Assembly (NCBI GenBank): GCA_016219015.1
Contig: JACRCL010000014.1
Coordinates: 1 to 64,000 of the forward strand
Source: Deltaproteobacteria bacterium
GTDB lineage: Bacteria > Desulfobacterota > GWC2-55-46
DNA length: 64,000 bases
Direction of reading: 5' to 3'
Below are positions 1-64,000 of the stretch, one piece after another. Both the position numbers and the translations under genes were made by a program. The notes under the pieces were generated by a model. The model was not told the DNA's origin, did no database searches, and worked only from the letters and a program-made list of their open reading frames with translations. Numbering within the stretch: position 1 is the first letter of the stretch; each line of letters opens with the position of its first letter.

Positions 1-110
1 CTCTTGGGGCCTGAGGTTGGGCACAGGTTCATCTCCCCCGTATTACCCGGGCGTCCCAGGGTAACTTTTACCAAGTAGCGGCCTTGAAATCCACTGTCTA
101 TAATATACAA

Positions 111-138
111 GGGTGGGTTAGCGGAGCGTAACCCAACT
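111..138. repeat. Short palindrome GGGTGGGTTAGCGGAGCGTAACCCAACT
   Basis: Inverted arms GGTGGGTTA / TAACCCAAC (1 mismatch) around GCGGAGCG; resembles the GTGGGTTA..TAACCCAC palindromes seen in many bacterial genomes. Confidence 0.5.
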
Positions 139-324
139 ATTTTAACGCTACTACCGTGCCAGCCGGGTAGCTGCTGCATCACCCGCCAGTCCGGGCTACG
201 GGCGTGTTGCTTGCTTTTAACTTTTTTTTTGATATCCTATATAGGAAAACATCTTTAAGACCCACTCACATCCCCGCACCCCGTCCTGCGCACCTCGTTA
301 AACCAGTTCAAACCGGGCTGTCCG

Positions 325-1725
325 ATGAGCAAAGTCCTTATAGTAGACGACGAAAGCGACATAAGGTATATCCTTTCGGAATTACTCAGAAAAAAGGGGT
401 TCTCCACGCTGGAGGCCTCTGACGGGCCTTCGGCAATAGCGGCCTTCAGGAAAGAGCGGCCCCACGCGGTACTCCTCGACCACAAGATGCCCGGCATGGA
501 CGGGTTCACGGTATTCCTTGAATTTAAAAAGATAGACCCGTCCGTCCCGGTGATATTCCTTACGGCTTACGGCGACATACCCTTCGCCGTGGAGGCGATA
601 AAGACCGGGGCGTATGATTTCATCACAAAGCCGCCGGATATCGACTCCCTCGCGCTCATATTAAAAAGGGGCATAGAGAAGTTCACCCTCGAACAGGAGG
701 TAAAGAGGCTCAATAACGCCGTAGGCGCGTCGGTCGAGGGGGTATTCGGAAAAAGCGGGTCGATTAAAAGGCTGATAGGGCAATTGACTCAAGTGGCGGT
801 GAGCGACTTTTCCATCATAATACAGGGCGAGACAGGCACCGGCAAATCGACAGTGGCCGAGATAATACACAACATGAGCAAGAGGGTGGGCGGGCCGTTC
901 ACGAGGGTCGATATAAGCGTGATACCGGAGACCCTCGTGGAAAGCGAGCTTTTCGGGTACGAAAGGGGCGCGTTCACGGGCGCGGACAGGAGCAAAAGGG
1001 GGTACTTCGACGTCACTAACAACGGCACGATATTCATCGACGAGCTTGAGAACATGTCCCCGAACGTCCAGAGCAAGCTCTTAAGCGCCGTGGAGCAGAA
1101 AAAGATATACCCGATGGGCGGTACAAAGCCCGTACCGGCCGATGTGAGGATAATCTCGGCCACGAATACGGACCTTTTGAAGTTGGTGAGGGAAAAGAGG
1201 TTCCGCGAAGACCTCTTCTTCCGTTTGAACGAGTTCGCCATAAACATACCGCCCTTGAGGGAGCGGGCAGAGGACATCTCATTCCTCGCCAGGAGGTTCT
1301 GCAAGGAGGCCTGCCTCGAGCTCAATAAAAAGACGATGGAGGTCTCGGATGAGGCCATAAAGGTCCTTGAGCGCTACGGCTGGCCGGGCAACGTCAGAGA
1401 GCTTAAGAACGCGGTGCGCCGGGCCGTCCTGCTTTCAGCCGACCGCGCGATACTCCCGGGGCATATAGAGTTCCTCACGGGGCGCAATAACGACTTCAAG
1501 GATATGCCGTTGCTGCCTTTGAAAGAGGCCGCGGCAATAGCCGTAAGGGACGCCGAGAGCGCGGCCATCAGGCACGCCCTGTCCCTTACGGGCGGGAATA
1601 AATCAAAGGCGGCCGTGATGCTCGACGTCGATTACAAGACCCTCCTTACAAAGATAAAGCAGTACTCGATAGCGGCCGTTGAAAAACAGCCCGAAGGTAT
1701 AACCCATGATGGACCTCCCGGATAG
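325..1725 (+). CDS. Sigma-54-dependent response regulator, NtrC family (REC-AAA+-Fis HTH)
   Basis: Receiver domain (VLIVDDESDIRYIL, LLDHKMPGMDG), AAA+ Walker A GETGTGKS, sigma-54 contact motif GAFTGA, C-terminal Fis-like HTH. Confidence 0.95.
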   Translation: MSKVLIVDDESDIRYILSELLRKKGFSTLEASDGPSAIAAFRKERPHAVLLDHKMPGMDGFTVFLEFKKIDPSVPVIFLTAYGDIPFAVEAIKTGAYDFITKPPDIDSLALILKRGIEKFTLEQEVKRLNNAVGASVEGVFGKSGSIKRLIGQLTQVAVSDFSIIIQGETGTGKSTVAEIIHNMSKRVGGPFTRVDISVIPETLVESELFGYERGAFTGADRSKRGYFDVTNNGTIFIDELENMSPNVQSKLLSAVEQKKIYPMGGTKPVPADVRIISATNTDLLKLVREKRFREDLFFRLNEFAINIPPLRERAEDISFLARRFCKEACLELNKKTMEVSDEAIKVLERYGWPGNVRELKNAVRRAVLLSADRAILPGHIEFLTGRNNDFKDMPLLPLKEAAAIAVRDAESAAIRHALSLTGGNKSKAAVMLDVDYKTLLTKIKQYSIAAVEKQPEGITHDGPPG

Positions 1726-1959
1726 CGGGACGGATGAGCCCGGCAATTCGTAAGATTTAAAAATGCACGGGCCGTGCGAAAAGAAATCAACCTCCCTTAC
1801 GCTTCAAATCCCCCTTCAACAAGTCCTGACCGGCTTTTTCAACAGCCCCATGGAAGGTATGTAACCGGCTCCACAGGCACTATGGAACGGATTACATATT
1901 TTGACCCTCCTTTAAACCTCGCAAAAAAGAAAATCATGTGATATCAATCACTTAATTTG

Positions 1960-1975
1960 TGGCACTGGTCTTGCT
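1960..1975 (+). promoter_or_regulatory. Sigma-54 (-24/-12) promoter TGGCACTGGTCTTGCT
   Basis: TGGCAC-N5-TTGCT with exactly 10 nt between GG and GC; about 75 bp upstream of the ATG at 2052. Confidence 0.75.
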
Positions 1976-2051
1976 ATATATTCCTGTCGGAAGGGATCGA
2001 AGGTTTTTCTAAAGTTCCGGCTCAACCGTCCGATACAAGGAGGTATTAAAC

Positions 2052-3083
2052 ATGAAAAGACTCTCGCTGATAATCGAAGCCCTTTTCGTTATCGTTGCCC
2101 TCGCCTCATCCGCCTACGCGGAGGATGGCTTGAGGCAGAGACTGATCGAATCCAGCCATATAAACACACTCTACTCGATAGACGACTTCAATACTCTCGC
2201 CTCCGGCGACATGGCGATGATAGCCGGGGAGCTTATGAAGGCGTGCAAGGACACCGGGAGCGTCGCCGAGAAGGCCGAAGACAATTCGATAAAATGCCGC
2301 GGCTACTTCGAGGCGGCCGAGGTAAAACAGGACGGCAACTCCCTGGGGCTTTTCGCCATAAGGACCATTGCCCCCCAGCCCTTCGTTTACAAGACCCCGG
2401 CCCTGCCGTCCTTCAGCGAGATAAGGTTGCCGAAGACGGGCAGGCTCGCGGGCAAATACTCGAACCTGGACATGTACGAGTACATGTCGGCGCTCTGCAA
2501 AAAGAATAACGGCTCACCCGAGATAGTCATAACAAAGAGGTACGGCAAATACCTGAGGCTTACACATGTAAGCACGGCCGAGGGCTCAAGCTACATTATC
2601 TCAAACGGCAAGGAAAAGGACCCGTGGTTTTTCGCCTGCAACGGCAGCCGCAGGTTCGTCGTGGAGAAGGACTACCAGTACAAGCCTGACGAGGACAACC
2701 TGTACTTCCGCCTGAACCGCGGGCTAGAGGGCATTGACTTCGTAAAATCCGACGACTCTGAGGCCGTAGCGCTCCTGAACCTGCGCGGGATGGAGCCCGC
2801 CATGGACGAAGCCGGGCGGACGGACTTCGTGGAGGAGATGGCATGGGAGGTCGCCAACATGCAGATGAACTTCGTGAAGACCTACGCGGGCGAGAGGTTC
2901 AGCGGGCAGTTCTACGGGAGCAAGGCCGAGTGCGGGTACGTGATAATCAAGCAGAGCCAGCCCGAGGAGAAGCAAACCGTAGAGACAGCCTACAACTACC
3001 GGGTCTGCAACAACAGGGTCGCAAGCCTCGATGGCAGGGGCATAAAAGCGGACATGAAAGAGGTCTACGCGAGCGCAAGGTAA
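2052..3083 (+). CDS. Hypothetical secreted protein
   Basis: 343-aa ORF with N-terminal signal peptide (MKRLSLIIEALFVIVALASSAYA); no family recognised. Confidence 0.8.
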   Translation: MKRLSLIIEALFVIVALASSAYAEDGLRQRLIESSHINTLYSIDDFNTLASGDMAMIAGELMKACKDTGSVAEKAEDNSIKCRGYFEAAEVKQDGNSLGLFAIRTIAPQPFVYKTPALPSFSEIRLPKTGRLAGKYSNLDMYEYMSALCKKNNGSPEIVITKRYGKYLRLTHVSTAEGSSYIISNGKEKDPWFFACNGSRRFVVEKDYQYKPDEDNLYFRLNRGLEGIDFVKSDDSEAVALLNLRGMEPAMDEAGRTDFVEEMAWEVANMQMNFVKTYAGERFSGQFYGSKAECGYVIIKQSQPEEKQTVETAYNYRVCNNRVASLDGRGIKADMKEVYASAR

Positions 3084-3100
3084 AAAAGGACAGCGGGAAA

Positions 3101-3134
3101 GAAAGAGGGGGGCCTTTTCCGGCCCGCCTCTTTC
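3101..3134 (+). terminator. Hairpin downstream of the 2052 gene
   Basis: GAAAGAGGGGGGCC-TTTTCC-GGCCCGCCTCTTTC, 14-bp stem with one mismatch. Confidence 0.45.
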
Positions 3135-3212
3135 ACTTTCAACAGGCATAGCGCCCCCTGCGGAAGAAACCGCAGGGTAGCGAGCGATTAAAAAGTTAAA
3201 ACCCCTTACTTG

Positions 3213-3244
3213 AAATCTCCGAGCAAGCCGCGGAGATTTTTTAT
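3213..3244. terminator. Intrinsic terminator between convergent genes
   Basis: AAATCTCCG ... CGGAGATTT followed by T-rich tract. Confidence 0.65.
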
Positions 3245-3246
3245 TT

Positions 3247-3966
3247 TCATCTCCCGTGGCATTTCTTGTATTTGTTGCCGCTCCCGCAATAGCAGGGGTC
3301 GTTACGGCCTGGCTCCGTGGCCTTGGTCCGGGGGGCGGGAGAGGCAAGGTTCTTCGAGCAGTAGTCCTTAAGCTGCGCTATGACTTTATCCGCCGCCTCC
3401 CCTATGGTATCCACCCCGTTGGCGAAATGCCTCCGGCAGGTGTCCTTTTCAAGCTCGATAGCCCTCATTACCCTCGTGCCGTCGGGGTCTTCCTTTGCGG
3501 CGTCTATTATCCGGCAGTAGCCCTTCTCCCCTGCCCGCGCCTCGAGCACCCCGAGGTAGCCGCAGTGCGGCGGCCTTACCTCCGCGTTTAAAAGCGCCGG
3601 GTGTATCGAGCAGGACTTGTCAGGTGACAGGAAGAGGCAGCGGAACGCGTACATCGCGAGGATGTTGATGGCCAGTGTCGTCCCGTTCGCCTTTATCTCC
3701 TTTATAGAAACGTTATACTTCTCCGGGGGGCCGAACAGCGGCCTCGGAGGCTCCTCGCCCGTGACATAGGCCCTTGATATCCTCTCCTCCCTCGCCTTTA
3801 TACCCCTTATTATCTCGTCCCTGAAACCCTTTATATCCGACAGCCCGCCCTCTTTTACGACCGTATACGATATGATGCCCCACCACGGGTCGCAGCACAT
3901 GCCCTTGCAAAGGGAGACGCAGACGTCCGAAAAAAACGACCTATTCTCTTCCATGCTAATTCCCAT
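3247..3966 (-). CDS. YkgJ-type cysteine-cluster protein with C-terminal SEC-C motif
   Basis: N-terminal CVSLCKGMCC, multiple Cys, C-terminal GRNDPCYCGSGNKYKKCHGR. Confidence 0.8.
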   Translation of the reverse strand: MGISMEENRSFFSDVCVSLCKGMCCDPWWGIISYTVVKEGGLSDIKGFRDEIIRGIKAREERISRAYVTGEEPPRPLFGPPEKYNVSIKEIKANGTTLAINILAMYAFRCLFLSPDKSCSIHPALLNAEVRPPHCGYLGVLEARAGEKGYCRIIDAAKEDPDGTRVMRAIELEKDTCRRHFANGVDTIGEAADKVIAQLKDYCSKNLASPAPRTKATEPGRNDPCYCGSGNKYKKCHGR

Positions 3967-4078
3967 CCACTTATAATAATCTTGCGGTGCGATAATAAAT
4001 TATAACTTTTTTCTCCTGCCACAGTCCATTTTTTTATGGAAATTTGACTGCGGGGCGCCCATGTGCTACCTATCTATC

Positions 4079-5728
4079 ATGAAAACAGACCTGGAGATTG
4101 CCGCCTCCGCGCGCCTCAGGCCCATCACTGAGGTAGCTGGAGCTCTCGATATCCCCACTGGACATCTAATCCCCTTCGGAAGACACTTCGCCAAGATAGA
4201 CGCCGGTTATTTCAAGGAGGTCGGGCAAAAGCCCTCCGGCAGGCTCATCCTCGTAACCGCCATGTCGCCCACGCCGGAGGGCGAGGGCAAGACCACGCTT
4301 ACCATAGGGCTGGCCCAGGCGCTTAAACTGCTAAACAAAAGGGTGTCGGCCTGCATTAGGCAGCCGTCACTCGGCCCGTTCTTCGGGGCTAAGGGCGGGG
4401 CCACGGGAGGGGGCTACTCCCAGGTGCTTCCGCCAGAGGAGATATCGATACACTTTACAGGCGACGACCACGCCGTGACCGCGGCCCATAACCTCATCTC
4501 TTCGATGATGGACAACTCCATCCATTACGGGAACCCCCTTAACATAAACGCCCAAAGGATACTCTGGCCGAGGATAACCGAGGTGAACGACAGGGCTTTA
4601 AGGACAATAAAGGTCAACGCCGGGCTTACGAGCGAGAGGGGCGACCAATTCCATATCTCGGCCGCCTCGGAGCTGATGTCGGTCCTCTGCCTGAGCCTCG
4701 ACATAAAGGAGCTTAGGTCGAGGGCCGGGGAGATAATAGTGGCCTTTGACGCAAAAGGCGCCCCTGTAAAGGTTGCGGACCTTAAAGCGCACGGGTCCGC
4801 GGCCGCGCTCCTTAAAAACGCCATCAACCCCAACCTCGTCCAATCTATCGAGGGCGTCCCAGTCTTTGTCCACGGAGGGCCTTTCGGCAACATCTCAATA
4901 GGCTGCAACAGCCTCTTATCCACGGCCATGGCATTGAAATCATCCGACTATGTCTTTACCGAGGCCGGGTTCGCAACCGAGCTGGGCGCCGAGAAGTTCT
5001 TCGACATAAAATGCCGCGCCGGGGGGCTTAACCCTTCATGCGTTGTGATAGTGGCGACGCTTCGGTCGCTCCGCTTCCACGGGGGCTCGAAGGACTATAA
5101 AGCCGGTGACGCCAGGGCCGCGCTAAGGGGGATAGACAACCTAAAGAAACATATCGAGAACATAACAAAGTTCAATCTCCCTTCGCTCGTCGCACTGAAC
5201 CGCTACATCGATGACGACCCTCATGAGATGGATGAGGTTATGAAGGCCCTCCGGTCAGAAGGCATCAACGCCGTCACGGCGGATGTGAGGGAGCTGGGCG
5301 GAAGGGGCGGGCTTGAAGCCGGGGAGGAGATAGTCAGGCTATGCGAAAGAGAAAACGGCTTGAAATACCTCTACGATAACGGCTCGTCTATAGAAGAAAA
5401 GGTCAGTACCATCGCAAGGGAGATGTACGGCGCTGAAGACGCCGTATTTACCGAAGAGGCGAAGGACGAGGCCGCTGAATTGAAGCGTCTCGGCTACGGT
5501 GCCCTTCCGGTCTGTGTCGCAAAGACGCCGAAGTCCCTATCTGATGACCCGGCCCTGATCGGCAGGCCGAAGGGGTTCAGCATAACGGTCCGCAGGGTCC
5601 GTCCGGCGGCGGGCGCGGGCTTTATAATAGCCGAGTGCGGGAATATCCTTCTCATGCCGGGGCTGCCGAAACACCCGAGGGCCGAGTCTATCGACATAGA
5701 CGATAACGGGAGGATAAGGGGGATATAA
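4079..5728 (+). CDS. fhs: Formate--tetrahydrofolate ligase
   Basis: TPEGEGKTT P-loop, full-length FTHFS signature; ORF opens at 4061, ATG at 4079 gives the usual MKTDLEIA start. Confidence 0.95.
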   Translation: MKTDLEIAASARLRPITEVAGALDIPTGHLIPFGRHFAKIDAGYFKEVGQKPSGRLILVTAMSPTPEGEGKTTLTIGLAQALKLLNKRVSACIRQPSLGPFFGAKGGATGGGYSQVLPPEEISIHFTGDDHAVTAAHNLISSMMDNSIHYGNPLNINAQRILWPRITEVNDRALRTIKVNAGLTSERGDQFHISAASELMSVLCLSLDIKELRSRAGEIIVAFDAKGAPVKVADLKAHGSAAALLKNAINPNLVQSIEGVPVFVHGGPFGNISIGCNSLLSTAMALKSSDYVFTEAGFATELGAEKFFDIKCRAGGLNPSCVVIVATLRSLRFHGGSKDYKAGDARAALRGIDNLKKHIENITKFNLPSLVALNRYIDDDPHEMDEVMKALRSEGINAVTADVRELGGRGGLEAGEEIVRLCERENGLKYLYDNGSSIEEKVSTIAREMYGAEDAVFTEEAKDEAAELKRLGYGALPVCVAKTPKSLSDDPALIGRPKGFSITVRRVRPAAGAGFIIAECGNILLMPGLPKHPRAESIDIDDNGRIRGI

Positions 5729-5869
5729 GGGGGGATTGGTGTTTTTTTGAAGTGGAAGTAAAACGTCGAGTTCTATGCGGGTTCAGGTTTGTAACCTGAA
5801 CCCTAAAATTCATATACCAAGAAAGATTATTTTTTAGCCAAGGATTCTTTGCGCATTGCCATGCGCTTC

Positions 5870-5996
5870 GGGCATAGGGGCTCGCTCCCTACATCCTCCT
5901 GCCGCGGGCGAGCCCGCCGAACCTTCCTAAGAAATACGCCTTCTGCCCCGCTCGCCCGCCCAGCCCCCATCCCTACGGTCGCTACGCCCTATGCCC
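5870..5996. repeat. Palindromic intergenic element, family E copy 1
   Basis: GGGCATAGGG / CCCTATGCCC termini; reverse complement aligns with diverged segment at about 42.55-42.66 kb. Confidence 0.45.
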
Positions 5997-6230
5997 TGTG
6001 GGTTTTTGAAAAGAAAAAACATTGGTTAGGCGCGCTCTAGCGCGCAAGGGTTTTACATATCGGATTGTTTTCGTTCACCTTTTCCAATAACCCCTCCCCC
6101 TCTTCCCTGTGCCTTTCCTCACAGCCCCAAAAGCGCCTTCAAGGTTAGACTTCTTAATTGAGCTATACTTTAAACACCATTCCTTTTATAATTTTCTAAA
6201 AGCCTCTCACCAACAGAAACCCGGTCAACA

Positions 6231-9200
6231 ATGGCGCTCGGCAGATACAAAGACCTCCTCAAGTCGTTAGGCTTCCAGTCCTTCCTGTGGACGCAGTTCC
6301 TCGGCGCGTTCAACGACAACCTCTTTAAGATAGTCCTTTCCATGGTCGCCGTGAACATGGAGGCCGGCTCCATGGGCGACGGAGGCCATGTATCCCTCGT
6401 CGGCGCGATATTCATACTCCCGTTCTTCCTCTTCTCGGGCTACGCGGGCTACTTCGCGGACGTCTACAACAAAAGGACCGTCCTCATAGCGGCGAAGTTC
6501 TTCGAGATCATAGCGGTAACGACAGGCCTGTTCGCCTTCCTCTTCGGCAGGTTCGAGGTCATGCTCTTCACGCTCTTCCTCATGGCCCTCCACTCCACGT
6601 TCTTCGGCCCCGCCAAATACGGCATAGTCCCGGAGATGCTCCCGGACAGGGAGCTTTCGAGGGCCAACGGGCTCCTTGAGATGAGCACCTTCCTCGCCAT
6701 AATCCTCGGCACGTCCGCCGGGGCGATAATGTTCTCGGCGTGGAAGTCCGACCTCGGCATAATCGGCGTATTCCTCATAGTGATATCCGTAATCGGGACG
6801 GGTCTGAGCTTCGGCATAGGGCGGGTCGAGAAATCCGGCGCTGAAAAGGCCTTCAGGTTCAACCCGTTCTCCGAGATAGCCGGAGGCCTTAGGACGCTGC
6901 TCCGGGAAAGGCTCCTCCTTTTCACGGTATTGGGCATAACGTACTTCTGGTTCCTGGGCGCGCTCCTTCAGATGGACATACTCCTTCTCGGGAAAGAGAC
7001 CCTCGGGCTTAACGACTTCTGGACCGGGATACTCATAACCTTCCTGGCCGTGGGCATAGGAGCGGGCTCGATAACGGCCGGGAGGCTCTCGGGCGACAAG
7101 ATCGAGCCGGGGCTGGTGCCGCTCGGCTCCATAGGCATGGGCGTATTTTCGGTCCTCCTTGCCATGTCGCCGGACTACCCGCGCGCGTGCGCCTCCCTCG
7201 TCATGCTCGGGTTCTCTGGAGGGCTATTCATAGTGCCCCTGAACGCGCTTCTCCAGCAGAAGAGCCCTCCGACCGAAAAGGGCCGCGTAATAGCGACAAA
7301 CAACTTCGTAAACACGGCGGGGATACTCCTGGCCTCGTTCGCGCTCTGGGCCCTCAAGGACAGGGCCGGGGTATCTCCCGACAGGATAATACTCTGGTTC
7401 GGGCTTCTGACCTTCCTCTGCACCGTTGTAATGATGAGGTCGCTGCCGGACTTCCTCGTGAGGTTCGTCCTGTGGATGCTCACCCACACGCTCTACAGGA
7501 TAAGGATAGCGGGACAGGAGAACGTGCCCTTCAAAGGGCCGGCCCTGCTGGTCTCCAACCATGTCTCGTATGTTGACGGCTTCCTGATAGGCGCCTGCGT
7601 CCAGCGGTTCATCCGCTTCATGGTCTACGAATACTTCTACGGCCTCAAGGGGACGGGGTGGCTGCTGAAGCTCATGAAGGCCATACCCGTTGCGGACGGG
7701 AACAGCAGGGACATTGTAAAGTCGATCCGGAAGGCCCGCGAGGAGTTGAAAGCCGGCCACGTCGTCTGCATCTTCGCCGAGGGGGCCATCACGAGGACGG
7801 GCAATACCCTCCCGTTCAAGAAAGGCTTTGAAAGGATCGTCGAGGGGCTTGACGTCCCTGTCGTCCCGGTCCACCTTGACAGGGTCTGGGGCTCGGTCTT
7901 CAGCTTCAAAGGGGGCAGGTTCTTCTGGAAGTGGCCCGGCGCCTTCCCGCGCCCTGTCACCGTATCTTTCGGCGCACCCATGAAGTCCACGGCAACCGCG
8001 CAGGAGGTGAGGCAGGCCGTGACCGAGCTTGGGAGCGTCGCCTTCGACCACAGGACGCCGCAGACCGACATGCTCCACCTGAGGTTCATAAAGACGGCCA
8101 AGAGGCGCTGGCGGGACTTCTGCATGGCCGATTCCACAGGCAGGTCCCTTTCATGGGGAAGAGCGCTCGTCGGCAGCTTACTTCTCTCGAAATGGCTCTT
8201 GAGGAACAGGCCCGGGGAGTCCAATATCGCGATATTGCTGCCTTCGACAGTTGCCGGGGCGCTTTCGAACATCGCCTGCCTTATGGCCGGCAAGACCCCC
8301 GTAAACCTCAACTTCACCGCCGGGAAAGAGGCCATGGACTCGGCGATCTCCCAGTGCGGGATAAAGACCGTCCTTACCTCGCGAGCGTTCCTTTCAAAGA
8401 CCGGCCTCGAAGAGGCCGGCTCCATGATATTCCTCGAAGAAATAATGGCCGTGGTAAGTCCTGTCGATAAGGCCCTTGGGGCCATCTCTGCTTTCGTACT
8501 CCCCCACTGGGCCATAAGGCACCTCTTGTGTCTCAAGAGAAGCGACCATAACGAGCTTGCGGCCATAATCTTTACCACAGGCTCGACAGGGGTGCCCAAA
8601 GGGGTGATGCTCACCCACCGTAACATCATCTCCAATATCGAGGGGTTCTCGGAGGTCTTTACACTATCAAAGGGTGATACCGTTTTGGGGGCGCTGCCGT
8701 TCTTCCATTCCTTCGGCTTTACGGGCACGATCTGGTTCCCGCTTATTTGCGGTTTTTCCGCGGTCTACCACCCCAACCCTCTCGACGCGAAGTCAATAGG
8801 CGAGCTGGCGCGCAGATACAAGGCCACCATCCTCATCGGGACGCCGACTTTCTATTCGTCTTACTTGAAGAAGTGCGCCCCGGAGGACTTCAAGACCGTC
8901 AGGTACGCCATAGCCGGCGCCGAGAAGCTGAGGGAGAATATCTCGAAGGAGTTCAGGGATAGGTTCGGGATAGAGCTGCTCGAAGGTTACGGCTGCACCG
9001 AGCTCTCCCCGGTCATTTCGGTCAACTTCCCGGATATCGAATACGGGGGCTTAAAGCAGAAGGGCTTCTTCCCGGGCACCGTCGGCCACCCGATACCCGG
9101 CGTATGCGCCAGGGTAGTGGACCCGGAGACAGGCTCCCAGACCGCCCCGGGCAAAGACGGGCTCCTCCTCGTAAAGGGGCCTAACCTCATGAAGGGGTAC

Positions 9201-9623
9201 CTGAACCAGCCGGAGAAGACAGCTCAGGCGATCAAAGACGGCTGGTACGTCACGGGCGATATCGCGTCCATCACCGAGGACGGCTTCATAAGGATAACGG
9301 ACAGGGTCTCGAGGTTCAGCAAGATCGCGGGCGAGATGGTCCCGCATATAAGGATAGAAGAGGTCCTGGCCGAGGCCGCCGGGTGCGACTGCGCGGTAAC
9401 GGCAATCGCTGACGGGGCAAGGGGCGAGAGGATCGTGGCGTTCTACACGGCGGACAAACCCCCTGCAGAGGTCTGGGAGAGGCTCTGCGCGGCTGATCTG
9501 CCTAGGCTCTGGATACCGAAGAGGGATGCGCTTTTCAGGGTCGATTCGATCCCTATAACCGCTACCGGAAAGGTGGACCTCAAGAGGGTAAAGGCCCTCG
9601 CCCTCGAGATGACCGGGGTTTAA
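6231..9623 (+). CDS. MFS transporter - PlsC acyltransferase - AMP-dependent acyl ligase fusion (Aas-like)
   Basis: N-terminal MFS segment, PlsC motif NHVSYVDGF and FAEGAITRTG, ligase motif FTTGSTGVPKGV and GYGCTE. Confidence 0.92.
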   Translation: MALGRYKDLLKSLGFQSFLWTQFLGAFNDNLFKIVLSMVAVNMEAGSMGDGGHVSLVGAIFILPFFLFSGYAGYFADVYNKRTVLIAAKFFEIIAVTTGLFAFLFGRFEVMLFTLFLMALHSTFFGPAKYGIVPEMLPDRELSRANGLLEMSTFLAIILGTSAGAIMFSAWKSDLGIIGVFLIVISVIGTGLSFGIGRVEKSGAEKAFRFNPFSEIAGGLRTLLRERLLLFTVLGITYFWFLGALLQMDILLLGKETLGLNDFWTGILITFLAVGIGAGSITAGRLSGDKIEPGLVPLGSIGMGVFSVLLAMSPDYPRACASLVMLGFSGGLFIVPLNALLQQKSPPTEKGRVIATNNFVNTAGILLASFALWALKDRAGVSPDRIILWFGLLTFLCTVVMMRSLPDFLVRFVLWMLTHTLYRIRIAGQENVPFKGPALLVSNHVSYVDGFLIGACVQRFIRFMVYEYFYGLKGTGWLLKLMKAIPVADGNSRDIVKSIRKAREELKAGHVVCIFAEGAITRTGNTLPFKKGFERIVEGLDVPVVPVHLDRVWGSVFSFKGGRFFWKWPGAFPRPVTVSFGAPMKSTATAQEVRQAVTELGSVAFDHRTPQTDMLHLRFIKTAKRRWRDFCMADSTGRSLSWGRALVGSLLLSKWLLRNRPGESNIAILLPSTVAGALSNIACLMAGKTPVNLNFTAGKEAMDSAISQCGIKTVLTSRAFLSKTGLEEAGSMIFLEEIMAVVSPVDKALGAISAFVLPHWAIRHLLCLKRSDHNELAAIIFTTGSTGVPKGVMLTHRNIISNIEGFSEVFTLSKGDTVLGALPFFHSFGFTGTIWFPLICGFSAVYHPNPLDAKSIGELARRYKATILIGTPTFYSSYLKKCAPEDFKTVRYAIAGAEKLRENISKEFRDRFGIELLEGYGCTELSPVISVNFPDIEYGGLKQKGFFPGTVGHPIPGVCARVVDPETGSQTAPGKDGLLLVKGPNLMKGYLNQPEKTAQAIKDGWYVTGDIASITEDGFIRITDRVSRFSKIAGEMVPHIRIEEVLAEAAGCDCAVTAIADGARGERIVAFYTADKPPAEVWERLCAADLPRLWIPKRDALFRVDSIPITATGKVDLKRVKALALEMTGV

Positions 9624-9629
9624 GGGAGG

Positions 9630-11042
9630 TTATTTTTTCATGGGCTCGGGCAGCCCGGGGACAGGGGCGAGGTAGACTACGTTCCTTGAAAGGTCCTTGG
9701 CGTGGTACATCGCCTTGTCGGCGATCTTCAAGAGCTCTTTCTTGTCCTTCGTATGGACCGGGTAGGTGGCGATCCCTATCGAGGCCGTCACCCTGATGCT
9801 GAGGGAATCTTCCTCGAGGAAGTTGTTCCTCTCTATCGAAGACCTTATCCTTTCGGCTACGCGCATGGCGACGTCATAGTCCGCGTCAACGAGTATTATG
9901 ACGTACTCGTCCCCTCCGTACCGTATGACCGTGTCTACTTCCCTGACGCACTTGAGGAGAATCTTCCCCACCTCTATAAGGACCTTGCTCCCGATAAGGT
10001 GGTCGTTCGTGTCGTTTATCTTTTTGAAGTTGTCGAGGTCGAGGAACAGGACCGTCACCGGCATCATGAGCCTGTCCGCCCTCTTAAGCTCTTTTTCAAG
10101 GACGGTTTCGAGGTACTTGCTGTTATACAGGTTCGTGAGGCTGTCGATGAAGGCCATCTCCTTGGCCTCCGAATACTTCTGCGCGTTATCGAAGGCGCTG
10201 GATGCGTGCTCGACTATGAAGTCCGCGTTCTTTATGTCCCTTATCGTGTAGCCGTCCTTGCCGAACCTGCTCATTATTATCACGAAGCCGATCGTCGCCT
10301 TGCCCTTGGTTATGGGGGCCACGAGGAGGGAGTTGAACTCCTTCAGCGCGTCATTGCCGTTCCCCTTGATCTCCGGCTTCGCAAGGACCGTGATAGAGCC
10401 GAGGCCCTGCAGGTCTTTAGCGTAGCTCTCGGCAAAGGCCTTTACGACAGACTCCCCGGCGTCTATCCCCAGGTGCCTTATCGCCTTTATCTCGAGCTTT
10501 TTGACCTCGCCCTCGTAGAAGACTATTATCCCGGCCTCCCCGGGTATCATCTGCAGGAGCGCGTCGAGCGAGATGTTGTAGAGCTTGCTTATATCTATGG
10601 TGGCGGTGACCGCCCTGCAGACCTCGAAGAGCTTCAGGGATTGCCTCATCTCATGGTTCTCTTCGAGGAGCTTTTTTTTCTCTATGCAGCTGTTTACGGT
10701 ATGGAGGAGCTCGTCCTCGTTGAGGGGTTTTCTTATGTAGTCGAAGGCGCCGCTCTTGAGCGCCTCGATGGCGGTCTCTATGGAGCCGTGGCCCGTGATT
10801 ACTATTACGTCTATGAGGGTATTGTGCTGCTTGGTCCTCTGGAGAACCTCGAGCCCGCTTAAGTCGGGCATGACGAGGTCTGTTATGACTATGTCGACGG
10901 GCTCGGGCTCGCTCTCGACCACCCTTACGGCGTCCGCGCCCGTGGAGGCGGTCTTCACCGAGAAGCCCCCGGCCGTGAGTATATCGGAGCAGAGGACCCT
11001 GAAAAAGGCGTCATCGTCTACTACGAGTATTTTTCCCTTCAT
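9630..11042 (-). CDS. Response regulator with GGDEF domain (diguanylate cyclase)
   Basis: REC domain (ILVVDDDAFFRVL...DLVMPDLSG), C-terminal RYGGDEYVI. Confidence 0.93.
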   Translation of the reverse strand: MKGKILVVDDDAFFRVLCSDILTAGGFSVKTASTGADAVRVVESEPEPVDIVITDLVMPDLSGLEVLQRTKQHNTLIDVIVITGHGSIETAIEALKSGAFDYIRKPLNEDELLHTVNSCIEKKKLLEENHEMRQSLKLFEVCRAVTATIDISKLYNISLDALLQMIPGEAGIIVFYEGEVKKLEIKAIRHLGIDAGESVVKAFAESYAKDLQGLGSITVLAKPEIKGNGNDALKEFNSLLVAPITKGKATIGFVIIMSRFGKDGYTIRDIKNADFIVEHASSAFDNAQKYSEAKEMAFIDSLTNLYNSKYLETVLEKELKRADRLMMPVTVLFLDLDNFKKINDTNDHLIGSKVLIEVGKILLKCVREVDTVIRYGGDEYVIILVDADYDVAMRVAERIRSSIERNNFLEEDSLSIRVTASIGIATYPVHTKDKKELLKIADKAMYHAKDLSRNVVYLAPVPGLPEPMKK

Positions 11043-11179
11043 GGAATCTCCAGGTGACCCGAATTTAAAAATAACAGAATCGGCCGCTCAATGTCAATAA
11101 AGGTTTAACCAGCCGGAACGTTCTATAATAAAATGCGGCCTTTGGGCCTAAAACCATATTTTAATGTTTAATTCCCGCC

Positions 11180-11207
11180 TTGACAATGACTTTTTTTGAG
11201 CGATAAT
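11180..11207 (+). promoter_or_regulatory. Sigma-70-type promoter for RCC1-like lipoprotein gene
   Basis: TTGACA-N16-GATAAT about 40 bp upstream of the ATG at 11248. Confidence 0.5.
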
Positions 11208-11247
11208 CCTTTAAATTTCCTTTTATGCTCCGGCAGGGTCCACCTTC

Positions 11248-12459
11248 ATGAAAAAGTCTGCAATTTCCGCATTATTGACCCTATTTCTTCTGAGCGGCTG
11301 CGGCGGCGGGGGGGTGGAATCCTCCCCTTCGACCCCGGGCGTGAGCGCAACGGTCATCTCGGCCGGGGACTCGCACACCTGCGAGGTCATTTCAGGCGGC
11401 TCGGCAAGGTGCTGGGGCTTGAATACCTCCGGCCAGGTCGGCAACGGCACCTTCATTAACGCCTTGAAGCCCGTGGCCGTTACAGGCATATCCGGGGTAA
11501 GGCGCATCAGCGCGGGCGGGGCCCATTCCTGCGCGGCGCTATCCGACGGGGGCGTTCGGTGCTGGGGCGAGAACACGAGCGGCCAGCTCGGGAACTCGAC
11601 TACCACCACTTCCACGACCCCGGTCGTTGTATCCGGCATCGCTGCCGCATCCGATGTCTCGGCCGGCGGCAGCCACTCCTGCGCTCTTTTATCCGACGGC
11701 AGGGTCTTTTGCTGGGGCAAGAACACCTTCGGCGAGCTTGGGAACGGCTCCAACTCCAGCTCAAGCGCCCCTGTGGCCGTCTCGGGCATCACGGGCGCCA
11801 CCGAGGTCTCCGCCGGCGGGAACCACTCCTGCGCCCTCCTCTCCGACGGGACAGTAAGGTGCTGGGGCTTGAATTCCTTCGGCCAGCTCGGGAACAGTTC
11901 GATTTCCAACTCGAACATACCTGTTGCCGTAACGGGCATCTTTACGGCCACGCACATTTCGGCCGGTACAAACCACACCTGCGCCACCATCTCGGACGGC
12001 ACGGTAAGGTGCTGGGGGGATAACAGCTCCGGGCAGCTCGGCTCCTTCTGGACGCTTGTAAGCCTCATCCCGCTCGTAAACGTCACGGTCTCATCGACCC
12101 CTGTGCAGGCCGCGTCCATCAATACCTCTGCCGATATCTCGGCCGGGTTCCAGCATACATGCGCCCTTGTTACCGGCTCCACTATAAGGTGCTGGGGCGA
12201 AAACAATTTTGGCCAGCTCGGAAACGGCGGGGTTACCGTCGGGTTTACACCTCCTGGCGCGGGCGCTTCTTTCACCTCTACCATTTCCCCGGTGACAGTA
12301 AGCAACATCTCGACCGCAAAGGCCGTGGACGCCGGGCTCTTCCACACATGCGCGCTTCTTACTGACGGCACGGTCAGGTGCTGGGGGGTGAACAGCTCCG
12401 GACAGCTCGGAAACGACACCGGGGTAAGCTCGCCCCTGCCCGTCGAGGTCGCCAATTAA
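11248..12459 (+). CDS. RCC1-repeat lipoprotein (predicted seven-bladed beta-propeller)
   Basis: Lipobox LLSGC; seven HTC/HSC...CWGxNxxGQLG repeats. Confidence 0.92.
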   Translation: MKKSAISALLTLFLLSGCGGGGVESSPSTPGVSATVISAGDSHTCEVISGGSARCWGLNTSGQVGNGTFINALKPVAVTGISGVRRISAGGAHSCAALSDGGVRCWGENTSGQLGNSTTTTSTTPVVVSGIAAASDVSAGGSHSCALLSDGRVFCWGKNTFGELGNGSNSSSSAPVAVSGITGATEVSAGGNHSCALLSDGTVRCWGLNSFGQLGNSSISNSNIPVAVTGIFTATHISAGTNHTCATISDGTVRCWGDNSSGQLGSFWTLVSLIPLVNVTVSSTPVQAASINTSADISAGFQHTCALVTGSTIRCWGENNFGQLGNGGVTVGFTPPGAGASFTSTISPVTVSNISTAKAVDAGLFHTCALLTDGTVRCWGVNSSGQLGNDTGVSSPLPVEVAN

Positions 12460-12483
12460 AAAAAACCCCATTGAGGATGGAAT

Positions 12484-12810
12484 ATGAAGACAGGCTCCCT
12501 CTCCACAGCCCCTTTTACCGAGGTCAGGCACAACCCGAAGATAAAAAAGCAGGTCCTGCTCGAATCGATCTCCTGCGTCAGGCACATAAGCCACGCGGTA
12601 CTGAAGCCGGGGGATATTGCCTTCGAGCACTCGCACGAAGGGGGCTATGAGGTATTCTACTGCGTAAGGGGGCGTTTGAGCTTCAAGGTGGCGGGCAAAG
12701 GCGTCGAGTTAAAAAAGGGCGGCGTCCTTGCCGTGGAGCCCGGCGAGGCGCACGCGATAACCGAAGTATTCGAGGAGACGGAGCTATTATACCTGCTCTC
12801 GCTCGCATAG
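12484..12810 (+). CDS. Cupin domain protein
   Basis: Cupin pattern HSHEGGYEVFYCVRGRLSF...VEPGEAHAI. Confidence 0.8.
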   Translation: MKTGSLSTAPFTEVRHNPKIKKQVLLESISCVRHISHAVLKPGDIAFEHSHEGGYEVFYCVRGRLSFKVAGKGVELKKGGVLAVEPGEAHAITEVFEETELLYLLSLA

Positions 12811-12937
12811 CGCCTTGCAGCAGGCTTTAAAACGAAGGGCGCAGAAGCTGAAGTAGCTCGACTATAAGATTATAAAGTTCAGCATCATGACGAAGAGGCC
12901 TTTCCCCTCGACAGTCTCCCCGAATACGGGGAAAGGC

Positions 12938-13828
12938 TTATCGATAAGCTCCTCGGGTGAGCCCTACCCTTGTAAACCCTTCCCTTACAATGATGCTCTT
13001 CCCGTCGGCGTAGCCTGACGCCATCGTATCCGTGGTATGCGCTATAACGAACCTGCCTGAGCTGTCCAGGGCTATGAGGCCGGCCTCTCCGCCGAGCTTC
13101 AGGACCTTCTTCAACGATTCGACACCGGCCCTCTTTGCCCCTTTTCTCCCCATCTCCATGGAGACCTCTTTTGCGAGCGCCACCCTTATGATATCCTCGC
13201 CCTTCCCGGTGCAGGAGACCGCGGTATCCGCGTCAGCGTATATTCCTGCTCCGATTATGGGCGTGTCCCCTACCCTGCCGGGGAGCATCGTCAAGACCCC
13301 GCCCGTAGACGAGCCCGCGGCGACATCCCCGGCCATATCGAGCGCCACGGCGCCGACCGTGGAGAAGTGTTTCTTGTATAGGTCGAGTACGGGCCCTTTC
13401 TTTATTCTCTTAAGCCTCTCAAGCTCGGAAGGCGCGGGCGCCGGGAGCCTTTTAAGCCCGTGGGCCCTTGCCAGGACTGCCGCGCCTTCGTTCGTCATTA
13501 TGCGGTGGGGCGATGACATGATTATCTCGGCGGCCTTTACCGGGTTCATAAAACCCTGCAGGCCTATGACGGAGCCCGTCCTCAGGGTGCTACCTTCCAT
13601 AAGCGACGCGTCGAGCCTCCTTTTGCCGTCGAGCTGGAGGTTGCCGCCCCTCCCGGCGTTAAAGAGCCCGGAGTCCTCGAGGACGGCTATGGCCTCTATC
13701 ACCGCCTGAAGCGCGCTGCCGTTCCCCTTTAATATCCGCAGCCCGGCCTCAAGGGACTCCCGCAATTTTTTTAACGCCTTTTTTGCCGGCCTCTTTGTCC
13801 CTGCCCCGCCGTGGGCGATTATCAGCAT
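12938..13828 (-). CDS. Isoaspartyl peptidase/L-asparaginase (Ntn hydrolase)
   Basis: LIIAHGGAGT N-terminus; autocleavage-type VGAVALDMAG. Confidence 0.92.
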   Translation of the reverse strand: MLIIAHGGAGTKRPAKKALKKLRESLEAGLRILKGNGSALQAVIEAIAVLEDSGLFNAGRGGNLQLDGKRRLDASLMEGSTLRTGSVIGLQGFMNPVKAAEIIMSSPHRIMTNEGAAVLARAHGLKRLPAPAPSELERLKRIKKGPVLDLYKKHFSTVGAVALDMAGDVAAGSSTGGVLTMLPGRVGDTPIIGAGIYADADTAVSCTGKGEDIIRVALAKEVSMEMGRKGAKRAGVESLKKVLKLGGEAGLIALDSSGRFVIAHTTDTMASGYADGKSIIVREGFTRVGLTRGAYR

Positions 13829-13931
13829 GGTTTCCCCCTTTGAGCCGCGGTAAATTTAATTATATTAAATCGGCGCGTCTCTATGCTAAAATATTTTTGC
13901 TCGTATCTTGGAGGAAGAAAAGCGGGGCGTA

Positions 13932-14789
13932 ATGCTTAAAAACACATTCTGCCACATCCCGGGCATCGGCGCAAAGACAGAGCGCAGGATGTGGGACGAA
14001 GGGGTCCTGTCGTGGAACGAGGCCCTCAAGGGCGTCCCATTCGCCCTGAAGAGGGCGCACTCGCTCGAGGCCCGCGTTGAGGAGTCCCTCATCCAGCTTG
14101 AGCGCGGAAACCCCGCGTACTTCTCGAATCTCCTGTCCCCCAGGGACCAGTGTCGCATACTCGACGAGTTCCGCTCCTCCATTGCATACCTCGATATCGA
14201 GACGAACGGATACGCGGGCCCGTACGGCTACATAACCGCCATCACGGTCTACGACGGGAGCGCGATACGCTGCTACATAAAGGGAAGGAACCTGGAGGAG
14301 TTCAAAAGGGATATCCGGGACTACAAGGTCGTAGTCACCTATAACGGGAGGTGCTTCGACATCCCTTTCATCGAGGCCCACCTCGGCATGAGCTTCCGGA
14401 GTTTTGCCCATATTGACTTGAGGTTTGTCCTGAAGGACCTCGGCGTAAGGGGAGGGCTTAAAGGCTTGGAACGGCACTTCGGCATAGACAGGGGCGGCCT
14501 TACGGGCCTCGACGGCTATTCAGCCGTGCTTTTATGGAACGAGTTCAGGAGGAACAGGAACGAGAAGGCCCTTGATACCCTTCTGGCCTATAACATCCAG
14601 GATGTAGTGAACCTCGAGCCGCTGGCTGTCCTTTCCTATAACTTGAAGCTCAGGGGGACCCCGTTTGAGAACACGCACAGGTTGCCGATGCCGGGACCGA
14701 CTCCAAAACACCCTTTCAAGGCGGACGCGGATGTAGTGGACATGGTCTTAAGCGCGCAGTCGAACGGCATGCGCGCAGCCGCGCCTTAA
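13932..14789 (+). CDS. RNase H-like exonuclease, YprB-type
   Basis: AYLDIETNG ... VVTYNGRCFDIPFI ... YNIQDVVNLEPL; ORF track opens at a TTG (13908), first ATG at 13932. Confidence 0.8.
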   Translation: MLKNTFCHIPGIGAKTERRMWDEGVLSWNEALKGVPFALKRAHSLEARVEESLIQLERGNPAYFSNLLSPRDQCRILDEFRSSIAYLDIETNGYAGPYGYITAITVYDGSAIRCYIKGRNLEEFKRDIRDYKVVVTYNGRCFDIPFIEAHLGMSFRSFAHIDLRFVLKDLGVRGGLKGLERHFGIDRGGLTGLDGYSAVLLWNEFRRNRNEKALDTLLAYNIQDVVNLEPLAVLSYNLKLRGTPFENTHRLPMPGPTPKHPFKADADVVDMVLSAQSNGMRAAAP

Positions 14790-14799
14790 GCCGCCTAAC

Positions 14800-14915
14800 A
14801 GGCTGCTCAAAAGTCCAATCTGCGGCATCGTCTTCAAAATTCGTCACTGCGACGTACTGAGTAGCCTCATTCCTCATTTTTCGACTCTTTGCATCTTAGA
14901 CTTTTTGAGCAGCCT
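14800..14915 (+). repeat. Palindromic element family A, copy A1
   Basis: Ends AGGCTGCTCAAAAGTC / GACTTTTTGAGCAGCCT; shares CGTCACTGCGACGTACTGAGTAG core with A2. Confidence 0.9.
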
Positions 14916-14971
14916 GAACGTGATTATGAGTTTTTCTTGACATTGTTTCAACATTTCGAAAAAATGCAAGT

Positions 14972-15292
14972 ATGAAGAAGGAACTGTTCGAGCTCCAGGC
15001 CGAGGTCTGCAAGACACTTGCCAACCCCAAGCGCCTCGAGATAATAGCCGAGCTGAAGGAAGGCGAGCTCTCCGTGGGCGACCTCGTGGAAAGGCTCGGC
15101 GTGACAAAGGCCAACGTCTCCCAGCACCTCGCGGTATTGAGGCAGAGCAGGGTCGTCAAGACGAGGCGGGACGGTGTGAACATCTACTACAGCATCAACA
15201 ACCCCAAGATAATCGAGGCCTGCGCCTTGATGAAGGCGGTATTGATGGAGCAGCTCGAGGAGAACAAGAGGCTCGCGAAGAAAATCAGGTGA
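14972..15292 (+). CDS. ArsR-family winged-helix regulator
   Basis: LANPKRLEIIAELKEGELSVGDLVERLGVTKANVSQHLAVLR. Confidence 0.92.
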   Translation: MKKELFELQAEVCKTLANPKRLEIIAELKEGELSVGDLVERLGVTKANVSQHLAVLRQSRVVKTRRDGVNIYYSINNPKIIEACALMKAVLMEQLEENKRLAKKIR

Positions 15293-15391
15293 GATGACGG
15301 CTTTAAAAGGACAGCTTGAGATATGTCATTTTTAGGCCGCCCTTTTTCAGGTAGAGTGGAATAGTCTTTAAACCAAAGGGGGGGATTTAAC

Positions 15392-15850
15392 ATGAAGAAG
15401 ACCTTCCTGCCCCTCGCGCTCCTCTCGTTGACGGCTTTCCCGGCCTTTGCCGTCGAGCAGCATCACAATGCGGCAGCTGCTATCGATAAAAAAGCGGCGG
15501 CGGCCACGGCCACCGGCAACCCGCTCCTCGAGGAGATGTTCGCGCTCGATTCGGCCTTTAAGGAGGTAGTATCAGGCGTTGCGCTCGGGGACGGCCCGAG
15601 GGTCCTGAAGGCGATAGAAACGCTGCACGGAAAAAGGGAGAAGACCGTCGAGGCGTTGCATTCCGGAGAGGTAAAACCCCCGAAGAACGCCGACAAAATG
15701 AAGGAATTCGAGGGGCTCGACAGCGAATTCCACTCGGACCTCGAAACGCTTGCCGCTGCCGCCTCTAAAAACGACACGGGCGCGATGGTCTCAACCACGA
15801 AGAAGCTCCTCGACGGCTGCGTGAACTGCCATAAGACCTTCAGGGAGTAG
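15392..15850 (+). CDS. Periplasmic c-type cytochrome (single C-terminal haem site)
   Basis: Signal peptide and C-terminal CVNCHKTF (CxxCH). Confidence 0.85.
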   Translation: MKKTFLPLALLSLTAFPAFAVEQHHNAAAAIDKKAAAATATGNPLLEEMFALDSAFKEVVSGVALGDGPRVLKAIETLHGKREKTVEALHSGEVKPPKNADKMKEFEGLDSEFHSDLETLAAAASKNDTGAMVSTTKKLLDGCVNCHKTFRE

Positions 15851-15860
15851 CCTTTTATTA

Positions 15861-15900
15861 GCGCTCCTCTCCCGGACGGGAGAGGAGCGCCTGCCTTTTT
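15861..15900 (+). terminator. Intrinsic terminator after cytochrome gene
   Basis: GCGCTCCTCTCCCG-GA-CGGGAGAGGAGCGC perfect 14-bp stem then CTGCCTTTTT. Confidence 0.85.
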
Positions 15901-16013
15901 CCCCGAAAGCGCCGCTAAATTCTTTCCTTTACCCCCATGCCCTTTTTAATGTATAATATTTGATTCTTTATTCCACCCCTCTATCGGAGAGGGTATACTG
16001 AAAGCGAGGTTCT

Positions 16014-17825
16014 ATGGAAGGCCATAATATAAGAAATATCGCGATTATCGCGCACGTCGACCACGGGAAGACGACGCTGGTCGACGCGATGCTGAGGCAG
16101 GCTGGGATATTCCGCTCGAACGAGAAGGTGCAGGAGCGGGTGATGGACAACATCGACCTTGAGCGGGAGCGCGGCATAACCATCATGGCCAAGAATACCG
16201 CCGTGGAGTACGACGGCGTGAAGATAAATATCGTGGACACCCCCGGCCACGCCGACTTCGGCGGGGAGGTCGAGCGGACGCTTAAGATGGTAGACGGGGT
16301 GCTCCTGCTTGTGGACGCGTCCGAAGGGCCGCTCCCCCAGACCCGCTTTGTCCTGAAGAAGGCCCTCGAGTTAAAGCTCTCCCCCATACTCGTCATAAAC
16401 AAGATAGACAGGCCTGACGCAAGAATACAAGAGGTCTTGAACGAGGTCTACGACCTCTTTATAGACCTCGACGCTACCGAGGACCAGCTCGATTTCCCCA
16501 TCGCATACACCAACGCGAGGAAAGGCACCGCAACCCTTGCGCTCGAAAAAGACGGCGCAGACCTCAAGCAGCTCTTTGAACTGATCATAAAGACTGTCCC
16601 TGCCCCGGGCGGGGAGGTCGATGCGCCTCTGCAGCTACTTGTCACGAACATAGACTACAACGACTATGTCGGCAGGCTCGCCATCGGGAGGATATTCTCA
16701 GGGAAGATACGCTACGGCGACAACGTCGCCATGGTCAACTCCGAAGGGAACGCCATAAAGACCAAGGTGACAGCCCAGTACGTATTCCAGGGGCTCGAAA
16801 GGATCGACTCGAAGGAGGCATTTGTCGGCGACATCGTGGCGCTCGCCGGGCTTGAGGGGGTAAATATCGGGGATACCATCACCGACGCCGAGGACCCGCG
16901 GCCGCTGCCGAGGATAAAGGTCGACGAGCCGACGATATCGATGGTATTCTCCCCGAACACGTCGCCCTTCGCCGGAAAGGAAGGCAAATATGTAACCTCG
17001 AGGAACCTGAGGGAGAGGCTCGAAAAGGAGCTCCTCTACAACGTCTCCATAAAGGTCGAGTTCGAGAAGGCCGACGCGTTCAAGGTGATGGGCAGAGGGG
17101 AGCTGCAGCTCGCCATCCTCATAGAGATGATGAGGAGGGAGGGGTATGAGCTGTCCGTATCAATGCCCGAGACCATCACGAAGACCATCGACGGGAAGCT
17201 CCACGAGCCGATGGAGCATCTCGTCATCGACATACCCGAGGACTTCATAGGCGTAGTCACACAGCAGGTCGGGATGAGAAAGGGCAAGATGCTCAAGATG
17301 CAGAATAACGGCCACGGCAGGGTAAGGCTCGAGTTCCGCATACCCGCCAGGGGCCTCATCGGATTCAGGTCCCAGTTCCTGACCGACACGAAGGGGACGG
17401 GGCTGCTTAACCATTTATTCGACGGATACGAGCCGTGGTGCGGGGCTATCTCAAAGAGACAGTCCGGGGCGCTTGTGGCCGATAGGTCGGGCAATACCAC
17501 CATCTACGCCCTCTTCCACCTCCAGCCGCGCGGCATACTCCTCGTAAAGGAGAACACCCCTGTCTACGAGGGCATGATAATAGGCGAGAACTCGCGGGAG
17601 AACGACATGGACGTGAACGCGGTAAAGGAGAAGAAACTCACCAACATGCGCGCCTCCGGGACCGACGAGGCGATGATCCTCTTCCCGCCCAACCTGATGA
17701 ACCTCGAGCAGGCGCTCGAGTTCATAAAGGAAGACGAGCTCGTGGAGGTGACCCCGCAGTCCATAAGGGTCAGGAAAAAGGTCCTCGACGTGAACAGGAG
17801 GCCGAAGCAAAAGGACAGGCCTTGA
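16014..17825 (+). CDS. typA: Translational GTPase TypA/BipA
   Basis: [38 protein letters not shown]; full length 603 aa. Confidence 0.97.
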
Positions 17826-18066
17826 AACCTGTCTTTTGGCTGATTTTTCCAGGGGGGCGGGATCGAAAAGCCCCCCGCGCTTTAAGCTGATTTGATTTTT
17901 TTCCCAAACAATAATATGATTGGTATGATTTTAGCTTAAAGAGGTTCACCCAGATTTGATTTTAGAAAAACACCTTTTGAAACCCATCACCAGGCCTCCC
18001 CGGCGTCTCTTTAAGCAGCTATAATCCATTTTCTACCCAAGCGCCTTTTTGACTTATTGCGAGGCT

Positions 18067-21000
18067 ATGCACAAGTTCATCTACTCTCTTTCAAAAAAGG
18101 CATTGATCGCGGTCCTTATCATACTCCTCCCTATCTTTATCACCTTCATCTACAGCTATTCCATCAATAAAAAACAGTCAAAAGAGCAGGTCTTGAATGA
18201 CCTGACTATCTCCGCCGAGGCGTTCGAGGGTGAGGTCTACCAGTACCTCGAGATGTCAAAGAGGAGCGCCCTCGATTTCGCGAGCGACGGCTATATAAGC
18301 TCGGAGCTTGAAAGGCTCTTGCATAAGAGGGGGAAGAACGTTGACGATTTAAGCCGGCACCTTGTAAGGAACAAGCTGCCGCTCGCGCGCCATATACATT
18401 CGATCTACGTCACGGACCTTAAGGGCAAGGTCGTTGCCTCCACGGACCCCCGTCTTTTGGGATCAAATATGTCCGGAGACGAGTCTTTCATGAATGGACG
18501 TCAGGGGCTCGCCCTTACTGAGAAGGGGATTGAATTCGAGGGCCGGCCCGGCCTCCTTATCTCGGCCCCTGTCCGGGGAAGGACCACGGGAAGGCCCGTA
18601 GGGGTCCTCACCAACCTTATCATGCTCTCTGAGCTCGAGAAGGTCTTGACAGGCGAGTTCATCAAGGAGCTGGGGGCGTTGTCGTGGAACAGGGGGAGGA
18701 CGGAGACCATGGAGGCCTATCTCGTAAACAGGGACAGGCTCATGCTGACGAGGTCGAGGTTCGTAAAGGACTCGGTCCTCAGGCAGGTGGTGGACACGGC
18801 CCCTGTACGGGCGTGCCTCGAACACGACGGGGAGATAAGCGGGTACTATAAGGACTACAGGGGGGTCGAGGTGGCCGGGGCGTCGATGTGCATACCCGCT
18901 TTAAAGTGGACCCTTCTATTCGAGGTCGATGAGAAAGAGGCCATGGAGCCGGTGGCCGCCATGAGAAGGCAGGCCCTTTACACGACCCTGATAGTGGGCG
19001 GGCTTATAGGCTTGCTCTTCCTCATATTCCACAGGAGCATAGTCCAGCAGCTCCGGAACATCTGCCTTGCCGCGAAAAGAATAGCGGGTGGCGACTACGG
19101 GGTTAAAATACCGGTAAGGTCTACCGACGAGATAGGGACCCTCTCGGAGTGCTTCAACAACATGGCTGGAGAAATACAGGCAAGGACGCTGGAATTGAAG
19201 GAGAGCGAGGAAAGGCTAAAGGCGATACTCGACAACTCCACGGCCCTCGTGCACCTGAAGGACACCGAAGGCAGGTACCTCTTCGTAAACAAAAGGCACG
19301 AGCAGCTTTTTAAGACCGACAGGAACCAGCTTTCCGGAAAAACCGTCTACGATATATTCCCGACGGATGCGGCGGAGAAGATGAGGGAGGCGGACCTCAA
19401 GGTGCTTGAAACCGGAAAGCCTCTCGAATCGGAGGACCATGTCCCGCAGGAAGACGGCGTCCACGTCTATTTAACTACAAAGTTCCCGCTGTTCGACACA
19501 AAGGGCGAGCCTTACGGCGTATGCGGCTTCTCGACCGACATTACCGGGCGCAAGCGCGCCGAGGAAGCGCTCAAGGAAAGCGAGGAGCTGCTTAAAAACG
19601 CTCAGCGCATAGCTCACCTCGGGAGCTGGGACTGGGACATTACCGGCAACTCCCTTGTCTGGTCCGACGAGATATACAGGATATTCGGCCTTAAGCCCCA
19701 GGAGTTCGGCGCTACCTACGAGGCGTTCCTCAACTCCGTGCACCCGGCTGACAGGGAGTTCGTGAAGGTCTCCGTAAAAGACGCGCTTTTCAAGAAGACC
19801 CCGTATTCGATAGACCACCGGATAATCCTGCCTGACGGGAAGGTGCGCTCGGTCCATGAGGCGGCGGATGTCAACTTCGATAGCGAGGGCAGGCCGGTCC
19901 GGATGGTCGGCACGGTGCAGGACATAACGGAGCGCAGGCAGACGGAGTTCGAGCTAAAGAAGCTATCCACCGCCCTCGATCAGAGCGTTAACATCATCTT
20001 CATAACCGATGTCCACGGCAACATCGAGTATGTAAACCCCACCTTCGAGAAGGTCACGGGGTACTCAAGGCAGGATGCCTTGAGCCAGAACCCCCGGATA
20101 CTCGCCTCAGGCGAGATACCCCACGAAAAATACGAGGAGCTGTGGAAGACCATTCTCTCCGGGAAGACATGGCGGAACGTCCAGAAAAACAAGAGAAAAA
20201 CCGGAGGGTATTACTGGTGCGAATGCATCATCTCGCCCATCAAGAACGAACGCGGGGAGATAACGCATTTCCTCTCCGTGCAGGAGGATATTACCGAGAG
20301 AGTGGCCGCGGAGGAGCGGGTGAAATATCTCGCGCAGTACGACGGGCTTACGGGCCTTATAAACCGCTCAAGGTTCATGGAGCTGATGGACGAATGGATC
20401 GGGCGCGCCAGGGACCGGGGCTTGAGGGGCGCGCTATGCCTCATGGACATGGACCAGTTCAAGCTTTTGAACGACACTTACGGGCACGGCGCGGGGGACG
20501 AGTTCCTCCGCCGCGTCGCAAAGCTGCTCCAGGCAACCTTGGAACGTGTTTTGGACAGTAATGCCCATGAAAAAAAACCTATTATAGGCAGGCTGAGCGG
20601 AGACGAGTTCGCCGTCTTTCTCCCCTTTGCCGGCGGGGATGAAGCTGCCGGAATAGCCGACCGGTTAAGGGCCGCCGTAGGGGAATTCCGTTGGGCGGAG
20701 GTCTCCGTATCGCTTACGATAAGCATCGGGATCGCGCTTTACCCAGGACACGGCTCGACGACGAAGGAGCTTTTTACGAAGGCCGATACAGCCATGTTCC
20801 GGGCAAAGGAGCTCGGGAGGAACAGGTCCTACATCTACCGGCCCGAGGATAAGGACCTGGAGCAGATGCATTCGAGGCTCCACTGGAAAGAAAAGATACT
20901 GAAGGCGCTCATGGAGAGCCGCTTTGAGCCGTGGTTCCAGCCGATACTCGACCTTAAGACGAATACCGTAAACCACTTCGAGGCCCTCGCCCGCCTTAAG

Positions 21001-21651
21001 GACGAGGACGGCGCCATTCTCGTCCCGGGGGCATTTATCGATATTGCCGAGAGATTCGGGCTTATAGCCTCGATAGACAGGATGATAATGGAAAAGACCA
21101 TGGCGCTTCAGGCACGCATGAAGGCCGGGGGCAGGACGCTTTCCTTCGGTATGAACCTTTCAGGCAAAGATATTGGCGACGAGGACCTTTTATCTTTCAT
21201 AAGATCGAAGATATCCACCACTGGCGCCGACCCCAACGACCTTGTATTCGAGATAACCGAGACGGCCGCCATAAACGACTTTGCCAGGGCGGTGCAATTC
21301 ATAAAATCCCTTAAATCACTCGGGTGCCATTTCGCCCTGGACGACTTCGGGGTGGGGTTCACGTCCTTCAATTATTTAAAGGAGATGCAGGTCGATTATA
21401 TAAAGATAGACGGCTCCTTCATAAAAAAGCTCCACGAGAACCCGGACGACCAGGTGTTCGTCAAGGCGATTACCGACGTGGCAAAGGGCCTGAAGATAAA
21501 ATCTGTCGCGGAGTTCGTGGAAACGGAAGACACGCTTCGCCTTCTAAGAGAGATCGGCGTCGATTACGCGCAGGGCTACCTTATCGGCAAGCCCGCTCCG
21601 GGGCTAGGTTCAGCGGATATGTTCCTTAAAACGCTCCCGGCGGATGTTTAA
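18067..21651 (+). CDS. Membrane sensor protein: cache/HAMP-PAS(x3)-GGDEF-EAL
   Basis: N-terminal TM, HAMP after second TM, PAS repeats, LSGDEFAVF, FEALARL; ORF track opens at TTG 18049, ATG at 18067. Confidence 0.92.
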   Translation: MHKFIYSLSKKALIAVLIILLPIFITFIYSYSINKKQSKEQVLNDLTISAEAFEGEVYQYLEMSKRSALDFASDGYISSELERLLHKRGKNVDDLSRHLVRNKLPLARHIHSIYVTDLKGKVVASTDPRLLGSNMSGDESFMNGRQGLALTEKGIEFEGRPGLLISAPVRGRTTGRPVGVLTNLIMLSELEKVLTGEFIKELGALSWNRGRTETMEAYLVNRDRLMLTRSRFVKDSVLRQVVDTAPVRACLEHDGEISGYYKDYRGVEVAGASMCIPALKWTLLFEVDEKEAMEPVAAMRRQALYTTLIVGGLIGLLFLIFHRSIVQQLRNICLAAKRIAGGDYGVKIPVRSTDEIGTLSECFNNMAGEIQARTLELKESEERLKAILDNSTALVHLKDTEGRYLFVNKRHEQLFKTDRNQLSGKTVYDIFPTDAAEKMREADLKVLETGKPLESEDHVPQEDGVHVYLTTKFPLFDTKGEPYGVCGFSTDITGRKRAEEALKESEELLKNAQRIAHLGSWDWDITGNSLVWSDEIYRIFGLKPQEFGATYEAFLNSVHPADREFVKVSVKDALFKKTPYSIDHRIILPDGKVRSVHEAADVNFDSEGRPVRMVGTVQDITERRQTEFELKKLSTALDQSVNIIFITDVHGNIEYVNPTFEKVTGYSRQDALSQNPRILASGEIPHEKYEELWKTILSGKTWRNVQKNKRKTGGYYWCECIISPIKNERGEITHFLSVQEDITERVAAEERVKYLAQYDGLTGLINRSRFMELMDEWIGRARDRGLRGALCLMDMDQFKLLNDTYGHGAGDEFLRRVAKLLQATLERVLDSNAHEKKPIIGRLSGDEFAVFLPFAGGDEAAGIADRLRAAVGEFRWAEVSVSLTISIGIALYPGHGSTTKELFTKADTAMFRAKELGRNRSYIYRPEDKDLEQMHSRLHWKEKILKALMESRFEPWFQPILDLKTNTVNHFEALARLKDEDGAILVPGAFIDIAERFGLIASIDRMIMEKTMALQARMKAGGRTLSFGMNLSGKDIGDEDLLSFIRSKISTTGADPNDLVFEITETAAINDFARAVQFIKSLKSLGCHFALDDFGVGFTSFNYLKEMQVDYIKIDGSFIKKLHENPDDQVFVKAITDVAKGLKIKSVAEFVETEDTLRLLREIGVDYAQGYLIGKPAPGLGSADMFLKTLPADV

Positions 21652-21656
21652 GGCCG

Positions 21657-22169
21657 TCACCTGCCGAGGAGACCGACCAAAGCCCTGCAGAAATCCGGCA
21701 GGTCGCCCGGGTGCCTCGATGTGACGAGGTTGCCGTCTACCACGACGGGTGCGTCCTTGTACCTCGCGCCCGCGTTGATAAGGTCCGTCTTTACCGAGAG
21801 GTAGCAGGTCGCCTCCCTGCCCTTCACGACCCCGGCCTCTATCAGCACCTGCGCCGCGTGGCAGATGGCGCCTATGACAAGCCCCCTGTCCGACGCCTCC
21901 CTTACGAGCCTTACCATCTCGGGTATTATCCTCATCCTGTCCGGGGCCTGCCCGCCGGGTATTATGAGCCCCTTATACTCCTCTATCCTTATTTCCTTCG
22001 CCGTCCTTTCCGCCTTCAGGGGATAGCCGTGCTTGCTTGTGTAGACCTCGGCGTGCTTTCCAACCACCGTGACCCTATGCCCCGCCTCCTGCATGCGGTA
22101 GAAAGGGTAGACGGCCTCGGCGTCTTCGTAATTGTTTTCGATAAGGAGAAGTACGTTAGCCATGGTCAC
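21657..22169 (-). CDS. DJ-1/PfpI family protein
   Basis: GLIIPGGQAPD ... GAICHAAQVL. Confidence 0.92.
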   Translation of the reverse strand: MTMANVLLLIENNYEDAEAVYPFYRMQEAGHRVTVVGKHAEVYTSKHGYPLKAERTAKEIRIEEYKGLIIPGGQAPDRMRIIPEMVRLVREASDRGLVIGAICHAAQVLIEAGVVKGREATCYLSVKTDLINAGARYKDAPVVVDGNLVTSRHPGDLPDFCRALVGLLGR

Positions 22170-22237
22170 TCCCGTTTGAAGACCTGAAGGGTTTGCGCTG
22201 GATTGTTTTTAAGCGCGCCTCCGTAAAGGAAAAAACG

Positions 22238-22924
22238 TCAAGCGCCTTCCATCATGGTCTTTTTAAGCCTTTTAGAGAGCGCGTCCGCCCTCCTTATCGG
22301 CTCAGGGAGCCTGTATTTAACGGTGCAGCCGAGTATTATCTCTATCGAGCCCCGTATGTCTATCCTGTTCCCCGGCGAGATGAAAAGGGGCTTAACATTC
22401 GTCCGGGTCCTCAGTACCGCGCCCACGGTATCCCCGTCAAATTTTAAAGGCGACCATGACCCTCTCCTCTTGCCGGGCTCTTTGTATTCACCCACGAGCC
22501 TTGACTTGGCGCACCCTACTACAGGCATATCCAGGAGCACCCCCACATAGGAGGCGACCCCTATCCTTTTGGGGTGCGCGATGCCCTGGCCGTCGAAGAT
22601 CACGCAATCCGGCCTTATACTCAGTTTCTCTATGGCCTCTATGGCCGCGGGCCCTTCCCTGAATGAAAGGAATCCGGGTATGTACGGGAACCTGAGTTTC
22701 TTTACCACGTACTTTTCTTCGACAAGGGTGAGCTCAGGGTATCTGTAGAGGCAGGCCACACTTATAATACTATCATCCAAAAAGGCAGCGTCAACCCCGG
22801 CCACAAGCGCGGGCGGCTTTTCGAGCGGTATTATAAGGGTCTTTCCCCTTAGTTCGGCCTGTACCTCCCTTACCCTCATCCTGTCGCGGGGCCAGACGAA
22901 GGTATCGTCCTTGCAGGTCTTCAT
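22238..22924 (-). CDS. nfi: Endonuclease V
   Basis: VAGVDAAF, PGFLSFREGP, CVIFDGQGIAHPKRIGVASYVGV. Confidence 0.93.
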   Translation of the reverse strand: MKTCKDDTFVWPRDRMRVREVQAELRGKTLIIPLEKPPALVAGVDAAFLDDSIISVACLYRYPELTLVEEKYVVKKLRFPYIPGFLSFREGPAAIEAIEKLSIRPDCVIFDGQGIAHPKRIGVASYVGVLLDMPVVGCAKSRLVGEYKEPGKRRGSWSPLKFDGDTVGAVLRTRTNVKPLFISPGNRIDIRGSIEIILGCTVKYRLPEPIRRADALSKRLKKTMMEGA

Positions 22925-24264
22925 CCCTTTTTCCGAAACCCCCTGATAACGCCTCTGAATATTCCGATGACGCTCTTTTCCCTGAACCCGTATTGAGGCC
23001 TTACGTTTTTCAGCTCTTCGCCGAGCTCCACTTCGAGCGAGGACGATTTCTTTACGGCAAGCACCTGCGAGGGGTAGGCGGACCTGTGGCCCGTGATGAC
23101 GAAGCTTATGACGCAGGCTATTGCCGCGTAGGGCGCAACCTCTGCCCCGAAGAGCTCTACCGCCATTATGCTTGCAGCTATGGGGGTGTTGGCGGCCCCC
23201 GCAAGGAGGCTTACGAACCCTATGGCCGAGAGCATCGCCCTGTCCACGCCGAGTATCCCGCTTATGGCCGAGCCTGCCGTGGCCCCTACAAAGAATATCG
23301 GGGTGCCTATGCCGCCGCTCCCCCCGAAGCTCAGGGTTATCGAGGTGAAGGCGGACTTAAGAAGGAACGCGTACCACGGGACGTCCTTACCTTCGAGGGC
23401 CGACTGTATCACGTCGAGGCCGAGGCCGAGATAATTCGTCGAGAATACGAGCGTCAGGGCTATAAGCACAAGCCCCGAGGCCACGGCCTTTACCGGCACA
23501 GGCAGCCTTATTGCGCCGGATATCTTTTTCCCGAGCCTCAAGGCCTCTACGAAGATAAAAGAGGCCACTCCGAAGAAGACCCCGGCTATTATGACCTTGA
23601 TGAAAAAGGCCTCGCTGAAGACCGGGACGAATGAGACAGGGTGGTAGAAGTACGTAAGACCGAGCCACGACGATACCTGGTAGCTTACTATGCCGGCCAC
23701 GAACGACGGCAGGAGCACGTCGTAGAGGATGGAGCCGACGAAGAGCACCTCTATGCCGAATATCGCCCCGGCTATCGGCGTGCCGAATACCGAGGCGAAG
23801 CCCCCGCTGATGCCGCAGATGACGAGCTTTCTCCTGTCGATGCCCTCGAACGAGAATATGTCGGCGAAGACCGAGGCCAGCCCGCCGCCTATCTGCGCGC
23901 TCGGCCCTTCTTTCCCGGCCGAGCCTCCGGTCGTGAGCGTGAGGAACGTGGTCAGGAACTCCACGGGGACGATAATCGCCTTTATCTTGCCAGCGTGCTT
24001 GTGGACGGACTTTATGACCATGTCCGCGCCGTGGCCCCGGGCCTCGGGGAAGAGGTATTCGACTATCAGCGCGCTTGCAAGGAGGCCCATTGGCATGAGG
24101 AGGAAGTAATACGGGTAACCGGAGACGAGCCTTGAGCCCCAGTTCAGGGAGCTTACGAAAGCGGTCGTGGAAAAGCCGACGATTATGCCTATTATCGTCG
24201 CCAGCACTATCCACTTGAAGACGCTTATAAAGATTACAGTCTCTTCCTTGAGCCTTCTTTTCAT
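22921..24264 (-). CDS. ClC-family chloride channel/transporter
   Basis: GGSAGKEGPSAQIG and GGSGGIGTPIFFVGA; 4-bp overlap with nfi. Confidence 0.93.
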   Translation of the reverse strand: MKRRLKEETVIFISVFKWIVLATIIGIIVGFSTTAFVSSLNWGSRLVSGYPYYFLLMPMGLLASALIVEYLFPEARGHGADMVIKSVHKHAGKIKAIIVPVEFLTTFLTLTTGGSAGKEGPSAQIGGGLASVFADIFSFEGIDRRKLVICGISGGFASVFGTPIAGAIFGIEVLFVGSILYDVLLPSFVAGIVSYQVSSWLGLTYFYHPVSFVPVFSEAFFIKVIIAGVFFGVASFIFVEALRLGKKISGAIRLPVPVKAVASGLVLIALTLVFSTNYLGLGLDVIQSALEGKDVPWYAFLLKSAFTSITLSFGGSGGIGTPIFFVGATAGSAISGILGVDRAMLSAIGFVSLLAGAANTPIAASIMAVELFGAEVAPYAAIACVISFVITGHRSAYPSQVLAVKKSSSLEVELGEELKNVRPQYGFREKSVIGIFRGVIRGFRKKG

Positions 24265-24270
24265 GGGCGT

Positions 24271-24300
24271 AAAAAAGAAAGACCCCTGTAAAGGGGCCTC
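24271..24300 (-). terminator. Terminator after ilvE
   Basis: Minus strand GAGGCCCCTTTACAGGGGTC followed by TTTCTTTTTT. Confidence 0.65.
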
Positions 24301-24324
24301 TTCCTTATTATTGTTCCGTGGATT

Positions 24325-25239
24325 TTAAAGATACCATAGCCATTTGTTGTAGTCCTTGTTCCTGCCCTTGACGACGTCGAAGAATATGTTCTGTATCTCC
24401 TTTGTTACCGGGCCGGGTTTTCCCTTGCCTATCTTCCTTTTATCGACCTCGCTTATGGGGGTTACTTCGGCGGCGGTGCCGGTGAAGAACGCCTCATCAG
24501 CTATATAGAGCTCGTCCCTCGTGAACCTCTGCTCCTTTATCTCTATCCCCTTGTCCCTCGCTATCTGCATGACCGAGTCCCTCGTGATGCCCTGAAGTAT
24601 CGAGGTAAGAGGGGTCGTCTTCAACACGCCGTCCTTTACCATGAAGATGTTCTCTCCGCTCCCTTCGGAGACGTAGCCTTCGGTATCGAGAAGGAGAGCC
24701 TCGTCATAGCCGGCCGAGACGACTTCTCTCTTGGCGAGTATCGAGTTCACGTAGTTGCCGACGAGCTTCGCCTTCGACATGCCGCTGTTCACGTGGTTCC
24801 TGCAAAGGGACGATATCTTCACCTTGATGCCGTTGGCAAGGCCTTCCTCCCCGAGGTAGGCGCCCCACGCCCAGGCCGCTATCGCCACCCTTACCGGGTT
24901 GTTCTTCGGGAAAAGGCCCATGGACCCGGCCCCGAGATAGGCCAGTGGGCGTATGTAGCCGTCCTTCAGCCCGCTCTGCCTCATCGTCTCGGCAGTAGCC
25001 TCGTTTATCTCGTCTTTCGTGAACGGTATCTCCATCAACGCTATGTGCGCCGAGGCGAAGAGCCTCTCGGTATGCTCCCGGAGCCTGAATATCGCGCTCC
25101 TTCCGTCCTCGCACCTGTAGCACCTTATGCCCTCGAATACGCCGAGCCCGTAGTGGAGCGTATGCGTGAGTATGTGGACGTTCGCGTCGTCCCAGTCCAC
25201 GAACCTGCCGTCCATCCATATCTTCTTGCCCTTATCCAT
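24325..25239 (-). CDS. ilvE: Branched-chain amino acid aminotransferase
   Basis: LHYGLGVFEGIRCY, KLVGNYVNSILAKREV, EGSGENIF. Confidence 0.95.
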   Translation of the reverse strand: MDKGKKIWMDGRFVDWDDANVHILTHTLHYGLGVFEGIRCYRCEDGRSAIFRLREHTERLFASAHIALMEIPFTKDEINEATAETMRQSGLKDGYIRPLAYLGAGSMGLFPKNNPVRVAIAAWAWGAYLGEEGLANGIKVKISSLCRNHVNSGMSKAKLVGNYVNSILAKREVVSAGYDEALLLDTEGYVSEGSGENIFMVKDGVLKTTPLTSILQGITRDSVMQIARDKGIEIKEQRFTRDELYIADEAFFTGTAAEVTPISEVDKRKIGKGKPGPVTKEIQNIFFDVVKGRNKDYNKWLWYL

Positions 25240-25260
25240 CCCGAAAGACTCTCCTTTACT

Positions 25261-25412
25261 CTATAGGTTGCCTCTAAAAATTGTTCTTTTTCCTGATCTC
25301 TGCGTCAGGGCGAAAATAAAAATGCTCACATATTCCCATATATGCTGCGCTTTTTATTTCCACCCTTCCTTGACCTCAGAAAAAATTCCTAATTTTTAGA
25401 GACAGCCTATAG
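25261..25412 (+). repeat. Palindromic element family C, copy C1
   Basis: Terminal inverted repeats CTATAGGTTGCCTCTAAAAATT / AATTTTTAGAGACAGCCTATAG; body nearly identical to C2. Confidence 0.92.
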
Positions 25413-25453
25413 TCTTTTTTCCCTGCCTTTTATAAATAATAAAAAATCAAACC

Positions 25454-25885
25454 CTAAAAGTCCGCGCCGGCGGCCTTGTCCTGCCCGCCTTGCTCAGGGC
25501 CGTAGCTCACGATGCCGATAGGCTCAGCGCTGCCCTTTTTCGTCATGACGCAGGTCCCCTCGAATACCACGCCTTCGCCTATGATGAGGGTCGGGGTCTT
25601 TATGTCGCCGAAGACCTTTGCCGGGCTCTTGAGCTCGACCCTGTTCGCGGCTTCGAGCGTGCCCTTGACCTCGCCGGTCACGACAGCGCTGCCGACCCTG
25701 ATATCGCCCTCGATGCGGCCGCCCTCGCCTATGATGAGCGTCCCGGTGGCGTTCACCTCTCCCTTGAAGCTCCCGTCTATGCGCACGGTATTTTCAAAGA
25801 TGAGCCTGCCCTCCAGGCTCATGCCCTTTCCGATAAAGCCTATTACCTCCCCCGCCTTCTGCCTGTCCTCTTTTTTCCCGAACAT
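25454..25885 (-). CDS. Bactofilin (polymer-forming cytoskeletal protein)
   Basis: IGKGMSLEGRLIFENTVRIDGSFKGEVNATGTLIIGEGGRIEGDI beta-helix repeats. Confidence 0.93.
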   Translation of the reverse strand: MFGKKEDRQKAGEVIGFIGKGMSLEGRLIFENTVRIDGSFKGEVNATGTLIIGEGGRIEGDIRVGSAVVTGEVKGTLEAANRVELKSPAKVFGDIKTPTLIIGEGVVFEGTCVMTKKGSAEPIGIVSYGPEQGGQDKAAGADF

Positions 25886-25966
25886 GTTGCCTCCTTGCTG
25901 CCCAGAGATAGGCCCATTCTAAGCGGACACCCTGAAAACAACAAGCGCATTTGTCACAAAAACCGG

Positions 25967-26821
25967 TTACTTCGCTATCGACCTCAGGAGCTCCACTATC
26001 CGCTCCCTCTCGTCCGAAGAGAAGTAACTTATCTCTATCCTGCCCTTTCCCTTGCGGTCCTTGACAGATATCTTTGTACCGAATATATCCCTCAGCTCGG
26101 CCTCGAGCGGGTTTGAGGCAGAGGCGGATTTTTTGTTCTTCCTTTTTTCGGCGCCGGGGTCCCTGCCCGCGAGCTCTTCCGCTTCCCTTACGGACAGACC
26201 CTTTGTGACGATCATTCTGCAAAGCTCGTTTTGCGCGCCGTGCGTATCCAACGAAAGCAAGGCCCTTGCGTGGCCCATCGTGATAGAGCCTTTTATCAGC
26301 TCATCCCTTATCTCGGGCGGGAGCTTCAGGAGCCGCAGGTAATTGGCCACTGTCGCCCTTTCCTTGCCGACCCTCTTCGCGACCTCGTCCTGCGAAAGGC
26401 CGAAGCCCATCAGGCTCTTGTAGGCCTCGGCCTCTTCAATGGCGTTCAGGTCCTCTCTCTGGATATTCTCGATTATCGCGAACTCAAGGGCCTCTTCGTC
26501 CGTTGCGTCCGTTATTACCACAGGGACCTCGGTAAGCCCGGCCATCCGGGAGGCCCTCCATCTCCTCTCACCGGCAATGAGTTCGAGGCCGTTGGAGGTC
26601 CTCCTTACGATAAGGGGCTCGATTACCCCTTTTTCCTTAATGGAATCAGATAGTTCCTTTAAAGCCGCCTCGTCGAAGCGCTTCCTCGGCTGGGTCTTGT
26701 TCGGGCTTACGTCCATTACGGGGCAGAGGAAGTATTTTTCCTTCGGCCTTTCGGCAATCTTCTCGGCATCCCCTATGAGGGCGCCGAGCCCCCTGCCCAG
26801 GACCTTTTTTTTATTAAGCAT
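25967..26821 (-). CDS. parB: Chromosome partitioning protein ParB
   Basis: LGRGLGALIG, IAGERRWRASRMAGL, HTH with GLSQDEVAKRVGKERATVANYLRLL. Confidence 0.97.
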   Translation of the reverse strand: MLNKKKVLGRGLGALIGDAEKIAERPKEKYFLCPVMDVSPNKTQPRKRFDEAALKELSDSIKEKGVIEPLIVRRTSNGLELIAGERRWRASRMAGLTEVPVVITDATDEEALEFAIIENIQREDLNAIEEAEAYKSLMGFGLSQDEVAKRVGKERATVANYLRLLKLPPEIRDELIKGSITMGHARALLSLDTHGAQNELCRMIVTKGLSVREAEELAGRDPGAEKRKNKKSASASNPLEAELRDIFGTKISVKDRKGKGRIEISYFSSDERERIVELLRSIAK

Positions 26822-26853
26822 GCAAACCCCTTCTACAAAGCTAACTATTTGAT

Positions 26854-27621
26854 TTAATTATTATTTTCTAAAAGTATGACCTCTTTTGCCAGTTCCATGT
26901 AACTTAATGCGCCACGGGAGTGGATATCATAGAGTATCACCGGCTTTCCGAATGAAGGGCTCTCTGAAAGCCTCACGTTCCTCGGTATCACGGTCTTGAA
27001 GGCCTTGTCTTTAAAGTGCCCCCTGATGTCTTCCTCGACCTGATGGGCGAGGTTATTCCGGGAGTCGAACATCGTTAAAAGGATACCCTCTATCTCGATC
27101 CTCGGGTTGAGCTTGGCCTTTATAAGGTCTATGGTCCTCATTATCTGGCTTATGCCTTCGAGGGCGAAGTATTCGCACTGCAGCGGTATAAGCACCGAAT
27201 CGGCCGCCACAAGGGCGTTGACCGTAAGGAGGCTCAAGGAAGGCGGGCAGTCGATGAATATATAATCGAAATGGTTGGCTATGGTAGAAATGCACTCTTT
27301 AAGCCTGTATTCCCTTTTGGGGTCGTCTATCAGCTCGACCTCGGCGCCTATGAGGTCTATGGAGGACGGCGCCACCTTGAGGAACTTCAGTTCCGTGTTC
27401 TTGAGGATGTTCCGCAGCTCTTCCTGCCCTATCAAGGCGCTGTAGATGCCGGACGACCCGTTCTTCTCGATCCCGAGCCCGCTTGAGGCGTTCCCCTGCG
27501 GGTCGAAATCTATCAAAAGGACCTTCTTTTCAGCCACGGCAAGACAGGCCGCGAGGTTTATCGCGGTCGTGGTCTTGCCGACCCCGCCCTTCTGGTTCGC
27601 TATGGCTATGACCCTTCCCAT
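26854..27621 (-). CDS. parA: Chromosome partitioning ATPase ParA/Soj
   Basis: IAIANQKGGVGKTTTAINLA; adjacent to parB. Confidence 0.97.
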   Translation of the reverse strand: MGRVIAIANQKGGVGKTTTAINLAACLAVAEKKVLLIDFDPQGNASSGLGIEKNGSSGIYSALIGQEELRNILKNTELKFLKVAPSSIDLIGAEVELIDDPKREYRLKECISTIANHFDYIFIDCPPSLSLLTVNALVAADSVLIPLQCEYFALEGISQIMRTIDLIKAKLNPRIEIEGILLTMFDSRNNLAHQVEEDIRGHFKDKAFKTVIPRNVRLSESPSFGKPVILYDIHSRGALSYMELAKEVILLENNN

Positions 27622-27716
27622 CGCCCGACTTTCCGCATGCTGGATTTTAAAAAAGATTAAAACATTTCAGGGAGAGATTCAAGAGAAAAGAAAAATTTTT
27701 TGAAGATTGGAGGCTA

Positions 27717-27732
27717 TGTTCCACGTGGAACA
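27717..27732. promoter_or_regulatory. parS-like site TGTTCCACGTGGAACA
   Basis: Perfect 16-bp palindrome between parA and rsmG. Confidence 0.9.
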
Positions 27733-27774
27733 ATTAACAAAGGCAACGAGGCCGTTCCCGTGGAACATCCCTAC

Positions 27775-28428
27775 TCAAGCCTTTCTGAATATGACCAGGA
27801 CATTCTTTCTATCTTCAAAAGGCACTTTAATTTCGTGTATTTCCGGCCCCTCTACCCCGCTAACGTACCTTGCCTCCTCCAGTTCCCTGTCAAAAGCAGG
27901 GCCTTTAATGGCTATTATACTGCCGCCTTTGGCTACAAAAGGGAGGCTGAGCTCAAGGAACTTCCCAAGCTCCGCAAACGCCCTTGAGATAACGCAGTCA
28001 AAAAGAGACCCGTACCTTTCGATTATTTTTGGGTCCTCGGCCCTGCCGTATGTGGCTTCAATCCCTTTCAACCCGAGCGTCCTTATGATATGCCGCATGA
28101 AATGGACCTTCTTCTCGACCGAATCGAGGAGCGTTACCTCAAGCAAGGGGGCCGCGATCTTGAGCGGTATTCCGGGGAACCCGGCCCCTGAGCCTATATC
28201 GAGCAATCTTTTAGAATCTTTTACAAAAGGGAGCGTGGTGAGGGAATCGAGGAAATGCCTTATTACAATCTCCTTATCAGACTCAATGGAGGTGAGGTTT
28301 ATCTTCCTGTTCCATGCCTGAAGTTCCTTCAGATACGTGATAAATTGCCCCAAATCCACTTCGGAAAGGGTTACCCCAAGCTCCAAGGCCCCGTTTTTTA
28401 ATATATTTTTGAGTTCTATATCTTCCAT
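27775..28428 (-). CDS. rsmG: 16S rRNA (guanine527-N7)-methyltransferase
   Basis: NLTSIESDKEIVIRHFLDSLT, LLDIGSGAGFPGIPLKI. Confidence 0.95.
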   Translation of the reverse strand: MEDIELKNILKNGALELGVTLSEVDLGQFITYLKELQAWNRKINLTSIESDKEIVIRHFLDSLTTLPFVKDSKRLLDIGSGAGFPGIPLKIAAPLLEVTLLDSVEKKVHFMRHIIRTLGLKGIEATYGRAEDPKIIERYGSLFDCVISRAFAELGKFLELSLPFVAKGGSIIAIKGPAFDRELEEARYVSGVEGPEIHEIKVPFEDRKNVLVIFRKA

Positions 28429-28438
28429 TTAGGTAAGA

Positions 28439-28454
28439 TGTTCCACGTGGAACA
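28439..28454. promoter_or_regulatory. parS-like site TGTTCCACGTGGAACA
   Basis: Perfect copy between rsmG and mnmG. Confidence 0.9.
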
Positions 28455-28519
28455 AAAATCTTAAAAGTGACGTTCCGGTGGAAAAATTTTTCTATGCCCC
28501 TTGGTTTAAAATAAAGATT

Positions 28520-28535
28520 TGTTCCACGTGGAACA
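28520..28535. promoter_or_regulatory. parS-like site TGTTCCACGTGGAACA
   Basis: Perfect copy between rsmG and mnmG. Confidence 0.9.
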
Positions 28536-28541
28536 TCTACC

Positions 28542-30449
28542 TTACCTGTACGCCCCGGTCTTCTTCAAGTGTACCATGAGCATCGAAATGGCGGCCGGGG
28601 TCACCCCAGATATCCTGCTCGCCTGCCCTATCGAGTCCGGCCTGAACCTCTTAAGTTTCTCCCTTATCTCCGCGGAAAGCCCCGAGACCTCCTCGAAAAT
28701 GAGCCCCTCGGGTATCCTGATGCCCTCTATCTTCTTAAACCTCTGGGCCTCCTCAAGCTGTCTTTTTATATACCCTTCGTACTTTGTCTCCACTTCTATC
28801 GCCTCTGCGACATCAGCGGGCACTGAAAAACCCTTATCCATCAGGGCATATATCCTGCGTAGGTCCATCCCAGGGCGCCTCAGAAGCTCTTTTAAAGTTA
28901 TCGACTTCTTTATCTCCTCACCGGAAAGGCGCAAAAGGGCCGAGTTCGCCTCTGTAGTCGGGTTTACACGGGTATTTTCGAGAAACCCCCTTATATCCTC
29001 GGCTATTCTCCTTTTTTCAAGGAAATTATCGTAAATATCCCTTTTTACAAGACCCGCCTCATAGCCCAGGGTCCGGAGCCTGTCATCGGCGTTGTCCTCC
29101 CTTAAAATAAGCCTGTACTCCGCCCTTGAGGTGAACATCCTGTAGGGCTCTTTCGTCCCTTTTGTGACGAGGTCGTCTATCATAACCCCGATATAGGCCT
29201 GTGACCTGTCGAGTATGAGCGGCAATCTACCCGTTACCTTCATGGCCGCGTTTATCCCGGCCATGAGCCCCTGAGCGGCCGCCTCCTCGTAGCCCGAGGT
29301 CCCGTTTATCTGCCCGGCCAAAAAGAGGCCTTCCATGGCCTTTGTCTCAAGGCTCGATTTCAACTCGGTAGGCTCTACGTAATCGTACTCTATGGCGTAG
29401 CCGGGCCTCAGGATCTCTACCTCCTCAAGTCCCTCTATGGTCCTTAGGAATTCAAGCTGGACGTCTATGGGAAGCGATGTAGAAAGCCCGTTCGGATAGA
29501 CCTCTTTTGTGTCATACCCCTCGGGTTCGAGGAAGACCTGGTGCCTTAATCTACCCGGGAATTTAACGACCTTGTCTTCGATGGAGGGGCAGTATCTCGG
29601 CCCCGTGCCTTCGATTACGCCGCTGTATAGCGGGGAGCGGCCGAGGTTCTGGCGTATGACATTATGGGTATTCTCGTTCGTATATGTTATGTGGCAGGGT
29701 ATCTGGGGCCTCTCTATCGCGGGCGATGAGAACGAGAAGGGCTTGATTTCATTGAGGTTTTGCAGCTCCTGCGCCTTCAGTCTGCCGTAGTTAATAGTCC
29801 TGCCGTCGAGCCTCGGGCATGTGCCTGTCTTAAGCCGGCCCATCTTGAAGTGCCCTTTAAGACTGTCGGAAAGCCCAAGGCTCGCGGGGTCTCCGGCCCT
29901 TCCGCCGGGGTAGTTATAAAGCCCGATATGGATAAGACCTTTGAGGAAAGTGCCCGTGGTGATGATAACGGTCTTTGCGCCGAGCTCCTCACCGGTATTC
30001 AGCCGGACCCCCTTTATCCGCCCGCCTTCTACTATAAGGGATTCGACAATGGCCTGCCTTAAACGGAGGTTTTGCACAGCTTCGAGCGCTGACCTCATCC
30101 TCAACCTGTAAAGGGTCCTGTCCGCCTGGGCGCGGGTAGCGCGGACAGCCGGGCCCTTGCTGTCATTCAAGACCCTGAACTGTATGGCCGTGTCGTCTAT
30201 GGCCCTTGCCATCTCGCCGCCGAGCGCGTCGATCTCCTTTACAAGATGGCCCTTGGCTATGCCGCCTATTGCCGGGTTGCAGGACATCTGGCCTATGGTG
30301 TCGAGGTTCATGGTGACGACAAGGGCAGAAAGCCCCATCCTTGAGACAGCTAAAGCGGCCTCGCACCCGGCGTGTCCCGCGCCTATTATTATGCAGTCGA
30401 ATCCGGTCATTTCCCCTGCCGTCTTTTTTTCATAAGGTGTTGAATTCAT
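28542..30449 (-). CDS. mnmG: tRNA uridine-5-carboxymethylaminomethyl modification enzyme MnmG
   Basis: [45 protein letters not shown]. Confidence 0.97.
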
Positions 30450-30569
30450 TATTGTATAAATCTATTCAACGGGTGTCAATGAATCTATTGGCGTATACGC
30501 GGGCCCATCCCCTTTCCCCTTGCCATAAATCATCTAACCTGTTGATTTTAATGAAAAATAACAAAATTA

Positions 30570-30597
30570 TTGACAATGTTTAAAAAACCTGTATACT
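30570..30597 (+). promoter_or_regulatory. Promoter of dksA-like gene
   Basis: TTGACA-N16-TATACT. Confidence 0.65.
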
Positions 30598-30605
30598 TCC
30601 ACCTT

Positions 30606-31175
30606 ATGCCCAAAACAAACGTGAAAACAAAAACCACCAAGAAAGGCCCTCCGGCAAAGGGCCCCAATTCTATCAAAAAGGCCGTTGGACCAACGCCGAA
30701 AGAAGAAAAGCATCCGATGAAAAGCGCAAAAGAAAAAGCACCGAAGGGCAAGGTCCCTTTCAAGAAGGAAGTAACGCAGAAGCTCCTCGACGCAAAGGGC
30801 AAGATCCTCCATGAGGTCACCCAGAAGGTCCGGAGCGAGAGCAACGTCCTCAAGTACGAGATAGGCGATATCTACGATATAGCGAGCAGCGAGAGGGAAA
30901 GGGAGCTTACGCTCATGCTCGGCGACCGCGACAGGGAGAAGCTCTCCGAGATCGAAGACGCCCTTGAACGTCTCAAGGAGAACGTCTACGGGACATGCGA
31001 GGAGTGCGGGGAACCGATCGCCGAGGATAGGCTGAGGGCCCTGCCTTCAACGCGCGTATGCGTAGAATGCCAGTCCAAGATGGAAAGAGAGCAGAAGATA
31101 AAGGGCGCGCGGTTCGAGGAGGAACCCGGGCTCGGGATACTCGAAAGGTCCGAGTCCGACGAAGAGGAGTTCTAA
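30606..31175 (+). CDS. DksA/TraR-family zinc-finger protein with Lys-rich N-terminus
   Basis: CEECGEPIAEDRLRALPSTRVCVECQ; ATG at 30606 preferred to ORF-track TTG at 30570. Confidence 0.9.
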   Translation: MPKTNVKTKTTKKGPPAKGPNSIKKAVGPTPKEEKHPMKSAKEKAPKGKVPFKKEVTQKLLDAKGKILHEVTQKVRSESNVLKYEIGDIYDIASSERERELTLMLGDRDREKLSEIEDALERLKENVYGTCEECGEPIAEDRLRALPSTRVCVECQSKMEREQKIKGARFEEEPGLGILERSESDEEEF

Positions 31176-31201
31176 AAGGCGCTTTTTTTGTAATCTCTTG
31201 A

Positions 31202-31236
31202 GCCGGGCCTCTTTCCAGGGCCCGGCCTTTTTTTTA
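31202..31236 (+). terminator. Intrinsic terminator after dksA-like gene
   Basis: GCCGGGCC-loop-GGCCCGGC followed by TTTTTTTT. Confidence 0.85.
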
Positions 31237-31273
31237 TGGGAAATATTTTTCAAGTAAGACGAAGGACGCCTCC

Positions 31274-32287
31274 GTGAAAAAACTGATTTACGCCTTTGTA
31301 GTAATATCCGTACTGGTCCTCATAGCGGTCCCCATCTACCTTAAAAGGGAAAAAGAGAGCGTCACCTACTCGCGCGACCTCATGGGCACTATCGTCCAGA
31401 TAACGCTCATGAGGGGGGAGCGCACAAGGTTCGACGCGGCCGCTAACGCTGCCTTCGACGAGATAAAAAGGTATGAAACGCTCTTCAGCTCCTATATCCC
31501 GGATAGCGACGTATCGAGGGTCTCGAAAGAGGCCGGGGTCAGGCCCGTAAAGGTCTCCCCCGAGGTCATGGAGGTGGTCGAGAAGGCCGTCATGGTGGCG
31601 GAACTGTCGGGAGGCGCGTTCGACCCGACCGTAGGAGCGCTTTCAAAGGTCTGGGGCCCTTCGGGTGAGAAAGGGTACGTGCCGGCAAAGGAAGAGGTCG
31701 GGAAACTCCTTCCTCTTGTCGATTATAAAAATATTGAGATAGACAAAACAGCCTCGACAATATTCCTGAAGAAAAAAGGGATGGCCCTGAACCTCGGCGG
31801 CGTGGCCAAAGGCTTTATTACTGAGAAGGCGGCCCTAAAGCTCAAGGCCAACGGGGTCGAACGCGGGATAGTCCACGCCGGCGGCGACATGGTCGTATTC
31901 CAGAAAGACGAGCAGAGGCAGTTCATCATAGGGATACAGCACCCGAGGGAGAAGAAATTACTCGGCGAGGCGCACCTCTATAACGGCGCCGTGGCAACCT
32001 CCGGCGACTACGAGAGGTTCTTCATGAAAGACGGCGTCAGGTACCATCATATCCTCGACCCGAGGACGGGCTTTCCTGCCATGAAATCGATGGCTGTCAC
32101 CATCATAGCGAAAGACCCGACGATGGCGGACGCGCTTTCAACTGCCGTATTCGTCATGGGCCCGAAGGACGGGATGGAGCTCGTCGACAGGCTCGACGGC
32201 GTCGAAGGCTCGGTCATGGGCGAAAAGGGCGAGATAAAGGTGTCGAAGGGGTTCGAGGGGTGGCTGGCGGATTCGAAGACGAGATAG
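31274..32287 (+). CDS. apbE: FAD:protein FMN transferase (ApbE family)
   Basis: N-terminal membrane anchor; GTIVQITL, GGVAKGFITEKA, HAGGDMVV, HHILDPRTGFPA. Confidence 0.95.
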   Translation: MKKLIYAFVVISVLVLIAVPIYLKREKESVTYSRDLMGTIVQITLMRGERTRFDAAANAAFDEIKRYETLFSSYIPDSDVSRVSKEAGVRPVKVSPEVMEVVEKAVMVAELSGGAFDPTVGALSKVWGPSGEKGYVPAKEEVGKLLPLVDYKNIEIDKTASTIFLKKKGMALNLGGVAKGFITEKAALKLKANGVERGIVHAGGDMVVFQKDEQRQFIIGIQHPREKKLLGEAHLYNGAVATSGDYERFFMKDGVRYHHILDPRTGFPAMKSMAVTIIAKDPTMADALSTAVFVMGPKDGMELVDRLDGVEGSVMGEKGEIKVSKGFEGWLADSKTR

Positions 32288-32290
32288 AAA

Positions 32291-32412
32291 AGGCTGCTGA
32301 AAAAACCCATCTGCTTCGTTGTCTTCAAAGCTCGTCACTGCGACGTACTGAGTAGGCTCATTCCTCCCCCTATTTCAATGGGGCCTCGCATCTGGAGCTT
32401 TTTGAGCAGCCT
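32291..32412 (+). repeat. Palindromic element family A, copy A2
   Basis: AGGCTGCTGAAAAAACCCATCTGC ... AGCTTTTTGAGCAGCCT; starts 4 nt after the apbE stop. Confidence 0.92.
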
Positions 32413-32547
32413 TTTTGAACACGGCATAGCGAGCGAATCGAAATCGAATGCTTCCTTATGTGTCGAAGATTCCCCTCAGGAAGCCGCCGGGAAATTCCAG
32501 TTTGAGTTTTTTAGCAACCTTTAATCCTTGGGTGCGCTATCGTGGGT

Positions 32548-33570
32548 TCAGCTCTTCTTCCCTGAAGGCCCGGCGAGCATCTGCTTCTGGAACTGGTGGA
32601 CCGCCTTATTGTGCTCCTTGAGGCTCCTGGAGAAGTAATGCGTCCCGTCGTTTTTTGATACGAAGTAGAGGTAATCCTCGTTCGCGGGGTTCAAGGCGGC
32701 CTTTATCGAGGCCTTGCCGGGGTTGGCTATGGGGCCGGGCGGAAGTCCGTATATCACGTATGTATTGTAAGGCGTCTTTGCGGCAAGGTGCCTCCTTGTG
32801 AGGTTGCCGTCAAAGCCGCTTATGCCGTAGATGACCGTCGGGTCGCTCTGTAGCTTTATGCCTTTTTTAAGCCTGTTGTAGATGACCGCTGAAATAAGCT
32901 CCCTCTCCTCCGGCGCGCCGGTCTCCTTCTCTATTATCGAGGCGAGCGTTATCACCTTGCTTGTCGAAAGGCCGCGGCTCCGGGCCGCTCCGCCGAACTC
33001 CGCGGAATAGACGGACTTGAACTTCTCCACCATCTTTACGATTATCTCATCCGCGCCCATGCCCTTTGTAAGCTCATAAGTGTCGGGGAAGAGGTAGCCT
33101 TCGAGCGTCTGCCCCTCAAGCCCGAGGGAGGCGACAAACTTCGCATCGGCGGCCTTTGAGAGGAACTCCTTCTCGTCCACGAGCCCCTTTTCTCCGAGGA
33201 CTGAGGCGACCTCTTGTATGTTGAAGCCTTCGGGTATCGTGACAAGGTGACGCTTCACCCTGCCCTTTATGAGGACCTCGAGGACCTCCATCGGGGTCAT
33301 GGCCGGGCTGAACTCGTACTCGCCCGCCTTAGCCTTCTTATTCGCCCCGAGCAGGTTCGCCGCCAGTACGAGGCTGCCGGAGCTCCTTATTATCCCGGCC
33401 TTCTCGAGGTTAGCGGCAACGACCCTGAAGCTCGCGCCCTTCTGGATGTTGACGACCTTTACACCGCCCTCGCGGGAAGCGGGGGTATAGAAGGTTATAT
33501 AAATATGAATGCCGGCGATTATAGCGGTTATGACAAGGACGAGGAGGATTATTTCGACGCGCTTACGCAT
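32548..33570 (-). CDS. mltG: Endolytic murein transglycosylase MltG
   Basis: TIPEGFNIQEVASVL, LEGYLFPDTYEL, LASIIEKETGAPEER, LQSDPTVIYG. Confidence 0.95.
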   Translation of the reverse strand: MRKRVEIILLVLVITAIIAGIHIYITFYTPASREGGVKVVNIQKGASFRVVAANLEKAGIIRSSGSLVLAANLLGANKKAKAGEYEFSPAMTPMEVLEVLIKGRVKRHLVTIPEGFNIQEVASVLGEKGLVDEKEFLSKAADAKFVASLGLEGQTLEGYLFPDTYELTKGMGADEIIVKMVEKFKSVYSAEFGGAARSRGLSTSKVITLASIIEKETGAPEERELISAVIYNRLKKGIKLQSDPTVIYGISGFDGNLTRRHLAAKTPYNTYVIYGLPPGPIANPGKASIKAALNPANEDYLYFVSKNDGTHYFSRSLKEHNKAVHQFQKQMLAGPSGKKS

Positions 33571-33629
33571 AGGTTAAGTGATCTTCCACAGATTAAAAAA
33601 AACCCCCGACATAGGGGGAAAAGGAATTT

Positions 33630-34049
33630 TCAGGAGTTGGCGGCGCGGCTGTCTAAGAAACCCTGGAGGATATAAGCGGCCGCCATCTTATCGACTACCT
33701 CTTTCCTCCTCTTCCTGCTCAAATCCCCTTCTATGAGGACCCTGGTCACCGCTATCGTCGAAAACCTCTCATCCCAGGTGTAAACAGGCAGGCCCGTCTT
33801 TTCCTTCAGAAGCTCCACGAACTTTTGCACGGACTTTGACCTCGGCCCCTCGGTGCCGTCCATGTTGACGGGCATGCCCACGACAAAACCCCTGACCTGC
33901 CGGTCTCCGGCCAGTCTTAAAAGCTCCTCGAGGTCCTTTTTTATGGAGGACCTTTTTAAGGTAGTAACAGGCTGCGCGGTGATGCCGGCCTCGTCGCTTA
34001 AGGCTATGCCGATGGTCTTTGTACCCACGTCGAGGCCCATCAGTCTCAT
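33630..34049 (-). CDS. ruvX: Putative Holliday junction resolvase YqgF/RuvX
   Basis: MRLMGLDVGTKTIGIALSDE ... VYTWDERFST. Confidence 0.95.
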   Translation of the reverse strand: MRLMGLDVGTKTIGIALSDEAGITAQPVTTLKRSSIKKDLEELLRLAGDRQVRGFVVGMPVNMDGTEGPRSKSVQKFVELLKEKTGLPVYTWDERFSTIAVTRVLIEGDLSRKRRKEVVDKMAAAYILQGFLDSRAANS

Positions 34050-34092
34050 GAAAAAAATATAACCCGTAACACCCGTTTATTCAAGGTATTTC

Positions 34093-34121
34093 TTGACTTT
34101 ACAAAAACGTTACTATATTAT
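34093..34121 (+). promoter_or_regulatory. Promoter of tRNA-Val
   Basis: TTGACT-N17-TATTAT 26 bp upstream of tRNA. Confidence 0.75.
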
Positions 34122-34147
34122 CCTATCTTGAAAACCCCGAAATTTTT

Positions 34148-34222
34148 GGGCGGTTAACTCAGCGGCAGAGTGCCACCTTCACACGGTGGAAGTCACAGGT
34201 TCAAATCCTGTACCGCCCACCA
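34148..34222 (+). tRNA. tRNA-Val (anticodon CAC), CCA encoded
   Basis: Acceptor GGGCGGT/ACCGCCC, anticodon arm CCACC-TTCACAC-GGTGG, T arm ACAGG-TTCAAAT-CCTGT, 3' ACCA. Confidence 0.95.
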
Positions 34223-34554
34223 TCTCCTGTTCAAGTCCCCTAAGGAAAGACCGAACCCCCTGGCTGGAATTATTCCTGAGTAATATTATAATGCCTATTG
34301 ACAGGGCCTTTCAAAAGGTCTATAATTTGTTAAAATATCAATAATTCAGATACCTTGGTTAACACTGGGTGAGGAAGGACGCTCGGCAATTCTCTAATCT
34401 GCGAACCCGCGAAGCACGTTAAAACTCACGCATTTTGGAATGCCCCTTGGAAGTCTTCTTTGCTCCCCCTTCAAGCGCGTTAAAAAATTCTTTAACTGCG
34501 AAAACTCCCTGAGCATCTGGATATCAACATTTAGAATAAAAAGGAGAAGTTAAA

Positions 34555-35034
34555 ATGGGTGTCAGCTATTCTGAAATAATTGAAAGGATGAGATGGGCCG
34601 GCAAGCTGAAGAACGACTCGGCCGTGGCAAGGGTGCTCGGGGTTACCCCGCAGGCCCTTTCAAACTATAAGAAAAGAGGGGAGATGCCCACTGACCTGGT
34701 CCTCAGGTTCGCCAATATCTACGGCCTTTCCGTAGACTGGCTGATCTCCGGCGAGGGAGAGATGTCGAAGGGCGGAAGGGGCGGCGAGTTCGGCAAACCC
34801 TACATGATGGCCGCTGAAGACACCCAGGCGTACGGCAAGGACATGAAAGAGTTCGGCAGGGTGCCGGATGTCGCGGCCTTGAGCGCCGATGAGATAATCT
34901 ACGTGGGAAAGCTCCTGAAGATCCTCCGCGGCCCGAACAAGAGCACTGCCGCAGCCATCAAATACAGCGTAGACGCCTTCCTCAAGGCGTCCGAGCAGCC
35001 CGTGGAAGAGTCTGAAAAAGAACCGAAGGTCTGA
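34555..35034 (+). CDS. CI-repressor-like helix-turn-helix regulator
   Basis: SAVARVLGVTPQALSNYKKRGEMPTDLVLRFANIYGLSVDWLISGEGEM. Confidence 0.85.
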   Translation: MGVSYSEIIERMRWAGKLKNDSAVARVLGVTPQALSNYKKRGEMPTDLVLRFANIYGLSVDWLISGEGEMSKGGRGGEFGKPYMMAAEDTQAYGKDMKEFGRVPDVAALSADEIIYVGKLLKILRGPNKSTAAAIKYSVDAFLKASEQPVEESEKEPKV

Positions 35035-35050
35035 AAAAACAAAACTTCAA

Positions 35051-35160
35051 ATTCAATTAACCCGCCATGAATGGCGGGGATTGTCGCAAGGTACTTGCCT
35101 TTTATTATAGCCCTTTGATGCGCCCTTAAGGGCGTGCCTTACGCCGAGCACCCGATTAAA
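35051..35160 (+). repeat. Hairpin-rich element family D, copy D1
   Basis: CCCGCCAT/ATGGCGGG, GCAAGGTACTTGC, GCGCCCTTAAGGGCG hairpins, CGCCGAGCACCCGATT; matches D2. Confidence 0.9.
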
Positions 35161-35188
35161 GCTGCATTCTCTTGAGTGCAGCTTTTTT
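35161..35188 (+). terminator. Terminator-like hairpin following D1
   Basis: GCTGCATTCTCTTGAGTGCAGC then TTTTTT. Confidence 0.65.
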
Positions 35189-35332
35189 ATTCCGGAAATT
35201 ATCCGGCACGATAACTGAAACCCCTCTCCGCCATAGTCCGCTTTTTCAAACTCCGTCTTTTCCATCTTGCGGCGATTTCCGGCGATACAGTTCTGTTGAC
35301 CAAAGCCGTTCTGTGTGTTAATTTCAGGGCTT

Positions 35333-35935
35333 ATGCCCATGAACTTCTCCTACACCCTTATCGGGGACTGGCTGAGCTCTGAAAAGGGCTTCCGCGGCGA
35401 GCTCGGCGGCCTTCTTCCCCACCAGAAGCTGCTCCTCCTTTCCGACGGCTCGCTTACGCTGGAGCTGGAGCTGCTCTGGAGGTCGGTCGTGGAGGTCGAG
35501 GTGAAGTTCAAGGGCACTACGACGCTCTCCAAAGAGGCGGCGGAGTACCTCGAGGAGGCCCCTGACAAAGAGGCGATGGAGAGGGAGGTCTGGCTCACCA
35601 TAGAGGGCAAGAGGCTCGTCTACGCCCATTCGATAATCCCGCTCAACTGCATAGAAAAGGGGCTCAAGGACGCCCTTGAGGCCCACAGCGACGAGCCGCT
35701 CGGAAGGGTACTTAATACGAAAAAGGTCTTTTTCTCGAAAAAAAAGCTCGAGGTCGGCAAGGTCGTCTGCCGGAGCGCCGCCGCGGACCTCGGCATAGAA
35801 GAGGATTCTCCGCTCATCGCCAGGCGGTACATGCTTTACAACGACGAGGGCCCAGGGAAATGGATCATAAAAGCGGCGGTGACAGAGGTCTTCAGCCCGG
35901 AGATAATCTCTACCAAATTCTTTAAAAAAAGATGA
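35333..35935 (+). CDS. Chorismate-lyase-like protein (UbiC fold)
   Basis: REVWLTIEGKRLVYAHSIIPLN...EPLGRVL and IARRYMLYNDE...TEVF pattern parallels UbiC; overlaps ubiA start; ORF opens at GTG 35315, ATG 35333. Confidence 0.7.
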   Translation: MPMNFSYTLIGDWLSSEKGFRGELGGLLPHQKLLLLSDGSLTLELELLWRSVVEVEVKFKGTTTLSKEAAEYLEEAPDKEAMEREVWLTIEGKRLVYAHSIIPLNCIEKGLKDALEAHSDEPLGRVLNTKKVFFSKKKLEVGKVVCRSAAADLGIEEDSPLIARRYMLYNDEGPGKWIIKAAVTEVFSPEIISTKFFKKR

Positions 35936-36831
35936 GCATGGCAGGGCCTTTCAAGATGACCACGTCAGGCGCGTTGTCCATGAAAATCGGGGCCGTATCC
36001 GACCTCATAAGGCTCCCCAAACAGCAGGGGACGCTCCTTGTCCTCTGGCCGACGCTCTGGTCGCTCTTCATCGCCTCAAACGGGCGGCCTTCGGCAAAGC
36101 TACTTGCGATATTCGTCCTCGGCACGTTCCTCATGAGGAGCGCGGGGTGCGCGGTCAACGACATAGCCGACAGGGACTTCGACAAGTTCGTCGAGAGGAC
36201 GAAGGCACGGCCCCTGGCGAGCGGGCGGCTCAAGGTTAAAGAGGCGGTCTTTGTCTTCTTGACTCTCTCTATCCTCGCCTTTACGCTCGTCCTGTTCTTG
36301 AACCCGCTTACGATCGCGCTGTCGGTCGTGGGGATAATGCTCGCGAGCGTCTATCCTTTCGTAAAGAGGTTCAGCCACTTCCCCCAGACCGTGCTCGGCA
36401 TGGCCTTCGGCTGGGGCGCGGTAATGGCGTGGTCGGCTGTAAAGGGCGACGTAGGGCTTGTCCCCGCGCTCATATTCTTATCGAACGTCTGCTGGTCGAT
36501 GGCGTACGATACCATCTACGCCCTGATGGACAAGGACGACGACATAAAGATAGGCGTCAAATCGACCGCGCTATTCTTCGGGGACAGGGTATATCTCGCC
36601 CTCGCGCTCATGTACGCCGGGTTTGCCGCGCTTATGATTTTGGCCGGGTACTTTGAAGGCCTCGGCCCCGTATATTATATAGGCGTACTCATTGGGTTCA
36701 TCGCATTTTTAAAAGTCGTATCGTCCGTGAAGAAAAGCCCGACGAGGGAGGCCGCCTACAGGGGCTTTACGGCCAACGCCGTCCTCGGCGGAGTGATACT
36801 CGTCTTCATAATCCTCGATATGAACCTCTAA
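35932..36831 (+). CDS. ubiA: UbiA-family prenyltransferase (4-hydroxybenzoate polyprenyltransferase-like)
   Basis: RSAGCAVNDIADRDFDKFVERTKARPLASG; YDTIYALMDKDDD. Confidence 0.93.
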   Translation: MSMAGPFKMTTSGALSMKIGAVSDLIRLPKQQGTLLVLWPTLWSLFIASNGRPSAKLLAIFVLGTFLMRSAGCAVNDIADRDFDKFVERTKARPLASGRLKVKEAVFVFLTLSILAFTLVLFLNPLTIALSVVGIMLASVYPFVKRFSHFPQTVLGMAFGWGAVMAWSAVKGDVGLVPALIFLSNVCWSMAYDTIYALMDKDDDIKIGVKSTALFFGDRVYLALALMYAGFAALMILAGYFEGLGPVYYIGVLIGFIAFLKVVSSVKKSPTREAAYRGFTANAVLGGVILVFIILDMNL

Positions 36832-36840
36832 GGAAGAAAG

Positions 36841-38292
36841 ATGGCGTATAACGATCTCAGGGAATTTCTCGACGCGCTCGAAGGCAAGGGCCTCCTTAAA
36901 AGGGTCAGGGCAGAGGTGGACCCTCACCTTGAAGTGGCCGAGATACAGGACAGACTCGTAAGGAATAGCGGCCCGGCGGTCATCTTCGAGAAGGTGAAGG
37001 GGCACCGTATGCCGATAGTCGGCAACCTCTTCGGCACGCGCGAAAGGGTGGCCCTCGGCCTGGGCGTGGAAGAAGGCGAGCTTCAAAAGATAGGCGAGTT
37101 CATAGCCCTGCTGCAGAGGCCGGAGCCCCCGGAGGGCCTCTGGGACGCGGTAAAAAAGATTCCTTTCTTCGGCAAGGTCTTAACGCTCGGCCCCAAGACA
37201 GTAAGGAGCGGCCCCTGCCAGGAGGTCGTCGATATCGACAACGCCGACCTCTCTTCCATACCCATAATAAAATGCTGGCCAAAGGACGCGGCCCCGCTCA
37301 TCACCTGGCCGCTGGTCATAACGCAGGGCCCGGACGGCGGCCAATACAACGTCGGCGTCTACAGGATGCAGTACCTCGACGGCAAGCGCGCCATAATGAG
37401 GTGGCTTAAGCACAGGGGCGGGGCAAAGCACCTGAGCGAGTGGGCCGCCGCCGGAAAGACTATGCCCGTTGCCGTCGCCATAGGCTGCGAGCCTGCTACC
37501 ATCATAGCGGGCGTAACGCCCGTGCCCGAGGACGTTGGCGAGTTCCACTTCGCCGGTATCCTCCGCAAAAAGGCGATAGAGCTCGTCGAGTGCAAGACAA
37601 TACCGCTTAAGGTCCCCGCCACGGCCGAGATAGTATTGGAGGGCGAGATAAGGCACGATGAACTTGAGCTTGAAGGGCCTTTCGGCGACCACACAGGCTA
37701 CTATAACGCCGCCGAGCCTTTTCCAGTATTCCACCTGAAGGCCATAACCCACAGGAAAGACCCTCTCTACCTTACGACCATCACGGGCAGGCCTCCGAAG
37801 GAGGACGCGGTAATCGGCACTGTCCTCAATAATATCTACCTGCCGTCCTTGAAGCTGCAGTTCCCGGAGGTCGTGGACTTCAGCCTGCCGATGGAGGCCG
37901 TATCTTACAGGATAGCGGTCGTGTCGATTAAAAAGGAGTACCCCGGCCACGCGAGAAGGCTCATGATGGGCATCTGGGGGGTATTGAAGCAGTTCATGTA
38001 CGTCAAATACATAATAGTCGTTGACGACGATATAGACGTACACAATTGGGCGGATGTTATCTGGGCCGTATCGACGCGCGTGGACCCTAAGAGGGATACT
38101 CTTATAATAGAGGACACGCCCATAGACTATCTCGATTTTTCCTCTCCCAAGGACAACCTCGGCTCAAAGATGGGCATAGACGCGACCAACAAGTACCCGC
38201 CGGAGGTCACGCGCAAGTGGGGCGAGAAGATGGAGATGGAAAAGGCGATAGTAGAGCTGGTTGATAAGAAGTGGAAGGAGTACGGGATTTAA
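36841..38292 (+). CDS. ubiD: UbiD-family decarboxylase
   Basis: GPCQEVV, GPFGDHTGYY, GRPPKEDAVIG. Confidence 0.93.
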   Translation: MAYNDLREFLDALEGKGLLKRVRAEVDPHLEVAEIQDRLVRNSGPAVIFEKVKGHRMPIVGNLFGTRERVALGLGVEEGELQKIGEFIALLQRPEPPEGLWDAVKKIPFFGKVLTLGPKTVRSGPCQEVVDIDNADLSSIPIIKCWPKDAAPLITWPLVITQGPDGGQYNVGVYRMQYLDGKRAIMRWLKHRGGAKHLSEWAAAGKTMPVAVAIGCEPATIIAGVTPVPEDVGEFHFAGILRKKAIELVECKTIPLKVPATAEIVLEGEIRHDELELEGPFGDHTGYYNAAEPFPVFHLKAITHRKDPLYLTTITGRPPKEDAVIGTVLNNIYLPSLKLQFPEVVDFSLPMEAVSYRIAVVSIKKEYPGHARRLMMGIWGVLKQFMYVKYIIVVDDDIDVHNWADVIWAVSTRVDPKRDTLIIEDTPIDYLDFSSPKDNLGSKMGIDATNKYPPEVTRKWGEKMEMEKAIVELVDKKWKEYGI

Positions 38293-38295
38293 GTA

Positions 38296-38982
38296 ATGAC
38301 TACAGAATCCGAAAAATTCGAGAAATACGCACAGGAGTGGTGGAACCCCGCGGGCAAGTTGTTTTCGCTCCACAGGATAAACCCGCTCCGTTTCGATTAC
38401 TTCTCAGGCAAGTGCGGAGAGCTTTCGGGCAAGCGCGTCCTTGATATAGGCTGCGGCGGGGGCCTTCTGGCAGAGAGGTTCGCCGCCTCCGGCGCTGCCG
38501 TTACCGGCATAGACTTATCCCCCGTAGCAGTAGACGCGGCCAAAAGGCACGCCAATGAAACAGGCCTTTCCATAGACTACAGGCTCGCCTCCCCTGCCAA
38601 GCTCGTCAATGAAGGCCCCGCGCCATTTGATATCATCGTATGCGCTGAGGTCCTTGAGCATGTGGACGACCTGAACGGCTTTTTAAGGGATTCGCTTTCG
38701 ATGCTAAAAGAGGGCGGGCTCTTCTTCTTCGGGACGATAAACAAGACCTTCAAGGCGCGCGTGCTCGCGCTCTTCGTAGCAGAGGACGTGCTCGGCATGG
38801 TCCCGAGGGGCACGCACGACTACAACAGGTTCATAAGGCCTTCGGTATTGAAAGAGATACTTGAGAGGAACGGGGTCTTCATAGAGGAGCTTAAGGGCAT
38901 GACCTACGACCCCTTGAGGCTTGAGTTCAGGATATCGAACGACACGTCGGTGAATTATCTCGGGTACGCAAGGAAGAGGTAA
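38296..38982 (+). CDS. ubiG: UbiG-like O-methyltransferase
   Basis: EKYAQEWWNPAGKLFSLHRINPLRFDY, VLDIGCGGGLLAERFA. Confidence 0.92.
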   Translation: MTTESEKFEKYAQEWWNPAGKLFSLHRINPLRFDYFSGKCGELSGKRVLDIGCGGGLLAERFAASGAAVTGIDLSPVAVDAAKRHANETGLSIDYRLASPAKLVNEGPAPFDIIVCAEVLEHVDDLNGFLRDSLSMLKEGGLFFFGTINKTFKARVLALFVAEDVLGMVPRGTHDYNRFIRPSVLKEILERNGVFIEELKGMTYDPLRLEFRISNDTSVNYLGYARKR

Positions 38983-39007
38983 AAAGCATTTCTATAAAAA
39001 ATGTTCT

Positions 39008-39730
39008 TTAAAGTTGCCTCCCCTCCAATGCCTTGCCGATCTCTTCAGCTATTATCGCAGCCGCCTTTACCGGGTCCGGCGCGTTCCTGATGGGACGGCC
39101 GACCACTATATAGTCCGCGCCGTTCGTTATCGCCTCGTAGGGGGTCACAGCCCTTTTCTGGTCGCCCCTGTCGTCGCCAGAAGACCTTATCCCCGGCGTT
39201 ATCACCAGGAACCCCTCACCGAACTCGTCCTTTACGGCCTTTGCCTCAAGCCCTGAGCAGACCACCCCGGCGCAGCCGGCCATTTTGGCAAGCCGCGCCC
39301 TGTGGAGCACAAGGTCAACGGGGTTACGGTATCTCGCGTCTATCCCTATCTCAACGAGGTCCTCTCCCGAAAGGCTCGTCAATACCGTCACCCCCAATAC
39401 CTTAGTCTTTCCAGTATTCCCCTCGACAACTGCCTTCAATAGCCCTTTGCCTTCGTCGCAGTGTACGGTGACGAACTCGGCCCCGAGGGCCGATGCGGAG
39501 CGCATCGCACCCTTGACGGTTGCCGGGATGTCGTGGAACTTCATATCGAGGAAAATGCCTTTGCCGGAACGTTCCTTCACTGCCTTGACAACGTCAGGGC
39601 CGCAGGCGGTAAAGAGCTCGAGCCCGACCTTGAAGACGCCGACGCTGTCTTTTAAGAGGTCGAGGTACTTTATCGCCTCCGGCAGGTTCGGCACGTCGAG
39701 GGCGAAGATTATCCTGTCTTTAGGTGTCAT
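39008..39730 (-). CDS. pyrF: Orotidine 5'-phosphate decarboxylase
   Basis: IIFALDVPNLPEAI, FLDMKFHDIPATVKGAM, GADYIVVGRPI. Confidence 0.96.
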   Translation of the reverse strand: MTPKDRIIFALDVPNLPEAIKYLDLLKDSVGVFKVGLELFTACGPDVVKAVKERSGKGIFLDMKFHDIPATVKGAMRSASALGAEFVTVHCDEGKGLLKAVVEGNTGKTKVLGVTVLTSLSGEDLVEIGIDARYRNPVDLVLHRARLAKMAGCAGVVCSGLEAKAVKDEFGEGFLVITPGIRSSGDDRGDQKRAVTPYEAITNGADYIVVGRPIRNAPDPVKAAAIIAEEIGKALEGRQL

Positions 39731-39756
39731 TAGGTTTTTTCTCAGGGGTATTCTAC

Positions 39757-39794
39757 AAAAAAATCCCCTCCCTTGCTTTTCAGGCAGGGAGGGG
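39757..39794 (-). terminator. Terminator after pyrE
   Basis: Minus strand CCCCTCCCTGCCTGAAAAGCAAGGGAGGGG then ATTTTTTT. Confidence 0.8.
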
Positions 39795-39810
39795 CATTTC
39801 CGCCAACAGT

Positions 39811-40479
39811 TTAAAAGAAGGGTTTTTCCTGTTTTGCCTTTTCCCTCTCGGCCTTCTTCTTCTCCTCTTCCATCTTCTTTGCCTGGCCCGTGTATAAGTC
39901 CATCAGGTCGGACTTGGTGAAGAGCGCCTCGAACTTGCAGCCCGTCTCCTTCTTTATGTTCTCGGCCGCGCCTTCTTCCCTGTCAACGAGCGCGATGACC
40001 CTCTTTACCTCGAACCCGGCCTCGCGCGCCCTCTGGATGGCGAGTATCGTCGAGCCGCCTGTTGTGACGACGTCATCGACGATGGCGACACACGCCCCCG
40101 GCTGGAGGTTCCCCTCGACCCACTGCATGGTGCCGTGCTTCTTCGGCTCCTTCCTTATGACGAACGCGTCGAGCGATTTGCCGTTCATCGTGCTTACAAG
40201 CGCGGTGGCGTACGCTATCGGGTCTGCCCCGAGCGTCAGGCCTCCTACCCCGTCTATGGGCGCGTGCTTGAGCTCCTGGAAGAAGGCGAAGCCGACGAGC
40301 TCCATGCCCTCGGCGCTCAGCACCGTCTTTTTAGCGTCGATATAGACATCGCTCTTTTTGCCGCTTGTAAGGGTAAACCCGCTCTCGGCGTCGTAGCGGA
40401 AAGACCTTATGTAGAGCACCTCCAAGAGGCTCGTCTTGTAGGCTTGGTCCATTGTCTGGTAGTCCATGTCCATGGTCAT
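39811..40479 (-). CDS. pyrE: Orotate phosphoribosyltransferase
   Basis: FTLTSGKKSDVYIDAKK, ACVAIVDDVVTTGGS. Confidence 0.95.
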   Translation of the reverse strand: MTMDMDYQTMDQAYKTSLLEVLYIRSFRYDAESGFTLTSGKKSDVYIDAKKTVLSAEGMELVGFAFFQELKHAPIDGVGGLTLGADPIAYATALVSTMNGKSLDAFVIRKEPKKHGTMQWVEGNLQPGACVAIVDDVVTTGGSTILAIQRAREAGFEVKRVIALVDREEGAAENIKKETGCKFEALFTKSDLMDLYTGQAKKMEEEKKKAEREKAKQEKPFF

Positions 40480-40575
40480 GCTCCCTTTTTAATGTCTTTT
40501 TCGGAAATATCGGTTGATAAGGATAATATATCCTGTAGAGGGGATTTTTATCAAGTGGAAATAAAAGGCGGGGTC

Positions 40576-40734
40576 TAACAGGATACGGTATGGCCGAAGT
40601 GAATGGCAGAACTCCGTTCTTTCTGGCAAGGTAGTTTTTCTTGATATTGCTCGCCTTAACTTCGGTTACGGCGAGCACCCGGAGGCAATCCGTCCATGGA
40701 TTGCCTGGCAGGTTGTTGTTTAACACCCTGCTAA
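40576..40734 (-). repeat. Palindromic element family B, copy B1
   Basis: Minus strand TTAGCAGGGTGTTAAACAACAACCTGCCAGGCAATCCATGG ... TTCACTTCGGCCATACCGTATCCTGTTA; matches B2. Confidence 0.85.
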
Positions 40735-40931
40735 GACCTCTTGCGGGGCCTGAAAAGCAGGATATTCTTTTCCTTGTCCTTCTGGAGGGCGCGCAGCATC
40801 ACCTCGAGCCTCTTCTCGAAGTTCGCCTTCTGCCCCATGCCTGGCCTCACCTTCGAGGCCGGGGCAGAGAGCCAGTCGAGTATATAGTCTTCCGTGTTGA
40901 AAAAGTCCCTGACCGGTGATTTGCTCTGCAT
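40731..40931 (-). CDS. 66-aa hypothetical protein downstream of kamA
   Basis: ATG 8 bp after the kamA stop, MQSKSPVRDFFNTEDYILDW...RPRKRS; stop codon lies in repeat B1. Confidence 0.6.
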   Translation of the reverse strand: MQSKSPVRDFFNTEDYILDWLSAPASKVRPGMGQKANFEKRLEVMLRALQKDKEKNILLFRPRKRS

Positions 40932-40939
40932 CTTCCGTC

Positions 40940-42109
40940 CTATTCCGGCTCCGTGTAAGTGAATATCCTGTTCTCGTAATTCCTCAAGGTCACCTTGCCC
41001 TTTGCCTGGGAGAGCATATAGGTGGGGGTTATGGGGATCTTGCCTCCCCCGCCCGGCGCGTCGACGACGAAGGTCGGCACCGCGTAGCCCGTGGTATGGC
41101 CCCTCAGCTCCTCCATGATGTTTATGCCGACGGAGACCGGGGTCCTGAAATGGCCGGTCCCCATCGCCATGTCGCACTGGTAGATGTAGTAGGGCCTTAC
41201 CCGCACCTTCAGGAGCTCGTGCATCAGCTTTTTCATGGTGGCGGGCCTGTCGTTCACGCCTTTAAGGAGCACGGTCTGACTCCCAAGGGGTATGCCGGCG
41301 TCGGCAAGCAAGCCGCAGGCCTTCGTGACCTCCGGCGTGATCTCCCTTGGATGCGAAAAATGGATGCTCAGGTAAAGCGGGTGGTACTTTTTGAGCATCC
41401 CCACAAGCTCCTCGTTCACCCTCATCGGGAGGGTGACGGGAACCCTTGTGCCTATCCTTATTATCTCGAGGTGCGGTATCGTGCGGAGCGTCTTTATGTA
41501 ATGCTCGAGGACCTCCGTCCTCATCATGAGAGGGTCGCCGCCGGAGATCAGGACGTCGCGTATCGATTTTTTCGACTTGATGTACTTGTAGGCGTCCTCG
41601 AAGCGGTCCGAGGGCATGGGCGGGTGCTCCGTGCCCACCATCCTCTTCCTCGTGCAGTACCTGCAGTACATGGCGCAGGAGTCTGTGACTATCAGCAGGG
41701 CCCTGTCCGGGTACCTGTGGACAAGCCCCGGCACCGGCGAATGGCTGTCCTCGCCGCACGGGTCCACCATCTCGCACGAGGAGACGCTGAACTCCTCAAG
41801 CCTCGGGACTGCCTGCTTTCTTATGGGGCATTTGGGGTCTTGCCTGTCGATAAGGGAAAAGAAATAAGGGGTGATAGCCATCGCGAGCCGCCCTGTCGCC
41901 CGCTTGATGCCTTCTTCTTCCCTGCGGGTCAGGGGCATGAGCTCGCGTATTACTTCGAGGGATGTGATCCTGTTCTTGAGCTGCCACTTCCAGTCGTACC
42001 AGCTGTCGGGCCGTGTGGACGGGTACTCTATGTATTCCGCTAATTCGGATAATCCGGGTCGCAGCGCTAAACTACTACTGGGCGGTTCAGAAATCGACAG
42101 CCCTTCCAT
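40940..42109 (-). CDS. kamA: KamA-family radical SAM aminomutase (lysine 2,3-aminomutase-like)
   Basis: CAMYCRYCTRKR radical SAM motif, DVLISGGDPLMM, HFSHPREITPEV. Confidence 0.93.
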   Translation of the reverse strand: MEGLSISEPPSSSLALRPGLSELAEYIEYPSTRPDSWYDWKWQLKNRITSLEVIRELMPLTRREEEGIKRATGRLAMAITPYFFSLIDRQDPKCPIRKQAVPRLEEFSVSSCEMVDPCGEDSHSPVPGLVHRYPDRALLIVTDSCAMYCRYCTRKRMVGTEHPPMPSDRFEDAYKYIKSKKSIRDVLISGGDPLMMRTEVLEHYIKTLRTIPHLEIIRIGTRVPVTLPMRVNEELVGMLKKYHPLYLSIHFSHPREITPEVTKACGLLADAGIPLGSQTVLLKGVNDRPATMKKLMHELLKVRVRPYYIYQCDMAMGTGHFRTPVSVGINIMEELRGHTTGYAVPTFVVDAPGGGGKIPITPTYMLSQAKGKVTLRNYENRIFTYTEPE

Positions 42110-42120
42110 TCAGTTCCCTC

Positions 42121-42393
42121 CTACCCTGCGGGTTTTTCGTTTTTTGTGAAGCTCAACTGCGGGCTTGCCAGCTCTTCCATGGCCTTTTCATAGGCTATCT
42201 TGTACTTGAAACCCTTCTTCAGGTACTTCCAGATGTATTCGACCTTTTTGACATCCTCTTCAGAGTACTCGCGGAATTCCTTTTCCCCTATGACCGTCTT
42301 CTGGGGTTTTATAAAGCCCTTCTGTTCAAGGTAGTACAGCTTCTGCCTCGGGATATCTATCTTTGCCAATAGCTCTGGAGTCCTTATACCCAC
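42121..42393 (-). CDS. MerR-like helix-turn-helix regulator
   Basis: DIPRQKLYYLEQKGFIKPQKT...EFREYSEEDVKKVEYIWKYLKKGF. Confidence 0.82.
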   Translation of the reverse strand: MGIRTPELLAKIDIPRQKLYYLEQKGFIKPQKTVIGEKEFREYSEEDVKKVEYIWKYLKKGFKYKIAYEKAMEELASPQLSFTKNEKPAG

Positions 42394-42453
42394 CCCTGGT
42401 TTTGCTCCTATAATCTCTAAAAATATTTAAATAGTTTAAAGTCATTCCTAAGG

Positions 42454-42480
42454 TTAAATTTGTTTTTATAACAAGTTTAA
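42454..42480. promoter_or_regulatory. Operator-like inverted repeat upstream of merR-like gene
   Basis: TTAAATTTGTT-TTTAT-AACAAGTTTAA (10/11 arm match). Confidence 0.55.
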
Positions 42481-42484
42481 ATTT

Positions 42485-42513
42485 ATATTAGCCCTTAAAT
42501 CAATTTTTGTCAA
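42485..42513 (-). promoter_or_regulatory. Promoter for merR-like/kamA transcription unit
   Basis: Minus strand TTGACA-N17-TAATAT. Confidence 0.6.
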
Positions 42514-42547
42514 GAAAATTCTTATATTTTAGCATGGTGCCCGAAAG

Positions 42548-42661
42548 CAAGGCGTAGGGGTTGTAGTGACCGTAAGGGGGCGGGCAACGGGGCGGACATG
42601 GAAGGCTCGGCAAGACCGCCCGGAGGACGGAATACGCAGGGGAGAGCAAAACCAAAGGCTA
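42548..42661. repeat. Element family E, diverged copy 2
   Basis: GGCGTAG...GACCGTAAGGGGGCGGGC...AAGGCTCGGC...CGCCCGGAGGACG...CTATGCCCG aligns with reverse complement of 5870-5996. Confidence 0.4.
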
Positions 42662-42900
42662 TGCCCGCCTGATTTTTATTCCATTTATTCATAAAAAAAA
42701 CCGAGAAAGAGATATTTATCAGTGATTTTCATTTTGAAATGCTTTAGATTTAACCGGTTGACGCGATGAAACGGTCCCGGAGGCTTCAGCTCCATAAGGG
42801 CCGCGCCCTTTTAATGGCCGCCTTGAAGTTTCAGGTTTGATTTGTTACACTTTTAGATATCAGACATTTCAACGAGTAAAAATCAGGGAGTTAAAAATAA

Positions 42901-43578
42901 ATGCCCAAGATAAATACAGTCTGGCGCCAGGATTTTTTCGATAGAGTCGAGCCGATAAGGCTCATCGAGCCCCTTGCCTATGTACTCGGGGCGCAGGAGG
43001 AGGGCGAGGCCTTCGTCTTCAATTATACCGACGCGGTGCTCGTGGCAGGCCACTCCTGCCCCGCCGTCTCAGGCGCGTATAAAGTGACGCAGAAGGCGCT
43101 GAAGGCCCTCTACGGAAAAGAGCTGCCAGTGAGGGGAGGGATCAAGGTCATAATAAAGGGCGGGCCCTCTGACCTCGCGTACGGGCCGCAGTCCCATGTG
43201 ATCTCCCTTATAACGGGCGCGAGCGGGGCAACGGGCTTTAAAGGGCTCGGCGGCAATTACGGGAGGAACAACAAGCTCTTCTTCGACTCGAAGGACGTCC
43301 AGTTCAATATGTTCATATTCCAGAGGGAGGATACGGGCAAGGCAGTAAGCGTGACCTATAACCCGCAGGCGCTGCCCGGGGATATGAGGATGAACGAGCT
43401 TATACCGCTGGTGCTCCGCGGCACCGCGACAAAAGAGCAGAAGGAGCTTTTCATCTCGCTCTGGCAGGGCAACGTAAAGAGGATCCTTCTCGAGGACGAG
43501 AAATATCCGGGGCTGTTTCAGGTCGCTGAGCTGAAGGACTTCGAGTTCCCCAGGCGCCTCAAGGAATCGGCTGAATAA
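42901..43578 (+). CDS. Conserved hypothetical protein, possibly FmdE-like
   Basis: HSCPAVSGAYKVTQKALKALYG motif reminiscent of the FmdE N-terminus; family assignment tentative. Confidence 0.55.
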   Translation: MPKINTVWRQDFFDRVEPIRLIEPLAYVLGAQEEGEAFVFNYTDAVLVAGHSCPAVSGAYKVTQKALKALYGKELPVRGGIKVIIKGGPSDLAYGPQSHVISLITGASGATGFKGLGGNYGRNNKLFFDSKDVQFNMFIFQREDTGKAVSVTYNPQALPGDMRMNELIPLVLRGTATKEQKELFISLWQGNVKRILLEDEKYPGLFQVAELKDFEFPRRLKESAE

Positions 43579-43788
43579 CCCGCAAGTCATCCGTCCGTTA
43601 CCCCTCCCATAAAAAGGGGAGGGGTCCTCCCGCCAAAAAACAGGTGAAATTTTTCCGGTGATGGGTTAAGCTATTTCCCCTGAAACGCTTGCCAAAATAT
43701 AAATTGAAAAGCATAATTATATGACTCAAGTATAGAGCTCCTATCCCCGGCTATCCTGAGCCAATCACATTCTCAAGGAGGCGCCATA

Positions 43789-44775
43789 ATGATCGGCATG
43801 ACGCTTACGAAGTTCCTTCTCGAAGAGCAGAGACGCTACCCGGGCTCGACCGGCAATTTCACGTCCCTTTTCGCGGACCTCGTCATGGCCGCGAAGATAA
43901 TATCGCGCGAGGTGAACAGGGCGGGCCTCATCGATATCCTCGGCGCCACCGGCGGAAAAAACACCCACGGCGAGGAGGTCCAGAAGCTCGACGAGTTCGC
44001 CAACAAAACGATAATAAACACCTTGGAGAACGGCGGCCACCTCGCGGGCATGGCCTCGGAAGAATCCGAAAACATAATAAAGATAGACGGCAAATACCCG
44101 AAAGGCAACTACCTCCTGCTCTTCGACCCGCTCGACGGCTCATCGAACATAGACGTAAACATAAGCGTCGGGACGATATTCTCGATATTGCGGTGCGAGG
44201 GCGGCTGCGACGCTACGGATAAGGAGTTCCTCAGGCCTGGGGTAGACCAGGTCGCGGCAGGCTACATCCTCTACGGCTCGAGCACGATGTTCGTTTATAC
44301 GACGGGACACGGCGTCCACGGCTTCACCCTCGACCCGGGGGTAGGGGAGTTCCTCCTTTCGCACGAGAATATCAAGATCCCGGAGAAGGGCAAGATATAC
44401 AGCATAAACGAAGGCAACTCCCGATACTGGCTGCCCGGAACAAGCTCCTACATCGAAAAGGTCAAAAGAGACGAGAAGGGCTTCACAGGGAGGTACGTCG
44501 GGTCGCTGGTATCCGACTTCCACCGTAACCTCCTTAAGGGCGGGATATTCCTTTACCCTGCCGACGCAAAGTCTAAAAAGGGCAAGCTCCGGCTCCTCTA
44601 TGAGGCCAACCCGCTCTCGTTCGTTGTCGAGCAGGCCGGGGGGAGGGCGTCCACCGGGGATAAGAGGATACTCGACATAGTCCCCGAGGAGCTGCACCAG
44701 AGGACGCCTTTGATAATCGGCAGCCGCGACGACGTGCTTGAGGCTGAGGGGTTCTGGAGGAACCAGAAGGTCTGA
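43789..44775 (+). CDS. fbp: Fructose-1,6-bisphosphatase class 1
   Basis: FDPLDGSSNIDVNISVGTIFSI, MASEESENI. Confidence 0.96.
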   Translation: MIGMTLTKFLLEEQRRYPGSTGNFTSLFADLVMAAKIISREVNRAGLIDILGATGGKNTHGEEVQKLDEFANKTIINTLENGGHLAGMASEESENIIKIDGKYPKGNYLLLFDPLDGSSNIDVNISVGTIFSILRCEGGCDATDKEFLRPGVDQVAAGYILYGSSTMFVYTTGHGVHGFTLDPGVGEFLLSHENIKIPEKGKIYSINEGNSRYWLPGTSSYIEKVKRDEKGFTGRYVGSLVSDFHRNLLKGGIFLYPADAKSKKGKLRLLYEANPLSFVVEQAGGRASTGDKRILDIVPEELHQRTPLIIGSRDDVLEAEGFWRNQKV

Positions 44776-44830
44776 TCTTCCGGGTTATCTTGGACGGCCC
44801 CTACTTTTAAGGCCGTGCTCCATTCCTTGA

Positions 44831-44940
44831 CATTCAATTACCCCGCCATTTATGGCGGGGGTCGGCAAGGTACTTGCCTTTTATATAGCTCTTTGATGCG
44901 CCCTTAAAAGGGCGAACCCTCCGCCGAGCACCCGATTGAA
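44831..44940 (+). repeat. Hairpin-rich element family D, copy D2
   Basis: CCCCGCCAT-TT-ATGGCGGGG, GGCAAGGTACTTGCC, CGCCCTTAAAAGGGCG, CGCCGAGCACCCGATT. Confidence 0.9.
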
Positions 44941-45051
44941 AATCATTTTCAAATTAACTACCCCGCGGCGCGCGGCAGCGCGCAAAAAGGCCTTCTGCAA
45001 AAAACTGGCAAGCCGCTGGTATAGACTCCCTAAAAAGAATATAATCCCGTC

Positions 45052-45651
45052 ATGCTCTATAAAAAGGCCCTCTACCTCGAATACTTCACGGTAGGCTACA
45101 ATATCCTCGAAGGCGCGCTCTCGATACTCGCGGGCTGGCTTGCCGGGTCCATCGCGCTCATCGGATTCGGGCTCGACAGCGGGGTAGAGTCACTCTCCGG
45201 GGGCGTGCTCCTGTGGAGGCTCTTTAAGCACGGCAAGATAACGGAAGAAGAAGAGGAAAGGATCGAGAAGAAGGCCGTAAGGCTCGTGGGGGTGAGCTTT
45301 TTTATCCTCGGCGCGTATGTACTTTTCGAGTCGATACGGAAGCTTTATCTGCAGGAGCGGCCTGAGCCGTCGCTTTTCGGGATAATCATCGCGCTTTTCT
45401 CGCTCGTCATTATGCCTATTCTTTCTTACTCCAAATACACGACCGCCAAAAAGATAGCGAGCAGGTCGCTTATGGCCGATTCAAGGCAGACACTGGTCTG
45501 CTCGCTCCTTTCTGCGGCGTTGTTGATCGGCCTCGGGCTAAATTACCTCTGGGGCCTCTGGTGGGCAGACCCCGCCTCCGCGCTCGTGATAGTAGCCTTC
45601 ATCTTCAGGGAAGGCTACGAGGCGCTCGCGGAGGGCAAAAGCTGCTGTTAA
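45052..45651 (+). CDS. Cation-efflux-like membrane protein (short form)
   Basis: 199 aa, multi-TM, GFGLDSGVESLSGG and MADSRQTLVCS resemble CDF transporter motifs; no cytoplasmic C-domain. Confidence 0.75.
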   Translation: MLYKKALYLEYFTVGYNILEGALSILAGWLAGSIALIGFGLDSGVESLSGGVLLWRLFKHGKITEEEEERIEKKAVRLVGVSFFILGAYVLFESIRKLYLQERPEPSLFGIIIALFSLVIMPILSYSKYTTAKKIASRSLMADSRQTLVCSLLSAALLIGLGLNYLWGLWWADPASALVIVAFIFREGYEALAEGKSCC

Positions 45652-45655
45652 AGCC

Positions 45656-46528
45656 TTAAGCCGCCTTTTTCAGGAGCCGGGCGTTGTCGAGCGCGAACTG
45701 CCTGAATGACAGAGGCCTTCTCCCTGTTATCTCCTCGACCTGTTCCGTCACCTTCGAGGCGTAGCCCTTTTTGTTTATGTCGTGGAGCTCCATTAGAGCG
45801 TTTATCGACCACTCATTCATCCCGGCAGCCTTCATCCCGCCCCTGGCGGCCTCCGGCGTCACATCGACGTATATAACCTGCCTGCCCAGCGCCTCGGAGA
45901 ACGCGCCGGCGACATCGGCAACAGATAGGGCCTCGGGCCCCGTAAGCTCGATCGCCCTGCCCTGGAAGCCCTCTTTGGTAAGGACCTCGGCCGCGGTCGC
46001 GGCTATGTCCCTCGCGTCGATATAGCTTACCTTGCCCTGCCCGAGCGGCAGGTAAATCTTGCCTTCGCTCCTTATCGAGGAGCCGAAGAAGTTTATGAAG
46101 TTCTGCATGAAGCTGTTCGGGCGCAAAAACGCATACGGGATGCCCGAGTCCTCTATATAGCGCTCCACCTGCCTGTGGAGCCTGCCGAGGGTTATGCCCG
46201 GCTCCGAGTCCGCGCCCATGGCAGACTGCTTTACGATGTACCTGACGCCCGACCTTTTCGCCGCGTCGATGAACGTCTTTGCAAGCTCGGCCTGGTCAGG
46301 CGTAAAAGGCGTAAGGAGATAGAGCCTTTCTATCCCCTTCAATGCGGCGTCGAGCGTATCTTTTCTCTTGAGATCGAGCACGGCTATCTCGACATTCGGT
46401 CCTTTGATGCCTTCGGCCTTGCTGAGCGTGTGCACCGCCGCGCGCACAGGCGTCTTTTTCGACAATTCCTTTATAAGAAGCGACCCGACCGTTCCGGTAG
46501 AACCGGTCACAAGTATTTTGGCTGCCAT
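45656..46528 (-). CDS. NmrA/SDR-family NAD(P)-binding protein
   Basis: ILVTGSTGTVGSLLIKEL, RYIVKQSAMGAD, FLRPNSFMQNF. Confidence 0.92.
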   Translation of the reverse strand: MAAKILVTGSTGTVGSLLIKELSKKTPVRAAVHTLSKAEGIKGPNVEIAVLDLKRKDTLDAALKGIERLYLLTPFTPDQAELAKTFIDAAKRSGVRYIVKQSAMGADSEPGITLGRLHRQVERYIEDSGIPYAFLRPNSFMQNFINFFGSSIRSEGKIYLPLGQGKVSYIDARDIAATAAEVLTKEGFQGRAIELTGPEALSVADVAGAFSEALGRQVIYVDVTPEAARGGMKAAGMNEWSINALMELHDINKKGYASKVTEQVEEITGRRPLSFRQFALDNARLLKKAA

Positions 46529-46654
46529 AATCCACCTCCCACTTTAAATATAGCAGAGGGGCAAGGCGTGTCAAACAGGGGTGGGGGCTATACTTTTTAT
46601 GGTTTAATGATCCGCGGGGAGCTTCAAATGGAGGAGGGTTTCAGCGGCTTATTT

Positions 46655-48013
46655 TTACTTCCCTATGCAGAAGTTATTAAATATCTCTTCAAGTATATCT
46701 TCGGTCGTAGTCTCGCCGGTGATCTCGCCGAGCCTGTCTATCGACCACCTGAGGTCAGTTGCGACAAACTCCCTTGCAAGCCCGCCTCTAAGCGCCTTTT
46801 CCGTCTTTTTTATCCCTTCAAGGCACCTCTCCAAGGCTATCTTGTGCCTGGCCGATACAAGCACCTCTCCGGGGTCGGTGTCGAGGGAAGAATCGAACGC
46901 GTGCCCGACGGCCTCTTTATAGACCTCGTCCTTTAGCTCCTCAATGCCAATTGATTTAAGCGCCGAGATGAAGACTGTCTTATGGCCATCTATATCTATT
47001 TTCGGGTCTTTGGCCAAATCCGTCTTGTTCGCAACGACTATGACCTTCTTTCCTTCTATCGACCTTAATATCTCGATATCCCCGGAAAACGATCTCGACG
47101 ACGCGTCGACCACAAAAAGGACGAGCTGGGCGTCTTTTACCCTATTCATCGCCGCCTGGACCCCGATCGATTCGACACGGGACCGTGTCTTTCTAAGCCC
47201 CGCGGTATCCATGAGGCGCACGGGTATGCCCCTTAAGTTTATGACCTCCTCGATGATATCCCTCGTGGTGCCGGGCACGGGCGTGACGATGGCGCGCTCT
47301 TCCTTTAGGAGTATATTCAAGAGGCTCGACTTGCCCACGTTCGGCCTGCCGAGTATCAATACCTTGACGCCGTCCCTTATGACCTTGCCTTCCTCGTAGG
47401 TGGAAAGGAGCCTTATAAGCGCGTCCCGTGCTGCCGAGAGCCTTTCAAGAAACGCCTCGTCAGGCATGCCGTCTATCTCGTCTTCGGGGAAGTCGAGCTC
47501 CGCCTCAATATGCGTAAGGAGCTTGAAGAGACCTCCTTTGACCGCGTCTATCTTCGAGGATAGAGCCCCTGAAAGCCTGGACTGCGCGGATGAAAGCCCC
47601 GCCTCTGTCTTTGCCCTGATGAGGTCGATCACCGCCTCGGCCTGCGCGAGGTCGAGCTTGCCGTTGAGATAAGCCCTTTTTGTGAACTCACCGGGCCCGG
47701 CGGGCCGCGCACCGCACCTTAAGACGGCCTCGAGCGCCTTTTTCAATACGAGCGTCCCGCCGTGGCACTGAAGCTCCACTACGTCCTCGCCGGTGTACGA
47801 CCTCGGCCCCTTCATGTAGATGAAAAAGCCGGTGTCTATCTTAACGCCGTCAAGGCCGGAGATATGGCCGAAGTTGATGTATCTCTCCCTCAATTCCCCG
47901 TTGGCGTGGAAGGCCTTTTGCCCGATGGCAAGCGCGTCAGGGCCGCTTATCCTTATTACGCCTATCCCGCCCTCTCCGAAGGGGGTGGAGATGGCGGCTA
48001 TGGTGTCGTTCAT
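46655..48013 (-). CDS. mnmE: tRNA modification GTPase MnmE
   Basis: DTIAAISTPFGEGGIGVIRISG, GRPNVGKSSLLN, C-terminal FNNFCIGK. Confidence 0.97.
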   Translation of the reverse strand: MNDTIAAISTPFGEGGIGVIRISGPDALAIGQKAFHANGELRERYINFGHISGLDGVKIDTGFFIYMKGPRSYTGEDVVELQCHGGTLVLKKALEAVLRCGARPAGPGEFTKRAYLNGKLDLAQAEAVIDLIRAKTEAGLSSAQSRLSGALSSKIDAVKGGLFKLLTHIEAELDFPEDEIDGMPDEAFLERLSAARDALIRLLSTYEEGKVIRDGVKVLILGRPNVGKSSLLNILLKEERAIVTPVPGTTRDIIEEVINLRGIPVRLMDTAGLRKTRSRVESIGVQAAMNRVKDAQLVLFVVDASSRSFSGDIEILRSIEGKKVIVVANKTDLAKDPKIDIDGHKTVFISALKSIGIEELKDEVYKEAVGHAFDSSLDTDPGEVLVSARHKIALERCLEGIKKTEKALRGGLAREFVATDLRWSIDRLGEITGETTTEDILEEIFNNFCIGK

Positions 48014-48148
48014 CGATTTGCCTATTATAGGAAGTTTTGCCTGAACTACGATTATATTAGAGCAGGGGAAGGGGAGTCAAGGGATGGGATCGGAAGAAAA
48101 TAGCGCGGCGGATGGACTTTTGAGCGGTCTGTCAAACCTTGAGCGAGA

Positions 48149-48269
48149 AGGCTGCTCAAAAAGCTCCAGATGCGAGGCGTCGAGGAAGCGAGGCATGAGA
48201 CGTACTTTTTTGTACGTCGCAGTAACGAGCGACGAAGACAACAAAGCAGATGGACTTTTTGAGCAGCCT
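48149..48269 (-). repeat. Palindromic element family A, copy A3
   Basis: Reverse complement matches A2 (AGGCTGCTCAAAAAGTCCATCTGCTTTGTTGTCTTC); abuts the yidC stop codon. Confidence 0.92.
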
Positions 48270-49829
48270 TCAGGCCTTTGCGGGCGCCCTCTGTATATAG
48301 TACTGCTGGGCTATCGACAGGACGTTATTGACGAGCCAGTATATGACGAGGCCGGAGGGGAAGTTGAGGAACATGAAGGTGAATACCACGGGCATGATGA
48401 GCATCATCTTGGCCTGTGTCGGGTCTACGCTCGTGGGCGTCATCTTCTGCTGGATGAACATCGTTGCGCCCATGAGGAGCGGCGTTATGTAGTACGGGTC
48501 CTTGTCGGATAAGTCCCTTATCCAGAGGTAGAACGGCGCGCCGCGGAGCTCTATTGCGACATAAAGGACCTCGTAGAGGGCGATGAACACGGGTATCTGG
48601 AGGACCATGGGCAGGCACCCGCTTACCGGGTTGACCTTATACCTCTTGTAGAGCTCCATGAGCTCCTTGTTCATCTTCTCCTTGTTGCCCTTGTACTTCT
48701 CCTTCAGGGCCGCGAGCTGCGGCTGGATCTTCTTCATCTCGTTCATGGAGGTCATGCTGTGCTTGGTGAGCGGGTAGAAGAGGACCTTTATTATGACGGT
48801 CAGGACAAGTATCGCTATCCCGTAGTTCCCTATGTACCTCTCGAAGAAGTTCAAGACTACGAGGAACGGCCTTGCCATGATGGCGAAGAGGCCGAACTCT
48901 ATCGCCTCGTCGAGGCCTATCTTCTGCTTAAGGAGGAGGTCGTACTCCTTGGGCCCCAGGAACGCGCTGTAGCTCAGGGCAGTTTTTCCGCCGGGGGCGA
49001 GGTCGAAGGGGGCCTCTATGCCCGCGTTCGATGATACCGACGACGCCACATCGGCGGACCAGCTCATCCGCGAGTCTTTCGAGGGGATAAGGACCGAGAG
49101 GAAGTACTTGTCCTCGGTGCCTATCCAGACCGGGGCCTCGGCCCCGTCCTTATGGGGCTCCTTCTCGGTAAGCCTTACGAGCTTGTCCTTTGTCTTGACT
49201 ATGGGGCCGGTATGGTAGCCTGTCTTATCCTTGCCGGCGATGCTTGAAGCCATCAGGGTAGAGACCCTGCCCTTAAGGGGCTGGCCCGTCGTGTTTATAA
49301 CGTTTACGTGGGTATTTAATATGTAGCTGCCGCCGGAGAAGGTGTAGACCTTCTCTATCTTGAGCCCGTCCTTTACGCCTGTGAAGACAAGCTCGGCCTT
49401 CTCCCCGTCTTTTACGGTTATCTCGGCCCTTGACGCCGTAAAGGCGACCGGCTCCGATACCCCTTTGGCCTCCAGCATTGTCTTCAGCGACCCCCTGCTG
49501 ATCGCGTCAGCGAGGTTTATCCTGCCGTCCCTGTTCCTGGTCTGCGCGAACTTTTTAAGCTCCCACTTCCTTATCGCGCCGCCGTTGCTGGTGAAGACGG
49601 CCGTAAAGAGCGGGGTGTCTACCGTGATAAACTCTTCTTTTACGGGGGCTGAAGGCTGCCCCTGCTCTTTCGCCCCGGAAATAGGGGCGGGCGCTGAAGG
49701 CGCTTCTTTCTGCGCCTCTTTTACCTGGGGCTTCGCGGCCTGCCGGGGGTAGAATTTCTGGAGGGCGTAAGGGTAGAGGAAAAGCACGCCCATGGAAAGT
49801 ATTATCGCTATGATGAGCTTCTTATCCAT
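48270..49829 (-). CDS. yidC: Membrane protein insertase YidC
   Basis: N-terminal TM, periplasmic domain, NPVSGCLPMVLQIPVFIALYEVL. Confidence 0.96.
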   Translation of the reverse strand: MDKKLIIAIILSMGVLFLYPYALQKFYPRQAAKPQVKEAQKEAPSAPAPISGAKEQGQPSAPVKEEFITVDTPLFTAVFTSNGGAIRKWELKKFAQTRNRDGRINLADAISRGSLKTMLEAKGVSEPVAFTASRAEITVKDGEKAELVFTGVKDGLKIEKVYTFSGGSYILNTHVNVINTTGQPLKGRVSTLMASSIAGKDKTGYHTGPIVKTKDKLVRLTEKEPHKDGAEAPVWIGTEDKYFLSVLIPSKDSRMSWSADVASSVSSNAGIEAPFDLAPGGKTALSYSAFLGPKEYDLLLKQKIGLDEAIEFGLFAIMARPFLVVLNFFERYIGNYGIAILVLTVIIKVLFYPLTKHSMTSMNEMKKIQPQLAALKEKYKGNKEKMNKELMELYKRYKVNPVSGCLPMVLQIPVFIALYEVLYVAIELRGAPFYLWIRDLSDKDPYYITPLLMGATMFIQQKMTPTSVDPTQAKMMLIMPVVFTFMFLNFPSGLVIYWLVNNVLSIAQQYYIQRAPAKA

Positions 49830-50096
49830 CTATATCTTGGGCCTGCTCATCTTATTATTGTGCGTATGGAGCTGAAACCGGGGTGAGGGGACGGGGTCGT
49901 AGCCGCCGGGGTTGTAAGGGTGGCACCTCAACAGCCTCTTTGCCGCCAGGAATACGCCCATTACGGGGCCGTGGGCCTCTATTGCGCCGCTTGCGTAGTC
50001 CGAGCAGGTGGGGTAGAACCTGCAGGAAGGCGGCAGGACCGGCGAGACAGCCAGTTTGTATGCCTTTATAATGAGCCTTAGTGCGCGACTTATCAT
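49830..50096 (-). CDS. yidD: Membrane insertion efficiency factor YidD
   Basis: YKLAVSPVLPPSCRFYPTCSDYASGAIEAHG. Confidence 0.95.
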   Translation of the reverse strand: MISRALRLIIKAYKLAVSPVLPPSCRFYPTCSDYASGAIEAHGPVMGVFLAAKRLLRCHPYNPGGYDPVPSPRFQLHTHNNKMSRPKI

Positions 50097-50467
50097 GGTT
50101 TCTTTTGCGCCCCGGTGAGAGCCGCCTTGAGCTCCTCTTCGATCTCTTTCAAGCCCTTGATACGCTCGACCCCTTTTCCGGTTACGAGGATATCTGTCGA
50201 GGCCGGGAAGAGGGCCTTATTGAGTCTGAAGAACTCTCTTAGTAGCCTTTTTATCCTGTTCCTCCTCACGGCAGGGCCCACCCTCGAGCTTATGGAAAGG
50301 CCGAGCCTGCGTCTTCCGAGCTTGTTTTCAAGGAGGTAGATATTAAAGCTTCTGGTAGAGAGCCTTTTGCCGAGCTTCCTTACCGCCGTGAACTCGGCAG
50401 GCTTCAAGAGCCGCTCTGCCTTTGTGAAGGAGAAGTCCTTCTCCGGGGTGGCTTCGTCTTTCCCCAA
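50093..50467 (-). CDS. rnpA: Ribonuclease P protein component
   Basis: RRLGLSISSRVGPAVRRNRIKRLLREFFR. Confidence 0.93.
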   Translation of the reverse strand: MGKDEATPEKDFSFTKAERLLKPAEFTAVRKLGKRLSTRSFNIYLLENKLGRRRLGLSISSRVGPAVRRNRIKRLLREFFRLNKALFPASTDILVTGKGVERIKGLKEIEEELKAALTGAQKKP

Positions 50468-50496
50468 TTTAGGGCCTTTGGAGGATACGCGCTCGA

Positions 50497-50649
50497 TTAC
50501 TTATTGGTGCTTACGGTAACGCTCAGGTGCTTTCTCCCCTTCGCCCTTCTCCTGTTTATGACGGCCCTTCCGCTCTTCGTGGCCATCCTTTCGAGAAAGC
50601 CGTGGGTCCTGAGTCTTCTTATCTTGCTCGGCTGATAGGTCCTTTTCAT
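50497..50649 (-). CDS. rpmH: 50S ribosomal protein L34 (absent from ORF track because short)
   Basis: Manual translation [50 protein letters not shown]. Confidence 0.95.
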
Positions 50650-50663
50650 AACAATTCCTCTTT

Positions 50664-50816
50664 CTAAGGGCTGTCTTTAAAAATTGTTCTTTTTCCTGAC
50701 CTCTGCGTCAGGCCGAAAATAAAAATGCTCACATATTAACGCATATATGCTGCGCTTTTTATTTCCGCCCTTCCTTGACTTCAGAAAAAATTCCTAATTT
50801 TTAGAAGCAGTCCTAA
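50664..50816 (+). repeat. Palindromic element family C, copy C2
   Basis: Body TTGTTCTTTTTCCTGACCTCTGCGTCAGGCCGAAAATAAAAATGCTCACATATTAACGCATATATGCTGCGC... nearly identical to C1. Confidence 0.92.
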
Positions 50817-50944
50817 ATTCAATACATTTAAGCAAAATTTAAACTATTATTAAGACACAGACGGGGAGTGCGTGTCAAGTCTTTTTTAAAAACAGGGCCT
50901 TGTGGCCGCCTGGTCCAAGACGGCCAGGGCGGGGGCTAAAGGCC

Positions 50945-52048
50945 TCACAGCCTCATCGGCATTATTATATAGGTATAATCCTCCGAGCTTTCGGGCCTTA
51001 CTATCCCGGGGGAGAGGGGGTCTTTAAGGGATATCCTTACCTTATCCTCGTCCGTAGCCTCGAGCATATCTATGAAATACCTGGCGTTAAACGCTATCTC
51101 TATCTCTTCTTCGCCGTACTCTATGTCTATCTCCTCGGTCGCCTCCCCGATATCCGGGCTTGAGGAGGATACCGTAAGCTTCTTGGGGGAAAAATTAAAC
51201 TTTACGCCTTTTATCTTGTCGGAAGAGAGTATCGATACCCTTTTCAACGACGCGAGCAGCTCGGCCCTGTCCGCGATGACGTCTTTTTCGTTATCCTTGG
51301 GTATTACCTTCTTGTAATCGGGGAACTCGCCTTCGAGCAGGCGCACACTTATCACGGTAGAGTCCTTTTTCATTACCGCGCTTTTTTCCGTTATCCCGAG
51401 GTGGAACTCGCCTTCCTTCTCGTCGAGGAGCCTCCTTATCTCCATGACGCCCTTCCTCGGCAGGAGGACCCCTTCCTTTTCGCCTGAGATGGTCTTCAGG
51501 TCCGGCCTCTCTATCAGGGCGAGCCTGTGGCCGTCCGTAGCGACCATCCGTATCTTCGAGATGTCCTTCTCTAAAAGAAAGCCGTTTATGTTATACCTGG
51601 TCTCGTCGGTAGAGACCGCAAAGGCGGTCTTGTCTATCATCTCCTTGAATTTTTCGCTCTCCATGGGCTTTAGGTTCGATTCGTCTATCGAGGGGAAGAC
51701 CGGGAAGTCCCTTGAAGGCAGGCCCATTATGTTAAAGCGGGCCTTGCCGGCCTTTATCGTAATCTTATCGTCCTTGCCGGCGTTCAGGTCTACCCTGTCG
51801 GAGGGGAGCTCTTTTACTATCTCGAAGAGTTTTCTCGCGTTAACGGTCGTTGAGCCGTCTTCCGAGATATCGCCCTTTGAAGAGTCCTTTATGAACACCT
51901 CGAGGTCTGTGGCCATTATATTGACCCTGCCTCCGGCCGCCTCAAGGAGCACGTTCGCGAGTATGGGCATGGTATTCCTTTTTTCCACTATGCCCTGGAC
52001 CCTCTGGAGGACTTTCAGAAAATCTCCCTTATCGATAGTGAACTTCAT
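50945..52048 (-). CDS. dnaN: DNA polymerase III beta clamp
   Basis: MKFTIDKGDFLKVLQRVQGIVEKRNTMPILANVLL; C-terminal YIIMPMRL. Confidence 0.97.
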   Translation of the reverse strand: MKFTIDKGDFLKVLQRVQGIVEKRNTMPILANVLLEAAGGRVNIMATDLEVFIKDSSKGDISEDGSTTVNARKLFEIVKELPSDRVDLNAGKDDKITIKAGKARFNIMGLPSRDFPVFPSIDESNLKPMESEKFKEMIDKTAFAVSTDETRYNINGFLLEKDISKIRMVATDGHRLALIERPDLKTISGEKEGVLLPRKGVMEIRRLLDEKEGEFHLGITEKSAVMKKDSTVISVRLLEGEFPDYKKVIPKDNEKDVIADRAELLASLKRVSILSSDKIKGVKFNFSPKKLTVSSSSPDIGEATEEIDIEYGEEEIEIAFNARYFIDMLEATDEDKVRISLKDPLSPGIVRPESSEDYTYIIMPMRL

Positions 52049-52104
52049 CTCGCTCTCCCTTTTAATATTAATTATATTATTTAGTAGCAGATAGCAGTAG
52101 GGCC

Positions 52105-52275
52105 TGTGGATATGTTGATAACCGGATAAACCGCCGGATATATTCGTTATAAGCCGCCACGGTCATGTTTATAAACGGCCGGTATTTATCAACACTGTCC
52201 CGGCGCCTGTCCCTCACCGAAGCCTGCCCCTAATATCGCCCCGGTTTGCCAACAGGCGCTGCCGGCTTATCAACA
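52105..52275. other. DnaA-box-like cluster, dnaN-dnaA intergenic (candidate oriC)
   Basis: TGTGGATAT 52105, TGTTGATAA 52113, TTATCAACA 52186 and 52267. Confidence 0.6.
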
Positions 52276-52278
52276 GTA

Positions 52279-52436
52279 TATCAGGATGTTGAAAAAGTCC
52301 GTCCTGAACTTTTTCAACTACGACTTGGCCGAAGTGAATTCGTCCAAGTCTCACAAATTGCTCGACTTTTCAAGTCTCGCAATTTGGCAACCCATCCATG
52401 GATTGCTTAGCAGGCTGTTTTTCAACAGCCTGCTAA
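52279..52436 (-). repeat. Palindromic element family B, copy B2
   Basis: Minus strand TTAGCAGGCTGTTGAAAAACAGCCTGCTAAGCAATCCATGGATGG ... TTCACTTCGGCCAAGTCGTA ... ATCCTGATA; contains the dnaA stop codon. Confidence 0.88.
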
Positions 52437-53776
52437 CTTACCCCGAGCGTGTGCCGCAGCGCCTTTACGGCCTGCTTGACCTCGGGGTCTTCCTTCAAGT
52501 CCTTCTCTATCTTTTTTACCGCGTGTATTACGGTTGAGTGGTCCTTGCCCCCGAAGGCCGAGCCTATCTCCGGGAAAGAGAATTTGCCGTTGGCCCTGGC
52601 GAGGTACATGGCTATCTGCCTCGGCAGGGCCACGGTCCTGTGCCTTCTCTTGGACCTCATCTCAGCGAACTTTATGTTGAAGTGCGCGGCCACGGCCTTC
52701 TGCACCTCCTCGATGGTAAGGACCTTCTCGTCTTTTTCCCTGAGGAGGTTCTTAAGGGCTTCCTTGCTCATGGGGAGCGTTATCTCGAGGTTCGTAAGGC
52801 TCGATACCGCGATTATCCTGTTAAGGTACCCCTCGAGTTCCCTGACGTTCGAGCAGCTGACGGTGCCAAGCCAGGCCGCCACGTCGTCAGGGAGCCTTAC
52901 GCCTTCGGACTTCGCCTTCTTCCGCAATATCGCTATCTTCGTCTCGGTGTCGGGCGGCTGAATGTCCGCCACGAGCCCCCATTCGAAACGGGAGCGCAGC
53001 CTCTCTTCAAGCCCGTCTATGTCCTTGGGGAACTTGTCGCTCGTTACCACTATCTGCTTATGGGCCTCGTACAGGGTGTTGAAGGTATGGAAGAACTCCT
53101 CCTGGGTCCTTTCCTTGCCCGCCCAGAACTGTATGTCGTCAATGAGGAGGATATCGACGTTCCTGAACCTGCCCCTGAAGTCCGACATCTTCTGCCTGCT
53201 TACGTAATTTATAAAGTCGTTCATGAAACGCTCGGAGGTGTAGTAGCAGACCTTCGAGTTCGGGTTGTTCAGAAGGACCCTGTGGCCGATCGCCTGGAGG
53301 AGGTGGGTCTTTCCGAGGCCCACGCCGCCGTATATGAAAAGAGGGTTGTATTTGTTGGCGAGGCTGTTGGCCACCGCCGAGCACGCGGCGTGCGCGAACT
53401 CGTTCGCCTTGCCGACGACGAAGTTCTCGAAGGTGTACTTGTGGCTCAGGTTGAGCCCCGCGGGCTTTTGCGCCTTCTGCCCCTCCTTTGAGGAGGGTTT
53501 GCGCGCAGGGGCCTCCGGCTCGTCGCACACCTTCCAAACGAGGCTGATCTCCTTCCTCGACTCCCGCCTTATCACCTCATGTATCAGCATGAGGTAGTGC
53601 TCCTTTATCCATTCGAGGAAGAAGCGGGTCGGGACCTCGAGCTCGAGGCCCTCGTCGCTCCCGCCCACGAGCTTTATGGGGCGGAACCACGTGGCGAAGT
53701 GCTGGGGGCTCACATGGGTGGCCACGCCGTCGAGGCAATTTTTCCAGATAGCTTCAGAGTTCATCTTCAAGGTCAC
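52433..53776 (-). CDS. dnaA: Chromosomal replication initiator DnaA
   Basis: NPLFIYGGVGLGKTHLLQAIGH, KDHSTVIHAVKKIEK. Confidence 0.97.
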   Translation of the reverse strand: MTLKMNSEAIWKNCLDGVATHVSPQHFATWFRPIKLVGGSDEGLELEVPTRFFLEWIKEHYLMLIHEVIRRESRKEISLVWKVCDEPEAPARKPSSKEGQKAQKPAGLNLSHKYTFENFVVGKANEFAHAACSAVANSLANKYNPLFIYGGVGLGKTHLLQAIGHRVLLNNPNSKVCYYTSERFMNDFINYVSRQKMSDFRGRFRNVDILLIDDIQFWAGKERTQEEFFHTFNTLYEAHKQIVVTSDKFPKDIDGLEERLRSRFEWGLVADIQPPDTETKIAILRKKAKSEGVRLPDDVAAWLGTVSCSNVRELEGYLNRIIAVSSLTNLEITLPMSKEALKNLLREKDEKVLTIEEVQKAVAAHFNIKFAEMRSKRRHRTVALPRQIAMYLARANGKFSFPEIGSAFGGKDHSTVIHAVKKIEKDLKEDPEVKQAVKALRHTLGVS

Positions 53777-53883
53777 CGGTACGGATGACGCGCGTCTACG
53801 GGGTATTCTTTTGGGCCGGTTCCGGCCAGGTCAGGGAAATAAAGGCCGAAGGCGGCCCTTCAACGCAGAAAGAGCCGCGGGGT

Positions 53884-53915
53884 TTATCCACAACTTTATT
53901 CACAGATGTTGATAA
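53884..53915. other. DnaA-box cluster upstream of dnaA
   Basis: TTATCCACA (53884-53892, perfect), TTATTCACA (53896-53904), TGTTGATAA (53907-53915). Confidence 0.65.
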
Positions 53916-54042
53916 GTAAAGGGGCCCGCGGATGAGCCACTTTATCAGAGTAAAAAAAGGATTTCAAGGGATTTTAACACAAAAGATGAGTCGGGAAAAA
54001 AGCCTTTTAAATCAACCGGCTGTAACGGGCGGCGGGCCTCTT

Positions 54043-55290
54043 TTAAGGGTAGAGCCCCCGTACCATCACCGCCTCGGCCACCCTCCTGACCCCGGCGATG
54101 GTCGCGGCCGTCCTCATGTCGCAGCCCTTGTCCTTCGATATCGCGAGCACCTCCTGGAACGCCTTCCTCATTATGGTATTGAGCCTGGCGTCTATCTCGC
54201 TCTCGTTCCAGAAGAACCTCTGGAGGTCCTGCACCCATTCAAAGTAAGATACGACCACCCCGCCCGCGTTCGCGAGCACGCCGGGTAGAACGAATACCCC
54301 TTTGTTGATGAGGGCCCTGTCCGCCTCGGGAGTTACCGGGTTGTTCGCGCCCTCGGCAAGGATGCGGGTCTTAATCCTGTCCACGTTAGATGCGTTTATC
54401 TGCCCCTCGAGCGCCGCGGGCACCATGAGGTCGCACTCGATGCTTATAAGCTCGTCCACCGTCAGGTTTTCAGAATGCTTATACCCCTGGACCGTGTCAG
54501 CGGCCTTCTTGTGCTGGGCTACGGCTTCGATATCGAGCCCCTGCGGGTTGTATATCGCGCCCTTGGAATCGGCTACGCCTATGACCTTTGCCCCGAGGTC
54601 ATGGAATATCTTTGCCGCGTTATAGCCGACCTTGCCGAACCCGAGCACGGTCACCGTAAGGCCCGCAAGGGGGATGGACAGGTGCTTCAAGGCCTCCAAT
54701 ACGGTTGTGACAAGCCCGGCGGAGGTCGCCTTGTTCCTCCCCAGCGACCCGCCGATGCAGACGGGCTTGCCCGTGACGACCCCGGGCACCGAGTACCCCT
54801 TCATCATCGAGTAGGTGTCCATCATCCAGGCCATTACCTGCTCGTCGGTATATACGTCCGGCGCGGGTATGTCGGATTCGGGGCCGATCAATATGCCGAT
54901 CTCGTAGGTGTACCTGCGCGTAAGCCTCTTTATCTCGTCCCTGCTCATGGACGTAGGGTCGCAGGCGACCCCGCCCTTCGCGCCGCCGAAAGGTATATCG
55001 ACCACCGCGCACTTCCAGGTCATGAGCGCCGCCAGCGCCGTTATCTCGTCGAGAGAGACCTTCGGGTGGTACCTTATGCCGCCCTTTGCCGGGCCCCTGG
55101 CAAAATCGTACTGGACCCTGTAGCCCTCGAAGAACTCCACCTTCCCGTCGTCCATCTCGACCGGGACTGATACTATAAGGGATCTCCTTGGGGTCTTAAG
55201 CCGCGTGTATATCGCCGGGGGGAGGTTCAGGTACCTGTTGGCGCTCTCCAAGGTCTCTAATACTTCCTGAAAGAAGCTCTGTTCGGGCAT
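54043..55290 (-). CDS. Glu/Leu/Phe/Val dehydrogenase (glutamate dehydrogenase)
   Basis: GPAKGGIRYHP, VDIPFGGAKGGV, TVLGFGKVG. Confidence 0.95.
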   Translation of the reverse strand: MPEQSFFQEVLETLESANRYLNLPPAIYTRLKTPRRSLIVSVPVEMDDGKVEFFEGYRVQYDFARGPAKGGIRYHPKVSLDEITALAALMTWKCAVVDIPFGGAKGGVACDPTSMSRDEIKRLTRRYTYEIGILIGPESDIPAPDVYTDEQVMAWMMDTYSMMKGYSVPGVVTGKPVCIGGSLGRNKATSAGLVTTVLEALKHLSIPLAGLTVTVLGFGKVGYNAAKIFHDLGAKVIGVADSKGAIYNPQGLDIEAVAQHKKAADTVQGYKHSENLTVDELISIECDLMVPAALEGQINASNVDRIKTRILAEGANNPVTPEADRALINKGVFVLPGVLANAGGVVVSYFEWVQDLQRFFWNESEIDARLNTIMRKAFQEVLAISKDKGCDMRTAATIAGVRRVAEAVMVRGLYP

Positions 55291-55388
55291 CTTCTACTCC
55301 TTTAACGGAACTGAAAGCCGGTCTGCGGGAGGCCTTTCGGGGGGTTCGGATTTCGCTCCATCAATTAAAAAGTAGAACCCGGCCTTTG

Positions 55389-57887
55389 TCAAGGGATTTG
55401 TCCTGTGACGGACCCGTCGCTATTGGTTTGCCTGTCGATAGAGCCGTCCGTAGTGGCGGTCTCCAGGACCCCGGGTATGGTCTCGGATTTCTGGGGCGCG
55501 GTCATCCGGGTAGGCACATCCGCGGTCTTCCCGTACCAGTAAAGGCCTATTACGGAGCCTGCCGCGAGCCCGGCCGCGAGCATCAGGATTATCCAGAGTA
55601 TGAGCCTGCCGAGCCCCGAGGCCTTCTTTTCAGGCCCTTTGTCCTGAACCGGCGCGAAGCTTATGAGCTCCGCCTTCTTCTTTTCTTCTTCGGGCGGGTG
55701 CTTGAGTGCATCGGTATGTCCGGCCCCTTCAAGAGGCTCTTCTTTATCGGCCGTCCCGCTACCCGCCCACGCCTTTGCCTCCGCCGGTCCCGCAGGCGCG
55801 TCTCCGGTTTCCGGGACAGAGGCAACCTCAAAAGGCTCTTCAAAGCCTGCCTGCTCTTGCCGGTCTTCCACCTCGGCCATTTCCCCGGGGTTTACGGCCC
55901 GGTCACCGGCCGGCCCATTGTCTACCGGCCCCATCTCCTCAAAGGCCGCGAATTCCTCTATCCCGGTTTCCTCTTTTGACGGGGCCTCGAGCGCCTCGGC
56001 GGAGAGCCTGTTTATCTTTGCGGGGAGCCCGCCGGACCGGTTGAATATGTCTTCTATCCCGCCTTCATCGAACGACGGAAGAACGGAAGTCCCGGGTACA
56101 AAGACCGCGAGCCTCTTCCGGATGTAGGCGGCCGTCTCCTCGAGAGTAAACGGACTGAGGGTCAGGCGCGTGGAGGCCTTACCGTCAAGCTCGGCGAACT
56201 CCGGGGACTTTAGCGCGTCCAGGAAGGAAGGCTCGCCCATGAGGATTATCTGCAGCGTCTTTAGCCTTGAGAGGTACTGTATGAGCTTAAGGCAGCCGGG
56301 GGTGAGCGTTTCGGCCTGGTCGAAGACTATAAGCGTGTTGCCGCCCTGGATCTTGTTCTGGGAGACCCGCATGCCGAAGGAGAGGAGCTGCTCTTTCGTG
56401 GAAGACGACCCGGAGGACGCGCCGACCTCGCTGTTTATCGCTTTTATGAGCTCTATCTCCCTGTCCCCGGGCTTCAGTATCAGGGCCGAAAGCATCTTGT
56501 CATCCGAGAGCCTCTTTAAAAGCTCAAGCGCCATGGTCGTCTTTCCAGCGCCCCTGTCCCCCGTAAGCACCATGGGCCCGGACTTTTTCCTTATGCCTTT
56601 CAAGAGGGCTTCGAGCGCTTCAGCCTGCGAAGACGACAGCATAAGGTATTTTTCAAGGGGTTCGTCCGTGAACGGGTCCTCGAAGAAGCCAAGGGCGTGG
56701 ATACGGACTTTATGCCCTTCGGGCGCCGGGGGGAGGGCCTCTTTCGCCTCGATCCTCTTAAGCTCGGAAGCGGCCTCGCTCATCCACGGGTTTTTTGAAA
56801 GGGCGGTCCTGAAGGCCTTCTTTGCCCACGCGACGTCGCCGGAGGAGAGGAAGACATGGCCGAGGAAATACCAGGCCGAGTCGAGGTCGTTATTGAGGTC
56901 TATCGCGTCCTTCAGTATCCCCTCAGCCTCTTTTATGTTTGAAGGGCCGTTATTGAAGACGGCCCAGCCGAGGTACGCCCAGTACTCGCCCTCCGCAGGG
57001 TTTAGCTCCGTTATCTTTTTAAGCTCCTCTATCGCGCCGTTGTAGTCCTTCTCCTTTATGAGGGACTTCGCCTTCATGAACAGGAGCTCGGCGTTCAGCT
57101 TCGAGTCCCCCGCCGCCTCTCCGGCCCTCGGCTCCCTCGGCTCCTCCTCGCGTATCTCCGCCTCTTCCACGCGCCCGCCGTCCACGAGCCCCGTTATTAT
57201 GAAGCTCAGCGCCAGGGACAGGGCCCTGTGCCTTAGAAGGTCCGATGATTCGAGCGCCTGTCTCAAGGTCGCTGTCCCGTCAAAGGACGCGAGGAACCTC
57301 TTTTCCTGCAGGTTGAGGCGGAAGTCGTCGGGCCTGTATATGCCGTCCTCCTTTGCCTTGAAAGTCTTGTCGAGGTCCCCAAGCAGGTCGGCCTTTACGC
57401 GGTCGTCAGGGTAGAAGCCGAGGCTTATGCCTTCGAGTATGAGGGACGCCGGGTGGAGGGGGAATTCCGTCAGGTTTCCGGGGACCGAATCGGCCTTTAC
57501 GTAATGGTAGCTCCCGTCGTTCCAGGAGAATATCTTAAGGAGCCTCCTTTTAAGCTGCAGCTGGAGGAAGGATTCGAGCCTCTCGGGCGTAAGAAGGCCC
57601 ATCGAGATAAGTACCTCTCCGTGCCGCTTTTTGTCCTTGAGCACGAGTTCGAGGGACCTCTCGTACTCCATCTGGGTTATGATGCCCTCCTGCATCAATA
57701 GCCTGCCGAGGACCTCGTTCAGGATATTCGAGGTCGCGGCAACGGGGACCCCGTCCTTGAAGAAGAACCTCTTCTTCACGGGCTCCCTCACTATGTCGAG
57801 GGCGGCGGCCTTATCCGCCTTCCTGTAGATGAGGTGGAGGAGCTTAGGCATCCCGATCTTACCGAGGTTCCCCTGGTTCTCTCTCAA
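55389..57887 (-). CDS. DUF4388-like / TPR / ExeA(GspA)-like AAA ATPase / TM protein
   Basis: N-terminal GKIGMPKLLHLIYRKADKAAALDI, TPR segment, Walker A GDRGAGKTT, LIVFDQAE Walker B, TM LGRLILWIILMLAAGLAAGSVIGLYWYG. Confidence 0.82.
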   Translation of the reverse strand: MRENQGNLGKIGMPKLLHLIYRKADKAAALDIVREPVKKRFFFKDGVPVAATSNILNEVLGRLLMQEGIITQMEYERSLELVLKDKKRHGEVLISMGLLTPERLESFLQLQLKRRLLKIFSWNDGSYHYVKADSVPGNLTEFPLHPASLILEGISLGFYPDDRVKADLLGDLDKTFKAKEDGIYRPDDFRLNLQEKRFLASFDGTATLRQALESSDLLRHRALSLALSFIITGLVDGGRVEEAEIREEEPREPRAGEAAGDSKLNAELLFMKAKSLIKEKDYNGAIEELKKITELNPAEGEYWAYLGWAVFNNGPSNIKEAEGILKDAIDLNNDLDSAWYFLGHVFLSSGDVAWAKKAFRTALSKNPWMSEAASELKRIEAKEALPPAPEGHKVRIHALGFFEDPFTDEPLEKYLMLSSSQAEALEALLKGIRKKSGPMVLTGDRGAGKTTMALELLKRLSDDKMLSALILKPGDREIELIKAINSEVGASSGSSSTKEQLLSFGMRVSQNKIQGGNTLIVFDQAETLTPGCLKLIQYLSRLKTLQIILMGEPSFLDALKSPEFAELDGKASTRLTLSPFTLEETAAYIRKRLAVFVPGTSVLPSFDEGGIEDIFNRSGGLPAKINRLSAEALEAPSKEETGIEEFAAFEEMGPVDNGPAGDRAVNPGEMAEVEDRQEQAGFEEPFEVASVPETGDAPAGPAEAKAWAGSGTADKEEPLEGAGHTDALKHPPEEEKKKAELISFAPVQDKGPEKKASGLGRLILWIILMLAAGLAAGSVIGLYWYGKTADVPTRMTAPQKSETIPGVLETATTDGSIDRQTNSDGSVTGQIP

Positions 57888-60800
57888 GGTGTCTCCTTAT
57901 GTTTGGTTTGTCCGTTGGCGAGCGACTGAAGCGTCTTTATATACAGCTCACGCACCCTGCCCGAGCATGAGGCGTAGTCGTCCAGCAGCCTCCTGGCGGC
58001 GTCATCGCCTTTATATCCCGCGCGCTTGGCGAGCGTGGTAAGCTCTTCGGAGCCGGCCTCGAGGTAACCTTCGGGCCTGTCGTGCACTATGCGCAGGCGC
58101 GTCTCAAGGAGCCTGAAGAGCGTGTACGCCTCCTTTAAAAAGTCATAATCCTCTTTCGGGATTATGCCCTCCCCCGACGCCCGGAGGAGCGCCTTCAGGG
58201 TCCCCGGCGTGCGCATGCCCCTTCGGCGCCCCCATTTGAGCTGGATAGCCTGAGCGAGGAACTCGATGTCAACCATGCCGCCTTTGCCTGTTTTTATATT
58301 ATATCTATCCGGGCCCTCCTTGGCAATTTCAACCTCCATCCTCTTCCTTACGCGGAGCATTTCGTCTATCTCTTCCTCTGTCAGCGGCTTCGAGTAGATT
58401 ATCTCCTCGAGCTCGCGCACCGTCTCTTTGCCGAACCGGACGTCCCCGGCCACGGCCCTTGCCCTTATGAGCGCCTGCCTCTCCCAGACGAGCGTCTTGC
58501 CGCCGTGGTACTTTATGAGCGAGTCCCTGGACACGACCAGCGGCCCCGCGCTCCCCGATGGCCTGAGCCTCGCGTCCACGTTGAAGACAAAGCCCTCCTT
58601 TGTTCTCAAGGTCAGGATACTTATTATCCTCTGCCCGAGCTTTACGAAGAACTCGTGGCTTGTTATCTCCCTGGGCCCGGAGGTCATATCCTCGCCGTTG
58701 CCCGAATATACGAACAGGATATCGAGGTCGGAGCCGTAGATGAGCTCGCTTGCGCCGAGCTTGCCGAGGCCGATTATGGCGAAACTGTCGCAGGGCTCGC
58801 CGTAGCGGGCGATAAGCTCCTTAAGCGCTATCTTCAGGGACGCCTCGAGGCAGGCCTCGGCTATGAAGGTCATCTGCCGGGATACCTGCTTCGGGGTAAG
58901 CGTCCCGCGGACGTCGTTTACCCCGACCCTGAATACCTCCTGGTTCTTTAGCCTCCTTAAGTTGTCGAGCCTCTCCTCGTAGCCTTCGTCTTCCGCCTCC
59001 GCGAGGAAGAGTTCGAGGGTTTCTTTCTTCGTCCTGCAGGGGACCGCAAGCTCCTTTGAAAGGAGGAGGTCGAGGGACTCCGGCCGCTCTATCATGGTCC
59101 TCGACAGAAAGACGCTCGTGCCGAAGAGCTTTATAAGCTCGTCCGCCACAGCCTGGTTTTCCGCAAGGAGCGAATAGAACGTGGTCCTCGCGCCTATCGA
59201 CGAGATGAACCTCTCGAGGTGCTGCAGCGCCCTGTCCGGGTCGGGCGATGACGCGGCGGAGGAGAGAAAGCCGGGCGCGAGCCTCTGGAAGAGCACCCTT
59301 GCCCTCGCGCTCAAGTGGACGAAAGGCGGGCCGGTCTTAAGGAGGCTCAGGTTTTTGAACGCTGATTCCGTGTCTTTAAACCCGAGCCCGGATAATTTCT
59401 CCCGCGCCTCCGCCTCGGTTATATCCACAGAGAGTAAAATCAGTATGTCCTTCGGGTGCTGGAGGGCCTCTTCCTCGGACCTGTAGAAGAGCGACCTGAA
59501 GACCTCGTGGATAGACGAGGTCACTTCCTTGTACTCCTCCCAGAAGAACTCCCCGGCCTTCTTTTCAGCCGTGTCTTTAAAGCCCATCATCCTGGCGAGC
59601 CGCTCGAGCTCTTCGGCCCTTGCGGGTATCGCCTGCGTCTGACGGCCTTCGACTATCTGTATCCTGTGTTCGAGCCTCCGGAGGAATATGTAGCCCTCCC
59701 GGAGCCGCCCGGCCTCCGTATCCTTGAGGAACCCTTCCTTGGTCAATATCTTTATGGCCTTCAGGGTGCCCTTCTCCCTTATCGAGGGGTTTTTTCCCCC
59801 GTGGATGAGCTGGAGGGCCTGGCAGAAGAACTCTATCTCCCTTATCCCGCCCGCGCCGAGCTTGACGTCTATTGTGTCGGGGCTCCGCCGCAGCAGGCTC
59901 AAGTCTATCTTCTCCTTCATCGACTTTATCTCTTCTATGGCGGTAAAGTCCAGGTACCTCCTGAATACGAACGGCGCCGTCATCTTGAGGAAATCGGCCC
60001 CGAGGGCAAGGCTCCCGGCAACGGGCCGGGCCTTTATCATGGCGGCCCTCTCCCATGTCTGGCCCCACGACTCATAATAGACTTCGGCGCTGCGGAGCGA
60101 GTTGGCCATGTCGCCGCTCCTGCCCTCGGGGCGGAGGTCAAGGTCTATCCTGAATACAAAGCCGTCGGCCGTTATGTTGGAGATGAGCTTATTAAGCATG
60201 GTGGCCGCTTTCACGAAAAAGGCGTGTAGGCTGATGCTCGAATCATTCCTGCCTTCCACGCCCGTTGTCTCTCCCTTGTCGGACGAGTATATATATATGA
60301 TGTCTATGTCCGAGGAGAAGTTAAGCTCCCTCCCGCCGAGCTTCCCCAGGCCTATTACAGTCAGCTCAGCCTCTTTCGCCGTCCCGTCGTAATCAGTATA
60401 CAGCGGCGCGCCGAAGAGGGCCTTGGTACTCTGGATAGAGAACCTCAGCGCCTCATCGACGCAGACCGAGGCGAGGTCCGAGAGCTCAGCCGTGACCTCT
60501 TCCACATCCGAAAGCCCGAGGAGGTCGCGCGAGCCTATCCTCAGGTACTGCTTCTGCTTGAAATCCCTCAGGGCTTTTGCAAAGGGCTCGAAGCCGTCGA
60601 TTCGGGTAAGTTTGTCTGTAAGCTCTGCGCGCATGGCTTGCGCGTCCTTTTTTTCCCACAGTCCTCCTCCCAAAAAGAGCCAACCGAAAAAATCGGGGTT
60701 TTGGGACAGGATATTGGAAAGATATGGTGACGAGCCGCAGATGGTTACGAGCCTTTCCAGATTACGCGGGTCTTTGAGCGATTCGAGAAGGAGTTCCGGA

Positions 60801-61015
60801 GGTATGTCGCGGGTGATCGTTTCGAGGTTATTGAGGGCGCCGTCCGGCGAAGGTGCGTCCATCGCCGCCTTCAATGCGGCGTCGAGGCTGCCGTGCAGCG
60901 GGGTCCGGGAAAGGAGCTTCAGGTTATTGAGCGCGCGCCTGCCGTCGGAAAAACCGAGGCCGCGGAGATCGGCCTCTGCCCCCGAATCTCCCTTTCCCAG
61001 AATCTCATTTACCAT
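57884..61015 (-). CDS. glnE: Bifunctional glutamine synthetase adenylyltransferase/deadenylyltransferase
   Basis: Two GLGKLGGREL / GLGKLGASEL nucleotidyltransferase domains; ORF opens at 61102, MVNEILG start at 61015 more likely. Confidence 0.95.
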   Translation of the reverse strand: MVNEILGKGDSGAEADLRGLGFSDGRRALNNLKLLSRTPLHGSLDAALKAAMDAPSPDGALNNLETITRDIPPELLLESLKDPRNLERLVTICGSSPYLSNILSQNPDFFGWLFLGGGLWEKKDAQAMRAELTDKLTRIDGFEPFAKALRDFKQKQYLRIGSRDLLGLSDVEEVTAELSDLASVCVDEALRFSIQSTKALFGAPLYTDYDGTAKEAELTVIGLGKLGGRELNFSSDIDIIYIYSSDKGETTGVEGRNDSSISLHAFFVKAATMLNKLISNITADGFVFRIDLDLRPEGRSGDMANSLRSAEVYYESWGQTWERAAMIKARPVAGSLALGADFLKMTAPFVFRRYLDFTAIEEIKSMKEKIDLSLLRRSPDTIDVKLGAGGIREIEFFCQALQLIHGGKNPSIREKGTLKAIKILTKEGFLKDTEAGRLREGYIFLRRLEHRIQIVEGRQTQAIPARAEELERLARMMGFKDTAEKKAGEFFWEEYKEVTSSIHEVFRSLFYRSEEEALQHPKDILILLSVDITEAEAREKLSGLGFKDTESAFKNLSLLKTGPPFVHLSARARVLFQRLAPGFLSSAASSPDPDRALQHLERFISSIGARTTFYSLLAENQAVADELIKLFGTSVFLSRTMIERPESLDLLLSKELAVPCRTKKETLELFLAEAEDEGYEERLDNLRRLKNQEVFRVGVNDVRGTLTPKQVSRQMTFIAEACLEASLKIALKELIARYGEPCDSFAIIGLGKLGASELIYGSDLDILFVYSGNGEDMTSGPREITSHEFFVKLGQRIISILTLRTKEGFVFNVDARLRPSGSAGPLVVSRDSLIKYHGGKTLVWERQALIRARAVAGDVRFGKETVRELEEIIYSKPLTEEEIDEMLRVRKRMEVEIAKEGPDRYNIKTGKGGMVDIEFLAQAIQLKWGRRRGMRTPGTLKALLRASGEGIIPKEDYDFLKEAYTLFRLLETRLRIVHDRPEGYLEAGSEELTTLAKRAGYKGDDAARRLLDDYASCSGRVRELYIKTLQSLANGQTKHKETP

Positions 61016-61225
61016 GTCATTTAAATATAAAATATTTGCCCTTAAAAGGCAATAGGGGAGGCAGCCGTCCTTACTGGCTTGACAAAGCCTGCCCACAGAC
61101 ATAAATTATAAGAAAAGCCCGGTTTTTCGCCATACGGACGGGCGTCCTTGAAAGGGATGAGGCCCAAGGCGCGGCAAGCGTCCGGGATTCGGTTCAGATA
61201 GAATATATAAAAGGAGACAAATCCG

Positions 61226-63829
61226 ATGAGGCTCGATAAGTTCACCATCAAGTCCCAGGAGGCCCTTCAGGAGGCCCAGTCCCGCACGGAGGCCAACGAG
61301 CAGCAGGAGGTCTCCGTCGAGCAGTTCCTCCTCGTGCTTATCGAGCAGGAGGGCGGGGTAGTCGCCCCCATACTCCAGAGGATAGGGGTGAACATAAGGC
61401 TCCTTAAGACACAGCTCCAGGACGCGGTAAAAAAGGGGCCGAAGGTCTACGGCGCCGCGGCCGAGACCTATGTATCTCAGGCCCTGAAGACCGTCCTCGA
61501 TTCCGCGCTCAAGGAGGCGCGGGAGATGAAGGACGAGTTCGTCTCCGTGGAGCACATCCTCCTCGCCATATCGGAAGAGAAGGGGACCGAGGCCTCGAAG
61601 GTGCTCGCATCCCACGGAGTTACGAAAGACACGATATTCAAGGCCATGACCGCCATAAGGGGCACCCAGCGGGTGACCGACCAGATGCCGGAGGAGAAGT
61701 ACCAGGCGACCTCGAAATACACGCGCGACCTCGTCGAGCTGGCGCGGAGCAACAAGCTCGACCCGGTCATCGGGAGGGACGACGAGATAAGGAGGGTTAT
61801 ACAGGTGCTCTCCCGCCGGACGAAGAACAACCCCGTGCTCATTGGAGAGGCGGGCGTTGGAAAGACGGCTATAGTCGAGGGGCTCGCCCAGAGGATAGTC
61901 GGCGGCGACGTGCCGGAGACCCTCAAGAACAAAAGGCTCCTCGCCCTCGACCTCGGCTCGCTGATCGCGGGCACGAAGTACAGGGGCGAGTTCGAGGATA
62001 GATTAAAGGCGCTCTTACGCGAGATAACCGACGCGCAGGGCGAGATAATAATATTCATAGACGAGCTCCACACCCTCGTGGGCGCGGGCGCGGCGGAAGG
62101 CGCCATAGACGCCTCGAACATGCTAAAGCCAGCCCTGGCAAGGGGGGAGCTCCGGTGCGTCGGAGCCACGACCATAGACGAATACAGGAAATACATCGAG
62201 AAGGACGCCGCCCTTGAGCGGAGGTTCCAGCCGATAACGGTCGGCGAGCCTTCGGTCGAGGACACCATCGCGATCCTCCGCGGCCTGAAGGAGAGGTACG
62301 AGGTCCACCACGGCGTGAGGATAGCTGACGCCGCGATAGTGGCGGCCGCGACCCTTTCGAAGAGGTATATATCCGACAGGTTCCTCCCGGACAAGGCCAT
62401 TGACCTTATGGACGAGGCGGCCTCGCGCCTGAGGATAGAGATAGATTCGATGCCCACGGAGATAGACGAGATCGAAAGGAGGGTCATCCAGCTCGAGATA
62501 GAAAAGCAGGCGCTCCTGAAAGAGACGGACAGGGCCTCGCTCGACAGGCTTGAGAAGATAGAAAAGGAGCTGGCTGACCTGAAAGAAGAGAGCGGCGCGC
62601 TTAAGCTCCACTGGCAGCACGAAAAAGAGGTGATCGGCCGCATAAGGGATACCAAGAAGAAGATAGAGGAGGTAAAGACCCAGGCCGCTCAGGCTGAAAG
62701 GCTCGGCGAGCTCGGCAAGGCCGCCGAGCTCAAGTACGGAAGGCTTTCAGAGCTTCAGAAGACGCTGGAGGCCGGCCAGGAGAGGCTCGCGGAGCTGCAG
62801 GGAGACAAGAGGATGCTCAAGGAAGAGGTCGACGACGAGGACATAGCCCTGATAGTGTCGCGCTGGACCGGCATACCGGTATCGAGGATGATGGAGGGCG
62901 AAAGGGCCAAGCTCCTGAAGATGGAGGACTCGCTCAAACGACGCGTCATCGGGCAGGACGACGCCCTGAGGGCGGTATCAAACGCGGTAAGGAGGGCGCG
63001 CGCCGGGCTGCAGGACGTGAACATGCCCATAGGCTCTTTCATATTCCTCGGCCCCACGGGCGTGGGGAAGACCGAGACCGCGAGGGCGCTGGCCGGGTTC
63101 CTCTTTGACGACGAGCGCGCAATGGTGCGTATCGACATGAGCGAGTTCATGGAGAAGCACTCCGTAGCCCGGCTCATAGGCGCGCCCCCCGGCTACGTGG
63201 GCTACGAGGAAGGCGGGTACTTAACCGAGGCCGTAAGGAGGAGGCCGTATTCGGTCGTCCTTTTCGACGAGATTGAAAAGGCCCACCCCGAGGTCTTCAA
63301 CCTGCTCCTCCAGATACTCGACGACGGCAGGCTTACAGACGGCCACGGCAGGACCATAGACTTCAAGAATACCGTCATCATAATGACCTCCAACCTCGGG
63401 AGCCAGTACCTGACCGAGCTCGGGGAAAAGGACTACGAGGAGATAAGGAGCAGGGTGATGGAGACGCTCCGGGCGACCTTCAAGCCCGAGTTCCTCAACC
63501 GCATCGACGATATAATCATATTCCACCCGCTAACGGAGGAGCATATGAAGGGCATCGTCGAGATACAGATAGGTCTTCTTAAAAAGCTCCTTAAGGAGAA
63601 GAACGTGGATATAACCCTTACGGACAGGGCGCGCGAGTACCTCGCCGAGAAGGGGTACGACCCGGTCTTCGGGGCAAGGTCGCTTAAGAGGCTCATACAG
63701 AGGGAGGTGCAGGACGTCCTTGCGCTCAAGTTCCTCGAAGGGGAGTTCGGCGAGGACTCGGTTGTAGCCATCGACTGTGAGGGCGAGGCCCTTACCTTTA
63801 AAAAGGCCGCCCCGGCCTTCGTAAGGTAG
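61226..63829 (+). CDS. clpB: ATP-dependent chaperone ClpB
   Basis: [51 protein letters not shown]. Confidence 0.97.
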
Positions 63830-64000
63830 GGCAAGGGGGGAGCGCGCGCGTCAAGGCAGTGGCGTAGAAGGGGCTTTTAGCGCCGCGGATATAAGGGTTC
63901 TTGACAAAAACCTTATTATAAAATAAATTATGGAAATGGCTTCGAAATATCCTAAAAACCCGCTCGCACGGAGGTATCCTCCTTGTCGCCCATAAGACGG

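Follow-up and report, generated by a model that had tools for sequence, protein, structure and literature searches.

Foldback repeats beside stop codons in a Desulfobacterota genome are probably non-autonomous IS5-group elements whose target accounts for their position

Insertion sequences of the IS5 group duplicate a target of the form Py-T-A-Pu, or YTAR (PMC5493358). RUP, Correia and ERIC repeats are short elements between genes, with inverted repeats and target duplications of their own; for RUP, an insertion sequence has been proposed to act in trans as the mover (PMC2229807). The BOX repeat of Streptococcus pneumoniae encodes, in 36 cases, the stop with which a gene closes at its extreme 3' end, with no strong evidence that the genes concerned were truncated (PMC3049150). 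Finally, 24 "predicted short RNA elements" of Geobacter with GRCGTAGCGCTGCTACGCC as central palindrome appear in a genome paper from 2009 (PMC2700814). These were treated as intergenic RNA elements, one of them between co-transcribed dap genes, and the main-text passages on them state neither mobility, nor IS5 ends, nor a stop-codon rule.

Here we describe family A, a repeat found in a stretch of 64,000 nt (the window) from contig JACRCL010000014.1 of a Deltaproteobacteria bacterium. Our analysis makes it very probable that family A is a non-autonomous MITE of the IS5 group, and that its target explains why it lies against stop codons. A preliminary description had placed three copies in one family, beginning 10, 3 and 0 nt past stop codons, and we confirmed the grouping, the coordinates and the distances. 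Their aligned segments are 74-88% alike, and each folds better than shuffled sequence (z -3.0 to -8.8). The first, A1, follows a yprB-like gene with a TAA stop (14787-14789, + strand), which 10 nt separate from the core (14800-14915). The window sequence and the consensus of copies together place a left target copy, CTAA, at 14795-14798 (+). From there, A1 runs from its left terminal repeat (C followed by AGGCTGCTCAAAAG) through an inner inverted repeat (CTTTTTGAGCAGCCT) at 14799-14915 (+) and on into a tail whose right terminal repeat has decayed (TTTTTCTTGACATTG; 14916-14945, +). The core of A2 (32291-32412, +) begins 3 nt after the TAG stop of an apbE-like gene (32285-32287, +) and has a left edge without a clean YTAR and C. 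Its tail (32413-32520, +) is enlarged by a further repeat and has the right terminal repeat TTTTTTAGCAACC at its end, followed by TTTAA. An alternative tail, GAACACGCATAGCGAGCG...CGAAGATTCCCC, can be drawn at 32413-32524; it also occurs in the tails of four other copies (L002, L018, L021 and L028) and is apparently a further repeat nested inside the family A tail. A3 (core 48149-48269, - strand) stands directly after the TGA stop of yidC (48270-48272), where CTGA (48270-48273, -) is a degenerate YTAR target. Its right end, like that of A1, has decayed.

When copies were aligned together with their flanks, the 121-nt core seen first proved to be only part of a unit of ~151 bp, CAGGYTGCTGAAAAA...TTTTTCAGCARCCTG. 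Copies with both ends measure 138-182 bp, mostly 142-157, which is too small for a transposase gene. Immediately 5' of the core, the consensus is YTAR followed by C (TTAGC, TTAAC, CTAAC). About 30 nt lie 3' of the core, with the terminal repeat TTTTTCAGCARCCTG at their end, and then YTAR appears again. What the preliminary description folded as two arms corresponds to the left terminal repeat paired with an inverted copy of it farther in. In the host genome, YTAR precedes 36 of 97 located left ends against a background of 0.46%, and the left and right flanking tetranucleotides agree more than when shuffled (p = 0.002), with identical target copies at only 6 of the 30 copies that have both ends. 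Family A therefore bears a 4-bp YTAR target duplication, terminal inverted repeats and a short unit, all of them marks of a MITE.

We estimate that the host genome (G000; 2.24 Mb, 33 contigs, 96.6% complete) holds about 150 copies. A 14-nt pattern, AAAAGTCCATCTGC, occurs 192 times with two mismatches or fewer vs. 35 times for a reversed control, equivalent to about 157 copies above control, and BLAST gave at least 40 full-length matches at E<1e-28. For positional analysis we sampled 613 kb, about a quarter of the genome in stretches partly picked for having copies, within which there were 126 matches, 100 of them near full length. Genes were called with a codon-based caller made for this analysis, in which starts are less certain than stops. 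Beyond the host, matches were found in 23 of 25 genomes of its family and in 65 of 297 genomes sampled across the phylum (22%).

The preliminary description had concluded that copies all lie just 3' of a stop codon in the orientation of the gene, and had suggested a rule of gene-end insertion. This holds for A1-A3. In the host genome sample, by contrast, a stop was faced by the left end in 50 copies and by the right end in 47, and the 100 near-full copies included 37 co-oriented and 34 anti-oriented in same-strand gaps, 13 between divergent genes and 12 between convergent ones. A second genus (G006) showed the same mixture of positions. Thus, the gene-end rule fails for the window's family, although such a rule does hold in a relative from Geobacteraceae described below.

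No near-full copy lay inside a called gene (100 copies, 613 kb). In 19 copies the stop codon is exactly the TAR of the left YTAR (TAR followed by C and the core), in 6 this occurs at the right end, and in 5 the upstream reading frame closes at a TGA within the element. Uniform placement over all intergenic space, whether at TA or at YTAR, failed to reproduce the adjacency to stops and starts; under the YTAR null, 9% of copies are expected in stops vs. about 25% observed. Conditioning on gap size succeeded. Many copies part closely spaced same-strand genes, and 44 of the 71 in same-strand gaps sit in gaps of 60 nt or less. In same-strand gaps of 0-60 nt, stops make up 52% of YTAR sites and are used by 43% of copies, while positions within 25 nt of a start account for 78% of sites vs. 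70% of copies. Per site, YTAR in short gaps was hit about 25 times more often than in gaps of more than 120 nt. The stop adjacency of family A thus arises because a YTAR target and a preference for short gaps make stops frequent sites of insertion. Contrary to the earlier claim that random insertion does not predict this position, random YTAR insertion does so once short same-strand gaps are taken into account.

Comparison with orthologous loci supported a history of insertion. Uncultured Deltaproteobacteria are the nearest named relatives of the host, and in the closest of them yidC (79% identical) has the same ending, ...QRAPAKA*, with a conserved stop and no element. At six further genes, no recognisable element was present in 20 of 22 ortholog loci, and most element-free orthologs stopped at an identical or almost identical position (e.g., ...LIKDYI*, ...FGY*, ...KLAKA*). 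At one insertion (C22:42982), the last residues of the gene were replaced. Orthologous genes of the host (G000:C22:60052) and of another genome of its genus (G001, L223) both have family A at their TAA stop, in opposite orientations, which suggests repeated insertion into one stop codon. The little positional conservation among copies argues against a maintained function for them.

To connect family A with a transposase, we compared its ends with those of known elements. A run of 22 identical nt, TTAG followed by CAGGCTGCTGAAAAAGTC, occurs on plasmids of Bradyrhizobium and Pseudohalocynthiibacter beside IS5-family transposase genes (NCBIfam NF033581), and in both IS5 elements the same end is inverted at the other side, with TTAG on both flanks. 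Elements of ~150 nt in Paracoccus and Phaeobacter have the same TTAG and CAGGCTGCTGAAAAAGTC ends, the Phaeobacter one lying directly after the TAG stop of a recombinase gene. These alphaproteobacterial elements have only their ends in common with family A, not the interior. Within the same phylum, intact NF033581 elements of 1335-1352 bp (L258, L260, L268) have CAGGCTGTTGAAAAA ends, and their flanks are YTAR or close to it. By sequence, family A shares its ends with autonomous IS5-family elements of both alphaproteobacteria and its own phylum. The NF033581 transposase had no match in the host genome (33 contigs, 96.6% complete) and only weak or partial matches in the host's family, none of them with family A ends. 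Not every MITE needs an autonomous parent in the same genome. An IS630/Tc1 parent with a TA target was considered and rejected: the host genome has no DDE_3 match, and the flanks fit YTAR. No family A match was found in phage and E. coli collections, a literature search for the sequences themselves returned nothing relevant, and Rfam recognised only a tRNA in the window and gave only weak chance matches on one element.

These observations are consistent with the following mechanism. An element bounded by CAGGYTGCTGAAAAA and TTTTTCAGCARCCTG would insert at YTAR and duplicate it, as IS5-group transposases do, and would be mobilised in trans by an IS5-family transposase that has since been lost or is missing from the assembly. 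Because YTAR contains TAA or TAG, insertion into a stop would regenerate it, leaving an intact stop right before the element and the upstream protein unaffected. In short same-strand gaps, YTAR sites outside coding sequence are scarce, and the stop is one of them. Selection against insertions in coding sequence and in promoter-bearing gaps would then act as a filter, and avoidance of disturbed promoters may be what produces the short-gap preference. Survivors would lie mostly in compact same-strand gaps, in either orientation, flanked by a stop at one end and by a ribosome-binding site at the other. The hairpin may be needed for mobility, or may simply be tolerated as part of the co-transcribed RNA.

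The MITE reading leaves room for an older history in which a structured gene-end element was captured between IS5-type ends, or a MITE was domesticated at gene ends. Such a history is compatible with the MITE reading, and we regard it as a tentative possibility raised mainly by Geobacteraceae. The palindrome GRCGTAGCGCTGCTACGCC recurs in 5 of 7 Geobacteraceae genomes, and in members of this family other than G. metallireducens several of its loci match the family A profile over positions 1-121 (best E 2e-10). Copies were found there through their core, a route that may be biased toward one class, and they fall into two classes that share this core: one with IS5-type ends, the other (the arm class) with other, variable ends. 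The IS5-ended class shows no preferred orientation relative to the gene (8 same, 7 opposite). The arm class is oriented 45 same to 4 opposite (p about 1e-9), differing in this from the window's family (p = 5e-7); 45 of its 51 copies are co-oriented with the upstream gene, each of these 45 with its left edge -4 to +8 nt from the stop, and 41 of 51 copies are in same-strand gaps. Its outer arms vary between copies yet stay complementary, such that 17 of 30 pairs carry two-sided changes, with 135 two-sided cells vs. 37 in shuffles. When argB-like orthologs from two genera are compared, the stop changes from TAA to TGA and the opposite arm changes to match. Arm-class elements recur in two genera at two further genes. 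In many arm-class elements, the bases of the stop codon form part of the outer stem (L366, L359, L372, L379; G331/G333).

It is conceivable, but we think somewhat improbable, that the phylum contains a single structured core in two forms: a MITE with IS5 ends that inserts either way round and, in Geobacteraceae, an element of fixed orientation tied to the stop codons of genes in same-strand clusters, with variable yet complementary outer arms that often pair with part of the stop. If true, the arm class would be either an RNA element of gene ends that has yet to be described or a system that inserts at gene ends in one orientation only. Together, the two forms would then document that a transposon captured a structured RNA, or that domestication took place. 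Given its strong orientation bias, stop anchoring and heavy covariation, the arm class makes a good candidate for an RNA element, as yet undescribed, within operons. The host genome itself contains a weak relative of family A (G000:C13:17511-17610, in L059; E about 7e-4) that lies 1 nt past a stop, co-oriented, between different but complementary-looking arms, GGACGCAA..TTGCGTCC. From its sequence, this could be an arm-class copy.

A gene-end RNA role for family A itself, in which its hairpin would act on the upstream transcript as a terminator, 3'-end protector or operon spacer, seems unlikely, even with the stop-locked arm class and its compensated argB stop as precedents. Structure speaks for it. 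Conservation of the interior can be recognised throughout the phylum, and in a phylum-wide alignment with explicit structure 10 pairs had two-sided changes, amounting to 60 two-sided cells vs. 14.9 in shuffles; paralogous copies are not independent, so these counts are not counts of events. Compensatory changes in the stems, whose absence the preliminary description had said would undo it, are thus present. Covariation was strong in two helices, the outer stem and the central hairpin, and structures slid along the alignment scored far lower. A within-genome fold had indicated a near-absence of covariation, but it mispaired the central hairpin, and the wider alignment reversed this result. A conserved, covarying interior is unusual for a MITE and is required neither by target duplication nor by recognition of terminal repeats. 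It may come from a folded strand in mobility, from a role as RNA, or from quasi-palindrome correction.

Against a role as RNA, family A lies in both orientations almost equally, with 13 of 100 copies between divergent genes, most orthologous sites are empty, and many copies lie between closely spaced same-strand genes. An intrinsic terminator (a G+C-rich hairpin and T run) was found within neither A2 nor A3, and most family A copies have no T run 3' of the hairpin. The sites of integrons known as attC also sit just 3' of stops in the orientation of the gene, but despite the size, foldback shape, gene-end position and occasional YTAAC left end of family A, there is next to no chance that its copies are attC sites, as they are single, dispersed between housekeeping genes and in both orientations, with YTAR duplications and a left edge that is as commonly TTAGC as TTAAC.

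Other repeats occur in the window. A second dispersed, MITE-like family of about 150 nt has its own inverted ends, TCTATAGGTTGCCTCTAAAAATTG...TTTTTAGAGACAG, and two copies (25260-25405 and 50663-50810) that are 87-94% identical by segment. At 40684-40734 and 52386-52436, a stem-loop TTAGCAGGCTGTTGAAAAACAGCCTGCTAA adjoins an GCAATCCATGGATGGGTTGCC hairpin; the former is in effect two joined IS5-type ends with TTAG/CTAA flanks, possibly a minimal element. Seven diverged tandem repeats, mostly at 150 nt spacing (11345-12414), lie in one predicted protein (11341-12459, +).

The MITE reading offers a simple, testable reason why mobile repeats can look gene-end specific: the target contains a stop that is regenerated on insertion. 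It also links repeats found in more than a fifth of the sampled phylum genomes to the IS5 group, and probably to the Geobacter elements that had been catalogued as predicted RNA. REP and BIME are palindromes of 20-40 nt associated with a RAYT transposase. Family A differs from them in end sequence, size, terminal-repeat architecture and orientation, so of the earlier label "REP/MITE-like" we retain a MITE-like foldback family and discard REP. Compared with BOX, family A provides a similar case by description, in a different host and with a different composition. RUP, Correia and ERIC, also compared by description, have TA at their ends, other end sequences and no YTAR target. Elements retrieved from other Geobacteraceae genomes with the palindrome of the predicted short RNA elements of Geobacter have a core homologous to that of family A. 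The IS5 group (NF033581) and its MITEs have the same terminal sequence, CAGGCTGCTGAAAAAGTC, and the same 4-bp YTAR target; family A differs from the group in that it has no transposase gene, its conserved interior covaries, and its terminal repeat occurs a third time, farther in.
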